Shown here: piece after piece, positions 1-45,177 of the stretch
How the letters are laid out: each line of letters opens with the position of its first letter
Position numbering within the stretch: the stretch's first letter is position 1
DNA from: a virus
DNA length: 45,177 nucleotides
Virus record (IMG/VR): IMGVR_UViG_3300041402_000280
Location: 1-45,177 of that record
Strand: one strand, 5' to 3'
Program-made: the position numbers and the translations under genes
Notes under the pieces: generated by a model
Told to the model about the DNA's origin: nothing
What the model saw: only the letters and a program-made list of their open reading frames with translations
Database searches by the model: none

Positions 1-21
1 TGTGTCTTTTTTAATCGTCAT
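1..21 (-). CDS. 5' end of a tail-associated gene (partial)
   Basis: Only the first seven codons (MTIKKDT) and the ribosome-binding site (AGGGGAAACA before the ATG) are inside the window. They match the first seven codons and leader of the complete gene at 44224-44814. The gene lies directly downstream of the LamG gene, the same arrangement as at the right end. It is either a second copy or the same gene reached from the other side of a circular genome. Confidence 0.6.
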
Positions 22-30
22 TGTTTCCCC

Positions 31-765
31 TTAAATCGGTGGCGTTGTGGGAGGTGCAAAGTTAGCGTTCTGGTACAATGATGTGCCGTTCGAGATTCTG
101 AAACCATCCATTGAACCTTGGAACGGTAAGCTGTTATCCGGTAAAGCCATGAAGTTAATCCCATCTATCGCACTAACAGACCCAATCGTATTGTTATTTG
201 ACAGAGTGGTTTCGATAACACCATCTAGGGATATGCTAATATTGTTTGGGTCAGTGCCAAACCTATCCACACAATAATAGTGCGGGTCTGTGTCATTGAT
301 AAGTGTCGTTCCCTGGAAAGAGAACAATCCACTTGCGCCATTGAAAAACCTGATTTTCTGCCCGCTGACATAAGCTATCCAACGGGGGCCAGTAACTGAA
401 TTGCCCGCTATATGCTTTGCAGATGTCCCGAATGGAGGGGCGTCAAAACGGAACCAGAACCCTATTGTAAAATCACCAGTAAAAACAAAGTCTAACCCTC
501 CCGGCGCAGTAAGTAAAACATCCGCTTGATCTGGATTGTAAATAGATGTATCACCATAGCCAGCGATTAACCCTGTTGCTTCATGCCGTATTAGATTAGA
601 ACTCCCACCATGAGTTATTCCGTAGCTATTCGGGCCAAGGTCTAATCCTGTGAAGTCTTGGCTCCCATCCGTTGAATCAGACCTTAGATACAGCACATCA
701 TCAGGCCCAAGACCACCACCAGCATCCTCAACCATCATCTCAGCTATTTCGTCAATATGTTCCAT
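31..765 (-). CDS. LamG/concanavalin-like tail adhesin
   Basis: A 244-residue protein with a jelly-roll (LamG/laminin-G-like) pattern. FTIGFWFRF is at residues 99-107, ISISLDG at 176-182 and the closing GSMDGFRIS strand at 217-225, followed by a Pro/Thr tail. Such domains sit on phage fibres and bind glycans or surface proteins, so a receptor-binding or fibre-tip role is inferred. Its ATG overlaps the stop of the upstream fibre gene (TAATG), so translation is probably coupled. A diverged copy of its last third is at 44824-45177, where the two versions are about four-fifths identical in DNA, with the extreme 3' end nearly unchanged. The last gene complete before the left edge on this strand. 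Confidence 0.75.
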   Translation of the reverse strand: MEHIDEIAEMMVEDAGGGLGPDDVLYLRSDSTDGSQDFTGLDLGPNSYGITHGGSSNLIRHEATGLIAGYGDTSIYNPDQADVLLTAPGGLDFVFTGDFTIGFWFRFDAPPFGTSAKHIAGNSVTGPRWIAYVSGQKIRFFNGASGLFSFQGTTLINDTDPHYYCVDRFGTDPNNISISLDGVIETTLSNNNTIGSVSAIDGINFMALPDNSLPFQGSMDGFRISNGTSLYQNANFAPPTTPPI

Positions 766-2906
766 TATGGAGCCAACTTAACATAGACAAAGGCATTTCC
801 GTCTGTCTTGGGGTTATTAACGACAACTTGGTAAGTTCCATCCGCCATAGATGTAAGGTTTGCCGTGGTCATAAATTTAAAAGTGTACCCGGCTATTGTG
901 ATTGTAGGTGCGCCACCGCCTGATACCACAAGGTGAAGAAGAACTGATTTTCTTGATGCCGTGAAGCCCTCAAAGGTGGCGGTGAACGATGCGGTAAAGT
1001 CCCCGGTTATGGTGGAGAAGTCGGTTGCGTTTATCGTCTTGGCAGATAATATTGTGCCAAGGTTTTGGGTGTTGAATCCATTCACAAATTCTATCGCAGT
1101 TTCACCCGCGTTCACTTGGGGCCTCTTTAGTGCCTGACCCACATAAGAACTTGGGGTGTCAACAAGACCAAGAAACGTGGTTATACCAGAACTTCCAGCG
1201 CCAGCACCAGCAGTAGAATTTGGGATAAATCCCCTAAGATCCTGATATCCTGTTACCGCAGAATATGTAAATCCTCCTCCGCTCAATTTCATGGTGAATC
1301 TTGCTACAAGGAAAGCAACACCTTTAAATACTTTTGGGATGGTGTAATTCGTATAGGCAGCGGCATCCGCTATAGCCGTTGCTTCTGAAACAGTATAACC
1401 ACCACTAGGTAAGTTGCAAACAAGATGGGACTCTTCCCCCGTCTTGTTACAAATTGCCCATACTACAATGCTAAAATATTTGTTATTGAGAGAATTGCCT
1501 TCTGAGTCTTCGGTGATAGTATTTAAGTTTGTAACTGGCTTGAAGGGAGTTGTCGGGTCGTTGATAATATGGATAGCATCAGTAGGCATCTCAGTAGCTG
1601 GCATTGTCTGTAAATGTTGCTGGAAAGCCTTGCCAGCCGTGGTTGCAATGTAGCCATTAGTTGGGGTACCCGTTAAAGTAGCTTCAACCCCCGAATCCCA
1701 ATCAGAAGACAGTGACCTAAACCTCTGACCCATATGAGCCAAATGCCCCTGATTGTTGCTGGTGCTCATTACATGATCGTTCCAGTTACGATTTTTGGCA
1801 GCGCCTTGATCTAAAACACCAGCAGCACTTTGTACATACACATCAGCGATCCTTATATGTTCTGTAGTGGGCCAATCTGATGTGCTTACTGTCAGAACTT
1901 TGGTACTCTTGGGGATGTAAACGAAGTTCTCTTGTGGGTTTGTATCAGTTCCGGGAGTTAGCACAATAGTCGCACTTGGATCAGTGTCGAGCATTGTGAA
2001 CCCATCACTGAACATCATAGTCATATCAGGATGACCATTAGATGGGGTCAGTACCCCTGTTATTACTGTGCCACTCGAAATCACTCTAAAATCAAAGGAC
2101 TCTCGAAAAGTGCCATTATGAAAATTAGAAAGAGTATCATTAACTGTCCCGCCAAGTTGAACAAATATCTCTCCGTCAAGCTCCCCAGATTTAGTAACCC
2201 CACCAATGCGGATAGGGTAATTAGGGAATTCTGGCTCAGTGCTTGTCAGCCCCCCTTCTGGAGCTATCCATACTTCAGTGCCTAAAATATATGGTGTTGT
2301 GTCAATTCCCCTAACATAACCACTACTGGTTGCTATACCTAGCGCTGGCCCTCCCTCTCCATCATCTAAGGGTAAAAGCATGGTTGTGACATAAATAGGT
2401 CTAGCAATAGTCTCATGCGTATCACTATGACATGGGGCAACCGATGGACGACCATTAATCTGTCCCACTGGAGATACCGGTGTACCATTTGGGATTTCAA
2501 TGCCGGTATCATTATAAACTAAAATATACGTTTCCTGGCCTACCTGTAATACTGGACCAAGACCGGTATAAAGATTAGCCGTGTAATCTTCATGATTCCA
2601 AGAAAGGGTGCCTTCATCCGTTGGCACTCCGGTTGGATTAATATTAAAAGAAATGAAATTAATATTTCTTGCTGGCCCCGGAATCAATATCCACATCTTT
2701 GTTCCGGGATTTATAGCAGGGGGAATTTGATCAGGGAAAGAAACAGGCCCTGAATAATCAGCATCAAGAGTGTAATGATAGAAAATCTTTGTTCCGGGAT
2801 CAATGACAATAGCGCCATCTTCATCACCAAGGAGATCGCCATCAATTGCATCAATGGCCCCGAAACCACCGCCGGTCAAGTCTGTTGCTGGCCATATTTT
2901 TGACAT
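765..2906 (-). CDS. large tail fibre protein
   Basis: A 713-residue protein rich in Gly, Thr, Ser, Asn and Asp, typical of a trimeric beta-structured fibre. It starts MSKIWPATDLTGGGFGAI and ends with a compact domain. Near residue 590 is a 'LVDTPSSYVGQALKRP' segment, of a type seen in many phage fibres just before the C-terminal region. It lies between a lipoprotein gene and the LamG adhesin, at the end of the tail module where host-recognition proteins are normally coded. Recognition is from context and composition; no enzymatic motif was seen. Confidence 0.75.
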   Translation of the reverse strand: MSKIWPATDLTGGGFGAIDAIDGDLLGDEDGAIVIDPGTKIFYHYTLDADYSGPVSFPDQIPPAINPGTKMWILIPGPARNINFISFNINPTGVPTDEGTLSWNHEDYTANLYTGLGPVLQVGQETYILVYNDTGIEIPNGTPVSPVGQINGRPSVAPCHSDTHETIARPIYVTTMLLPLDDGEGGPALGIATSSGYVRGIDTTPYILGTEVWIAPEGGLTSTEPEFPNYPIRIGGVTKSGELDGEIFVQLGGTVNDTLSNFHNGTFRESFDFRVISSGTVITGVLTPSNGHPDMTMMFSDGFTMLDTDPSATIVLTPGTDTNPQENFVYIPKSTKVLTVSTSDWPTTEHIRIADVYVQSAAGVLDQGAAKNRNWNDHVMSTSNNQGHLAHMGQRFRSLSSDWDSGVEATLTGTPTNGYIATTAGKAFQQHLQTMPATEMPTDAIHIINDPTTPFKPVTNLNTITEDSEGNSLNNKYFSIVVWAICNKTGEESHLVCNLPSGGYTVSEATAIADAAAYTNYTIPKVFKGVAFLVARFTMKLSGGGFTYSAVTGYQDLRGFIPNSTAGAGAGSSGITTFLGLVDTPSSYVGQALKRPQVNAGETAIEFVNGFNTQNLGTILSAKTINATDFSTITGDFTASFTATFEGFTASRKSVLLHLVVSGGGAPTITIAGYTFKFMTTANLTSMADGTYQVVVNNPKTDGNAFVYVKLAP

Positions 2907-2917
2907 GATTTATACCC

Positions 2918-3310
2918 TTAAAAGTTAATACTGGCGCCAGCATGATAATTATGATTAACCGCCCAACCTTCACTGGCAATAATCCCAATCTGAAACACTC
3001 TTCTTGGGTTATATCTAAAACCAAAAATTTCAGCTTCGACCGGTAGCGCCCATGCTGTCAACCATTGACAAGCTATACCAAATGGGATCAAGGTATTTAT
3101 TTTTGCTTGTGATGGACGTTCGCCTAGAATTGGATTCTGCTCGATTCGTCCACGACTTTCAAAGCCTCGCGTCTGTTTCCAGTCGACCCCAGTGGCTATC
3201 GTCCCGGCCAATTGATAAGCATAATCTTTAGGTGTGAATTTAGAAAAGTGCTTGCCAGAGCAACCGCATAGAAAGCAGAGAAAGAGAATTAATATTGTTT
3301 TTTTTACCAT
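2918..3310 (-). CDS. phage lipoprotein
   Basis: About 130 residues from the ATG at 3310. A longer frame starts at 3346, but the 3310 start gives a clean signal peptide and has AAAGG about 10 bases upstream. The N-terminus is KK plus a hydrophobic stretch ending in the lipobox L14-C15-G16-C17, so the protein should be exported and lipid-anchored. The mature part has a DWKQTRGFE... and NPILG..PS pattern that recurs in phage proteins of unknown function. It is placed between two fibre genes. An outer-membrane spanin or a superinfection-exclusion lipoprotein are possibilities, neither shown. It indicates a host with a lipoprotein export pathway. Confidence 0.65.
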   Translation of the reverse strand: MVKKTILILFLCFLCGCSGKHFSKFTPKDYAYQLAGTIATGVDWKQTRGFESRGRIEQNPILGERPSQAKINTLIPFGIACQWLTAWALPVEAEIFGFRYNPRRVFQIGIIASEGWAVNHNYHAGASINF

Positions 3311-3326
3311 TGTTATCCAGCCTTTA

Positions 3327-4310
3327 TTAAGTAATATATCCGACAAGATATATCTTGCATGTTTTTGTAGTACCTACACCTTCAAAGAGATAATCAAAAT
3401 CCTGATTGCTGTCTAAACTTACTTGAACTTGGACAGTCGATCTTTGGTAAGAGTTAACTATTCCTGTATGCTCAATTATTGTATAAGCTTGCGCCTTCAA
3501 TGTAGCGTCATCTTGAGCTAATGCTGATCCTGTTTCACGCAACCATGCTTGGGCTTCGGAAGCATTTCCATTTACAGTAGCGTAAAGCACTATGGATAGT
3601 ATAGCTGTCGTAGCCTTCGCAGTGGATAAAGTTGTACTGTCATGAGTAACCCAACCACTAGTATCTGCGCTCAAGCTTGCTAACAATTCTGGCGTAGTTA
3701 GCGTGTGTGCTCCAGTTAATCTGCCAATAAATTCAGTCTGTTTTATTCCTCCTGTATCTCCACTTGTCTCGGCAATTGCACCATTACTAACAGTAACATT
3801 TGCAATCGGGATATCAATTCCTGCAAAAACAGCCCCGGCCCCGCTGACGATGATGTCACCGGCCCCGGAGTTGATTACTCGCAATAAGATAAAATCACGC
3901 GCCCCGGAAAAGGTGGCGGTGAAAGTCGAAACATCGAGAATGGCCAGCGGGCTTTCAGATTTTATTTTTAGATCGTCATTGGTTAAAGAAAGGTTGCCAA
4001 GCAAGGTGTGGGTTCCGTCAAGAATAAGAATCCTTGACCCTGCCACGGCCAGAGCATCTATCAGATCAGCCATAACATGTGTTGCTTCAAATGCTGTGAC
4101 CTGTGCCGCTGACCCTATCACGATATCATAATAAGAGCCCTGAAGGCCAAGAAACCACTTGCTAACTCTATTCCACATCCAGTTTAAAAACTGAGAGGCC
4201 ACCTTCTCTTTATAAATAAACCCGGCAAGCTTCTTGGTCGATCCCGGATCTGATATCTTGGCCGCTCCGTCATCAGTTACCCATTTAATCAAGTCAGGTT
4301 TAGTTGTCAT
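3327..4310 (-). CDS. tail fibre / beta-helix protein
   Basis: A 327-residue protein. The first 55 residues (PDLIKWVTDDGAAKISDPG, then NWMWNRVSKWF) resemble the N-terminal attachment region of phage fibres that are followed by a baseplate gene. Residues about 60-190 have regular beta-strand spacing with VSGAG/VSNG turns, suggesting a right-handed beta-helix. It overlaps the upstream DUF2612-like gene by four bases (ATGA). Probably a short tail fibre or fibre connector; a depolymerase activity cannot be judged from sequence. Confidence 0.65.
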   Translation of the reverse strand: MTTKPDLIKWVTDDGAAKISDPGSTKKLAGFIYKEKVASQFLNWMWNRVSKWFLGLQGSYYDIVIGSAAQVTAFEATHVMADLIDALAVAGSRILILDGTHTLLGNLSLTNDDLKIKSESPLAILDVSTFTATFSGARDFILLRVINSGAGDIIVSGAGAVFAGIDIPIANVTVSNGAIAETSGDTGGIKQTEFIGRLTGAHTLTTPELLASLSADTSGWVTHDSTTLSTAKATTAILSIVLYATVNGNASEAQAWLRETGSALAQDDATLKAQAYTIIEHTGIVNSYQRSTVQVQVSLDSNQDFDYLFEGVGTTKTCKIYLVGYIT

Positions 4311-4930
4311 GTTATCACCCTTGCAAGGCCGCCGCCTTCAGTTAAAGATTCATCACCGAGGCCATTGGTTGAACTTATCGGCCCGTTATTGCTTCCGTCA
4401 ACTTCTGAGACATCTGATAATTCATAATAGTCTGTTTCAGGAGCAAATTCCAAAATTAATTTTATGCCGCCAGCTTTGACAAGTGCCATCTGATCAATGA
4501 TGGCCTGATCGATTGCGGGATCTTCTGCATCGATGTCAGTCAATGCCACCAATAAAACCCCGGCGGGATAAAAATCAGAGGCAAAAACAGATGTGGCCTG
4601 GCTTAACGTCAAAAAAGAAGTGATCAGGTTTTCCATTTCACCGCTTTTAGAAAGCTCCCCTGTACGACCAACAAGGCGGGCCCTATATGATTCGTCAGAT
4701 TCACCAAGTTCCCTTTCAAGGTCAAGAATCTGGCCAAGGCCATCAAGTTGAACACCAACAGCAACAGAAAGATGGCGTTCATCGAGAATTTTAAATAGTT
4801 GCGTTTCAAGTTCCTGAAAACGACTGCCAAAGATATCAATTAATTTTTGATGATTTGCCGCCGTTCTGTACCGGTCAGGATATCTATCCCTTATCTGTTC
4901 GGCATGGTCATCAATTTCTTCGATAGTCAT
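4307..4930 (-). CDS. baseplate/tail protein, DUF2612-like (gpI position)
   Basis: A 207-residue protein with the pattern of DUF2612/P2 gpI-type proteins: an N-terminal helix-rich part (RYPDRYRTAANHQKL, then LDGLGQILDLERELGESDESYR near residues 60-85) and a C-terminal beta part. It follows the baseplate J gene directly (stop/start at 4930) and precedes the first fibre gene, the usual position of the protein that links baseplate wedge and fibres. The function is inferred from family and gene order. Confidence 0.7.
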   Translation of the reverse strand: MTIEEIDDHAEQIRDRYPDRYRTAANHQKLIDIFGSRFQELETQLFKILDERHLSVAVGVQLDGLGQILDLERELGESDESYRARLVGRTGELSKSGEMENLITSFLTLSQATSVFASDFYPAGVLLVALTDIDAEDPAIDQAIIDQMALVKAGGIKLILEFAPETDYYELSDVSEVDGSNNGPISSTNGLGDESLTEGGGLARVIT

Positions 4931-6309
4931 TATGGCAATTCCGTTATGGTTGTTCTTGAACTATCAAAATCGGCAATATCAGTTTCAGCAATGACAATGT
5001 TATTGTCAAGAGTTGGCCCGGGGGCAATCCCGATCCTGATCGCGCTGTTTGTGATCCCTGGAACATCATCATAAGTCCCGATCAAAACAGGATTGACAAT
5101 AACATCTTCACCAATTTCCAGAGCATCACCATAAGCAAGAACAGCATCTTCAACAAGCTGAAGGCCATTTGATGGGAAGTCAGCGTTGGTGGTCAAATCA
5201 ATTTCAAGCCAAATCAAAACACTTCCAGCCCGGGAAAATCCGATATTGTGTTGATTTCCTTGACTGTCATCTATGTTGCCGTTGATATCTCCAAAGGCTT
5301 GAATCCCGGCGGCCTTTGAATCAAATATTTCTTGAAATATATCCTGATTGGTTCCACCGACAACCACACATTCAATTGACTTGCCAGGGCGGCCAGAAAC
5401 ATCAACTTCAAGTTCATCATTTTCAAAAACAAGGGCCTGGGAAACCCCGTCAATTGTTAAAAGATTCCCCCTGATAGCTTCAAGCCTTGCCCCTCCCAAA
5501 CCTTGCAAGGCGGCTATTCTCCGCGCCCTGAAAGCGGCATCAGTTTCAGCGGCCGCGCCTTTATCGGCATCAACTTCGTTAATCACCTGATCCCACCCGG
5601 CAACGAATGTGACAATATCATTCAGAGTGCCGGCCAGGGCAACAACAGGCCCGGTGTCAACCGCTTCAGCATTCCCGGCGGTCATCGGCAACATGTTGAT
5701 TGTTCCTGTGGCCGGACTGATCGGCGTTGTTGTTATCGTATATTCAAAATTATTAGGGTCGACAACATTAGTGACTTGAACAAGACCATTATATTCATCT
5801 TGATCAGCGCCAGAAATAAAAACACGTTGGCCGGCAACAACAACATGGCCGGTCACTTCAGCGCTGACGATGGCACCGGTTCTGGTAAGGGCAACAACCG
5901 ATTTGCTTGACCCGCCAATTGTCACATCTGCCGTCAAAGCGAATTGATCACCGGCATCTTGAACCGCAATAAATGAACCAGCAGGCACCAAAGTTGTTGC
6001 TGTTCCCCCAAGATAAACGGCAACTTCAGAATTGGTAGCACCATTGGGAGTGATTGCCGTTATTTCTCCAATTCTGGCAAGGGAAATGTCACTGGATGAA
6101 TTTGGATAAGCAGCATTATAAACAGCCTGTTGGAGTTCCCATTGCGTTGATTCTCTGTCAGCAAGAATGGCAATTTCTTTGCCCATTTCAGTATCAGGGC
6201 CAAGAGGCAAACCGGCCCCATAGGACGCCCGATATTGGGCTTCAATTTCAGCAACAATTACATTCAACGGTTTAACTGTGAAGCCGTTTCCATCAAGTCC
6301 ATAGCTCAT
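4930..6309 (-). CDS. baseplate J-like protein
   Basis: A 459-residue Mu gp47/P2 gpJ-type protein. The start MSYGLDGNGFTVKPL..IVAEIEAQYR is typical of the family, and the central 'GKEIAILADRES..WELQQAVYNA' and 'EVDADKGAAAETDAAFRARR' segments match the conserved core. It builds the baseplate wedge ring. It lies between the gp25-like and DUF2612-like genes with four-base and one-base overlaps, a standard contractile-tail order. Confidence 0.9.
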   Translation of the reverse strand: MSYGLDGNGFTVKPLNVIVAEIEAQYRASYGAGLPLGPDTEMGKEIAILADRESTQWELQQAVYNAAYPNSSSDISLARIGEITAITPNGATNSEVAVYLGGTATTLVPAGSFIAVQDAGDQFALTADVTIGGSSKSVVALTRTGAIVSAEVTGHVVVAGQRVFISGADQDEYNGLVQVTNVVDPNNFEYTITTTPISPATGTINMLPMTAGNAEAVDTGPVVALAGTLNDIVTFVAGWDQVINEVDADKGAAAETDAAFRARRIAALQGLGGARLEAIRGNLLTIDGVSQALVFENDELEVDVSGRPGKSIECVVVGGTNQDIFQEIFDSKAAGIQAFGDINGNIDDSQGNQHNIGFSRAGSVLIWLEIDLTTNADFPSNGLQLVEDAVLAYGDALEIGEDVIVNPVLIGTYDDVPGITNSAIRIGIAPGPTLDNNIVIAETDIADFDSSRTTITELP

Positions 6310-6653
6310 ATTGTCACCGTCCCTGAAACATCGCCAAGCGTTGTGTTTAATTTATATGAAACTGTCAATTTTCTTGTTCTTGAATCAAGTTCAATGTCAA
6401 ATTCAGTGAAAGTGCCATCTTGGCTTTTTAGAATCTCGCCTTTCAGAACAGCATTGATGACATCGATCCTTGCACCTTTCACAAGTATTGTTTCCCGGTA
6501 CGGCACACCATAGGAAAGATCAAGAAACCATTCTTTGATGAAGGTTTCAAGCCTGTCCTTTATCCGTTGAGCGGCCGCGTCACCGTCTTCAACTGTGGCC
6601 CAATCTCCGTTTACAATTACCCGGTCATTAGTATAAGCAAAATCTTTATTCAT
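6306..6653 (-). CDS. baseplate wedge protein, gp25/DUF2634-like
   Basis: A 115-residue protein. The segment AAQRIKDRLETFIKEWFLD (residues 27-45), followed by DLSYGVPYRETIL, is characteristic of gp25-like/DUF2634 wedge proteins, and the end is an alternating beta-strand region. These proteins nucleate sheath polymerisation at the baseplate in related phages. It overlaps both neighbours by four bases. Confidence 0.8.
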   Translation of the reverse strand: MNKDFAYTNDRVIVNGDWATVEDGDAAAQRIKDRLETFIKEWFLDLSYGVPYRETILVKGARIDVINAVLKGEILKSQDGTFTEFDIELDSRTRKLTVSYKLNTTLGDVSGTVTI

Positions 6654-7348
6654 ACTTTGATTTTCCCAAGTTTTGTAAGTTCATTGTTCACTGCCGTTGA
6701 AATACTGTCAACAGTTGTTTTTGTGGCGGCATAACTAGCGGCATTTAATGGCACACCGGTTGGAGCTCCTTCAGTAGTTGTCGAATGGGTTTCAGTTTGC
6801 ATGTCTGCCAATGTCTGTGAAAGCTGATCGGCCAAATCTTTCAGAGAACTAAAAGCATCATAAGCAATCTGGAGCAATTCTTCTTTACCATTGCCAAAAG
6901 TCATTTTGATTCCTGGCTTTACAGCTATTTCAAGCGCGTCCGGATTGATGGCTTTCCATGCCCTAAGTTTTGGATACCCGCCCGGGATGGCATAAGCATC
7001 ATTCAGATCATGTTTTCTTGTGTCGCCTGGTTCTTTAGGATCTCCGTTGCTGGCAATCCAACTTTCAATTGACCGATCTGCAAAAATCAAAGTGACAATT
7101 GAACCTTTTGAAATCGGCACCCGGATCAAACCATTATCGCTTTGCGGGTGAATGACCGGCACATTGCTAATGCTCGATAGCAATTCGGCTTTCTGTCGGC
7201 CATAAAAACGCCGCTTAATTAACGGCTGAACAGTCGCAAGGTGTGTGTCCGGGTCATAAGATTCAATCTTTGCCGGCAAGCAAACACGAAAATTAACAAG
7301 ATATTCAGCTATTTCAGAACGGATCAATTCACCGTAATCAACAGACAT
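6650..7348 (-). CDS. baseplate spike protein, Gp138 N-terminal type
   Basis: A 232-residue protein whose N-terminal half has an OB-fold-like pattern of Gp138_N/gpV-type spike proteins (ARIESYDP-type strand, NVPVIHPQSDNGLIRVPI, GSIVTLIFADRSIESWI). The C-terminal part is helical and Thr/Ser-rich. It should sit at the centre of the baseplate and puncture the envelope. Next to gp25-like and J genes, as expected. Confidence 0.8.
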   Translation of the reverse strand: MSVDYGELIRSEIAEYLVNFRVCLPAKIESYDPDTHLATVQPLIKRRFYGRQKAELLSSISNVPVIHPQSDNGLIRVPISKGSIVTLIFADRSIESWIASNGDPKEPGDTRKHDLNDAYAIPGGYPKLRAWKAINPDALEIAVKPGIKMTFGNGKEELLQIAYDAFSSLKDLADQLSQTLADMQTETHSTTTEGAPTGVPLNAASYAATKTTVDSISTAVNNELTKLGKIKV

Positions 7349-8260
7349 CTAATAAACCCCCTGAAATAATGAAGAATAGACACATTCAAAGGATGAAAAC
7401 CAATCAGCACCGCGATTGTCGCCCGCATGTTTCATGCCAACAACATGATATTCAGGGGCATAGCCTGGTCCTTGCAATGTGCCGGTTGTGGTGGCTGATT
7501 CAACAAAGATTTTTTCAAACATCTTTATTCTTGGCCGCAATTGAGATTTGATATTGATTCCAGCCCTAGTGATTTGCGGAGTTCCGATCAGGCCATTTTG
7601 TGGCGAGAAGGTGTTGTCATCTGTTTTGCCGGCATCCGGGTTACGCGGGCGGTTCGATTTATAAACAAGACCCTGACCACCTTCTTCAATAGTGAATGCC
7701 AATCCGTAACGTCCGAGAAAAACGGAAGCTTCTTTTGAAGATATCCCTGAAGCTGAAAAATCATTTGGCTTTTTGTTCTTCAATATTTCAAGGGCTTCTT
7801 GGGTGTATTTGATATCAATGCCAAGCGGGCCAAGAAGTTGATCAGATATGACCTTCGCGCTTGTCGGCTTTGAAAATGCAACCTGAACATCACCTTTTGA
7901 AGAATCATTTAGGCCGGAATAAAGTTCAATATTTGTCAGCCAGGTTGGCCCCTGCTTGTTATTAATCGCGCTGAGAACATCGCCAGAAACAAGCAAAACT
8001 TCCTTGCCACGATATCCAGCAAACAAAGACATCTTGATCACCGGGTCAACCATGGGGAAATCAAGAGGATGTGGCCTTGCAATTTTTTCACGGCTGATCT
8101 TTGGAAAATTTTTGATTGTTATCAATCCATGATTGAATTGAAGGCCATCGTTTTTGTCAATTTCAAAAAGAACATGATGATCTGTGACAGGTGGTATTTC
8201 CACCCCCTCAAATTTAATGATTATTGATCTGTCAAAATTAGCCAATTGATTCTTCCTCAT
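7349..8260 (-). CDS. baseplate hub protein
   Basis: About 303 residues from the ATG at 8260 (MRKNQLANFDRS). A start at 8398 is possible, but the added 46 residues lie over the previous gene and look unnatural. The pattern IIIKFEGVEIPP, then INNKQGPTWLTNIELYSGL and VAFSKPTSAKVISDQLL, resembles hub proteins of the gp44/P2 gpD type. It is placed between the plug-like protein and the spike. Role by position and weak family resemblance. Confidence 0.6.
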   Translation of the reverse strand: MRKNQLANFDRSIIIKFEGVEIPPVTDHHVLFEIDKNDGLQFNHGLITIKNFPKISREKIARPHPLDFPMVDPVIKMSLFAGYRGKEVLLVSGDVLSAINNKQGPTWLTNIELYSGLNDSSKGDVQVAFSKPTSAKVISDQLLGPLGIDIKYTQEALEILKNKKPNDFSASGISSKEASVFLGRYGLAFTIEEGGQGLVYKSNRPRNPDAGKTDDNTFSPQNGLIGTPQITRAGINIKSQLRPRIKMFEKIFVESATTTGTLQGPGYAPEYHVVGMKHAGDNRGADWFSSFECVYSSLFQGVY

Positions 8261-8564
8261 AAACCAGAAAGACCCGATCACCAAACAGGGTGTCATCAGG
8301 ATCACGGTCAAGGCCATCAAGGTCAACGATTGAGAATGTCCCCGGCGGCAAGCCTTCAATCCGATTGTATTGGGCAAGAAGATCATCAATGATAACAAGC
8401 TTCACTTCATCAATCAAAACCACATCTTCACGGCCAATGGTCAAAGACCAATGAAGATCCCGGGCATTCCATAAAAATGTAAGGTCATAAATAAGGCCAT
8501 CAAGTTCAACTTGTTGGCTGAAAGGGTCTGTTGTCGCCTGTACCGGGATAATGAATCTAGCCAT
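8238..8564 (-). CDS. baseplate plug-like protein
   Basis: 108 residues from the ATG at 8564 (MARFIIPVQATTDPFSQQ). The start at 8672 would overlap the previous gene by more than 100 bases. The pattern ELDGLIYDLTFLWNARDLHW resembles the family named after the cyanophage Pam3 baseplate plug (gp18). Its ATG overlaps the stop of the upstream gene. Predicted to close the central channel of the baseplate; family call from memory. Confidence 0.6.
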   Translation of the reverse strand: MARFIIPVQATTDPFSQQVELDGLIYDLTFLWNARDLHWSLTIGREDVVLIDEVKLVIIDDLLAQYNRIEGLPPGTFSIVDLDGLDRDPDDTLFGDRVFLVYEEESIG

Positions 8565-9078
8565 TGAAAGACACCTTTGCAACTTCACCGTTGTTGCTAA
8601 TTGGTAAAGCTGTGTGTTGAACATCTGCGGCGATAAGGTCACGGTTTGTCGCCGCATCGGCGCCGACAACAAGAATTTCTTTCATGACCAATGAGAATCT
8701 AATTGAATTGCCGTCACGGCTAGACCTGGGGATGCCAATTCTTTTGATCAGCATGTTTGTATAAACATTGATGCCGGTGACAACAGTGATTGTTTCCTTC
8801 TTCTTCTGAAGGGCCACAATTTCTTTATATGCTTCAGTGGATCGCCCGGGATAGTTTAATTGGGCAAGATTGGCAGTAGCGTCAGAAATACGGCATTCCA
8901 TATTAAGAATAACAGGCAAAAGAACTTGATTGTCACTGACCGGGGTTCCATCTTCAATAGGGCTTTCTGTGATTTCTGAATCATAAACATGTTCTTCAGA
9001 AAGGACAGCATCAACAACAACTTGTTGAATTTTTGCCAGGAAAAAAAGAGGCGCCCCGAACACATCCAAAACGGCCAT
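8557..9078 (-). CDS. Dit-like distal tail/baseplate protein
   Basis: A 173-residue protein with the segment ITESPIEDGTPVSDNQVLLPVILNMECRIS (shown in parts: SPIEDG at about residues 40-45 and LPVILNMECRIS at 53-64). This is the signature of Dit-like N-terminal domains in contractile phages, where they link tube and hub. It follows the tape measure gene and precedes the plug-like protein. Confidence 0.6.
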   Translation of the reverse strand: MAVLDVFGAPLFFLAKIQQVVVDAVLSEEHVYDSEITESPIEDGTPVSDNQVLLPVILNMECRISDATANLAQLNYPGRSTEAYKEIVALQKKKETITVVTGINVYTNMLIKRIGIPRSSRDGNSIRFSLVMKEILVVGADAATNRDLIAADVQHTALPISNNGEVAKVSFNG

Positions 9079-9084
9079 TTTGTT

Positions 9085-10164
9085 TTATTCCTCTGTTTTG
9101 ACAATTGATCTTTTGGCGTTCTTTATCCCTTCATTCATCACTTCAGTTGCTATCTTCGCCACTTCACGCGGGTCAGTGTTCGGGATTGTGAAAGTATTTC
9201 GAACCGTTATTGTGTCGCCTGATTTACCAGGAGTAGTTTGACCGGGGATAGCTTGGGGCTTTGGATCTAAGAAACCGGAAATGGCACTAAAAACAGAAGT
9301 TGCGGCTGGAAATAGGTCTTTGGAAACCTCTTTAAACGCCCCTTTGTGTTCTTCCTTTGTGGCATTCAACAAATCATTAGTATGACCCAAGATCACATTC
9401 AATCCCTGCCATGCTGGCGTTAAAGTATTGTTTACAGTTTTCCCCAGTTTTTCAAGGGTGTCTTGTGTCTTTGCCCCGGCCTTGTCCACTTCAAGAAGTT
9501 CATCAGGAATCTTTCTTAATTCTTCATTTTGGTCTCTGGCTGATTCTGTGACAATGCCAATGACGGCTTTCAATCTGTTCTGTAATGCAATGCGGCCGCC
9601 GGGGTCGCCGGGGTCAATGGCCGCTTGTTGAAATTCAAGAAATTGTTTTCTGAAAACATCAAACCCAGGAAGATCAAGAAAAGCATCAAAGCCGCCGCCT
9701 TGAATACCGCTCTGAATTTCAGAAATTATGTCAGTGACTTCTTGCCCGGTGATAGCCGCTTGTTTGGCAGAAAATTCAAAAATCTTGGCAAATGATTGAA
9801 TCTGTTTTTCACCCTTGCCAAATACTTTCAGGAAATTAGCGGCAGCAACATCAAATTGGCGTTCGGTTATTACCTTGCTGGCACCTTCCCGTGTTTTATC
9901 AATCTCTTGCTGTATTCGATTGAATTCTTGCCGTAATGCCTTAAAATCAGTCCCGGCCATTCTCTTGAGGTTGAATTCTGCCCTTTCAGCGGTTTGGGAC
10001 ATCTTAAAGAAAGCTTTAGCCCCGGCGGCACCAAGAGAAACACCCATCAGTTTTCCGAGACTGCTAATCCCTTTCTTCATGCCGTCAATCCGCTTGTCAA
10101 CTTGCTTGGCTCCTTTTTCATCAACATCAAAGCCAAAGCGGGCAATCAATTCACGGATAATCAT
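9085..10164 (-). CDS. tape measure protein
   Basis: A 359-residue, mostly helical protein: MIIRELIARFGFDVDEKGAKQ is a common start of tape measure proteins, with a Gly/Ala-rich segment near residues 33-50 and long coiled regions. It is short for a tape measure, so the tail should be short. The start overlaps the stop of the frameshifted chaperone product (ATGA, 10164-10161), which ties it to the tail-assembly cassette. Confidence 0.85.
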   Translation of the reverse strand: MIIRELIARFGFDVDEKGAKQVDKRIDGMKKGISSLGKLMGVSLGAAGAKAFFKMSQTAERAEFNLKRMAGTDFKALRQEFNRIQQEIDKTREGASKVITERQFDVAAANFLKVFGKGEKQIQSFAKIFEFSAKQAAITGQEVTDIISEIQSGIQGGGFDAFLDLPGFDVFRKQFLEFQQAAIDPGDPGGRIALQNRLKAVIGIVTESARDQNEELRKIPDELLEVDKAGAKTQDTLEKLGKTVNNTLTPAWQGLNVILGHTNDLLNATKEEHKGAFKEVSKDLFPAATSVFSAISGFLDPKPQAIPGQTTPGKSGDTITVRNTFTIPNTDPREVAKIATEVMNEGIKNAKRSIVKTEE

Positions 10165-10717
10165 TCTTGGCGCTCCAATTCGTCATCAATCAAAAGATTT
10201 AGGTCAATTATGTCCAACATAGACAAAAGATTTTTTGCTTCATACAGGGTGCAATATCTCCACCGGACAGGGCGAACAAAAAGCGGATGAATCCCCGGGC
10301 CTAAGTGGGGAGTTTTGATAATAGGCCCATAACCGCCGCCGCCTTTTTTTTTATGACATCGAAAAGTTTGTTGTGTTCTAAAATGGCCGTTACCAGATCA
10401 ACAAGTGTTTCATACTCAGCGGCAAATTCGTCTTCATAAGAATCACCGTCGAGATCGGGGGTGATGACACTCAATAGAACAATATCCTTGATAAAAGCCG
10501 GGGTTCCTTCCGCATCAAGCCGATCAAAAAGACCCGCAACAATCCTGCCAATATTGAAGTCAGTGTCAAAAAAATCACGCTTATGGCTTCCAATGCCATT
10601 GGCGGCCCCGGCCACGATATGGGCAAGAACAATGGCCGCCTCAAAACCTTTGGAAGCCGGAAGCGCCTGAATCACAAAAGGCTTTTTATTGATTGTCAAA
10701 GTCTTCTGGCTGATCAT
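10161..10717 (-). CDS. tail assembly chaperone, -1 frameshift product (GT type)
   Basis: The 0-frame gene (10301-10717) ends with a run of nine A at 10352-10344 in the frame A AAA AAG, a classic -1 slippery heptamer, only about 45 bases before its stop. Shifting by -1 continues an open frame through 10300-10161, with residues such as WRYCTLYEAKNLLSM and IDLNLLIDDELERQE. It ends exactly at the tape measure start. Contractile and long-tailed phages make their chaperone pair this way. Nothing else explains the 136-base stretch between the two genes. Confidence 0.8.
10301..10717 (-). CDS. tail assembly chaperone, short form (G type)
   Basis: 138 residues from the ATG at 10717 (MISQKTLTINKKPFVIQALP), which overlaps the stop of the tube gene as TGATG. 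The start at 10768 would run 17 codons into the tube gene. A first part with LTINKKPFVIQALPASKGFEA is typical of small tail chaperones. It lies between the tube and tape measure genes. The C-terminus carries the KKKAAAV slippery region used for frameshifting. Confidence 0.8.
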   Translation of the reverse strand: MISQKTLTINKKPFVIQALPASKGFEAAIVLAHIVAGAANGIGSHKRDFFDTDFNIGRIVAGLFDRLDAEGTPAFIKDIVLLSVITPDLDGDSYEDEFAAEYETLVDLVTAILEHNKLFDVIKKKAAAVMGLLSKLPT

Positions 10718-11145
10718 CAGGCGGCACCCCCAACGTTTGTGTTTAGGTTGCTTGTTCTGATGGCCCAAACCCGGACTTCAACAGATTTGCTGTAAGCGGC
10801 CGGGGCAACTTTCCGGATCCAACTTGTGGCCCCGATATGCAAATCATTTCCCCGGTTATCTTTTACGACAACAGGGAAAACACCATTGCCTGAAAGGGCA
10901 TCAGCTTTGGCCAATCTGGAAAGGATCAGATTTGACCGGCTAGTTTGCAACAGGGTGATGGTGATAGTTCCCCTAAAATCATTAGATAGCACTCTGACAA
11001 CATCGCCATCCGGCCCGGCTTCATCAATGACAGCATCGCTTTCACGTTCAACTTGAATCTTGGCATCAGCAAAACCTTCAAGGACGTTTCCGGCCACACT
11101 GACAGTGACTTCTTTCGGGTCTATTGTGTCAACGTTTTGGGGCAT
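10717..11145 (-). CDS. tail tube protein, DUF3277-like
   Basis: A 142-residue protein with the family pattern DPKEVTVSVAGNVLEGFAD near the start, then LSNDFRGTITITLLQTSRSN and a closing SKSVEVRVWAI strand. DUF3277 proteins form the inner tube of contractile tails. It lies just after the sheath gene, the normal order sheath-tube-chaperone. Confidence 0.85.
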   Translation of the reverse strand: MPQNVDTIDPKEVTVSVAGNVLEGFADAKIQVERESDAVIDEAGPDGDVVRVLSNDFRGTITITLLQTSRSNLILSRLAKADALSGNGVFPVVVKDNRGNDLHIGATSWIRKVAPAAYSKSVEVRVWAIRTSNLNTNVGGAA

Positions 11146-11193
11146 GGTTTAACCTCTTTATTTTATTATGTTTTTGAAAAAAACAGCTGTTAA

Positions 11194-12486
11194 TTATATC
11201 GTTGCGTTGACGGTTATTTCAACGCTATGCACGGCACCGGCAAGCTGACACTCTGCGGTTATTCCAGGGAAGTACCTGGCCACTCTGTCATTGACTTGTT
11301 GGTCAGCAACCTTGGGGATAAGTATCCTGTAAATATCGCCAGAATCGTCAAGAAGCGGCCCTAAAAGGCCATTACGGAAACCAAGATCAAGAACGCTGGC
11401 AATGACCGCTTCAAAAGCTGAAACCCCGGCGTCAGTATAAGGGATTTTTGAACCCTGATCTGATGCCGCTTTCAGGGTTGCCGTTATGGCTTCGCCAATC
11501 CTCGCTTCAAGCCAATCAATCCCACGCTGAATGTCGGTGAACCGGCCACTTGCCATAACACCTTCTTGTGTCGATCCACTGCCACCAAGATTCGTGTAAA
11601 GATTAGCATTTTTGCCCAACGCAATTGATTCTTCTGCCGGGCTCAATGCTGAAGTCGGTGAAACTGTTTGCCCGGCCAGTGTGTGAAATTTCCAAGTTGA
11701 CGAACCTGGGTCAGTTGGCAACAATAACGAGGCCCAAGCGGCTTCAGGGAAAATGTAGTTGGCGAAATAATCAACCGTGTCCGGGCCAGCTTCATCAATG
11801 GCGGTGGTGGCCACGGTGTAGGTATCAGCCGTTGGCACACTTGCAACCGTATTATTGCCATCGATTGAAGCACCTGAAGAACTCGAAAAGGTGACAGGAT
11901 CATTGACAACAAGACCATGGCCAACTTCCGTGATGGTGGCCACGCCACTTGCCACAACATAACCAGCGCCGGTAACGTCTAAACCGCCCTGATGGTGCCA
12001 GGTGTATTGTGTCCGATCATATGCATTGGCTTTCAAGAGGCTGGCAATGTCAGTATCAACAGCCGTCAGAACATCAGCATCTTCATTGCAAGCGCCATAT
12101 ATCTTGCCGTTTGCTTCACACCACGCAGCAATTTCAGATATTTCAGCAGCCAGGCGATAAGTCGAAAGGACTTCGTAAAAATCAGAATCTTCAGCAAGGA
12201 TAAGATCTAAGGCTGATGTCAAAGAGGCATCAGCAACTTCACGCCGTCCAACCTTGATAGATATGGGTTGTCTTTTTTGTCTGAAAATAGCGGCATCGGC
12301 CTTATATACTTTTGTGGTATCGGAAAAATCGGCGGAAATCCCGCCCTTAATATATAGTTTCACCCTTTCGGAGAAAACAGCCGGTTCAATTGGGGCAAAA
12401 ATCAAGGGAGTTCCAAACCCTTCTTGGCTGACCTGTGTATCAGCAACATTAACCGTGACCTTCACAACATCAGAAATTTCAGTCAT
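11194..12486 (-). CDS. tail sheath protein, DUF3383-like
   Basis: A 430-residue protein with DUF3383-type features: VVKVTVNVADTQVSQEGFG at the start, VYKADAAIFRQKRQPISIKVGRR near residues 60-80 and GIDWLEARIGEAI in the C-terminal half. The central part has a small beta-domain with VTFSSSSG and VATTAIDEAG repeats. It forms the contractile outer tube and defines the phage as a myovirus type. The 48-base gap to the tube gene holds only AT-rich leader sequence. Confidence 0.85.
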   Translation of the reverse strand: MTEISDVVKVTVNVADTQVSQEGFGTPLIFAPIEPAVFSERVKLYIKGGISADFSDTTKVYKADAAIFRQKRQPISIKVGRREVADASLTSALDLILAEDSDFYEVLSTYRLAAEISEIAAWCEANGKIYGACNEDADVLTAVDTDIASLLKANAYDRTQYTWHHQGGLDVTGAGYVVASGVATITEVGHGLVVNDPVTFSSSSGASIDGNNTVASVPTADTYTVATTAIDEAGPDTVDYFANYIFPEAAWASLLLPTDPGSSTWKFHTLAGQTVSPTSALSPAEESIALGKNANLYTNLGGSGSTQEGVMASGRFTDIQRGIDWLEARIGEAITATLKAASDQGSKIPYTDAGVSAFEAVIASVLDLGFRNGLLGPLLDDSGDIYRILIPKVADQQVNDRVARYFPGITAECQLAGAVHSVEITVNATI

Positions 12487-12498
12487 TTTTCTAACTCC

Positions 12499-13071
12499 CT
12501 ATTCGTTAATTATTAAGTTGCCGTTTTCTTCTGTCGGGGCTTCTACTGTTTCAACCCAATTGCCGGAAGTGGCGCCATCGTCAAAAGTTTCACCGCTATA
12601 GCTGAAAGTAACATCAGATTGGGCCCGGCGTTCCCACCGTTCACCAAGCTGTTCATCAAGCCTGTTGACCGGCGTTTCTGTTAGTTGGCCAATCTTAGCC
12701 GCCCTGAATAGCTCTTTAACTTCTTCAGTTCCAAGAGCCAACAAAGCATTTTCAAGAATTTCATCAGCTTCAGTGTCGTTGGCTTCTGTGGCCGGATCGG
12801 TAAAAACTTCGATCTGACAAATTAAAAGCCGGGGGCCGGCGGTGATCCTTTGAATCTTTTGAGTTGGAACATCAAAAGTGCTGATCACATCGTCAAACCC
12901 GGTTTTAATGCCGCGATTCAAAATCATCACCGAAGCATATGGCTTAACCAGCCTGGATGCTTCTTGGCTTGAAAAAGCAATCTTATCAACACCAAGGCCT
13001 GAATAAACACCAAGCCATGTTCCGATGGTATTGTAAATCAAACCTCTATCTGTCGTGACTGTAATGGTCAT
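12499..13071 (-). CDS. tail completion / neck protein
   Basis: 190 residues from the ATG at 13071 (MTITVTTDRGLIYNTIG), which overlaps the stop of the previous gene. The longer start at 13125 lies inside that gene. It has a 'PGPRLLICQIEVFTD'-like core strand pattern and an acidic end. In phages with this gene order the protein before the sheath is a tail terminator or completion protein. I do not recognise the family with certainty. Confidence 0.55.
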   Translation of the reverse strand: MTITVTTDRGLIYNTIGTWLGVYSGLGVDKIAFSSQEASRLVKPYASVMILNRGIKTGFDDVISTFDVPTQKIQRITAGPRLLICQIEVFTDPATEANDTEADEILENALLALGTEEVKELFRAAKIGQLTETPVNRLDEQLGERWERRAQSDVTFSYSGETFDDGATSGNWVETVEAPTEENGNLIINE

Positions 13072-13403
13072 ATTGTATCTGAAACCTTTGAGCCTTGACC
13101 TTGATAAAATTCGCCTTCTTCCCAATATATGGCACTTTTTAAACGGTATGAAATGCCACCAACTGTGATTATATCACCGATTAACAAATCATCTGTTGTG
13201 CTCCAAACATTGCGCCAATCGATAGCATTTTGACCAGGCGGCAAATCACGTATTTCCTTTGGTGACAAGGGTTGCACATGTGCTTGGATAGTTGTCGTTG
13301 CCGGTGTTCCTTTTTTTAAATACAACCCATTTTTTACGGTTGCCCCGGGCCGTGATCGCTGGACAGCCTTTTGACGCCTTATGATAACTGATTTTATTGA
13401 CAT
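13068..13403 (-). CDS. head-tail connector-type hypothetical protein
   Basis: A 111-residue basic protein (MSIKSVIIRRQKAVQRS) with a beta-rich second half (DDLLIGDIITVGGISYRL). It sits between the HK97 gp10-like protein and the tail completion protein, overlapping neighbours by a few bases. It most likely acts in the neck as a stopper or minor head-tail protein; the call rests on position. Confidence 0.5.
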   Translation of the reverse strand: MSIKSVIIRRQKAVQRSRPGATVKNGLYLKKGTPATTTIQAHVQPLSPKEIRDLPPGQNAIDWRNVWSTTDDLLIGDIITVGGISYRLKSAIYWEEGEFYQGQGSKVSDTI

Positions 13404-13955
13404 CTATTCCACCACATAACGGATTGAATTCAACAAAGTACCCTTGTCAATCAAAGGATTCTCGGATTTTTTCTTTCTTATAGTTGATGCCTTGTTTGGC
13501 GGGTTTTTCAGTGTGACCATTTTTCTTTTAATATCTGATTCAACTTTTTGGCCAATCAATTCCAGCGCGGCCGATAATGACAGGTTCCCATCAAGCACCC
13601 TTGTCAAAAGAGTTGCCGCAATTTTTTGATATTCCTCTTGGTTTTCATCAATAGTGGTTCGGATAAATGAACGGGCCGGGATTGTGATCTTATGCGGTTT
13701 GGTGAAACCAGCAACCGCCCCACCCCTACTAATTGAAACAAATTTTGCCTTACCATCTTTACCTATAACAAATGGTGTCCCACCGGGGTGATTTATCGTA
13801 GCCCCAAATTCATTGGCCCCGGCAATAATCAAAAGGGTTTGTTCTTCATCGGGATGGACGCCAATTTTGACTTGACTAACATCTTGGCGCAACCGCCGCA
13901 ACATGGCAATCATGCCAAGATCAATATCCCTTATGGTGGCTGTTCCTTTTATCAT
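13404..13955 (-). CDS. neck/tail morphogenesis protein, HK97 gp10-like
   Basis: A 183-residue protein. The middle has VKIGVHPDEEQ, then ANEFGATINHPGGTPFVIG, then PARSFIRTTIDENQEEYQKIAATLL. The PARSFIR segment followed by a long helix and a C-terminal 'KKSENPLIDKGTLLNSI' is the hallmark of phage virion morphogenesis/HK97 gp10-type proteins. Such proteins terminate the tail or act in head-tail joining. Confidence 0.75.
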   Translation of the reverse strand: MIKGTATIRDIDLGMIAMLRRLRQDVSQVKIGVHPDEEQTLLIIAGANEFGATINHPGGTPFVIGKDGKAKFVSISRGGAVAGFTKPHKITIPARSFIRTTIDENQEEYQKIAATLLTRVLDGNLSLSAALELIGQKVESDIKRKMVTLKNPPNKASTIRKKKSENPLIDKGTLLNSIRYVVE

Positions 13956-14389
13956 TAGCCTGAATTTACGTCAAAATTGTTCATGTCTCGATTTTCAACC
14001 AAAACTGAAACGGTCATGTCGTCGGCGGCCGCATCAATGGCTGAGGTGTCATAAAAACGTAACGTCCAGCCAGGCAACATGATCAGTTCCGGGGGGGTTG
14101 GAACCATGATCTGACCATTGACAAAAGCGGCTTCCCTGACAGGGTTTGGTGCAAAATGATATTCTCTGGTTAAGCTTGCGGCCTGGACCGCGCCAGCCAG
14201 TGACCGGAAAACAAGCTTGTCAGATTCATCTTTGACTTCAAGGGCCATCTGACGGTTGCCGACAACAGCGGTGCTTGCCACAGTGATTTGACCATAATAC
14301 AATTTATATCTGCGCCCATCAGGGACAACAAAGGTTTTGTCACTTAAATCCGCTACTTCATCCAGAATGTGCTTGCTTGCCATGGTCAA
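13955..14389 (-). CDS. head-tail junction hypothetical protein
   Basis: A 144-residue beta-rich protein with RYKLYYGQITVASTAVVGNRQ at residues 26-46 and LPGWTLRFYDTSAIDAAADDMTVSV in the second half. The pattern resembles small head-completion or decoration proteins with a jelly-roll character. It lies between the DUF4054-like connector and the gp10-like protein, with a one-base contact to the latter. Family not recognised. Confidence 0.55.
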   Translation of the reverse strand: MTMASKHILDEVADLSDKTFVVPDGRRYKLYYGQITVASTAVVGNRQMALEVKDESDKLVFRSLAGAVQAASLTREYHFAPNPVREAAFVNGQIMVPTPPELIMLPGWTLRFYDTSAIDAAADDMTVSVLVENRDMNNFDVNSG

Positions 14390-14405
14390 TTTCTCCCTTG
14401 ATATT

Positions 14406-14774
14406 TCATACCGTGATGCTTCTTACAGGAACAACAATCTTGTTCAGTAAAACAAGATAGTGAAGCCCGTATTGTGTCGAGCCATAAACAGTTTTCTGGT
14501 TCAAATATGGCAACGTAAATGACTGACTGATCCCGCCGATTGTTTCACTCGAAAGCGGGCCTTGGCCACCAACAGCCTGAAAAGCAAGACTTAACAAATG
14601 GGCGCCAAGATACCGTTGCAGAATTTCAGCCATTGTGCCAAATCGCCCTTCAGGAACAAGAAGGGCAACATCACCCAAGGCTTGCACAACGGCTTTGTCG
14701 GCTGCGTGCAAACCCTGAATGTTACTGTCATCTTGGGCAATGGCCTTGATGTTATCAAGAGTTGTCAGAGCCAT
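14406..14774 (-). CDS. head-tail connector, DUF4054-like
   Basis: A 122-residue protein. The pattern RYLGAHLLSLAFQAVGGQGP (residues 55-74), then SETIGGISQSFTLPY and GSTQYGLHYLVLLNKI, is the conserved core of DUF4054 connector proteins that sit under the portal. It follows the head protein at 14780-15250 by a few bases. Confidence 0.8.
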   Translation of the reverse strand: MALTTLDNIKAIAQDDSNIQGLHAADKAVVQALGDVALLVPEGRFGTMAEILQRYLGAHLLSLAFQAVGGQGPLSSETIGGISQSFTLPYLNQKTVYGSTQYGLHYLVLLNKIVVPVRSITV

Positions 14775-14779
14775 TGTTA

Positions 14780-15250
14780 TCAGTCTTCCTTGCCTTCAGC
14801 GGCTTTTTTTGCAGCAACTTCAAGGGCGTCAATCTGGCTTTCAATTGCTTTCACAAGAGTTGCCCGATTCTGACTCCCTTTTTCATCTGTCAGGTAAACA
14901 TTGAGGGTGGCAATGTCAGCACAAGCATTGACAACTTCAATGCCGTCCTTGACATTCAGTTTGGTGATGTTGGCCAGGCCGTTTTCATTAAGGTTCCCGC
15001 CACCGTTATCACTACCTTTGGCCGGGACAATGGAAACAAGATCATTATCCATCAGATAAAGAATCCCACCTTTAGGGGTTGTTATCTTTTTGCTGTCTCG
15101 CTCGTTTTCAGCAGAGGCAATGATTCTGTCCCACTTATCGGCATCAACAGTGTTAACCCCGGGGTTCAGTCTGACAAGATCACGCGGCCCGGCTGATATG
15201 GTTTCCTGATTTGCCCCTTTGTAATTTACCAGAATTTTTTTATCACTCAT
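14780..15250 (-). CDS. head-associated hypothetical protein
   Basis: A 156-residue protein with a basic N-terminus (MSDKKILVNYKG), a middle part with a glycine-rich linker (GSDNGGG, about residues 80-86) and a helical acidic/lysine end. The first half (GPRDLVRLNPGVNTVDADKWDRI) resembles small proteins found beside phage capsid genes. It is separated from the capsid gene by a hairpin at 15311-15342. Likely a head completion or neck component. Confidence 0.5.
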   Translation of the reverse strand: MSDKKILVNYKGANQETISAGPRDLVRLNPGVNTVDADKWDRIIASAENERDSKKITTPKGGILYLMDNDLVSIVPAKGSDNGGGNLNENGLANITKLNVKDGIEVVNACADIATLNVYLTDEKGSQNRATLVKAIESQIDALEVAAKKAAEGKED

Positions 15251-15310
15251 TTTAGTTGCTCCATTTGTTGTGTTTTATGGCGAAATTGCCAGGGTTAAAC
15301 GTCTTGAGAA

Positions 15311-15342
15311 AAGGCCCGGGCCGGTTGATGTACCCGGGCCTT
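15311..15342 (-). terminator. hairpin after the capsid gene
   Basis: AAGGCCCGGG and CCCGGGCCTT form a 10-base-pair GC-rich stem around a 12-base loop. On the minus strand the stem is followed by TTTTCTC. It lies 26 bases past the stop of the capsid gene. Because the next genes lack a visible promoter, it is likely a partial terminator or mRNA stabiliser that raises capsid message over downstream genes. Confidence 0.6.
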
Positions 15343-15367
15343 GATTCAAACCGTCAAACTATTTTAC

Positions 15368-16369
15368 TTAAATATCGTACAACTTCCGGCATGCCAGCGG
15401 ATAGCGGACAACAACACCAGCGTTTTCAGCTTCAATGTTGGTCAACATTTCCAGATTCCGGCGTTCAGGCGGCAACATTTGCATTTCCATTGGGATCCGG
15501 AGTTCAAGAACTTCCGGGTCCCGTTCGTATGCAAAGGCCATGTCTGATGCACCGGTTCCTGCACCATTCAATTCAACCAACCAAGTAACAAGATCAAGAC
15601 CAAAAGAATTGCCTGGTTTGGTGATGAATTCAAGAATGGTCATATCACTATGTGTTGACCGGGGGACTTGGGCAATGATGTCATAATGTTCAATGTCCAA
15701 CAGCAAGGTGTTTGCCGCCTGAACACCATTGGTGACATCCCTGATGCCGGAAACCAATATAGTGATGTCGGCAATGATTTCATCAGGGGTCTTGTTAACC
15801 CAAAGGCGAGAAGAGGCGCCAGCATTCAATGGTGCCTGGACATTGGGGATGTTGGTATTGTCGAACAGGCCAACAATATTATAAGCGGCTTCACCGTTCC
15901 AAGCAATGTCAGATTCTTTGACCCTGACGGCCCGGCGGGCAGAATCAACTTTCAGCATTTCAAGGGGTACACCGGAAAACTGAGCCCGGCGCATTTCCTT
16001 TGTGGAAAAGCCAAAAGAAGTACCGATTGAATAAACCTTTGCAACATTCTCAGTTGCAAAGACATCGGATCGGGGAAGATCGTCAGCCGGATTGGCAATG
16101 ATCTTGGCCATGCCAACTTTGGAATAAATGTAATACACGATTGAACTGGCACCGGCGCCGTCACGGTTTGAAACCGGGATCAGTTGACGGTACTTCAGTT
16201 CTTTGTACTTGGTCATGTAAAGCCGTGATTCAACGCTTTCAAGCTGGCGTTCAAAGAATACGGCTTCACCGGCATCAAGTTTCATGCGGTGATCTTCCGG
16301 GGCAAGCTGATTCATTTCCCGCATGACGCGGAGTGAATCAGTCACATATCTGGTTTGCTGCTTCTTCAT
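15368..16369 (-). CDS. major capsid protein, DUF2184-like
   Basis: A 333-residue protein. It starts MKKQQTRYVTDSLRVMREMN, with FERQLESVESRLYMTKY near residues 34-50, SDIAWNGEAAYNIVGLFDN near 152-170 and a C-terminal LPPERRNLEMLTNIEAENAGVVVRYP. These are features of DUF2184 proteins, which form the shell of Bcep781-like and related phages. It stands directly after the protease-scaffold and cement-type genes, the expected place. It is followed by a hairpin. Confidence 0.85.
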   Translation of the reverse strand: MKKQQTRYVTDSLRVMREMNQLAPEDHRMKLDAGEAVFFERQLESVESRLYMTKYKELKYRQLIPVSNRDGAGASSIVYYIYSKVGMAKIIANPADDLPRSDVFATENVAKVYSIGTSFGFSTKEMRRAQFSGVPLEMLKVDSARRAVRVKESDIAWNGEAAYNIVGLFDNTNIPNVQAPLNAGASSRLWVNKTPDEIIADITILVSGIRDVTNGVQAANTLLLDIEHYDIIAQVPRSTHSDMTILEFITKPGNSFGLDLVTWLVELNGAGTGASDMAFAYERDPEVLELRIPMEMQMLPPERRNLEMLTNIEAENAGVVVRYPLACRKLYDI

Positions 16370-16421
16370 TGTTTTGATTCTCCCATTAAGGATTAAGGTT
16401 TTAGCCTTTAATTAATTCCCG

Positions 16422-16892
16422 TTAGGGAAGGTTAATGTCGAGTTGGGCCAAGCCGGCGGCGGCGGTGACTGAAACCCAAGTTGCAAACGCGCTGATGTCG
16501 GTTGCCTTGTCGGTGTCAATATCAACGCGGAAATCGCCAGGTAGTTCAGTTGTGGTGGTGGTATGCCGCCAGAAAACCGCAAGGGTCGGATCAACAGCTT
16601 GTTCAGCATAAACCCAAATACGGCCCTTTTTCAGCATGGTGATTGCTTCATCAATTTCATACAAGGCCAACCCGGATGATCTTTGAACAGCCTTTTGGGT
16701 TTGGACAGCAACCCCGGCAAACGCCTGATCAACGGCAGATGGCAGGGCCAGAATCCCCGTGGACAGCATTTGAAGACCAAGGCCAAAAGCGATATCAACA
16801 GCAGAAACTCCGCTAAAAAGATCGTTAGGGCCGGAATCGCCTAAACCACCTTTCAAAGCGGCGGCCGGTTCGTCATAATTAAGTTGCGGCAT
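16422..16892 (-). CDS. capsid decoration/structural protein
   Basis: A 156-residue protein (MPQLNYDEPAAALKGGLGD) with small residues in the first part and a beta-rich second half (GRIWVYAEQAVDPT, PGDFRVDIDTDKA). It lies between the protease-scaffold and capsid genes, where DUF2190-type cement proteins and other head proteins are found. Assigned by position and composition. Confidence 0.6.
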   Translation of the reverse strand: MPQLNYDEPAAALKGGLGDSGPNDLFSGVSAVDIAFGLGLQMLSTGILALPSAVDQAFAGVAVQTQKAVQRSSGLALYEIDEAITMLKKGRIWVYAEQAVDPTLAVFWRHTTTTTELPGDFRVDIDTDKATDISAFATWVSVTAAAGLAQLDINLP

Positions 16893-16950
16893 GGTGTACT
16901 CCCTTTGTTAAATTAAAAAAATTAAGCCTTTTATTTTAAAGCGGCCAAAT

Positions 16951-17571
16951 TTAGACGTTGGCGGCCTGGTCCTCTTTGGTCATCCAAAGATTTTCAGTGT
17001 CTTGTTTGAACTTTGCGGCCGGGGCCAAGGTTTCACCGTTGTCATCTTCATCAAGTTTACCATGCTGGCCGGTTCCGGATGTGGCGGCCGCAAGGGCGGC
17101 AAGGGAAGTCAAACCTTCATTGTCAGCCTTGATCCCGGCAATGATGCTATCATAACGGCCTTGAACATAACCGGCGCTTGAAAGATCATCGGCTTTCAGA
17201 TCAGGATTCTTGAACAGAACAATCTTCTTCTTGATTCCGTCACTATCAACATCATCAAGCTTGTCAGTAACGCCGATATGGGCGGCAACGCCAAGAACAT
17301 CGGCCCGATCAGCGACCATGGCGGCCAGCTTTTCAGGGGGAATGACAGCGTCAATTTTAAGCTGATCCATCTCGCCTTTCAGCGTGTCAGCTTTGGTGGT
17401 CGCAGCATCAAGCTTGGTTTCAAGCCCTCTAATGTGATCAACAGACGAATCAAGTTGATCAAGGATAATGCCAATGGCCTGTTCTGCGCTTTCATCGACT
17501 TCAACTGAAAGGGCGTCAGTTTTGAAAGTGCCGGTTTTGAGTGCAGCCCTTTTGATTTTTACTACTTTCAT
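16951..17571 (-). CDS. possible nested scaffold protein (in-frame internal start)
   Basis: An ATG at 17571 inside the protease-scaffold gene is preceded by AGGAG and AACGAAAAA, the best-spaced ribosome-binding site in the gene. Starting here would give a 206-residue protein (MKVVKIKRAALKTG...) holding the helical scaffold region without the protease domain. Lambda makes its scaffold Nu3 from inside gene C in the same way. Only the site and domain boundary are visible; expression is inferred. Confidence 0.45.
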   Translation of the reverse strand: MKVVKIKRAALKTGTFKTDALSVEVDESAEQAIGIILDQLDSSVDHIRGLETKLDAATTKADTLKGEMDQLKIDAVIPPEKLAAMVADRADVLGVAAHIGVTDKLDDVDSDGIKKKIVLFKNPDLKADDLSSAGYVQGRYDSIIAGIKADNEGLTSLAALAAATSGTGQHGKLDEDDNGETLAPAAKFKQDTENLWMTKEDQAANV

Positions 17572-18171
17572 TTTTTCGTTCTCCTGTTTGGTTGAACTGC
17601 TATCTTCCTTCAATGCTATTTCAAAACCTTCAACCGCCCCATCGGCGGCATCAAGTACAAGCCTCGCTTGCGGCCCGGCCCGGCCCTTGTCCACAATGGC
17701 AACATGATTGTAGACAATGTTTGTTTGGCGTTCGTCATATCGTTCACCCTGGTAGGTTCCAGACTCTTTGACCATCTTGCATTCATAACCACAAGAAATT
17801 TCCCTGACAGGCGAATCTTCCCGCATAATCTTGTCAATAGCATCCTGATCAGTGACCATCATTCTTGTATCAAGATAGATGTCATTTTTGGTCGGTGATT
17901 TGACCAGACTGCCAACAGCAAATTGTTTGGTGTTTTTGGCGTCAAGTTTGCCGGGGTAGGGATGGCCATCAGTCACCGGCCTGTTTTTAAGCGTTTCCAT
18001 TGAATCAGCTTTGAAAACGTCATCAGGGTGGCGAAGTTCCCGAGTTGTTGACCCATCGGGCTTGTGATAGACAAAGACACCGGCCCGGGTCACTCTGGCA
18101 TCGGCATGAAGATAACCATTTTGATCAATGGTCGGTTTGCTTATTTCGTGCTTGTCAAATCTAAGTACCAT
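16951..18171 (-). CDS. prohead protease-scaffold fusion, DUF2213-like
   Basis: A 406-residue protein. Residues 1-175 match the DUF2213 prohead protease pattern: DARVTRAGVFVYHKPDGS, LKNRPVTDGHP (a histidine likely catalytic), SPVREISCGYECK and YNHVAIVDKGRAGPQARL. The rest is a long helical, charged region like a scaffold. An internal ATG at 17571 has AGGAG nine bases upstream, so a free scaffold may also be made. Cleaves head proteins during maturation. It overlaps the gpF-like gene by 11 bases. Confidence 0.8.
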   Translation of the reverse strand: MVLRFDKHEISKPTIDQNGYLHADARVTRAGVFVYHKPDGSTTRELRHPDDVFKADSMETLKNRPVTDGHPYPGKLDAKNTKQFAVGSLVKSPTKNDIYLDTRMMVTDQDAIDKIMREDSPVREISCGYECKMVKESGTYQGERYDERQTNIVYNHVAIVDKGRAGPQARLVLDAADGAVEGFEIALKEDSSSTKQENEKMKVVKIKRAALKTGTFKTDALSVEVDESAEQAIGIILDQLDSSVDHIRGLETKLDAATTKADTLKGEMDQLKIDAVIPPEKLAAMVADRADVLGVAAHIGVTDKLDDVDSDGIKKKIVLFKNPDLKADDLSSAGYVQGRYDSIIAGIKADNEGLTSLAALAAATSGTGQHGKLDEDDNGETLAPAAKFKQDTENLWMTKEDQAANV

Positions 18172-19120
18172 TTTCAGGGGCTCCCTTGATTAATTTATCA
18201 AGAACCGGTTCAGCGTAACACCGGCAATTTATATCCTGGCCGGGGTGGTTACGTTCTCCCGCCCTCTTTCCTTTAAATACTGTAATCGGGGGATTTTTCC
18301 AAGAAAATTTTTCACCATTCAATCTGGCATGGCTTGAATATCCACTTGAATTGGCAAGACTTCTGACTCTCCCATCTTCAACGGTACGCCAAATATAGTC
18401 AGTTACACCGGCCGCCGTTTGCCTTAATTCCGACAATCGACCATTGAATTTTGATATTTGATCCCGGGCAATAAGCGCCGCAGATCGGTCAGCCGCGCCA
18501 AATAATTCAGTCAGCTTGGCCCGTATCTGGCCCGGGCTTGCTCCCCTGCGCGACTCCCTGAAAATCATCTGTTCAATGTCTGACAAATGTTCTATTGGGA
18601 TAGTCTTGATCAGGCTGGCGTTCTCATGAACAAAAGCTTGGATTTCATCGGCAAGCCATGGTTCAGCAAATGTAGGGTCAACGCCAAGAACGGTTTTGGT
18701 TTGGTTTCTGAATGTTTTGTGATTTATGGTGTCAATTACATCAGCTTGATCTTTTGCTAGGCGGTCAATGGCTGATTCTGGAAATGACCTAGCAAAGCCA
18801 ATCCGGATCTTGTCAAATATCGCCCTGATATCATCAACGGCGGCATCCAGGCGCCACCCCGGCACCACCCCGGCAGTACTCCGGCAACGCCCCGGCAACA
18901 TCCCGGTATTTATTTTGAAGGTTAGATTCTCAATGACATCAGGCCCGGCGGCATCAAGCTTGACGGGCCGGGCCTGGGTAATGAAATCAAGCATGGGGAA
19001 AAGTTCAGCTTCAACCAGTTCTTTGAATGGCTCAAGCAAAGTGGTTATCCCGGCGGCATAGCGGTCTTCAAATCTTCTGACGCTTTGCGGCTTTGGTATT
19101 TTGGGGCGGCGTTTAGGCAT
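18161..19120 (-). CDS. minor head protein, Mu gpF-like
   Basis: A 319-residue protein with the SPP1 gp7/Mu gpF morphogenesis pattern in its C-terminal third: WRTVEDGRVRSLANSSGYSSH (split here as WRTVEDGRVR and YSSHARLNG), a hydrophilic loop, then HPGQDINCRCYAEPV. These proteins bind the portal inside the procapsid. It lies between a DNA methyltransferase and the protease gene; portal is the next head gene upstream. Confidence 0.8.
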   Translation of the reverse strand: MPKRRPKIPKPQSVRRFEDRYAAGITTLLEPFKELVEAELFPMLDFITQARPVKLDAAGPDVIENLTFKINTGMLPGRCRSTAGVVPGWRLDAAVDDIRAIFDKIRIGFARSFPESAIDRLAKDQADVIDTINHKTFRNQTKTVLGVDPTFAEPWLADEIQAFVHENASLIKTIPIEHLSDIEQMIFRESRRGASPGQIRAKLTELFGAADRSAALIARDQISKFNGRLSELRQTAAGVTDYIWRTVEDGRVRSLANSSGYSSHARLNGEKFSWKNPPITVFKGKRAGERNHPGQDINCRCYAEPVLDKLIKGAPENGT

Positions 19121-19163
19121 TTAGAAAATATTTTTCCCGATTTTTAAGGGTAATAAAGACTGA

Positions 19164-20108
19164 TTAAAACATTTCTTTTTGAGCTGTTTCTTTCCTGACT
19201 CGTTCGTTTGCCATTTCTACATATTTAAGTTCTGTGTCAAATCCTATAAAATCACGACCCCTTTTTTTGGCCGCCACACATTCAGAACCGCTACCAGCGA
19301 AAGGAATTACCACCAAATCACCCTTGCGGCTACTGGTCATTACAAGGCAATTACTAATTGAATCAGGCTTTACCGTGTCGTGGTCGTGATCGGTAGGCAC
19401 AAATCTAAACTTCAACACCTCTGTGCTTTTCGAGAAGTTATTGAACTCCCGCCGCAACTCTTCATACTCCCGCCGCAACTCTGGACACCATAATTGCAAC
19501 TTCCCGTACATCTCAGCCGTAAACATGGTTGGCTCTGCCTTGTCCAGGCTTAGGCAAGCAGAAGCGACACCCCCGCCGTTTGTCGCCGTCCCCAGTGCTG
19601 CGTTTATATCTTTAAATTTAACCTTTCCTTTGGCTTCCATTATGGTGGCCCTGATATAATCCCGGATATGGTAAACGCACTGAGTCAAATTATATTGGTC
19701 GTTGCTATACATCAGCACCCGTTCTGTACTGTTCGGGAAGCTCCGCAGTTGCTCACTGCCAGTCGATCCAAATAGCCCATCACGCTCGGCCTTTTCCCAA
19801 ACTAAACTATTTACAAGGCCAAAATACTTGTCAAATATCACCTGCACATAGGCTATTTTCTTACTGTGGCCGTAGACGTACAGCGTCCCATTTTCGGCAA
19901 GTATTCGCTTATATGCCTTGGCCTGTTCTTCCATAAATTCTAAGTATTCATCAAAGGATTTCCAGACAAAATCAAAATCTCCTTTAACCTCAAAATATGG
20001 AGGGTCTGCAATTATCAGGCTGGCGCATTTTTCAGGCAGTGCGGCCATGCCTTGCCTATTGTCCATGTGGTGGACGGTATTAATTTTACCTTTTTCAATA
20101 TCTGTCAT
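19164..20108 (-). CDS. DNA adenine/cytosine-N4 methyltransferase (DPPY class)
   Basis: About 314 residues from the ATG at 20108, which has AGGAG eight bases upstream; the GTG at 20117 overlaps that site. It has IIADPPYF (catalytic DPPY near residues 35-38), YVYGHSKK, and the SAM-binding FAGSG in VVIPFAGSGSECVAAKKRG near the end, the order of beta-class N-methyltransferases. The helical REYEELRREFNNF segment is a typical spacer. It is inserted in the head module between portal and gpF-like genes, so it is expressed late. Likely protects virion DNA from restriction. One of three methyltransferases here. Confidence 0.85.
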   Translation of the reverse strand: MTDIEKGKINTVHHMDNRQGMAALPEKCASLIIADPPYFEVKGDFDFVWKSFDEYLEFMEEQAKAYKRILAENGTLYVYGHSKKIAYVQVIFDKYFGLVNSLVWEKAERDGLFGSTGSEQLRSFPNSTERVLMYSNDQYNLTQCVYHIRDYIRATIMEAKGKVKFKDINAALGTATNGGGVASACLSLDKAEPTMFTAEMYGKLQLWCPELRREYEELRREFNNFSKSTEVLKFRFVPTDHDHDTVKPDSISNCLVMTSSRKGDLVVIPFAGSGSECVAAKKRGRDFIGFDTELKYVEMANERVRKETAQKEMF

Positions 20109-20145
20109 TCTGTTCACTCCTTGTGTTTCATGGCTTTAATAAAGA

Positions 20146-21555
20146 TTATTCTTTAATCCCTTCTTTTTTATCAGGGTTGTTTAGGTCATCATCATCTGCA
20201 GGCTCTTCAAGGGGTTGTTTGCTCAACTGTTTCAGCATCTTCTTCCGGCGGTCAACATCGATCACCATATTTGTCACATTGATCTGATCACCGCCGAACC
20301 GGGAAACGGCCACTTCTTCAGGCTCCACAACGCCCATTTCCAAGTACATTTTATCAGATTCAGCCACTTCACGCCTGACCTTTGCTTCATCAAGTTCAGA
20401 TAGTTGCCACAACGGCACCCATTCAAACTTGATTTCTCCCGGGGCATAACCCATGGGCGCGGTGATGATGTCAATGATCTTCCTGACTTTGGAGTTCAGG
20501 CGGGTTTCTTGGAAAGAACTGATATTGTCATAATGAATTCTTAAATCACTTTGGCTGGTATCCCCGCCAAGCTTGCCGGTCATGTTGCTGTAAAATCTTG
20601 ATTTTGGAATACTGAAAGCCGCACTTGCAACTTCCATGAATTTGTCCATCAGTTCATGAAGGCCGGTCACTGGCGTTCCCATCTTTTCAAATTCTTCATC
20701 AGCACCATAAACAGCAATATTGTTGATCGCCAATTCTTGGGCCAATACCTGAAGACGGTTGATCAACTGTTCTTCCCCGATGTCATTTGAAAGAAGATCT
20801 GTCAGATTGGCAATCTTCATTTTCTTGGTAACAAAATCTTGAAGAACTGATGACCCGGATTGAAAAGCAACGCCAAATTGGCGAAGTGCTTCAAACACAT
20901 TGAAGATGATCGGGGCGCCCCAACCAAAGTTTCTGACCCTTAAAACAGGGGGAAGATAGTCACCATCAAACCTGATAACCCTTGATTCGTGGACAACCAA
21001 CATCCTGGCGCCGGCAACCTTCAATTCTTGGACCTGATAAAGTTCAACTTCACCAAAATTGTTCTTGGTGGGGTCGGTGTAAAATGTCATTGGATAGGCA
21101 AAGAACCGGTCAACGTTGTTGAAAAAATCGACTGACCTGATTTGGCCAAGCGGTTGGTCAACCTGACGGCCGTCAAACGCTCCAATGATCATGGCATTGC
21201 CGCCATAAAGCCTTTGAAGAATTATAGCTTCTTCCATTTTATCACGGATTTTTAGCCGTTCAAGTTCATCATTGACGGCATCGATCACATCGGGATTGTC
21301 ATTGATTATCCTAATGAACTTCCGAGTGGCATCTTTGGCGGGGATTTCTATCCCTTTTCTTGTGACCCAATCACCTTCAAAAAGATAATCAAGTTGTTGG
21401 CGTGAAATAGCATAATCCCGCGCAAAGGTTGTTCTTGTTATCGGATCACCGGCGCCACCAAACTTGTTGATTGCATTAACCCACCGGTCATAACGTGCGT
21501 GGGTTATCCCGTTGTTGCCTGGTAACAGTTTGACAATCTTGTTATCAGCTTCCAT
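20146..21555 (-). CDS. portal protein, DUF1073-like
   Basis: A 469-residue protein. LDYLFEGDWVTRKGIEIPAKDATRK (shown by LFEGDW and EIPAKDATRKF) near residues 56-80 is the family signature, followed by LQRLYGGNAMIIGAFDGR, FRVRNFGWGAPIIFNVFEALR and a C-terminal GDTSQSDLRIHYDNISSFQETR. It forms the dodecameric ring through which DNA is packed. It overlaps terL by 11 bases. Confidence 0.85.
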   Translation of the reverse strand: MEADNKIVKLLPGNNGITHARYDRWVNAINKFGGAGDPITRTTFARDYAISRQQLDYLFEGDWVTRKGIEIPAKDATRKFIRIINDNPDVIDAVNDELERLKIRDKMEEAIILQRLYGGNAMIIGAFDGRQVDQPLGQIRSVDFFNNVDRFFAYPMTFYTDPTKNNFGEVELYQVQELKVAGARMLVVHESRVIRFDGDYLPPVLRVRNFGWGAPIIFNVFEALRQFGVAFQSGSSVLQDFVTKKMKIANLTDLLSNDIGEEQLINRLQVLAQELAINNIAVYGADEEFEKMGTPVTGLHELMDKFMEVASAAFSIPKSRFYSNMTGKLGGDTSQSDLRIHYDNISSFQETRLNSKVRKIIDIITAPMGYAPGEIKFEWVPLWQLSELDEAKVRREVAESDKMYLEMGVVEPEEVAVSRFGGDQINVTNMVIDVDRRKKMLKQLSKQPLEEPADDDDLNNPDKKEGIKE

Positions 21556-23161
21556 TATTTGCCACCTTCTTTTGTAAGCCCGTTCTTTTGGCCATCAATT
21601 GTGCTGTTGATCTGGTTTCCGCATAGCAATAAACCACGGCTTCAGCTTCATTTGGTGATTGTATCCCGCCTATCTTCATAACCTTTTTTGAAACCATTTG
21701 CATCTTGCCAGCTTCATTGGCAAAAACCCTGGCCGTTGATAATTGGGCAATCAGCTTGGGGTTGTCGGGGATGCTGATCAGTTTGTCAACATCCCATTCT
21801 TTGATTTTGTTGACATGCTCCCATGTTCTTTCAAATCTACATCTCAAATCCCACCAAAGCTTTGCCTTGAGATTGGCAAACATGTCTTTATTGGTTTTTC
21901 CAGGCGCAAAAAAGCCGGGTAACTTCTTTGATCCAAAGTTAATCCCGGCATGACTGAAGCTATAATTTGCCTTTTGATCAAGTGACCACAATTCGCCCTT
22001 GATGCCTGAACCAACGCCAATATTGTCATAATTTAGATGCTCAACATTGTTTTTACTACTAAGCAAATGCGCCCTTCTTGCTGTTTGTGTGGTGTTTCCA
22101 GCCGTCCAGACTTCTAATTTCTTTAATACCACACCATGGCGAAAACACCAAGCATTGTCATCACCGCCGCCATCGTTGTCAGCGACATCTAGCCCGGCGG
22201 TTCTCGTTCCTGATTCTTCAAGCTCAAGATTAATGGCGGCCCTGACCCATTCAGCCGGGATGCAAACGCCCTCGATCGAAGCATGATAATCAATGTCAAT
22301 TTCTTGGGCCACAATGACCGGTGTCAGATTCCTTTTCTGGTAGTTGTACCAATCTTGATCTTTCCGGGGGTCGTCTTTCCAATGGAATGTGAAGACATCT
22401 ATCAAGCCACCATGGCGCTTTGTATAGAATGGATTACCGGCGCCGTTCGGAGTTGAACAGTCAATTTTGACATCAGAGTTTTGGGATAATGCGGCGTCAA
22501 TGGTTTCCGGATGTTCATAGAACGCGCTTTCATCTTTGAAATACATGGATGACCGGCCGCCGCGTCCAATGTTATCACCGGCTTCACCTGTGATGGTATT
22601 GCCATTGTCCGGATTGATGATCTTTAAAAATGGAACATGGGCCGAATAATTGAAACCATATGGCAAAACTTCAGGGGGGAGATATACCAAACAAGTTCTA
22701 ATTTTTTCAAAAATGCTGTCAGGATCACCGATCTTGTCAACAAGGTCTTGTTTTCTACTGCCAAAGCTGACTTTGGATCCAGAACGGAAACGCCACAACC
22801 AAAGAGCAAAGGCAATGTTTAGCCAGGTGAAACCAACGTCACGGGATTTTTCGGCCAAGCCATCATTCTTGTTTTCATATTTTTCACGCAACCAATTCAA
22901 ATATTCAATTTGTTTTGGAAATAAAATGAAAGGCATCCAAGCCGGATTTTTCCGGGGATCATAGGTCATGAACCAATCTTGAACAAAATCAATGTGGCCA
23001 GTTTCAGCACATTCATAATGCTTAAGCATGGCCACAAGTTTTGTTCTGTCGGTTCTTACTTCCTGAAGGCGCTGGGCCCGTTCCTGATAAATGGGAATAT
23101 AGTCAGGTTTTTTGAAGTTGAACTTGGGATATCTGGAATTGATTAATTTGGGTTTGGTCAT
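21545..23161 (-). CDS. terminase large subunit
   Basis: A 538-residue protein. It has a Walker-A-like EKSRDVGFTWLN (residues about 103-114) in the style of terminases where SRxxGxT replaces the usual lysine loop, a Walker-B-like SMYFKDESAFY near residue 208, and a nuclease segment with AGLDVAD near 315. It packs DNA into the prohead and cuts concatemers. The small subunit gene is 1.5 kb upstream, separated by cargo genes and a tRNA. Confidence 0.9.
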   Translation of the reverse strand: MTKPKLINSRYPKFNFKKPDYIPIYQERAQRLQEVRTDRTKLVAMLKHYECAETGHIDFVQDWFMTYDPRKNPAWMPFILFPKQIEYLNWLREKYENKNDGLAEKSRDVGFTWLNIAFALWLWRFRSGSKVSFGSRKQDLVDKIGDPDSIFEKIRTCLVYLPPEVLPYGFNYSAHVPFLKIINPDNGNTITGEAGDNIGRGGRSSMYFKDESAFYEHPETIDAALSQNSDVKIDCSTPNGAGNPFYTKRHGGLIDVFTFHWKDDPRKDQDWYNYQKRNLTPVIVAQEIDIDYHASIEGVCIPAEWVRAAINLELEESGTRTAGLDVADNDGGGDDNAWCFRHGVVLKKLEVWTAGNTTQTARRAHLLSSKNNVEHLNYDNIGVGSGIKGELWSLDQKANYSFSHAGINFGSKKLPGFFAPGKTNKDMFANLKAKLWWDLRCRFERTWEHVNKIKEWDVDKLISIPDNPKLIAQLSTARVFANEAGKMQMVSKKVMKIGGIQSPNEAEAVVYCYAETRSTAQLMAKRTGLQKKVANNGS

Positions 23162-23162
23162 A

Positions 23163-23369
23163 CTAATCGTGAAATTCTAATCTGCAAACAGGGCAAAAAA
23201 CAGTTCCTTCACCCAGAACCAGCCAGCCATTTTCTTCAAGCCATTCTTGATATGCGTCTTGGCTTAAATCATTTATTATAGGTTCTGCTGATGTTGATAT
23301 TTCATCATGGCAACCATCAAGATGATTACCATCACAATCAGCATGTATATTTAACACAGCTTCGATCAT
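23163..23369 (-). CDS. small Cys-rich hypothetical protein
   Basis: A 68-residue protein with an N-terminal HADCDGNHLDGCHDEI, a central helix and a C-terminal GWLVLGEGTVFCPVC. The two cysteine pairs could bind zinc, as in many small phage proteins of this shape. It begins three bases after the preceding small gene and ends just before terL. Function unknown. Confidence 0.55.
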   Translation of the reverse strand: MIEAVLNIHADCDGNHLDGCHDEISTSAEPIINDLSQDAYQEWLEENGWLVLGEGTVFCPVCRLEFHD

Positions 23370-23372
23370 GGC

Positions 23373-23531
23373 TTAGCTACCAAAGGAGAAAACTATTTTA
23401 GAATGTCCGCATCTTTCACATTGGTCCCAACCTAAAGTTAAAACAATACCGGTGTCGCCTGTGAAATTTTCTACAAAGCCATTGTCTTGATGAAATCCAA
23501 GTTTGCATTTTATCCAATTCAAAATTTTCAT
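23373..23531 (-). CDS. small hypothetical protein
   Basis: A 52-residue frame (MKILNWIKCKLGF...CERCGHSKIVFSFGS) with a good ribosome-binding site (GGAG, nine bases before the ATG). It is tightly spaced to the next gene (three bases), which supports its being real. One CxxC pair is present. Function unknown. Confidence 0.5.
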   Translation of the reverse strand: MKILNWIKCKLGFHQDNGFVENFTGDTGIVLTLGWDQCERCGHSKIVFSFGS

Positions 23532-23635
23532 GGCGTTATTCTCCTTGATCAAACAATGTGCGGCTAGGTTTTATCCTTTTCAGGTGGCCCACCTATTTAA
23601 TCTATCAGTATCAAGAACCGCACAAATTTATTTTA

Positions 23636-23709
23636 TGGCAAGGGCGCCAGGGCTCGAACCTGAGATATCAGCGTCAAAGGCTGATGTGTTACCACTACAC
23701 CACACCCCT
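23636..23709 (-). tRNA. tRNA-Gln (anticodon TTG)
   Basis: A full cloverleaf of 74 bases on the minus strand: acceptor AGGGGTG/CGCCCTT (with G-T pairs), D stem GTGT/ACAC, anticodon stem TCAGC/GCTGA with loop CTTTGAC (anticodon TTG, reading CAA), TTCGAGC T-loop and encoded GCCA end. It is the only tRNA I found. It lies in the cargo stretch between terS and terL. It may boost CAA decoding late in infection; a suppressor role is excluded by the anticodon. Confidence 0.9.
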
Positions 23710-23714
23710 ATTGA

Positions 23715-24137
23715 TTAGCATCCCAAATGAATAAAAGTTTGCCTGATTAGCGGCCTTGAAAGCAAATGATATATTTGATCAATTTCGTACTGGCCCCTAA
23801 ATAAAAAAGCTGGTTCATCAAAATAGATTGTTTCAAATGGCGGTTTGGCTAGGTGTCTGCCACTTATGATTTCATTGACCGTCAGAACAAGGGCTTGGCT
23901 TTCAAGATACTCCCTTCTGTGATCGTGTTTCCTTACGACTATCAGTGTTTTTTTATCAGAATTGGCGTGAATATATTTACTCTTGCCAGTTTGCCGGCCA
24001 ATATCAATCTTCACGGTGCAATATTCTCGGCAAAAGCTATCAACTGGCAATGCCTTGATAGTGTCCTCAGATATACTTTCCCGGTTCTTGTGATTAAGGG
24101 CAATCAGTTGATTAATTAATTTGTGTAATTCATTCAT
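23715..24137 (-). CDS. small P-loop NTPase-like protein
   Basis: About 140 residues from the ATG at 24137, which has GGGAG eight bases upstream; the frame is open to 24185. It has a short Walker A, IDIGRQTGKSK (G47 to S53), then TLIVVRK as the following strand, and a Walker B, IYFDEPAF (104-111). This Walker A form, GRQxGKS, is like terminases and phage ATPases. Nothing follows the core, so it is a stand-alone half-size NTPase. It lies between the tRNA and the remnant at 24221. Function unknown. Confidence 0.6.
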   Translation of the reverse strand: MNELHKLINQLIALNHKNRESISEDTIKALPVDSFCREYCTVKIDIGRQTGKSKYIHANSDKKTLIVVRKHDHRREYLESQALVLTVNEIISGRHLAKPPFETIYFDEPAFLFRGQYEIDQIYHLLSRPLIRQTFIHLGC

Positions 24138-24220
24138 GGCTTTTTCTCCCTGTGTTGTTTTTAGGCATTCTTCTCTTTGTCGCATAATATTTATTTGTAA
24201 AATCGGAGGCTAATAACTAG

Positions 24221-24268
24221 TTAAAAACCCGTTCCAAGTAGTTGGTCAGGGCTAGTTCCTTTTAAAAT
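24221..24268 (-). pseudogene. 3' remnant of a Dam-like methylase gene
   Basis: 48 bases code ILKGTSPDQLLGTGF plus stop and match the last 48 bases of the Dam gene at 32955-33692 at 43 of 48 positions. Stop codons lie just upstream in the same frame, so no gene remains. The stop TAA again sits in a G-TTA box. It shows that a Dam-bearing segment like that at 33 kb was once here and was mostly lost. Confidence 0.65.
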
Positions 24269-24385
24269 GGTTGCACTTCCGCCGGCCTATGGAGACCAGT
24301 TCTATAGTGGTGTTTTAGCGCAATAATTAAATGTTTATAGCCCTCGAATTGCCTCTCGGAGACCATTCGGTCGGACTCTTACAAA

Positions 24386-24547
24386 CTAACCAATTGCCGA
24401 TTTTCTGCTTCTGTATTCCTTATCCCACTCCGCATAATTCACCCAATCAACATAGATATGCCCGCAAAAAGGGCACTCTGTTGGGCCTGGTTTTTCTCTT
24501 TCAAATTCCTTATTACATTTTTGGCAGACATATCTAGGTTTTATCAT
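24386..24547 (-). CDS. small zinc-ribbon protein
   Basis: A 53-residue frame, too short for most gene finders: CQKC (residues 8-11), then KPGPTECPFCGHIYVDWVNY. Two CxxC knuckles form a likely zinc ribbon. It is a paralogue of the 58-residue protein at 34145-34321, which has KPGPTSCPKCGHLYVEWVNY. Both are followed and preceded by the same attC-like repeats. Similar small proteins are common in phages; function unknown. Confidence 0.65.
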   Translation of the reverse strand: MIKPRYVCQKCNKEFEREKPGPTECPFCGHIYVDWVNYAEWDKEYRSRKSAIG

Positions 24548-24594
24548 AATTTAAAGCATCGGTATTACTGTTACATTGCCCGTTTAACTACGGT

Positions 24595-24683
24595 TTTTAA
24601 CCAAAAAATTAACCAGACGGTGCCACGTGTCCGGGCTGACTTCCAAGTTTATTTACGACGCATGGTTATTATCGGCGTTATGC
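24595..24683 (-). repeat. attC-like site after terS (site A)
   Basis: Read on the plus strand the arms are TTTTAAC-(8)-TAACCA ... TGGTTA-(8)-GTTATGC, with equal 8-base spacers on both sides and a variable centre. The terS stop codon is the TTA of the right GTTATGC box. The left 31 bases are almost identical to site B at 34375, and the right 13 (TTATCGGCGTTAT) to site C at 35061. That mosaic of conserved ends is what integron attC sites show. Confidence 0.55.
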
Positions 24684-25190
24684 ATTACCGGCCGTCCGGC
24701 CCTTGACCATATCCAAATAGGTATTTGTGGCTTGCTTGGGCTCCATATCGTCAGTGATTTCTTGAGGAACGCCCTTTTCTTCTGACACATGAAGACGATC
24801 AACAAAATCAGCCCCGGCGCGGCCAAGGGCTTCAGAAGCTTTTAGCCGGTTCTTCATATCAGCAACTTCACGGATTTCAATCATGACCGGCTCGCCGTCT
24901 TCACCAATGACAACTTTGTCGTCTTCGCCACGTTTTTCAACCAGTTTGACAAGTTGAGGATCACCCCGCATCACCGATGACCAAAACGCTTGACGCTCTT
25001 TTCTGTCAGCAATGATCGGGGTTGCATCTTTTTCTTCACGCTTCCTTAGTCTGTCAATGATATAGCTTTTCTTTACTATCCTTTGAACGTAACCATATGA
25101 CATTTTGATCTTTTCGGCGGTTTCTTTGATGCTCCCGTTCCACGCTGAAACGATCTTTTTTTCCCCTTTTGACAGTTTTTTTGCGCTCAT
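24678..25190 (-). CDS. terminase small subunit
   Basis: A 170-residue protein: an N-terminal helix-turn-helix-like region (SIKETAEKIKMSYGYVQRIVKKS), then ADRKERQAFWSSVMRGDPQL and MKNRLKASEALGRAGADFVD, the standard core of small terminase proteins. It recognises the packaging site. Its start lies only about three bases after the predicted transcription start of the promoter at 25200-25229 and has no ribosome-binding site, so the message may be leaderless. Its stop lies in attC-like site A. Confidence 0.85.
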   Translation of the reverse strand: MSAKKLSKGEKKIVSAWNGSIKETAEKIKMSYGYVQRIVKKSYIIDRLRKREEKDATPIIADRKERQAFWSSVMRGDPQLVKLVEKRGEDDKVVIGEDGEPVMIEIREVADMKNRLKASEALGRAGADFVDRLHVSEEKGVPQEITDDMEPKQATNTYLDMVKGRTAGNA

Positions 25191-25199
25191 GATGGTTTT

Positions 25200-25229
25200 A
25201 TTTTATCCGAAACAGTTAAAAATTGTCAA
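25200..25229 (-). promoter_or_regulatory. predicted sigma-70-type promoter for the late operon
   Basis: On the minus strand TTGACA (25229-25224) is followed by an 18-base spacer and TAAAAT (25205-25200). This is a perfect -35 and five of six at -10. It is directly upstream of terS, the first late gene. The predicted start, about 25193, leaves almost no leader. Confidence 0.65.
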
Positions 25230-25268
25230 TTTTTGGTTGGTTTTCCATTTATTTACACTGTTGGATTG

Positions 25269-25661
25269 CTAAACATCGCCAAGACTAAAAACAATGCCCC
25301 GGCAATATTTCTCGCCACCTTCCCAAATGGTAAATTCGGCATGGGGGATGTCAGTCTTATATGTCCAACTGATATCTGGCTCATCACAAAAAAGAGCGTC
25401 TATCTTCTTTGCCTGGGCCATCATGCGTTCGGCATAAGGACAATCGTCACAATCACATTCATTCTCAAACAGTCCTTTTTGAGTGACAAAAGCCAGGCTT
25501 CCACGTTCATCGTTAATGGCACCACGAAACTCCATCAGATCATCACTGGCACCGAACACAACAACAAGGTCTGTACCTTGCAGGCCGTGTTGAATGTCAG
25601 GGGAAATTTCATCAAGATACTCTCTCCCATTCAAGGCTTCTGCTATCTTGTCTCTGGTCAT
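25269..25661 (-). CDS. conserved phage hypothetical protein
   Basis: A 130-residue acidic protein: DIQHGLQGTDLVVVFGASDDLMEFRGAI near the start, DCDDCPYAERM (two cysteines plus one) at about residues 70-80 and a C-terminal beta part ending CRGIVFSLGDV. I know related proteins in other phages but no function. A site of the attC-like family (25681-25768) lies just upstream, with AAGGTG before its start. Last gene of the leftward early group. Confidence 0.6.
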   Translation of the reverse strand: MTRDKIAEALNGREYLDEISPDIQHGLQGTDLVVVFGASDDLMEFRGAINDERGSLAFVTQKGLFENECDCDDCPYAERMMAQAKKIDALFCDEPDISWTYKTDIPHAEFTIWEGGEKYCRGIVFSLGDV

Positions 25662-25680
25662 TCTAAATCACCTTTACGCA

Positions 25681-25768
25681 TCCCAACCAGGACATTAACT
25701 CAGACGGGGATAACGCCTGCGCCCTTACTTTATTTTTTAGACCCGCTAGTTATGCCTAAGCGTTATCT
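25681..25768 (-). repeat. attC-like site with two bulged bases (site S7)
   Basis: On the plus strand: TCCCAAC, 8 bases, TAACTCAGACGGG (25696-25708), centre, CCCGCTAGTTA (25742-25752), 9 bases, GTTATCT. The inner arms pair over 11 bases if a C and an A in the left arm are left out. Such extrahelical bases in one arm are the hallmark of attC hairpins. The stop codon of the gene at 25763 is the TTA of the right box. Confidence 0.6.
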
Positions 25769-26077
25769 GTTTTTCTTATCCCTTTTCTTCTGATCTTTCG
25801 GATCAAGGCCGGGAATAAACTTTTTCAGGAAATAATTCGTTTTCCGTTTCCTGAAGAATGAGAATGACTTTCTTTCTTCCTCATATGCGAAGCGGCCGAC
25901 ACGTTTTTGAAATTTATTTTCTTCTCCGCATTCAGGACATGATTCCAGTTTTTCAACTAGCTTGCCGCTGATTGATTCCGGAAGTTCAACGTGCCCGCAT
26001 TTTTCACAAAAATAGCATTTGTAATATGAAGACAGTTTTTCCTTTTCTTTATTCTTTTCAATCTGTTCTTTGGTCAT
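25763..26077 (-). CDS. zinc-ribbon hypothetical protein
   Basis: A 104-residue basic protein with a four-cysteine ribbon: CYFCEKCG at about residues 18-25 and CPECGEENKF at 47-56. The rest is lysine- and phenylalanine-rich. Probably binds nucleic acid or protein through zinc. Its stop codon lies in site S7. It starts three bases past the RusA gene. Confidence 0.6.
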   Translation of the reverse strand: MTKEQIEKNKEKEKLSSYYKCYFCEKCGHVELPESISGKLVEKLESCPECGEENKFQKRVGRFAYEEERKSFSFFRKRKTNYFLKKFIPGLDPKDQKKRDKKNR

Positions 26078-26080
26078 CGT

Positions 26081-26482
26081 CTACACTCCATGATTATAAA
26101 TTTTAGAGGGTGGCGTAATGGTCACAAACACCCGGGGATGAACTTTGTCAATATCCATACCTTCAATGACAGGGATAACGCGAAGAAAATCATCTTCAGG
26201 AAGAATGGCGGCTTTGACAAGCATGTCTTGAATTGATTCAATCATATTACTGTAATCAAAAGCCCTTTTTGTTTTCCTGTAAAAAAAACAATGAAGCTCA
26301 CACGGCAAATAACCAGTCCAAGCAGGCGTTCTTTTGAATTGTAACTCCTGAATGGCTTGCTTTTCCCATTTCACATAAGCATCGCCGGCCATAATTCTGG
26401 GGAATTTCCCACACCTGATTATTTTCTGACCGTTCTTTTTGCTGATCACTTCGCCGGGAATGGTGAATTCAAGATTACGCAT
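26081..26482 (-). CDS. rusA: Holliday junction resolvase, RusA-like
   Basis: About 133 residues from the ATG at 26482 (MRNLEFTIPGEV), whose start overlaps the stop of the previous gene. FDYSNMIESIQDMLVKAAILPEDDF near residues 80-104 (DYSN, the catalytic aspartates, and PEDDF) is the family signature. RusA cuts four-way junctions formed in recombination and replication. It is in the replication/recombination group. Confidence 0.85.
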   Translation of the reverse strand: MRNLEFTIPGEVISKKNGQKIIRCGKFPRIMAGDAYVKWEKQAIQELQFKRTPAWTGYLPCELHCFFYRKTKRAFDYSNMIESIQDMLVKAAILPEDDFLRVIPVIEGMDIDKVHPRVFVTITPPSKIYNHGV

Positions 26483-26729
26483 GACAATCAAACCCGTTTT
26501 CTTTTAACCAAACACGGTTTTGATCTTTCTGTTCTTTGGTGGCTGAATTTATATTAAGAATTGCTTTATGGACACCGCCCCAAAAAACTATTTTATCATT
26601 TGGCATTTCATTTATCCCAAATTTTCGCATGAATTTAAGAATAGTTTTTTCATCCAGAGACAAAAGAGCTTTATCCCGTTGTTTAATAAAATTTTTCATA
26701 TCAATTTCAGTCACTTTTTTTCTCTCCAA
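26475..26729 (-). CDS. small conserved phage protein
   Basis: An 84-residue frame; a start at 26699 (MKNFIKQRDKALLSLDE) is as likely. FWGGVHKAILNI and RVWLKENGF in the second half resemble a small family found next to RusA genes in other phages. Function unknown. It overlaps the RusA start. Confidence 0.6.
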   Translation of the reverse strand: MERKKVTEIDMKNFIKQRDKALLSLDEKTILKFMRKFGINEMPNDKIVFWGGVHKAILNINSATKEQKDQNRVWLKENGFDCHA

Positions 26730-26893
26730 TCACAAGTTTCACAAGCTTTCATTTGGCCCCGGGCCTTTTTACACCATTCACGCGGGGCACCAATTGCACT
26801 GTCACCGGAAGTCGGCCAGGCCGGACAACCTTTTTTTCTGCCTCGGTTATCCGGCTTGATGCGGTTGACTTTCGGGATCCAATTAGAAGGCAT
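26711..26893 (-). CDS. small basic Cys-containing hypothetical protein
   Basis: A 60-residue frame whose ATG overlaps the stop of the upstream gene (TAAATG), which supports it. The end has CKKARGQMKACETCDW with four cysteines in total. Basic charge suggests nucleic-acid binding. The longer overlapping frame at 26749-27006 in another phase looks like a shadow. Confidence 0.5.
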   Translation of the reverse strand: MPSNWIPKVNRIKPDNRGRKKGCPAWPTSGDSAIGAPREWCKKARGQMKACETCDWREKK

Positions 26894-27586
26894 TTAGGCG
26901 ATGACCGGAATTCCTGGGTTTTTTTCTTCCAACCATTCAGCAATATTTTTAATCGCTTCAAGCCCCCATGAACCGCCATCAGCTTCAAAAAGGGCGATTC
27001 GGCCACCTTCTTTTATTCTCAAAACAAAGGCACTGGCCGGCTGTTCAACTTCTGAAAAGGTTCTATGAGGTCGAAGAGTGACCGGGTTAGGGACAACCAC
27101 ATTTGCAACCCCGGCGATGCCGGTTTTGATTGTTGTTGCTTGGGAAATGCCATCATCGAGAATGGCAACGTTGGCATCTTGAACGATGGTGCCAATTTTC
27201 TGTTGAATCAATGCCGTCATTTCATCCTGTTCAAAATTGGCCTGAATGCCGATCATGAATTTTTCGAGATCCAAAAATGAACCAAAATCAAATTCACCCC
27301 GGGCAAGTTTCGCGGTGCAATAATTTTCCCGGTCACGGTGTTTTTCGTCAAGTAAAGAGAAAAGCCTGACTTCCCCGCTGTTGACAACATGGATGACAGG
27401 TGAGTTCAACAAAGCTTTATGGCTTTCAATGAAGTCGCCAATTCCGGCCAGGGTATGAATAGTCAAACTTGAAGCCCGTGGCGGCGTGTGCTTGTTGTAA
27501 TCCGGTAATACGAAATCAAAGCCGCCAACTTCGATTTTTTCTGGTCGCTTCAGGCCAATGATTTTTTCAATTGCTTCAGCTATCAT
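26894..27586 (-). CDS. conserved phage protein of unknown function
   Basis: A 230-residue protein. RASSLTIHTLAGIGDFIESHK, FLDLEKFMIGIQANF, DDGISQATTIKTG and ALFEADGGSWGLEAIKNI recur in proteins of many phages of several bacterial groups, next to the 'replication terminator' type gene as here. A role in replication or recombination is suggested only by that pairing. It overlaps the upstream gene by four bases. Confidence 0.6.
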   Translation of the reverse strand: MIAEAIEKIIGLKRPEKIEVGGFDFVLPDYNKHTPPRASSLTIHTLAGIGDFIESHKALLNSPVIHVVNSGEVRLFSLLDEKHRDRENYCTAKLARGEFDFGSFLDLEKFMIGIQANFEQDEMTALIQQKIGTIVQDANVAILDDGISQATTIKTGIAGVANVVVPNPVTLRPHRTFSEVEQPASAFVLRIKEGGRIALFEADGGSWGLEAIKNIAEWLEEKNPGIPVIA

Positions 27587-27945
27587 GATTCGTTTGCCTC
27601 TGTTCTGGTTGTGATGTCAACAACGTTTTTAGGGTGAACGCCATTACTAGGAAACAAACTTCCTTGCTCTGGCTCTACCGCTTCAATGACACCGTTGCGC
27701 GGATCTACACCAATAAAAAGGGCTGTTGTAAGCGCCGCGTTTGGTATCAGCTTACTATCACACATAATGTCAACTGAACACGATGTTCTGTCCGCGTTAG
27801 GGATCATTTCAACTTTGATTGAAATAATCCTTTTTTTATTGGCGACCGTGTTCAGGTCACACATATTTTCAACCGCCTTGACAAGTTCCTCTTGAAACCT
27901 TTCAATGACGGCCCCGCCGGCCAGCTTTTTTAAATTTGCTTTCAT
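27583..27945 (-). CDS. 'phage replication terminator' family protein
   Basis: A 120-residue protein with LKKLAGGAVIERFQEELVKAVENM at the start, then KKRIISIKVEMIPNADRT. Proteins with this pattern (LAGGAL..R...E...V..NI.DPNT) are often annotated as replication terminator proteins in phages, though that name is not well supported by experiment. It is paired with the gene at 26894-27586. Confidence 0.6.
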   Translation of the reverse strand: MKANLKKLAGGAVIERFQEELVKAVENMCDLNTVANKKRIISIKVEMIPNADRTSCSVDIMCDSKLIPNAALTTALFIGVDPRNGVIEAVEPEQGSLFPSNGVHPKNVVDITTRTEANES

Positions 27946-28007
27946 CCGTTTTGCTCCTTGTGGTTTGTCCGGATCACCAATTGACCCGGGTGAAAATTAT
28001 TTTATTA

Positions 28008-28817
28008 TTATCTTCTGCCGGCGGTTGCTTCTGAACTGAAACCGCCACACTTTTCACCGGTCTTGGTTTTATTGGTGGCCAAGCACGTTGGATGATTGAA
28101 GCAAGATTTTCCACAAACACCGCCTTTCTGTTCTTGATCCTGGCTGTCATCGTATTTCCATGAAGCACGAAAACCGGCCCAACCTTTATCAATACAGATT
28201 TTTAATATTTGTGTTGGCGTTTTCTTGGTCTTAGCAATCTGTAATTTGATGGTGTTGAAGGCTGTTAATGTTGGTTTTTGGTTTTTACCTTTTCTCACTT
28301 CTAAGAAATCGGAAGCAATTTGTTTTTCAACTCCAAGATCAATCAAAAAATCAAGAGCCCGGAAGGGCTTATCTTTATTCTCATTCTTATTGTTCTTACC
28401 ATTCTTGTTTATAGTGCGACCCTTACTTTTCTTTCGCGAACCTTTCGCAGTTTCTTCGCCATTGCCTTCGTAGTTTTCAGGGTCTTGATAATAATCGTAA
28501 TTACAGATAGTTATTAATAATCCTCGCGTTTCCTTCGCCGTTGCCACCATGTTTCCTTCGCGAAGCCTTCGTAGAGATTTCGTAAGCTGTGGTTTTGAGT
28601 AAATATTTTTCCTATATCCTGAGTACCATTTCAAGTCATCTTGGATGTCAGAAAGACGGAAGAATCCTTGGCCCCGGTCGATGTTTAATCGCTCGTTTCT
28701 GGCATGATTTACGTTCCTGAGAAGATAATGCCAAAGCTCCCTGGTCACTGGTGGGAATCCTGAAAGGTCGGAGCCATCAATAATCCTTGGCTGTAATATG
28801 TAGCCGCCTGGGATCAC
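28008..28817 (-). CDS. replication initiator-like winged-helix protein
   Basis: A 269-residue protein. Residues 20-110 look like a winged helix: TRELWHYLLRNVNH, RGQGFFRLSDIQDDL, KWYSGYRKNIYSKPQLTKSLRRL, then TRGLLITICNYDYYQ. This matches phage replisome organisers of the DnaD/O type. A lysine-rich linker (about 130-145) and a second helical domain follow. The last 40 residues hold CGKSCFNHPTC and CGG. Probably recruits host helicase, since no phage helicase is seen. Confidence 0.65.
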   Translation of the reverse strand: MIPGGYILQPRIIDGSDLSGFPPVTRELWHYLLRNVNHARNERLNIDRGQGFFRLSDIQDDLKWYSGYRKNIYSKPQLTKSLRRLREGNMVATAKETRGLLITICNYDYYQDPENYEGNGEETAKGSRKKSKGRTINKNGKNNKNENKDKPFRALDFLIDLGVEKQIASDFLEVRKGKNQKPTLTAFNTIKLQIAKTKKTPTQILKICIDKGWAGFRASWKYDDSQDQEQKGGVCGKSCFNHPTCLATNKTKTGEKCGGFSSEATAGRR

Positions 28818-29113
28818 TTACAGATGTCCTTAAAATTATCTGGGCATGGTTTGGTGGCGTCACACACTGAACATCGGAGTTTTGCAAATTCCTTCGGCCA
28901 TGTATGAGTCCTTTCCCACTTGTGTTTCTCTCCATTTAAACAGTCGGCCCTTGCCGCTTCATAACTAAACGATATTGAGGTTGTAAAAACAAAAACCTTC
29001 TCGCAATCTCCGCACTCTTGCTCATGCGTGGCGTCCTCTTCGTACCCTGCGCCATCATCGTGGCATATTTCTTGACCTACTCCGCAATAAGGACAATCCA
29101 CATCACTGTACAT
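28814..29113 (-). CDS. zinc-ribbon protein with two Cys clusters
   Basis: 99 residues from the ATG at 29113, which has GAGGTG just upstream; the frame is open to 29215, but that part lies across the inverted repeat at 29134-29208. DCPYCGVGQEICHDDGAG (N-terminal ribbon), CGDCEKVFVFTTSI and CSVCDATKPC are typical of a phage protein family with two zinc sites. It overlaps the initiator-like gene start by four bases. Confidence 0.6.
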   Translation of the reverse strand: MYSDVDCPYCGVGQEICHDDGAGYEEDATHEQECGDCEKVFVFTTSISFSYEAARADCLNGEKHKWERTHTWPKEFAKLRCSVCDATKPCPDNFKDICK

Positions 29114-29133
29114 GGCGCACCTCAAAACAAACA

Positions 29134-29208
29134 ACCCCACACAAACTAGACTTGACGATGGACATAGAACCATCACGGGACAGGCCGCTTTCATAGTTTG
29201 TGTGGGGT
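29134..29208. repeat. perfect 15-base inverted repeat
   Basis: ACCCCACACAAACTA (29134-29148) and TAGTTTGTGTGGGGT (29194-29208) are exact reverse complements, 45 bases apart. The stretch lies between the cytosine methylase and the zinc-ribbon gene, in the leader of the latter and near the initiator-like gene. It could be an origin element, an operator pair or an RNA cruciform. Confidence 0.7.
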
Positions 29209-29304
29209 CGATCAAATTTTAAATTCATTTTATACCTATGTTTTGTTGGTGTTTCACCCGGTGTCAAGCAGGTATTTAGTACAATATCAAATAACTTTAT
29301 TATG

Positions 29305-30411
29305 TCAAAAGATTTTATTAAATAATACCGTGAAGGCTTTTTCAGCGGTGTCCGGAACTACTCCATTTCCAAGCAGTCGGAGTTCGTCGGTTCTATTGTC
29401 ACAGGATTGGTACAACTCGGCATTGTCCAGCCTATACGCAAGCCCATTAGAGGTTCCACCCACCGCGGATTTAGTTTCCCGTTCGCCTGGCTTTGAAGAT
29501 CCCCGCCGCCCGATTCCGTCCGTCCCAATTCCTGTTTCCGTTCCGCACTCTCGGCCCCGCCCGTTATCGTCCTGGGTGTTGCCCAAGTTTTCACTTTCGT
29601 TGACAGTCCGTCCCCGCTTGTCTTGCTCGCTCCTTTCCGGTTGTGATTCCCGCAGACTGACGCTGTTGGCCACAACTCGAGGCGGTTCCCATTCGTGTTG
29701 TGGTTGGCCTGGGCGGCTTGGCCAACAAGATTGCTTAATCCTTGTTGTTTTGATTTCGATGATCGTCGATCGCTGACATCCGGAGTTGGCCAGTTCTTCA
29801 CAGCAAAATTCAAATCCACCGTCCGTTTCTTTCCGTCCTCGGTCATCCCGGTCATACTCATTGGTTTCTTGGGACTTCGGCCGCCATTCGGAACCAGTGC
29901 GGTGGGCCAAGATAAATAATCGCTTTCGCTGTTGTGGCGCTCCGCATTCAGCCGCACTGAATATTCCGCTCTCAACTCGGTAACCCAAATCTCGAAGGCT
30001 TTGTTGTACTTCTTTGAATCCAAGGGAAAGGTGTCCTTCGACGTTCTCGAAGAAACAGAAAACAGGTCTAATTGTCTTGACAATTTTGTAAATATGCGGC
30101 CAAAGGTGTCTTGGATCATCTGCCCCGAGTCGCTTGCCGGCTGCTGAAAACGGTTGGCATGGATAGCCGCCAGTGATAAGGTGTATTCTATCTCGAAAAG
30201 GTTTCGCATTGAACGTTTTAAGATCCGTCCAGATAGGTGCCGCATCCAGGTGACCCGCTTCCATCTTTGCAACCAGGTTCGCATCTGCGAATGCTTCGAT
30301 CTCCACATAAGCGACTGTTCTGAGACTCTTGATAACTCGTTTAAGTCCGAGACAAATTCCCCCGTACCCCGCACAAAGCTCGATTGATCTAAATTCTTCG
30401 GAATTATCCAC
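29305..30411 (-). CDS. dcm: DNA cytosine-5 methyltransferase
   Basis: A 368-residue protein with the C5 methylase motifs in order: SIELCAGYGG (SAM binding, 9-18), GGYPCQPFSAAG (catalytic C85), FFENVEGH (120-127), AAECGAPQQRKRLFI (153-167), and LRLLGNGVVPDTA near the end. The variable region between has repeats such as ELANSG, VVANSV and ENLGNT. It starts at a GTG that overlaps the ATG of a second frame (ATGTG, 30413-30409) under one ribosome-binding site (GGAAGG). Should modify phage DNA against restriction. The recognition sequence cannot be read. Confidence 0.9.
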   Translation of the reverse strand: MDNSEEFRSIELCAGYGGICLGLKRVIKSLRTVAYVEIEAFADANLVAKMEAGHLDAAPIWTDLKTFNAKPFRDRIHLITGGYPCQPFSAAGKRLGADDPRHLWPHIYKIVKTIRPVFCFFENVEGHLSLGFKEVQQSLRDLGYRVESGIFSAAECGAPQQRKRLFILAHRTGSEWRPKSQETNEYDRDDRGRKETDGGFEFCCEELANSGCQRSTIIEIKTTRIKQSCWPSRPGQPQHEWEPPRVVANSVSLRESQPERSEQDKRGRTVNESENLGNTQDDNGRGRECGTETGIGTDGIGRRGSSKPGERETKSAVGGTSNGLAYRLDNAELYQSCDNRTDELRLLGNGVVPDTAEKAFTVLFNKIF

Positions 30412-30413
30412 AT
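29358..30413 (-). CDS. overprinted protein in the cytosine methylase gene
   Basis: A 351-codon frame on the same strand, shifted by one base, covering nearly the whole methylase. It starts at an ATG one codon-shift ahead of the methylase GTG, under the same ribosome-binding site. Residues about 140-165 (SRTSKDTFPLDSKKYNKAF, EIWVTELRAEYSVRLNAE) and repeats YLSWPTA, NWPTPDVSD, LWPTASV, TWATPRT, then KLNPRWVEPLMGLRIGWT near the end, match phage proteins annotated as methylase-associated. Each WPT box is the same DNA as an LANS/VANS box of the methylase. I judge both frames coding; function unknown. Confidence 0.6.
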   Translation of the reverse strand: MWIIPKNLDQSSFVRGTGEFVSDLNELSRVSEQSLMWRSKHSQMRTWLQRWKRVTWMRHLSGRILKRSMRNLFEIEYTLSLAAIHANRFQQPASDSGQMIQDTFGRIFTKLSRQLDLFSVSSRTSKDTFPLDSKKYNKAFEIWVTELRAEYSVRLNAERHNSESDYLSWPTALVPNGGRSPKKPMSMTGMTEDGKKRTVDLNFAVKNWPTPDVSDRRSSKSKQQGLSNLVGQAAQANHNTNGNRLELWPTASVCGNHNRKGASKTSGDGLSTKVKTWATPRTITGGAESAERKQELGRTESGGGDLQSQANGKLNPRWVEPLMGLRIGWTMPSCTNPVTIEPTNSDCLEME

Positions 30414-30436
30414 TAAACCTTCCCCAAGCTTAAAAA

Positions 30437-30646
30437 TTAAGCCTTAAAGTTTTTGTCATCGATCAGATCTGAAATGCTTTTCCAGTTGAACCGCTTGCCG
30501 TCATTTTGCCTGAAGCGCCGACTGTTTAATTCGCTGGCAATCTCACTTAAATCACGGCCGTCATCAAAAAACTGGTTGGCCAAAGTTATCATCTTTTTAT
30601 GGGCGGCTTTCAGGGCGTGATGGTGTTGTGACTTTTTCATTTCCAT
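30437..30646 (-). CDS. small HTH-like protein
   Basis: A 69-residue basic protein: FFDDGRDLSEIASELNSRRFRQNDGKRFNWKSI resembles the C-terminal helix-turn-helix of resolvase-type recombinases (repeated short motifs of the kind LN..G...R.G..W....I). Probably a DNA-binding protein. It lies between the radical SAM and cytosine methylase genes and overlaps the former by ten bases. Confidence 0.55.
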   Translation of the reverse strand: MEMKKSQHHHALKAAHKKMITLANQFFDDGRDLSEIASELNSRRFRQNDGKRFNWKSISDLIDDKNFKA

Positions 30647-31506
30647 TTATAATCTTTCCAAGTGCATTTATTGAAATTTGATTTAAAATTGCACCACCTA
30701 GCAAAATGCTTTTGTTCTTCTGTTGGCGGCGTCCCGGTTTTATCCCTGTATGGTTGGCAATAAGGATCAACATTCATTCCTTTTAAAAATCTGACCCGCT
30801 CCAAAGCGTCAGGGATATCTTTCACCAGTACATAGCAAAAAAATCTTGTCGGCTTGGTATTATGCCATCGTAACAATTCAACCGCTTTCCTAACTGATTC
30901 GATTTGATTTTTATGATCACAAGCGAGTCGCAAGGGTTCACGCCATTTCAATTGACTTAAAAGCCTGGCGATTGGTTCATCAATTAATCTGGCGTCAAGT
31001 CCTTGGTTAAAATCAACTTTTAAACCAAGGTCAATCATCCTCTTGATCTGGCCAATGCCGTGATCACTTGCCAGAATATTGTTGTCCATCAAAACAACTT
31101 CTTTATGTCTGACAAATTCATCAAGGTCAGCATGTGCCCTAATTTCCCCTTCTTTTTCTGGGACAAAACAACCTTCACATTTCCTAATACAACCCCGGGT
31201 AATAAAACCAAGGCTGAAATTAGTGCCATATAATTCATAATCAGGGCAAATATGTTCAACGTGATCCGGCAAAACAGTTGTCATGTCATCATAGCCGGTG
31301 CCGCCTTTAATAGTTTCATCCGGAAGATATGAATCTTCCTGGGTGAAAGTGAACACTTTTGATGAATAGACAAGATCAGGTTTTGAAAATAGAGGGTCAA
31401 ACCATTCAATATCATCACCTTGTGATTTGTGATGTGCTGACAATTTCATCAGGGCAAGATTTGGATAATTGGTGCTAAATTCTGAATCATGCAAACAGAT
31501 TTTCAT
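30637..31506 (-). CDS. radical SAM protein
   Basis: A 289-residue protein. The radical SAM cluster motif CxxxCxxC is at C106, C110 and C113 (RGCIRKCEGCFVPE). The N-terminal region (MKICLHDSEF..YPNLALMKLSAHHKSQGDD) resembles the Rossmann start seen in several radical SAM families. Further along are VLMDNNILASDHGIGQIK and DFNQGLDARLID, also typical. It would cleave SAM to make a radical for a modification I cannot name. Similar proteins occur in other phage genomes. Confidence 0.75.
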   Translation of the reverse strand: MKICLHDSEFSTNYPNLALMKLSAHHKSQGDDIEWFDPLFSKPDLVYSSKVFTFTQEDSYLPDETIKGGTGYDDMTTVLPDHVEHICPDYELYGTNFSLGFITRGCIRKCEGCFVPEKEGEIRAHADLDEFVRHKEVVLMDNNILASDHGIGQIKRMIDLGLKVDFNQGLDARLIDEPIARLLSQLKWREPLRLACDHKNQIESVRKAVELLRWHNTKPTRFFCYVLVKDIPDALERVRFLKGMNVDPYCQPYRDKTGTPPTEEQKHFARWCNFKSNFNKCTWKDYKWK

Positions 31507-31530
31507 TTTTCAAACCTCTTCAATTGACCG

Positions 31531-31863
31531 CTAGAATGGTTCAAAATTTCCGCACGATTGGCATTGACAGCAATCAACATCCATTGAATCACCTTTAACA
31601 TCACCACCATCTGGGCCAACTTTCATCATGGCCACCTTGCCGCATTCAGGACATTTGGTCATGATGATCTTGGTTCCTTTCACGCCCATTCGATGAAGAT
31701 GTGAACCAACGCTTTTTGATTTTTGGAGCTCGTTAAAATCATCGATAGAAACCCCTTCAAAATTATAAAAGGAATCACCGCGATATTGAACGCGCATGAC
31801 ATTTTTGCCATCATGGCCAATCGCAACGACATTTGAAGATTGAACCGGATTCATTTTAATCAT
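31531..31863 (-). CDS. KTSC-domain protein with C-terminal zinc ribbon
   Basis: A 110-residue protein: the first 60 residues (VQSSNVVAIGHDGKNVMRVQY, SFYNFEGVSIDDFNELQKS, SVGSHLHRMG) are a KTSC domain, a short domain named after the C-terminus of lysyl-tRNA synthetase and common in phages. CPECGKVAMMK and CQCQSCGNFEPF form a zinc ribbon. The ATG overlaps the stop of the upstream gene. Unknown function, perhaps RNA or DNA binding. Confidence 0.7.
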   Translation of the reverse strand: MIKMNPVQSSNVVAIGHDGKNVMRVQYRGDSFYNFEGVSIDDFNELQKSKSVGSHLHRMGVKGTKIIMTKCPECGKVAMMKVGPDGGDVKGDSMDVDCCQCQSCGNFEPF

Positions 31864-32036
31864 GTTTCGTCACCTTCTTTGTTGTAATCCACTGTTTCTG
31901 ATTTGCCGCATTTAGGGCATGACACCCATTGCCGGCGCAAAAATGTTGTTGGTGGCTTGAATTTGTGGCCACATTCACAAGTTATTTCCCAAATGTTGGC
32001 CCGGTCATTGTCGGTGCCAAGATTTTTTTTGATCAT
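31860..32036 (-). CDS. small zinc-ribbon protein
   Basis: A 58-residue frame (MIKKNLGTDNDRANIWEITC..) with ITCECGHKFKPP and WVSCPKCGKSE, so two CxxC knuckles as in a zinc ribbon. Its stop overlaps the start of the KTSC gene (ATGA), and it begins six bases downstream of the stop of the HD-like gene, which supports it. Confidence 0.6.
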   Translation of the reverse strand: MIKKNLGTDNDRANIWEITCECGHKFKPPTTFLRRQWVSCPKCGKSETVDYNKEGDET

Positions 32037-32041
32037 AAAAA

Positions 32042-32569
32042 TTACCCTTGATCAAGTTTGTTTTCATCAATTTCAAATTTATGATTGATTTTATCAAGGC
32101 AAATTTGTTGCAATTTAAGCCACCATTCTTGATCTGTTGCATTTAATTCAGAGACTTGCCGAGCATGTTTCAATTCCCTGTAGTGCTTAAACTCTCCAGT
32201 AGGAACCGCAAGAATTTTATAAAACCACAATGGAATAAGGCAATGCCAATATTTATCAGGGTAGAATAATTTGCTTTTACTGATCCCGTTTCGCTTAACA
32301 TAAAAACTTGAATGGCCAAGAACAAAATCACGCCATTTTTCATCAAACAACCAGCCGGCAATTTTCCCGCCAAGTTCCGGATGTTTGTCACCGTCAGCAC
32401 ATTTAAGGCTTGGTTTCCCCCAATACCCCCAATCATGAATAAATATGCAAATCAATTCACGCCAGGAAGGGAAAGAATTATATATTTTCACCCATGCAAC
32501 AACTACCAAAAACGGATGAATTGCAATTTGATGAACGCCAAATAATAAAGTTTTCGTTCCAAGGTTCAT
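32042..32569 (-). CDS. HD-like phosphohydrolase-type protein
   Basis: A 175-residue protein: VHQIAIHPFLVVVAWVK, then ICIFIHDWGYWG (an HD pair), DKHPELGGKIAGWLF, and FVLGHSSFYVKRNG followed by FYPDKYWHCLIPLW. The spacing of H, HD, H and D is close to that of HD-superfamily metal phosphohydrolases. Related phage proteins are annotated only as hypothetical. A nucleotide-pool or signal-nucleotide role is possible but not shown. Confidence 0.55.
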   Translation of the reverse strand: MNLGTKTLLFGVHQIAIHPFLVVVAWVKIYNSFPSWRELICIFIHDWGYWGKPSLKCADGDKHPELGGKIAGWLFDEKWRDFVLGHSSFYVKRNGISKSKLFYPDKYWHCLIPLWFYKILAVPTGEFKHYRELKHARQVSELNATDQEWWLKLQQICLDKINHKFEIDENKLDQG

Positions 32570-32602
32570 GGCTTTTACTCCTTTTCTATTTATATTAAAT
32601 AA

Positions 32603-32917
32603 TCAATCCCAATCGCTTAAAACTGGATCAATCTTGTTGAATAGCCACCTGCAAAAACCACTCCTGCTAAACGCTTTGTTCCATCTTACTCCGTTAAGGT
32701 ACACGGTATTTCGGTTATTCCCGTCTTTCATCTCGTGGCGTATCTCCATGTAATTATAGATGCCAGTGCGAGGATTATGAACGCCAATTTCAAGAACCAA
32801 ATAGCTTTCTGTTGGCCGACAATCAACAGCATGGGCAAGGCGTTTGTTTTGCGAGGCTCTTTGACTAGCTATTCCTCTTAGCCTGCAGCTTTCCTTATAC
32901 TCGCTTGAACGTCGCAT
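32603..32917 (-). CDS. hypothetical protein
   Basis: A 104-residue protein with a basic helical start (MRRSSEYKESCRLRGIASQRASQNKR) and a beta-like middle (SYLVLEIGVHNPRTGIYNYMEI). I do not recognise it. It lies between the HD-like and Dam genes, with 37 bases of AT-rich sequence to the Dam stop, which carry the half site at 32954. Confidence 0.5.
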   Translation of the reverse strand: MRRSSEYKESCRLRGIASQRASQNKRLAHAVDCRPTESYLVLEIGVHNPRTGIYNYMEIRHEMKDGNNRNTVYLNGVRWNKAFSRSGFCRWLFNKIDPVLSDWD

Positions 32918-32947
32918 AATGTCCTTAAATATCTAAATGGTGATAAA

Positions 32948-33003
32948 CAAGTGGTTATAAACCCGTTCCAACAAGTTGGGCAGGGCTAGTTCCTTTTAAA
33001 ACA
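32948..33003 (-). repeat. attC-like half site at the 3' end of the Dam gene
   Basis: GGTTATAAACC at 32953-32963 holds the Dam stop codon (TTA on the plus strand). The adjoining Dam tail on the minus strand, GTTTTAAAAGGAACTAGCC, resembles the plus-strand arm GTTTTTCAAAAGGACGTAGCC of the site upstream of Dam at 33752. So the gene is bounded by related sequences on both sides. Confidence 0.4.
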
Positions 33004-33692
33004 AACAGCTTTTCAATACCTTTCTTGCCGCCAGTATCTTTTGTAAGGCTCGATACTATTTCTTTTTGCCATACGCACTCAAAATCTTCAGGGGCATTGT
33101 ATTCGCTCACAAAAACAGCATGCCCCTGCTTTGCTTTACTCCGGCACCAGTGCCAAAAACTCTCATGGTCGAAGTCGTCTTTATATTTCGTGGTTCCAGC
33201 ATATGGCGGGTCGCAATATATTATGCTGTTCCTTGGTATCACTAGGTCTGGGTAGCCAGTGGCCAAAAACTTAACACCTTTTAGTTTCGGGCTTTGTTTT
33301 TGTGCATTCCTGAAAGCCTCCGCCACATAGTCTCTTTTACCTGCACCGTCACGGCACCATCCACCCCACCACTTGCCGGAGTACGACAACGCAAACCCAA
33401 TATACCCGTGCATTCCGTCTGCTGCCATCCCGTAATTTTTAGCGTACTTGTAGTCATTTTCGTTAAAATAAATATTGTCTGGTGGCAACAAATCAGGGTC
33501 TAGCTGTATTAGTTTAAGCGCCCCGACAAGATAGTGGTTACAATCAGCGCCGATCCTGTTGCCGTCTACCTTGTCAATGAGGTTTGCGCCACCAACAAAA
33601 GGCTCCACGTACCATTGCCCCTCTTTTCGATTTCTCAATATTATAGGCAAAATGTGCTTGGCTATCCTCGCCTTGCTTCCCATGTATTTCAT
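32955..33692 (-). CDS. dam: DNA adenine methylase, D12 class
   Basis: 245 residues from the ATG at 33692, which has GGAG eight bases upstream; the TTG at 33698 is too close to that site. It has the class motifs KYMGSKARI at the start, EPFVGGAN (30-37) and IIYCDPPYAGTTKY (DPPY 161-164). Methylates adenine, probably in a GATC-like site, to protect against restriction. It is one of the cargo genes bounded by attC-like sites. A 48-base remnant of a sister gene lies at 24221. Confidence 0.9.
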   Translation of the reverse strand: MKYMGSKARIAKHILPIILRNRKEGQWYVEPFVGGANLIDKVDGNRIGADCNHYLVGALKLIQLDPDLLPPDNIYFNENDYKYAKNYGMAADGMHGYIGFALSYSGKWWGGWCRDGAGKRDYVAEAFRNAQKQSPKLKGVKFLATGYPDLVIPRNSIIYCDPPYAGTTKYKDDFDHESFWHWCRSKAKQGHAVFVSEYNAPEDFECVWQKEIVSSLTKDTGGKKGIEKLFVLKGTSPAQLVGTGL

Positions 33693-33741
33693 AGTCAAAA
33701 CTCCATCGGTGTTACTGTTTAATTGCCCGTTTAACTACGGT

Positions 33742-33822
33742 TTATAACCAGGTTTTTCAAAAGGACGTAGCCTCGTGTCCGGGCCACGCCGCCGCCGTGC
33801 ATCGCCGTTTAAAAACCGATTA
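33742..33822 (-). repeat. attC-like site upstream of Dam (site S1)
   Basis: Plus strand: TTATAAC (33742-33748), then GGTTTTTCAAAAGGACG (33751-33767), a GC-rich centre, and CGCCGTTTAAAAACC (33803-33817). The last two are imperfect inverted repeats, 13 paired positions plus bulges on the left arm. Both arms recur in site S2 with a different centre. The stop codon of the upstream gene is at 33820. Confidence 0.5.
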
Positions 33823-34044
33823 AAAACCTTTCCACCTGTTTTGTTTTTGCCCGCTTCTCCTGGGGCTTTTCTCAATAAAGTGGCAGGTTTCTATTTCTGG
33901 TATTCTTATCGGGTCAGCGGTCAGCACAAAATCAACTTGCTCTGGTTTGGCTACTACCAATTCAATGCCGCTATTGGTGGCGTCAAGTTGCGCCATTATA
34001 TTTGCCGCTTCCGTTGATGCTCCGTCTACAATTAGTATTTTCAT
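33820..34044 (-). CDS. small cassette hypothetical protein
   Basis: A 74-residue protein: MKILIVDGASTEAANIMAQL looks like the start of a Rossmann or P-loop-less alpha/beta fold, followed by IELVVAKPEQVDFVLTAD and ETCHFIEKSPRRSGQ. Its ATG is only five bases past the GGTTA box of site S2, and its stop is next to site S1, so the gene almost fills a cassette-like unit. Unknown function. Confidence 0.5.
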   Translation of the reverse strand: MKILIVDGASTEAANIMAQLDATNSGIELVVAKPEQVDFVLTADPIRIPEIETCHFIEKSPRRSGQKQNRWKGF

Positions 34045-34048
34045 GGGT

Positions 34049-34150
34049 TTTTAACCAAGTTTTTCAAAAGGACGTCGCCTCGTTGACGGGCTAAATCCGT
34101 AGTCATTACAAGCGCCGTTTAAAAACGCATGTTAGTTTGCTCTGTTATCC
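34049..34150 (-). repeat. attC-like site (site S2)
   Basis: Plus strand: TTTTAAC (34049-34055), GTTTTTCAAAAGGACG (34059-34074), variable centre, CGCCGTTTAAAAAC (34113-34126) and GTTATCC (34144-34150). The TTA of the last box is the stop codon of the zinc-ribbon gene. Left and right arms match site S1; the 30-base centre does not. Confidence 0.5.
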
Positions 34151-34321
34151 AAAGCCCCTTTCTTCCATCTCTCTATAGTTCACCCACTCCACGTACAGGT
34201 GCCCACATTTTGGGCAACTAGTTGGTCCGGGCTTACCTTTATACCCATGGCGGCATTTCATACACATGTACACCGCCATGTGATCACCACTGCTATCTAG
34301 TTGTTTTCTCTGCATAATCAT
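34145..34321 (-). CDS. small zinc-ribbon cassette protein
   Basis: A 58-residue frame: CMKCRHGYKGKPGPTSCPKC (residues 20-39), followed by GHLYVEWVNYREMEERGFG. It is a paralogue of the protein at 24386-24547. The stop codon is in a GTTATCC box of site S2 and site B is upstream. Too short for usual gene finding. Unknown function. Confidence 0.65.
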   Translation of the reverse strand: MIMQRKQLDSSGDHMAVYMCMKCRHGYKGKPGPTSCPKCGHLYVEWVNYREMEERGFG

Positions 34322-34374
34322 AATGTAAAGTGCCTTAAAATAGCGTTTTGATCACCACATGCCAAAACGCCGCA

Positions 34375-34464
34375 AACTAACCAAAAAATTAACCAGACGG
34401 TGCCACGTTTGCGAGTCAAGGTCTGGCTGTCCCTTGCGCCGCGTGGTTATTTAGGTCGTTAAAT
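34375..34464 (-). repeat. attC-like site (site B)
   Basis: Plus strand: AACTAAC, 8 bases, TAACCA (34390-34395), centre with CAAGG/CCTTG palindrome, TGGTTA (34444-34449), 8 bases, GTTAAAT (34458-34464). GTTAAAT fits the attC R' consensus GTTRRRY exactly, and its complement ATTTAAC fits RYYYAAC. The stop codon of the upstream gene is in GTTAAAT. The left 25 bases equal those of site A at 24600. Confidence 0.6.
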
Positions 34465-34758
34465 GCCGTGATCCTTCCGGAAAGCCTCAAGTAGTTCAAG
34501 GGCGGTCATTATCCCAATACCTTCATGGGCTACTAAAAACTTATGCGGCCAATCCATACTATCGTGCGCCTTCTTACGGTCAGCGACAAACCCCCGCAAA
34601 GTTTCGGCATAGGCATTTAACAAATTATTCAACCGGACATCAGCCTCGGGGGTTTGGGGGATCTGTTCAATATCAACATCAATCATGTTCGGGCATTGAC
34701 TAGGGCAATCTCGCTCAATATTTCCTAAGTGAGCGCACCCACCTTTACAAACTTTCAT
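34459..34758 (-). CDS. cassette hypothetical protein
   Basis: A 99-residue protein: CKGGCAHLGNIERDCPSQCPN at the start (several cysteines), then a helical region LNNLLNAYAETLRGFVADRKK and a C-terminal IMTALELLEAFRKDHGI. The first part may bind metal. It has AGGTG before the start and stops in site B. Not recognised. Confidence 0.5.
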   Translation of the reverse strand: MKVCKGGCAHLGNIERDCPSQCPNMIDVDIEQIPQTPEADVRLNNLLNAYAETLRGFVADRKKAHDSMDWPHKFLVAHEGIGIMTALELLEAFRKDHGI

Positions 34759-34770
34759 GTTGTCACCTTT

Positions 34771-34805
34771 CTAGTGGGCTGCTGCCCGTTAATATGGCGT
34801 TATAC
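34771..34805 (-). repeat. short attC-like site (site E)
   Basis: A TAGTGGGC-TGCT-GCCCGTTA hairpin (34772-34791, with G-T pairs in RNA) next to GTTATAC (34799-34805). The TTA is the stop codon of the gene at 34800. Shorter than the other sites; possibly decayed. Confidence 0.35.
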
Positions 34806-34988
34806 AGCCACAAATCCACGCTTTAGGGCTTCAATTTGGATGTCTTTATTTTCCAAAACTAGCCGTACTAGTTCGGCTGGTGCTGTTCCCATTGGGCCAT
34901 GTTTTTCAACCATAGCTTCCGACAAATCAAGCTCGTTAACTACATCCTCAAGCATGTTTTCTAGTTCCGGTTTTGTCCAACAACTCAT
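34800..34988 (-). CDS. cassette hypothetical protein
   Basis: 62 residues from the ATG at 34988, with AAAGGTG upstream (the GTG at 34997 is part of that site). It is a helical acidic protein (WTKPELENMLEDVVNELDLSEAMVEKHG). Only 23 bases separate its start from the GTATAAC box of site C. Unknown function. Confidence 0.5.
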   Translation of the reverse strand: MSCWTKPELENMLEDVVNELDLSEAMVEKHGPMGTAPAELVRLVLENKDIQIEALKRGFVAV

Positions 34989-35010
34989 AATATTCACCTT
35001 TAAATTAAAA

Positions 35011-35075
35011 GTATAACCAGGGCATAAACGCAGACAGGGATAACGGCAGCGGCCAGCTTATTATCGGCGTTATTT
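35011..35075 (-). repeat. attC-like site (site C)
   Basis: Plus strand: GTATAAC (35011-35017), then CAGGGCATAAACGCAGACAGGG, centre, TTATTATCGGCGTTATTT (35058-35075). The left part matches site S7, ACCAGGACATTAACTCAGACGGGG with changes, and the right end matches site A. The TTA of GTTATTT is the stop codon of the gene at 35070. Confidence 0.55.
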
Positions 35076-35249
35076 TTCTATCTTCTTCAGTTCATTTAGA
35101 AATTCTTGATAATCGCGTAATGTTATCCTGCCGCCGTCCCGGTGTTTTTGATCGATCCATTTAGTTGAAAAGCTCAATGACTTCTCAGTCTTTCTGTGTT
35201 CTGAATTAACCCGATCAGCCAACAATAAGAGTCCATGGTATGGCGGCAT
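35070..35249 (-). CDS. small hypothetical protein
   Basis: 59 residues from the ATG at 35249 (MPPYHGLLLLADRVN), which has AAGGTG upstream; the frame is open to 35327. RITLRDYQEFLNELKKIEK at the end is helical. The stop lies in site C. Its start lies just after the stop of the next gene upstream. Unknown function. Confidence 0.5.
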   Translation of the reverse strand: MPPYHGLLLLADRVNSEHRKTEKSLSFSTKWIDQKHRDGGRITLRDYQEFLNELKKIEK

Positions 35250-35253
35250 GTCA

Positions 35254-35571
35254 TCACCTTTTAAGATGCTGATTGAACTTGGTTGCAAATTCTTCTTCAA
35301 CGGTGTCACCATCTTCAAAGGCGTCACGGTGGTCTTCTGGAAAGTCAGAAATTATCCATTCAACATCTTTTTCTTCTGCCAGGTTCCGCAACTCAAACCA
35401 CCAATCATGAAGATCATCATCAATTTCTTCAACCGATGACCCGCAACAGACTGAAACTTCAAGATCACCCATGTTGCCCTTGATTGTCCCGGTTGGCCCA
35501 TGGGCGTCAAATTTGCCGCTTTCAGTCTCGGTTTCACATCCCATGAAGCATGATGAACAAATTGTTTTCAT
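35254..35571 (-). CDS. acidic hypothetical protein with Cys pair
   Basis: A 105-residue acidic protein: CSSCFMGCETE at the start, VSVCCGSSVEEIDDDLHDWWFE in the middle and an acidic/aromatic end. The CxxC and CC pairs could bind metal. The structured element at 35590-35685 lies in its leader, about 20 bases before the start, and may control it. Confidence 0.55.
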   Translation of the reverse strand: MKTICSSCFMGCETETESGKFDAHGPTGTIKGNMGDLEVSVCCGSSVEEIDDDLHDWWFELRNLAEEKDVEWIISDFPEDHRDAFEDGDTVEEEFATKFNQHLKR

Positions 35572-35589
35572 TCTTTACCACCAAACGAG

Positions 35590-35685
35590 AAAACCCCGAT
35601 CAAAGATGAAAAATGGATTGCCATAGGCCCACAAGGTAGCCTTGATCCTTTCGGATCACCATTAGTCATCCCCAACCGGGGTTTT
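35590..35685 (-). ncRNA. predicted structured leader RNA
   Basis: The 96-base region is closed by AAAACCCCG/CGGGGTTTT (35590-35598 and 35677-35685). Inside are GATCC-GAAA-GGATC (minus-strand sense, 35644-35657, a GNRA-loop hairpin), ATGG-attg-CCAT (35613-35624) and an alternative CCCC-GGTT-GGGG hairpin that competes with the outer stem. It lies between two small genes, in the leader of the one at 35254. This arrangement suggests a cis-regulatory RNA; no known class was matched. Confidence 0.45.
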
Positions 35686-35767
35686 ATTGAAGTTATTAAT
35701 ATCATAGTTTTGTGTTTCATGGCAAGGAAACTTTATATATTTTATATGATTCGGTGGCTGATATCAA

Positions 35768-35884
35768 TCAATTATAAATCCGGCGCCAGGCCAATTTTGT
35801 CCCGCAACAAGGGCAAGCAATATTTGCAAGCTCTTCATGGGGTTGGATGTCAATCCTTTGTCGGCATCTGCATTCAATAGTCAT
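35768..35884 (-). CDS. 38-residue zinc-knuckle protein
   Basis: A short frame (MTIECRCRQRIDIQPHEELA...CPCCGTKLAWRRIYN) with AGGTG five bases before the ATG. CRC and CPCC pairs look like a minimal zinc knuckle. It fits tightly between the HNH gene and the structured leader region. Related short proteins are common in phages. Confidence 0.5.
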   Translation of the reverse strand: MTIECRCRQRIDIQPHEELANIACPCCGTKLAWRRIYN

Positions 35885-35902
35885 AATGGCACCTATTAAG
35901 AA

Positions 35903-36196
35903 TTAATCTTTAGTTAATCGTTTTTGATCTTTTGAATAATAGCCAATCTCTTCAAGCTTACTTTCTGGTATCTCAATCTTTCCTTGTTCAACTTGGTTGT
36001 GGCAATCATCCGGATAAACGCAAAGGCAAACTAGATTTGAAGCGAAATCCCCTCCACCCCTTGACCTTTTTGTGATGTGGTGCGGCGTGATGCTGGTCGA
36101 TCCGCAAATAATACAGCGGAAACCATCCCGCTCTTCAACTTCCATTAAGAGAGCCCGGTATTTTGGCGGGGATAATTTGAACCTGGCTGAACTCAT
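35903..36196 (-). CDS. HNH endonuclease
   Basis: A 97-residue protein: CIICG at about 28-32, then the HNH core ITPHHITKRSRGGGDFASNLVCLC (shown by PHHITKRSRGG and NLVCLC), followed by CHNQVEQGK. The residues match the zinc-bound HNH fold. In phages it may assist packaging or recombination, or be a homing-type nuclease; it is not next to terminase here. Overlaps the upstream gene by four bases. Confidence 0.85.
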   Translation of the reverse strand: MSSARFKLSPPKYRALLMEVEERDGFRCIICGSTSITPHHITKRSRGGGDFASNLVCLCVYPDDCHNQVEQGKIEIPESKLEEIGYYSKDQKRLTKD

Positions 36197-36666
36197 TTGT
36201 TTTCATCCTTAACCGGGTCAGGAATATAAAGGCCGCGTTCAGCCCAAAACTTGCAATATCTTTCACGAAACAATTCATTATATTCCACGGTGGTCAAGTC
36301 GGTTGTTGATTTAGGTTTCTTCAATCCTTTGGCCAGTTCGCATTCATCAAAACCCAAGAATGTCGATTTATGGAAATCATGAAGTTGTTCAGACGTGAAA
36401 AGATCCCCGGTTTCGGTAAGAATAAAAGCGACGATCAAATTATAATCCGGCCCCCAAGAAGTAGCGTTTTGCTTGTTGGTTCGTTTTTTATACCACCGTT
36501 TAATATCAACCCTGACCTTTTTCCCCACCCCGATATAGCAGAGCATGGACATTAAGAGCCGTGGGATTGAAAACAACAGGAAAAAACCTTTTGTCGTGTG
36601 GCCGCAATTTTCACACACCATTTTATTAACGATGGTTGCGACAATTTCAGGGTGCTTTCTTGCCAT
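36193..36666 (-). CDS. phage recombination-type protein (NinB-like region)
   Basis: A 157-residue frame; residues from about 50 on (VRVDIKRWYKKRTNKQNATSWG, FTSEQLHDFHKSTFL, STTDLTTVEYNELFRE) resemble phage proteins with a K(R)T..QN motif, including NinB-type recombination proteins. The first 40 residues (MVCENCGHTTKGFFLLF) look different, and no ribosome-binding site precedes the ATG at 36666, so the true start may be internal. A hairpin terminator lies upstream. Confidence 0.5.
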   Translation of the reverse strand: MARKHPEIVATIVNKMVCENCGHTTKGFFLLFSIPRLLMSMLCYIGVGKKVRVDIKRWYKKRTNKQNATSWGPDYNLIVAFILTETGDLFTSEQLHDFHKSTFLGFDECELAKGLKKPKSTTDLTTVEYNELFRERYCKFWAERGLYIPDPVKDENK

Positions 36667-36675
36667 GGTAAATAA

Positions 36676-36695
36676 GGGGCCGATGGTCTGGCCCC
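36676..36695 (-). terminator. short hairpin between early genes
   Basis: GGGGCC and GGCCCC form a six-base-pair stem around an eight-base loop. On the minus strand it is followed by TTATTT. It lies just after the coiled-coil gene stop and may lower expression of the genes after it. Confidence 0.45.
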
Positions 36696-36703
36696 GTTCC
36701 TTG

Positions 36704-38023
36704 TTAGTAATTAACAGTTATGTGGGGAACTTCGCCACCGGATATGCTATCAAAAATATCTTCCACCTGATCCATCGGGAGGCCAAATGCGCCCGCCACG
36801 AAACAACATGCCTCTTCTTTAATCTTGGCCCGGTGATCCTGATCAGCCGCTTTTTCTTCGGCTTCTTTTTTCTCTTCCTCTTCCTTGGCCACCCGGGCGC
36901 TTTCTCTATTCGCGGCTTTTTCCTTCTCTCTGAGAATCCATTCTTTCTTGTCGACCTCGGCTTGCTCGGCGGCTTCCTTTGTCTTTCGCTGTTCGTCCTT
37001 AATGGCTTCTTCTTTCTCGTACTCGGCTTTTTCAGCCGCCTCTTTCTTGTCCAGCTCGGCCTTTTCTGCGGCTTTTTTGGCGTTATCCTTGGCCGTGGCT
37101 TCAGCTTCTTTGGCATCGGCAATTTTCTTGGCCGCCTTTTCATCGGCCTCTTTTTTGGCCTGAAGTTTTATTTTTTTATCGCTTTCCTTGCGTTCTTCCA
37201 CTTCCTTTTTCTTGGTTTCTTCGGCCTGGCGCTTTTCGTCATCCTCACGGAGCTTGGCAAGGTCGGCCTGATCCTTATTATATTGAATCTTGGCCGCCAA
37301 TTTCTTCCCGAGCGAATCAAGGGTTTGCTCTTTCTCCCTGCTCCCTCTTTCAATGAAATCAACATCACCATCAATTTCAATGGCATTGACTTCGGCAATA
37401 TAGGCTTCATAGGTTGCAACATCCAAATCACCGGCCACATTGTAAAGATCAACCAGGCGGGCCAATGTTGTGTTCTGGTTGGCAATTACCAACTTTTCGG
37501 CATTCTCATAATCAGTGACCGGCTTTCTTGATTCATCCCTGAACTGGTCACAAGCGTCTTTGAATTTCCGGCGCTGAGTATTTACCGTCTTTGTTTGTGT
37601 CTGCCAATCTTCAACCAGTTCCTTGCCCATATTATCGACAAGAACCTTTGAAGATGAAAATTTTCTGGAAAATGAAATGATTGCCTTTCGGCCCTTGGCA
37701 GTTTTCACGTTGCCCTTGAATTCATTTTTGTATTGTTCAAGCTTGTCAATCATGGCATCAACATTTTTAGGAATCCAGATATCAGCCAATGATTGATTTT
37801 CTTCGATTAATATCAAATCGGTTGCGGGCTCGGTTTCATTCTCAACCGTTGATTCAGGTTCTTCAGATTCGGATTCTCCATCACCTTCAGATTCGGCCCC
37901 TTCAGGTTGCGACCATTCCCCCATAGTTTGACAGCTTGGACAGATTTCAAACATTAGATCAGCGGTGTCAGAAATGTCTTTTTCTGTGCCGCAATTACCG
38001 CAAATATATGTTAAAGATTTCAT
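36704..38023 (-). CDS. coiled-coil protein with N-terminal zinc ribbon (DUF1351/TolA-like)
   Basis: A 439-residue protein. Residues 1-35 have CGNCGTEKDIS and CPSCQTMG, a zinc ribbon; 36-70 are very acidic. Residues 85-230 resemble the phage DUF1351-type region (DKLEQYKNEFKGNV, RKFKDACDQFRDESRKPV), and 245-400 is a long Ala/Lys/Glu coiled coil often called TolA-like. A folded C-terminal tip follows. It is placed next to the recombination-like gene (four-base overlap), as in other phages where such proteins accompany single-strand annealing proteins. Confidence 0.6.
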   Translation of the reverse strand: MKSLTYICGNCGTEKDISDTADLMFEICPSCQTMGEWSQPEGAESEGDGESESEEPESTVENETEPATDLILIEENQSLADIWIPKNVDAMIDKLEQYKNEFKGNVKTAKGRKAIISFSRKFSSSKVLVDNMGKELVEDWQTQTKTVNTQRRKFKDACDQFRDESRKPVTDYENAEKLVIANQNTTLARLVDLYNVAGDLDVATYEAYIAEVNAIEIDGDVDFIERGSREKEQTLDSLGKKLAAKIQYNKDQADLAKLREDDEKRQAEETKKKEVEERKESDKKIKLQAKKEADEKAAKKIADAKEAEATAKDNAKKAAEKAELDKKEAAEKAEYEKEEAIKDEQRKTKEAAEQAEVDKKEWILREKEKAANRESARVAKEEEEKKEAEEKAADQDHRAKIKEEACCFVAGAFGLPMDQVEDIFDSISGGEVPHITVNY

Positions 38024-38934
38024 CTGTTTTGCTCCTTTTTAAATATTTCAGAGTATTCTGTATAAAGCCCCCGCAATCTCACCTTGTCGTCATCGTTCAG
38101 CCCGGCGGCAATCCGCTTAGCATTGTCGGCAAACCACTTGGCCATGGTTGTTGCTTCGGTGCACTCGTTAATCTCAAGGTACATTTCATGGTAAAGTTTG
38201 GCGCTTTCTTCAACGCTCGGGGCTTTAGTGGTTTTGGCCGGGTCGGGGGTTGGCGGCGGGGTCTGTTGCTTTGTGGCGCCTGGGATAACTTCAGGCATAT
38301 CTTCAATGTCTTGAGTGAAAATATCTGAGGCGGCGGTTACAGTCAGAACGGCGTCAACATGAGCCCGTTTTTTTGCCATCTTCAACACTGTGTTGTAATA
38401 GTCAGCCGGGTTGTCATGGTCAACCTTGCCGGGCTGTTGGCTTTCAATTGTTTGATCACCATCTTTGAACTTGGCACCACACCCGCCTTTTCTTGCGAAG
38501 CAAAGCCAGCCGCCGCCATATTCATCTTTTCCTTTAATGATAGTGTCTTCAAGACCGCAATCAGGACACACCCGGCCAGCGTTGCGAAAACGATATTTGC
38601 CTTCCATCGTTGAACAACACCCAACTCCTTGGCCAAAAACAAGGCCGCTGTTGATATGGGTCAACGTGCAAGTAATTTCATATTCACGATGGCCGCCTTC
38701 ACTTGATGTTTTTTGGATCTCATAAGCTGGCGCCAACCTGAAGGTGGCACAAATTTTTTCTGCGCCAGGCTTCAACAATGTTGGCTTGTCGCCACACCCC
38801 GGAATTGTTCCATAATGCTGGCCCTTGGTCATTACCGCCGCCATGGCATGTTGAATGACTTGAACCTGTGCTTTCAATTCATCTGGCATCATGGCCCCTT
38901 CTGTTATCGATACTAAACTTTTTTCCTCTGTCAT
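38020..38934 (-). CDS. recombination/annealing-type phage protein
   Basis: A 304-residue protein with a conserved core (AMAAVMTKGQHYGTIPGCGDK, KPTLLKPGAEKICATFRLAP, GHREYEITCTLTHINSG, VLKMAKKRAHVDAVLTVTAASD) that I know from phages and mobile elements. There is an inserted zinc finger (CPDCG...CFARKGGCG, residues about 120-155). The rest is a helical tail. Likely an early recombination or single-strand-binding function, inferred from neighbours and pattern. Confidence 0.6.
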   Translation of the reverse strand: MTEEKSLVSITEGAMMPDELKAQVQVIQHAMAAVMTKGQHYGTIPGCGDKPTLLKPGAEKICATFRLAPAYEIQKTSSEGGHREYEITCTLTHINSGLVFGQGVGCCSTMEGKYRFRNAGRVCPDCGLEDTIIKGKDEYGGGWLCFARKGGCGAKFKDGDQTIESQQPGKVDHDNPADYYNTVLKMAKKRAHVDAVLTVTAASDIFTQDIEDMPEVIPGATKQQTPPPTPDPAKTTKAPSVEESAKLYHEMYLEINECTEATTMAKWFADNAKRIAAGLNDDDKVRLRGLYTEYSEIFKKEQNR

Positions 38935-38967
38935 CCTTGTGCCTCTAAAATTTTATAATATTGAAAC

Positions 38968-39102
38968 TTAGCCATTGGCAATGGCGCTTAAAGCAAAAAC
39001 CCAATAATACAAAGCCCATAAACCGCCAATAATACCGATGGTGGCCATGGCACCAATGCCGATGTCAATCAGGACTTTGCCGGGGTCATCTTTGCGGTTC
39101 AT
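38968..39102 (-). CDS. small membrane protein
   Basis: A 44-residue frame (MNRKDDPGKVLIDIGIGAMA...) with one hydrophobic segment of about 25 residues (IGIGAMATIGIIGGLWALYY). The ATG overlaps the stop of the regulator gene (ATGA), which supports it. Early membrane protein; exclusion or lysis control are possible. Confidence 0.55.
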   Translation of the reverse strand: MNRKDDPGKVLIDIGIGAMATIGIIGGLWALYYWVFALSAIANG

Positions 39103-39254
39103 TTGTCCTTTTCCATGGCATCTGTAATTAAGCCCTTCACAACATCAGCCTTGTTTGACCCCCTTTTGTCTGCCAACTCTTTGACAAATTTGTGTTGATC
39201 TTCGGTCATGCCCGTGACATTGATCTTGAATTTTGGCCCTTTTACTTTTGGCAT
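39099..39254 (-). CDS. ribbon-helix-helix regulator
   Basis: A 51-residue protein: a basic strand (KGPKFKINVTGM) followed by EDQHKFVKELADKRGSNKADVVKGLI, the layout of ribbon-helix-helix DNA-binding proteins. It has AGGAG about nine bases before the ATG. First gene of the leftward early transcript, beside the divergent promoters, where an autoregulator is expected. Confidence 0.65.
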   Translation of the reverse strand: MPKVKGPKFKINVTGMTEDQHKFVKELADKRGSNKADVVKGLITDAMEKDK

Positions 39255-39298
39255 CTGTGCAACTCCTTTTTTAAATTAGAATTCTTGTTGTTTTAAAT

Positions 39299-39392
39299 AC
39301 ATTACACCCCTAGCTTGAACATGTCAAGCGCAAGAAAAAGTTTTATTTGTGCAAACTTTGACTTGACTTTAAATCTCGGGTTATTATATTAT
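39299..39392. promoter_or_regulatory. divergent promoter and operator region
   Basis: Leftward: TTGACA (39327-39322), a 17-base spacer and TAATGT (39304-39299). Rightward: TTGACT (39363-39368), an 18-base spacer and TATTAT (39387-39392). An inverted repeat CTTGA-N5-TCAAG (39314-39328) overlaps the leftward -35 and could be an operator of the ribbon-helix-helix protein. It separates the leftward and rightward early operons. Confidence 0.6.
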
Positions 39393-39438
39393 GAAACCAA
39401 GAAAGACAATTTGCCATTAAATATAAGGAGAAGCGATC

Positions 39439-39672
39439 ATGAGACAAAACCTCACTGAAGTAGAGAAACAAAATCTTCAAGATAGATTGTTTTTGGTTGA
39501 AATTTGCAATGACCTTGCAAGAAACGGGTCACTTGGGGAGCGCGAATATTCAAAAGCTGACACCATGTTAAAGGATTGGGGAAAAGAGCTTAAAGCAAAG
39601 ACAAGAACCATCTTCCCGTCATCAAGGTTGAAGAAAGTATTCTGTGAAGTAGTCGGGCCAAATCTTTTCTAA
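39439..39672 (+). CDS. small hypothetical early protein
   Basis: A 77-residue basic protein with AAGGAGAAGCG before the ATG. It is helical (LTEVEKQNLQDRLFLVEICNDLARNG). First gene of the rightward operon, directly after its promoter, so among the earliest expressed. Not recognised. Confidence 0.6.
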   Translation: MRQNLTEVEKQNLQDRLFLVEICNDLARNGSLGEREYSKADTMLKDWGKELKAKTRTIFPSSRLKKVFCEVVGPNLF

Positions 39673-39696
39673 AACGCCAATTCTGGAGAAATAAAT

Positions 39697-41232
39697 ATGA
39701 CTGACAAGAAAACAAGAACCACGGCGGCCAGGCTTGACCGATTCAAAAAGGCTGGTGATTGGACACAAAGACGGACTGAAGAAGGCTTTGCCTGTGATGC
39801 GGCGTGTATGGCGCAAAACTATCGGGTAAAGAAGTCAGACAATTTTAATGACCTTAAACGACGGTGTGAACAGATCGAAGGGGAAATATATAAAGGGGCT
39901 CTTGATAACCTGAAGACCCTTGAAGAATTGGAAACATTAGAAGCGGGAATTAACTCAGCGCAAGTTAAAATTGCTCGCGGTTGGCACGAGAAACAAGACC
40001 CCGTTCAAGACATCATTGACTTGCATGAACATGAAAGGTCAAAAACTGGTTGTTTCCCTCCTGTTATCGCCGGGACGACTGAGTATGAAGCTTTTGCCGA
40101 AGCCATCACCGGCGGCCCCTGGAATGATCTTGACAAGATTGGACGCCTCGCCTGTTTTGACCGTCTGCATTGGATTAAAAAACCTGAAATTGAATCTTGG
40201 AAGTTCAGATATGACGCTGAATATTTTGAAGATGAAACTCTTGTCAATCTTTGGCATGTCCTTTGGAATTATGAAGAAACTGATGCCGGGTTAAAAGAAA
40301 GGATCAAAAAAGCCAATTGTGACCCGATAACACCAAGAGACAGTCAAAAAGGCGCCGGATTCTTTGGGGTTGATCCTGTGATTTTCCCCGGGGAAATACA
40401 TAAAACAGATTGTGAAAGCAAATCTGATTTTCCTGAAATAGAAAAGGAATCTTCAGCGGTGCAAGGCAAGCTTCACAAGATGACCTTGAATGATGAACCG
40501 TTTGAATGTAGCGTTGGATATCGGCAAGAAAACGGCAAATTGATTCCTGATCATCTGGCCGTTGTTGAAGTTATCAAAACGCCATGGCAAAGATTTAAGG
40601 CCATTGATTGGCGGCATGAAATCAAAGATGCCTTCCCGTTCTTCTGCTCTGATGTGGTTCAGGCTGTCAAGAAATCCATGGAGCCCCAACAAGAACAGGT
40701 TGTTTGGCGCACGACTGAAGATCAAAGAATTAGGGATGATCACGGCATTTACAATATTGATACATCTGCATGGCCGCCATACACTGAATTGTTTCTTGAT
40801 CCTGATCGGCCCGGGGCTTTGACTGACATCCCCCCTTTGGGTTACATCCCCCATAATTGCCGGTGTTCTAGTATTGAATTTGTAAATGTGACCGGCAAAG
40901 AGATTGAAGACGGTGCCCCGGTTTATTTTGATCATGATTTAAATTCATTTAAGCCCGTTGAATATCTGCCAAAAGTCAAAATTATCCATGGTGAAGACGA
41001 ATTTTTTGCAATGTTTTCTGGTCTTACCGATCTTGAAGAATGGGCCGATACAAACAAAATATTTGTTGCCTATTACCCCGTTGATATAGATCGGATGCCA
41101 GACTTTTCAGAATGTAATTCCCTTTATATTTTGAAACCGTTATATGTCGGCAACTTTTCTCCGGATGATCAATGTGAAATGATTCGTCAGATTATTTTTG
41201 ACATCTTCCCCCAACATGAAAGAATTATATAG
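39697..41232 (+). CDS. large protein with gpF-like (SPP1 gp7/Mu F) C-terminal domain
   Basis: A 511-residue protein. Residues 1-330 are mostly helical and not recognised. At 337-350 is WRTTEDQRIRDDHG and at 387-390 NCRC, the same pair of motifs as in the minor head protein at 18161 (WRTVEDGRVR and NCRC), 40-50 residues apart in both. It therefore carries an SPP1 gp7/Mu F-type domain, but it is encoded on the other strand, in the rightward early operon. It may be an injected internal protein, an enzyme or toxin using the same fold, or a displaced second head protein. Confidence 0.6.
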   Translation: MTDKKTRTTAARLDRFKKAGDWTQRRTEEGFACDAACMAQNYRVKKSDNFNDLKRRCEQIEGEIYKGALDNLKTLEELETLEAGINSAQVKIARGWHEKQDPVQDIIDLHEHERSKTGCFPPVIAGTTEYEAFAEAITGGPWNDLDKIGRLACFDRLHWIKKPEIESWKFRYDAEYFEDETLVNLWHVLWNYEETDAGLKERIKKANCDPITPRDSQKGAGFFGVDPVIFPGEIHKTDCESKSDFPEIEKESSAVQGKLHKMTLNDEPFECSVGYRQENGKLIPDHLAVVEVIKTPWQRFKAIDWRHEIKDAFPFFCSDVVQAVKKSMEPQQEQVVWRTTEDQRIRDDHGIYNIDTSAWPPYTELFLDPDRPGALTDIPPLGYIPHNCRCSSIEFVNVTGKEIEDGAPVYFDHDLNSFKPVEYLPKVKIIHGEDEFFAMFSGLTDLEEWADTNKIFVAYYPVDIDRMPDFSECNSLYILKPLYVGNFSPDDQCEMIRQIIFDIFPQHERII

Positions 41233-41241
41233 GTGAAAACA

Positions 41242-41547
41242 ATGAGCAAAAAGAAATTTACCCCAGGCCCATGGAAGACAGATTTCAACAATCCTTTTGC
41301 AACGATAGAAGGGCATATCATAAAACAGGATGATGACGTTGAGCGACCCATTGCTTCTATACCTAAAGGTGGCGGCACTAACGGCATCCAATCACAAGAG
41401 GCCAACGCAAGGTTGATGACCGCCGCCCCTGAATTGCTTGAAGCCTTGGAAGAAACCGTTGCGTTGCTAGAAAACCATTTGCCTGGTCATTTATTAGACA
41501 AGCAAATGGCCGCAATAAAAAAAGCAATAGGTGAAAAAGATGGCTGA
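41242..41547 (+). CDS. conserved phage hypothetical protein
   Basis: 101 residues from the ATG at 41242, preceded by TATAGGTGA; the GTG at 41233 is part of that site. GPWK near the start and the 'EANARLMTAAPELLEALEET' segment are the mark of a small family common in phages of Gram-negative bacteria. Unknown function. Confidence 0.65.
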   Translation: MSKKKFTPGPWKTDFNNPFATIEGHIIKQDDDVERPIASIPKGGGTNGIQSQEANARLMTAAPELLEALEETVALLENHLPGHLLDKQMAAIKKAIGEKDG

Positions 41548-41827
41548 TAACCATAACATGAAAAAAGCAATTGAAATCATTATGAAGGCCCGGGCCTTGG
41601 GCATCATCTGGCGGCTGATCCTTCAAATCATTCTTGACCGTCCTTCAGCTATTGTGAACGCTTGGGCCAATATGAACAAACGGCCCGATCTATGCCCGGC
41701 CAAGATCCTGATTCACAAGGGCAACCAGACTGAAAATATTTATCAATGCCGTGAATGCCTGCGATCCGTGGCCGCTGTCGGCAATGATGACAGATGTGGC
41801 CGGTGCAATCCAACCTTGGCGGGGTGA
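41540..41827 (+). CDS. small protein with C-terminal zinc ribbon
   Basis: About 95 residues from the ATG at 41540. A helical N-terminal half (KKAIEIIMKARALGIIWRLIL), then CPAKILIHKG, CRECLRSVAAVG and CGRC, which form a zinc ribbon. It overlaps the end of the gene before by eight bases. Confidence 0.55.
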   Translation: MADNHNMKKAIEIIMKARALGIIWRLILQIILDRPSAIVNAWANMNKRPDLCPAKILIHKGNQTENIYQCRECLRSVAAVGNDDRCGRCNPTLAG

Positions 41828-41831
41828 TATT

Positions 41832-41939
41832 GTGAAAGAAACTGTTTGCCCAAAATGCGGAACCTCTCCATTTATTCATTATAATCTAGGAAGGACACAT
41901 AAATGTCATGTATGCAAAAAGGTGTGGACTACAAAATAG
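41832..41939 (+). CDS. 35-residue zinc-ribbon protein
   Basis: A GTG-started frame (VKETVCPKCGTSP..., KCHVCKKVWTTK) with two CxxC pairs, five bases after the previous gene. Too short to be sure; supported by the zinc-ribbon pattern and tight spacing. Confidence 0.45.
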   Translation: MKETVCPKCGTSPFIHYNLGRTHKCHVCKKVWTTK

Positions 41940-42133
41940 AAAAAAGAGTTATTTACCACAGGGGATGTAATCACGTAGGGGTAAAAAGAAAAGTGGTGAT
42001 ATTGTTTCCCGGTGTTGGGGAATGTGATTGTTTGGAATGTGAAGGATCTGGATGGTGGAATTATGGGCCGCTAGGGACAGAATGTGATTGCGTAGATTGT
42101 AAGGGAACAGGCAGGGTATTAGTTGCTACATAA
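41903..42133 (+). CDS. DnaJ-type zinc-finger protein
   Basis: A 76-residue protein ending in CDCLECEGSGWWNYG and CDCVDCKGTGRV. The repeated CxxCxGxG units are those of the DnaJ central zinc domain. No J-domain is present. It overlaps the previous gene by 37 bases and has AGGA upstream of the ATG. Last rightward gene before the terminator. Unknown partner. Confidence 0.6.
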   Translation: MSCMQKGVDYKIEKRVIYHRGCNHVGVKRKVVILFPGVGECDCLECEGSGWWNYGPLGTECDCVDCKGTGRVLVAT

Positions 42134-42147
42134 AATAAAAAAGAGAA

Positions 42148-42182
42148 GAAGGCCGCCGGGTGGATGAGTCCCGGCGGCCTTC
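42148..42182. terminator. strong hairpin between convergent operons
   Basis: GAAGGCCGCCGGG and CCCGGCGGCCTTC make a 13-base-pair stem with a nine-base loop between the rightward genes (ending 42133) and the leftward lysis genes (ending 42226). On the minus strand a T-rich run (TTCTCTTTTTTATTTTA) follows, so it ends the leftward late transcript as a factor-independent terminator. On the plus strand the tail is weak. Confidence 0.85.
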
Positions 42183-42225
42183 AGGTGAAAGGGGGTGAGG
42201 TTAGGCCCCCAGGGGAAAGCTTTAT

Positions 42226-42810
42226 TTATTGCCGGTTTGCCTTCTCCGGCCTTGCAACAAACCAAAAACCAACGGCCATGCCGGTCATGCTCAAAATTGA
42301 ATAGATTATTTTTTTAAATATCGCGGCCAGATCAGTAACAGGCAAGGTAGCCAAGCCACCAAGAGCGGTGTTCAGTCCATTGAACATGTCAAAAGTCTGA
42401 TAAACCAAAGCAATTGTCAAAACGATCCTGACCATCTTCCCACATACAGTGACACAGGAAAACATCAAGGCGGCCAGGCTTTTGACCCACTTATAAGAAT
42501 CATTCAGGGACGATGACAACGCCGTTATTTCTGCATCTTGGTTGCTGGACGCCGTTGTCAAAGCGGCTGAGTCAGCTTCAAACATTGCCTGTTGAAGATT
42601 GGATTCTGCCGCTTTAATATCCCTTTCTATTTCTTTGTCAGCAAGGTCAAGATCATGATCCCGGTCAGCTTGCCTTTCTTCCCGCTTTTCTTTCATCATG
42701 GCCTTTTCATGCCGATCAGCAAGAAACTTTTTGCCAAGGCCAAGAACACCGCCGATGATCCCGCCACCGGCCCCACTTGCAATAGCCCCAAGAATGCCCG
42801 TAAAATCCAT
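42226..42810 (-). CDS. membrane protein, possible holin or lysis protein
   Basis: A 194-residue protein: glycine-rich N-terminal segment (GAIASGAGGGIIGGVLGLG), then a charged helical stretch (residues 35-80), and two hydrophobic segments near 110-135 and 165-185 before a basic tail. Its position next to a DUF5675-type gene and a Rz-like gene, just before the terminator, suggests membrane lysis or DNA entry. Not firmly assignable. Confidence 0.5.
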   Translation of the reverse strand: MDFTGILGAIASGAGGGIIGGVLGLGKKFLADRHEKAMMKEKREERQADRDHDLDLADKEIERDIKAAESNLQQAMFEADSAALTTASSNQDAEITALSSSLNDSYKWVKSLAALMFSCVTVCGKMVRIVLTIALVYQTFDMFNGLNTALGGLATLPVTDLAAIFKKIIYSILSMTGMAVGFWFVARPEKANRQ

Positions 42811-42811
42811 T

Positions 42812-43303
42812 TTAAGCCGCCTCTCTTATTTCAAGGGTGAATGGTCGTTCGCCCATTAGATTACTGAATGACCTTAAAACATTGCGGCTACACATAACCG
42901 CCCGTTGGCCATTCAGAACACCAAAATATTTGCCAAGTAAAATACAACCATGTGAATGAGTCCGGAAACCTTTTGACACATCGCCGGCCAGGTTGCCCGA
43001 ATGTGTCAAGATGTATGTCCGGCCTTCAACATCTTGAAGATGATAAACTTTACGGAATCTCTTTGAATTATACGGAACAACTTTATACCGCCCGGCCGGG
43101 ATTCTTGAAATGTTTGTTTTGTTGCCCCGGTCAGGAAGTTCAATAATTTTGCATGTGAAACCGTTAGGGCCATAAAGGGTGCCAAAGGTTCCTTGGTCAG
43201 TGCTTGGGCCGCGCTTGATAATTACTTCAGCGGCCGGCCTTGGCTTTGCAACTATTCTTTTTCTTTTCCATGGCCAAGAAAACATTTTTAGTTTAATCCC
43301 CAT
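42812..43303 (-). CDS. DUF5675-like protein
   Basis: A 163-residue protein with a basic N-terminus (MGIKLKMFSWPWKRKR) and the DUF5675 pattern: STDQGTFGTLY, CKIIELPDRGN, IPAGRYKVVPYNSKRF, ILTHSGNLAGD, THSHGCILLGK. The HGCILLG with conserved His and Cys makes an enzyme (perhaps cell-wall active) plausible. Such proteins occur in phage lysis regions; the function is unproven. No classical endolysin was found, which makes it a candidate. Confidence 0.7.
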   Translation of the reverse strand: MGIKLKMFSWPWKRKRIVAKPRPAAEVIIKRGPSTDQGTFGTLYGPNGFTCKIIELPDRGNKTNISRIPAGRYKVVPYNSKRFRKVYHLQDVEGRTYILTHSGNLAGDVSKGFRTHSHGCILLGKYFGVLNGQRAVMCSRNVLRSFSNLMGERPFTLEIREAA

Positions 43304-43306
43304 GCC

Positions 43307-43636
43307 TTACCCTGGATTTCGTGCAATATGGGTCTGCACCTGAATATTTATCTGAGTTGATAAATCTATTAGCCTGTCAAGTTTGGCGCTTTGTGTCTCC
43401 TGATTTCTCAAAATGCTTGACTGATTAGTCTCCACGGCTGTTATCCGTGAATCTTGCTGGCTGTCCTTCCCATCTGCACCAAAAGCAACCCAACCACCAA
43501 CCCCGCCACTTAATATGCAAGATATCAAGATAACAAACACTAACTTTTTAACCGTGGCAAAATCGTCTTTTACGCATATATCGCACGGTTGGTGTTCTCT
43601 TCTCTCTTCTCCGGCATATTTTTTATTAGGCATCAT
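43307..43636 (-). CDS. single-span membrane protein, Rz/holin-like
   Basis: A 109-residue protein: charged start with CDIC, a transmembrane segment (VKKLVFVILISCILSGGVGG, about residues 28-47), then a helical region (ITAVETNQSSILRNQETQSAK). This is the layout of inner-membrane spanins (Rz) or some holins. It precedes the DUF5675 gene. The lipoprotein at 2918 could be a spanin partner, which is speculative. Confidence 0.55.
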   Translation of the reverse strand: MMPNKKYAGEERREHQPCDICVKDDFATVKKLVFVILISCILSGGVGGWVAFGADGKDSQQDSRITAVETNQSSILRNQETQSAKLDRLIDLSTQINIQVQTHIARNPG

Positions 43637-43676
43637 AACCCCCTTGCTATTTATTAATATTTTTACTTGTTAAAGC

Positions 43677-44000
43677 TCAACATTCCCTTGTTTCAGCGCC
43701 AAGGGGAACTTCCCAATGGCCAGTTATCCCGCCAGGTGTTTCAGCGTCAACAAAAGCGGTGTAACCGGCATCATCAACAAACCCTGCCTCTTCTTCAATT
43801 GTGGCTGAATATTGGCCGTCTGTGCCAGTGAACGCCATGACAACCGGCCAAGTCACGCCGGTGACATCAGTTCCAGAGCTATCTTTGATCGTCATTACGA
43901 CAACGGCATCATTGATGGCTGATCCGTCTGAAGCCAAAGCAACCCCGGACAAGACAAACAGATTGTCATTGGCAACAAATACAATTTCTCTTTCACTCAT
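43677..44000 (-). CDS. Ig-like or tail-decoration protein
   Basis: A 107-residue beta-rich acidic protein (EIVFVANDNLFVLSGVALASDG, VTWPVVMAFTGTDGQYSATI). The strand pattern is Ig-like, as in proteins decorating phage tails or capsids. It follows the gene at 43993 with an eight-base overlap. Inferred from composition and position. Confidence 0.5.
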   Translation of the reverse strand: MSEREIVFVANDNLFVLSGVALASDGSAINDAVVVMTIKDSSGTDVTGVTWPVVMAFTGTDGQYSATIEEEAGFVDDAGYTAFVDAETPGGITGHWEVPLGAETREC

Positions 44001-44211
44001 TAGGTTTCACCGTGAAAACTCCTTGTAACAATTCGCCAGCCGCAAGAGATCCGGACATAACCGGGCCAACAGCAAGGCAAGCATCTGATGACATTCTTGG
44101 ATTGACAAGAACGCAACCGGTCAGGGCATCATCAAACGGCCCAAAGTACCAAGACAGGTCATCGCTATCAAACCAAACATCTTGATAATTTATAAAAACG
44201 TCTATGCTCAT
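43993..44211 (-). CDS. small structural-type hypothetical protein
   Basis: A 72-residue acidic protein (MSIDVFINYQDVWFDSDDLSWYFGPFDD). It is aromatic-rich and beta-like, typical of small virion-associated proteins. Not recognised. Co-directional with tail genes. Confidence 0.5.
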   Translation of the reverse strand: MSIDVFINYQDVWFDSDDLSWYFGPFDDALTGCVLVNPRMSSDACLAVGPVMSGSLAAGELLQGVFTVKPNE

Positions 44212-44223
44212 AATGGCGCCACT

Positions 44224-44814
44224 TTAAATTATAGGCCACTCCATCGGTGGCAATTCGCTGATAATTATTTCAAGTGTCGGCTCTGGCCTTAGACCTTTAA
44301 GATAATCTTCCTGTATCTGAAAGACTATCGGCCAGATTGAAGCCTTCCAAATTCCGAACGCCTCGGCCTCCTCCCTATATGGGTTATCATAACCTACATA
44401 AGCAAGACAGGCTGCTGTAGGTGACATGCTTATAGTCCCGTATCTTTGTGATTTGGCTGTCTCGTCTATCATGCCGTCAAGGCCGTCCTCTATTAACTGC
44501 ACCTTTGCCGCTAATGCTATTATAGAGTTGTTAGCTATCTCATCAGCCGTCAAAGCAACCGTTTCCATGGTAACATACACCCCGTCGTCCCCCCAACTAT
44601 CGGCGTATGGTTCAACGAGCTTGTGGGTTAATGGGTCATAAACCGTCTCAGTCGCCAATAGATAACCATCAGCATTAAGCTGGGCAAGAGTTGGGGCGTG
44701 GTGGCCTACTTCTTGGATAAATGAGGTGTTTGACCCGTAGGTGTCCCAATCATAAACCCCGTCAACCTCTGGGTCTTTACGTCGTGCTATTGGTGTGTCT
44801 TTTTTAATCGTCAT
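44224..44814 (-). CDS. tail-associated protein downstream of LamG gene
   Basis: A 196-residue protein. Start MTIKKDTPIARRKDPEVDGVYDW; middle acidic/helical (LTADEIANNSIIALAAKVQLIEDG); C-terminal WPIVFQIQEDYLKGLRPE. It has the length and layout of fibre-assembly or fibre-tip proteins (DUF4376-like impression), not certain. Its first seven codons and leader are identical to those at positions 1-30. It follows a LamG gene in the same way as there. Confidence 0.5.
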   Translation of the reverse strand: MTIKKDTPIARRKDPEVDGVYDWDTYGSNTSFIQEVGHHAPTLAQLNADGYLLATETVYDPLTHKLVEPYADSWGDDGVYVTMETVALTADEIANNSIIALAAKVQLIEDGLDGMIDETAKSQRYGTISMSPTAACLAYVGYDNPYREEAEAFGIWKASIWPIVFQIQEDYLKGLRPEPTLEIIISELPPMEWPII

Positions 44815-44823
44815 TGTTTCCCC

Positions 44824-45177
44824 TTAAATCGGTGGCGTTGTGGGAGGTGCAAAGTTAGCGTTCTGGTACAATGATGTGCCGTTCGAGATTCTGAAACCAT
44901 CCATTGACCCTTGGAACGGTAAGGAGTTATCCGGTAGGGCCATAAAGTTAAGCCCCACTGTTGCGCTATCAGACCCAATCGTATTATTGTTTGAGACAGT
45001 ATTCTCTATGATGCCGTCTAAGGATATGCTGAGGTTATTTGGGTCTGTGCCGAACCTATCAACACAAAAGTAATGTTGGTCTGTGTCATTAATTAAGGTT
45101 GTACCTAAGAAATTAAACAGACCGCCGGGGCCGTTAAAAAATCTGATTTTCTGTCCGCTGATTGCTACATACCAGCG
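44824..45177 (-). CDS. LamG adhesin, second version (partial)
   Basis: The 3' part of a LamG gene, cut by the window end (118 codons). Its protein tail (FQGSMDGFRIS, NNNTIG, LPDNSLPF) matches the gene at 31-765, with changes concentrated before the last 30 residues. Over 384 aligned bases there is no gap and about 70 substitutions, with one substitution in the first 115. Most changes in the coding part are silent or conservative, so both versions are under selection. Confidence 0.7.
   Translation of the reverse strand, partial: RWYVAISGQKIRFFNGPGGLFNFLGTTLINDTDQHYFCVDRFGTDPNNLSISLDGIIENTVSNNNTIGSDSATVGLNFMALPDNSLPFQGSMDGFRISNGTSLYQNANFAPPTTPPI

Follow-up and report, generated by a model that had tools for sequence, protein, structure and literature searches.

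Probable integron-cassette insertions in a phage genome, with genes running against attC

INTRODUCTION

Integrons are a bacterial device for gathering genes, for example, resistance genes. The two R boxes that flank the gene of an integron cassette are complementary to each other, and a cluster of at least two neighboring attC sites without an integron integrase is known as a CALIN. T4-type phages, for their part, contain small stem-loops (PeSL) between small genes, with an early promoter joined to each of them. The polarity of an attC site is defined by unpaired extra bases on its R''-L'' arm (PMC2727003), and in bacteria the strand preference of attC puts genes behind the Pc promoter (PMC11023631). 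Clusters of attC sites without intI have been described in the virulent phages TJE1, P12002L, PH101, and MW202573 (Qi et al. 2023, PMC9892861), and phage attC sites have been recombined by IntI1 in the laboratory (PMC9892861). Phage attC clusters were therefore already reported in 2023, and their presence alone is not new. Insertion of cassettes into genomes, at attG, is attributed to Loot et al. 2024 in the citation given by PMC11389934.

Here we describe the window, i.e., the whole stretch of DNA analyzed, a 45,177-base IMG/VR record of a phage that encodes terminase, portal, head protease, and baseplate proteins. It most probably carries three integron-cassette insertions, forming a CALIN without integrase, which would have been moved in at TAA^C by an integrase acting in trans; the genes run against attC.

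MATERIALS AND METHODS

The covariance model of attC was built from 18 sites out of bacterial integron arrays, fetched as 30 regions adjoining integron integrases in proteobacterial genomes; neither the window nor G002 contributed sites to the training set. G002 (IMG/VR 3300041402_000641; 47,468 bases) is the closest relative found, with a terminase 84% identical to that of the window. The radical-SAM protein, used as a query for relatives, yielded none. A generic stem scanner for attC proved too permissive, and the covariance model was used instead.

For the viral survey, a strict canonical attC pattern gave 105 viral-contig stretches, of which 80 loci were kept; the covariance model found 247 sites in them. 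Cassettes were counted if their R boxes paired at at least 6 of 7 positions, after de-duplication, and the coding strand was assigned by codon score.

RESULTS

Recognition of attC sites in the window

The seven sites that the covariance model of attC found in the window all lay on the plus strand. The best four were attC D, B, C, and A, with scores between 32.4 and 18.8 bits, so that the recognition by an attC model anticipated in the original prediction was obtained for these sites; the weaker matches were T3, T1, and E. The array between 32954 and 35075 (array 1) consists of the following features.

32954 to 32960, plus: left boundary of array 1, insertion point G^TTATAA; contains the complement of the Dam stop codon; complementary to attC A R'' (TTATAAC) at 7 of 7 positions
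32955 to 33698, minus: cassette gene 1, D12-class adenine DNA methyltransferase (Dam-like); PF02086 2e-11, phrog_56 2e-39
33742 to 33825, plus: attC A; 18.8 bits; R' with G->A (ATTAAAA); L'' TTTTTCAAAAGGACG with extra C and A
33820 to 34044, minus: cassette gene 2, 74 amino acids, no assigned function; codon score favors minus; stop codon within attC A R'
34049 to 34137, plus: attC B, the most canonical site; 32.3 bits; canonical attC pattern fits on plus only
34145 to 34321, minus: cassette gene 3, 58 amino acids, zinc-ribbon-like; weak HypA/zinc-ribbon matches; own codon score low
34375 to 34464, plus: attC C; 22.8 bits; R'' AACTAAC pairs 7 of 7 with attC B R' GTTAGTT
34459 to 34758, minus: cassette gene 4, 99 amino acids, no assigned function; strand by codon score; stop codon within attC C R'
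34615 to 34805, plus: attC D, 191 nucleotides; 32.4 bits; R'' ATTTAAC pairs 7 of 7 with attC C R' GTTAAAT
34800 to 34997, minus: cassette gene 5, 65 amino acids, no assigned function; strand by codon score; stop codon within attC D R'
35011 to 35075, plus: attC E, right end of array 1; 8.6 bits, within noise; R'' GTATAAC pairs 7 of 7 with attC D R' GTTATAC
35070 to 35327, minus: right-boundary gene of array 1; stop in attC E R', its stop codon TAA^C being the presumed insertion target

With five sites in 2.1 kb and no integrase gene, this array is a CALIN. The terminase small subunit gene is flanked by two further insertions of one cassette each, bringing the insertions in the window to three.

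24220 to 24226, plus: left boundary of insertion 2, G^TTAAAA; complementary to attC T3 R'' TTTTAAC at 7 of 7 positions
24386 to 24547, minus: cassette gene, 53 amino acids, Lar-like restriction alleviation/zinc ribbon; phrog_6422 2e-4, a weak match
24595 to 24683, plus: attC T3, immediately following the gene for the terminase small subunit; 14.1 bits; 94% identical to attC C over 36 nucleotides
24678 to 25190, minus: terminase small subunit-like phage gene; phrog_51 2e-5; G002 homologue 61%; stop codon within T3 R'
25260 to 25266, plus: left boundary of insertion 3, G^TTGGAT; complementary to T1 R'' at 5 of 7 positions
25269 to 25661, minus: cassette gene, 130 amino acids, phrog_25176, no assigned function; phrog_25176 6e-25; no G002 homologue
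25681 to 25768, plus: attC T1; 11.1 bits, within noise; 40-nucleotide repeat shared with attC E, 83%

The top off-site match reached 13.6 bits, and sites T3 (14.1), T1 (11.1), and E (8.6 bits) fall within the noise of the model; these three are putative sites, recognized by R-box pairing and shared repeats. Repeats of 36 to 56 nucleotides, with 83 to 94% identity, are common to the intergenic sites at 24.2 to 25.8 and 32.9 to 35.1 kb, where, as had been noticed earlier, the sites between small genes start on a stop codon and finish on YTGGTTR when read along the genes. No Rfam family matched the window sites, and the exact repeat motifs of the window had no match in viral contigs.

Known integrons, taken as positive controls, gave 266 matches, and 70 loci from other phages, 1.1 Mb in total, gave four at an E value of at most 10, all of them in G002. 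With the filters of the model off, 13 attC sites were found in G002 between 2792 and 9938, all on the plus strand. A scan of 30 whole phage records matched G002 only, as a loose first-look search that misses most sites even in G002.

The search with PF00589 for a tyrosine recombinase gave no match within the window, where there was no intI and no attI was observed, in a record that may be incomplete. Its first 300 nucleotides (1 to 300) recur as a direct repeat, 87% identical, at 44794 to 45093, possibly an imperfect terminal redundancy or a duplicated gene end. A tRNA-Gln gene (anticodon ttg, 23636 to 23709) adjoins the terminase genes.

R-box pairing, extra bases, and folding

Neighboring R boxes of array 1 paired at 6, 7, 7, and 7 of 7 positions, and the boundary R boxes of the three insertions paired at 7, 7, and 5 of 7. 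This pairing is independent of the covariance model score, because the paired boxes belong to different sites. In G002, 9 of the 12 neighboring pairs were perfect, the remaining three spanning gaps of 0.9 to 1.4 kb, in which a site was probably missed; with the same method, 177 of 195 pairs in bacterial-type arrays were perfect.

The extra bases, two or three of which are expected unpaired on the R''-L'' arm of an attC site, were more numerous on the left arm than on the right in five of the seven window sites, the reverse being found in none; the corresponding figures were 12 and 0 in G002, 28 and 1 in bacterial sites, and 189 and 10 in viral sites. The original prediction had oriented the sites with the genes, and this orientation was reversed by the analysis: since R boxes are symmetric, reading along the genes had misassigned them, and the extra bases, which lie on the left arm of the plus strand, settled the direction. 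In the corrected orientation, TAAC at the stop codon is complementary to R', TGGTTR belongs to the R''-L'' side, and attC lies on the plus strand, antisense to the genes. Reading the sites in the gene direction was accordingly rejected. What had been claimed of the cassettes themselves, that they are of integron type with no integrase encoded, agreed with the model matches, the R-box pairs of 6 to 7 of 7, the extra bases on the R''-L'' arm, and the lack of a tyrosine recombinase.

Folding was less clear. DNA-fold z-scores against shuffled sequences were -2.4, -0.2, -1.0, -1.2, +0.7, and -0.3 for six window sites, and -4.6 for one bacterial attC. Only site A gave a single-strand hairpin clearly better than shuffles, and folding energy was no better than that of shuffles in five of the six window sites and in two of the three G002 sites tested; among the six, the expectation that the sites would fold better than shuffled sequence was borne out by site A. 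Given this weak folding energy, several of the sites may have decayed or may serve poorly as substrates. Palindromes had been placed at each gene boundary; the sites there are real, but as plain hairpins they are weak. The site at 34756 to 34802 is only the right arm of the 191-nucleotide attC D, whose left arm and loop lie inside the open reading frame (ORF) at 34459 to 34758. Gene 4 begins within the attC D loop, where its ribosome-binding site also lies, and then crosses the left arm; in G002, two attC loops (3028 to 3157 and 4824 to 4950) likewise include both ribosome-binding site and start of the gene that follows.

These data bear on two readings without integrons. The main alternative considered earlier, a phage-specific shuffling module of T4-type stem-loops with promoters, fits the intergenic, repeated sites flanking small genes and the hairpin of site A, but it is very improbable: the window sites were found by a model of bacterial attC, cassette-specific R-box pairs at outer edges are not predicted by homologous stem-loops, and promoter-like sites numbered 4 against 3.9 in shuffles in a consensus scan. 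Scarcely any probability attaches to the second, in which the hairpins would be intrinsic terminators or translation-control elements with no role in mobility. Their intergenic position and the ribosome-binding site in one attC loop would suit such a role, but terminator-like sites numbered one against 2.8 in shuffles and did not lie at attC, and no conserved gene order with conserved hairpins was seen across relatives. Such a role would also leave unexplained the complementarity of R boxes on opposite sides of whole genes and the full turnover with respect to G002 described below.

Turnover of cassettes between the window phage and G002

The flanking phage genes have homologues in G002 at 47 to 74% identity, including the terminase small subunit gene, its upstream neighbor, and more distant genes, and none of the seven cassette genes of the window has a homologue there. 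In G002, this upstream gene adjoins the terminase small subunit gene, with the 130-amino-acid gene and T1 absent, and the TAAC that ends the small subunit gene is uninterrupted, whereas T3 and a cassette occupy this point in the window. The arrays of both phages occupy the same variable region at different gene junctions. Cassette content has thus been replaced completely between the two phages, and the expectation of a related phage with common flanks and different genes was borne out by G002, which lacks the window cassettes and has its own 13-site array.

The Dam cassette and that of the gene at 24386 have common ends beyond the R boxes (24212 to 24267 with 32946 to 33001, 88% over 56 nucleotides; 24557 to 24603 with 33704 to 33750, 91% over 47 nucleotides) and unrelated genes inside, as if a gene had been exchanged within one cassette frame.

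Polarity of genes and attC

Codon scores favored the minus strand in most intervals of the window and G002; the Dam and phrog_25176 genes of the window are secure on that strand, and helix-turn-helix domains were found on it in G002. The attC polarity of the window (plus) is therefore opposite to that of the cassette ORFs (minus), and the same direction of ORF and attC, a usual though not strictly defining feature, is absent. Most window ORFs terminate with TAA inside an R box and, judging from these products, it is as if each cassette had entered at the TAA^C of the preceding gene.

The survey gave 56 antisense and 10 sense viral cassettes, with 17 undecided by codon score, and 36 of the 56 antisense ORFs stopped within an R box. 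By locus, 26 of the 32 decided were mostly antisense and six mostly sense. The same method applied to bacterial arrays gave 11 antisense and 79 sense cassettes (Fisher P = 7e-21, an optimistic value, since cassettes within a locus are related), and when the longest ORF was counted, the figures were 86 antisense and 27 sense for viral cassettes and 15 and 170 for bacterial-type arrays. Deposited annotations agreed in phage H101 (the PH101 of PMC9892861), with attC on the plus strand at 75919 to 77987 and ORFs on the minus strand, and in MW202573, with attC on the minus and ORFs on the plus strand; Tetrasphaera phage TJE1 had the ordinary direction. Reversal is thus general in the viral contigs sampled and holds for most of the phage-borne arrays among them.

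Polarity also bears on the simplest alternative, an ordinary CALIN, in which a piece of a host chromosomal integron would have entered the phage and been reversed by chance or later inversion. Host-integron fragments do occur in temperate Vibrio phages (PMC9892861), and Va_90-11 (L088) has sense polarity, but we consider this origin unlikely. Every above-noise site of the window and the G002 sites lie on the plus strand with genes on the minus strand, the polarity is common to the three separate insertions, and reversal recurs in the 26 mostly antisense viral loci and in H101 and MW202573. A search of bacterial genomes for a host integron with a similar motif gave one chance match in a coding region, probably recG, and no host integron.

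Cargo and integrases

The window cargo includes the Dam-like methyltransferase and the weak Lar-like match. Among antisense cargo of the viral survey, Pfam matches comprised four N6_N4 and three MT-A70 methyltransferases, RtcB, DHH, Tad3 (Thoeris inhibitor, 4e-39), and a T5orf172 domain (GIY-YIG-related), plus a Mom-like protein with a match below the cutoff; the ten ORFs called sense had no Pfam or PHROG match above the cutoff. Several of the arrays adjoin phage replication genes or other phage families. The Tad3-like inhibitor and the Mom-like protein are cassette cargo of two viral contigs (L216, 12600 to 13037, and L250, 1704 to 2183), where uncharacterized neighbors may represent further counter-defense genes. 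In Polaribacter phage P12002L (L081, 2768 to 5347), two methyltransferase genes each lie between cassette-specific inverted repeats of about 25 to 30 nucleotides, which begin with GTTA and exceed the length of an R box.

An integron integrase was found in 1 of 33 records. A 38-kb viral contig (L249; G454:C1:14477-15412) combines an antisense RtcB cassette with a complete integron integrase (383 bits), and it may be a phage or prophage with its own intI.

DISCUSSION

The reading we favor, cassettes moved into phage genes by an integrase acting in trans, would proceed as follows. During infection, either the host or a co-resident element would supply an integron integrase. This enzyme would act on the folded bottom strand of attC, which in the window is the gene-sense strand, and recombine it with a G^TT target, preferably one complementary to a TAA^C stop codon. 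In this way, the cassette would come to lie behind a phage gene, leaving that gene undamaged. Read along the gene, the mobile unit would be an attC leader plus an ORF, and the new gene would join the phage operon in the direction of phage transcription with no need for the integron Pc promoter. Its likely use would be as an exchangeable counter-defense set, with Dam and Lar-like genes here and methyltransferases, Tad3, and RtcB in other phages.

Reversed genes would fail behind Pc, and the cassettes therefore look suited to phage operons and not to integron platforms. Whether phages keep a reversed cassette pool of their own, from which units of attC leader plus gene enter at TAA^C via host integrases and exchange counter-defense genes, is an evenly balanced question in our judgment. 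If they do, host integrases also carry antidefense genes between phages. The flipped attC polarity, if the reading is correct, explains how cassettes are expressed without an integron platform, and the reading makes a testable prediction of which DNA strand recombines. The combination of an attC model with ORF direction offers a simple route to new counter-defense genes.

In the literature searched, which included few subscription papers and no preprints, we found no report of the reversed polarity, the stop-codon placement, or the wider counter-defense cargo. Reversal, the location of stop codons in R boxes, and counter-defense cargo beyond methyltransferases are all absent from the text of PMC9892861. 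The CALINs of virulent phages described there resemble the window in their attC clusters without intI and their methyltransferase cargo, and the P12002L methyltransferase has about 69% DNA identity with that of the window over part of the gene. The cassettes of PH101 are called same-direction, with typical structure, in that work, whereas with the model used here the annotated ORFs oppose attC.

Compared with the PeSL of T4-type phages, the window has similar small stem-loops between small genes, but it shows no promoter excess and has junctions of integron type. The sedentary chromosomal integrons of Proteobacteria (30 regions) share with it the attC anatomy, the R-box complementarity, and the extra bases on the left arm, but they contain intI and their ORFs run with attC. 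As to attG, insertion at G^TT outside an integron, as far as the cited account of it goes, would by analogy explain the three separate insertions of the window.
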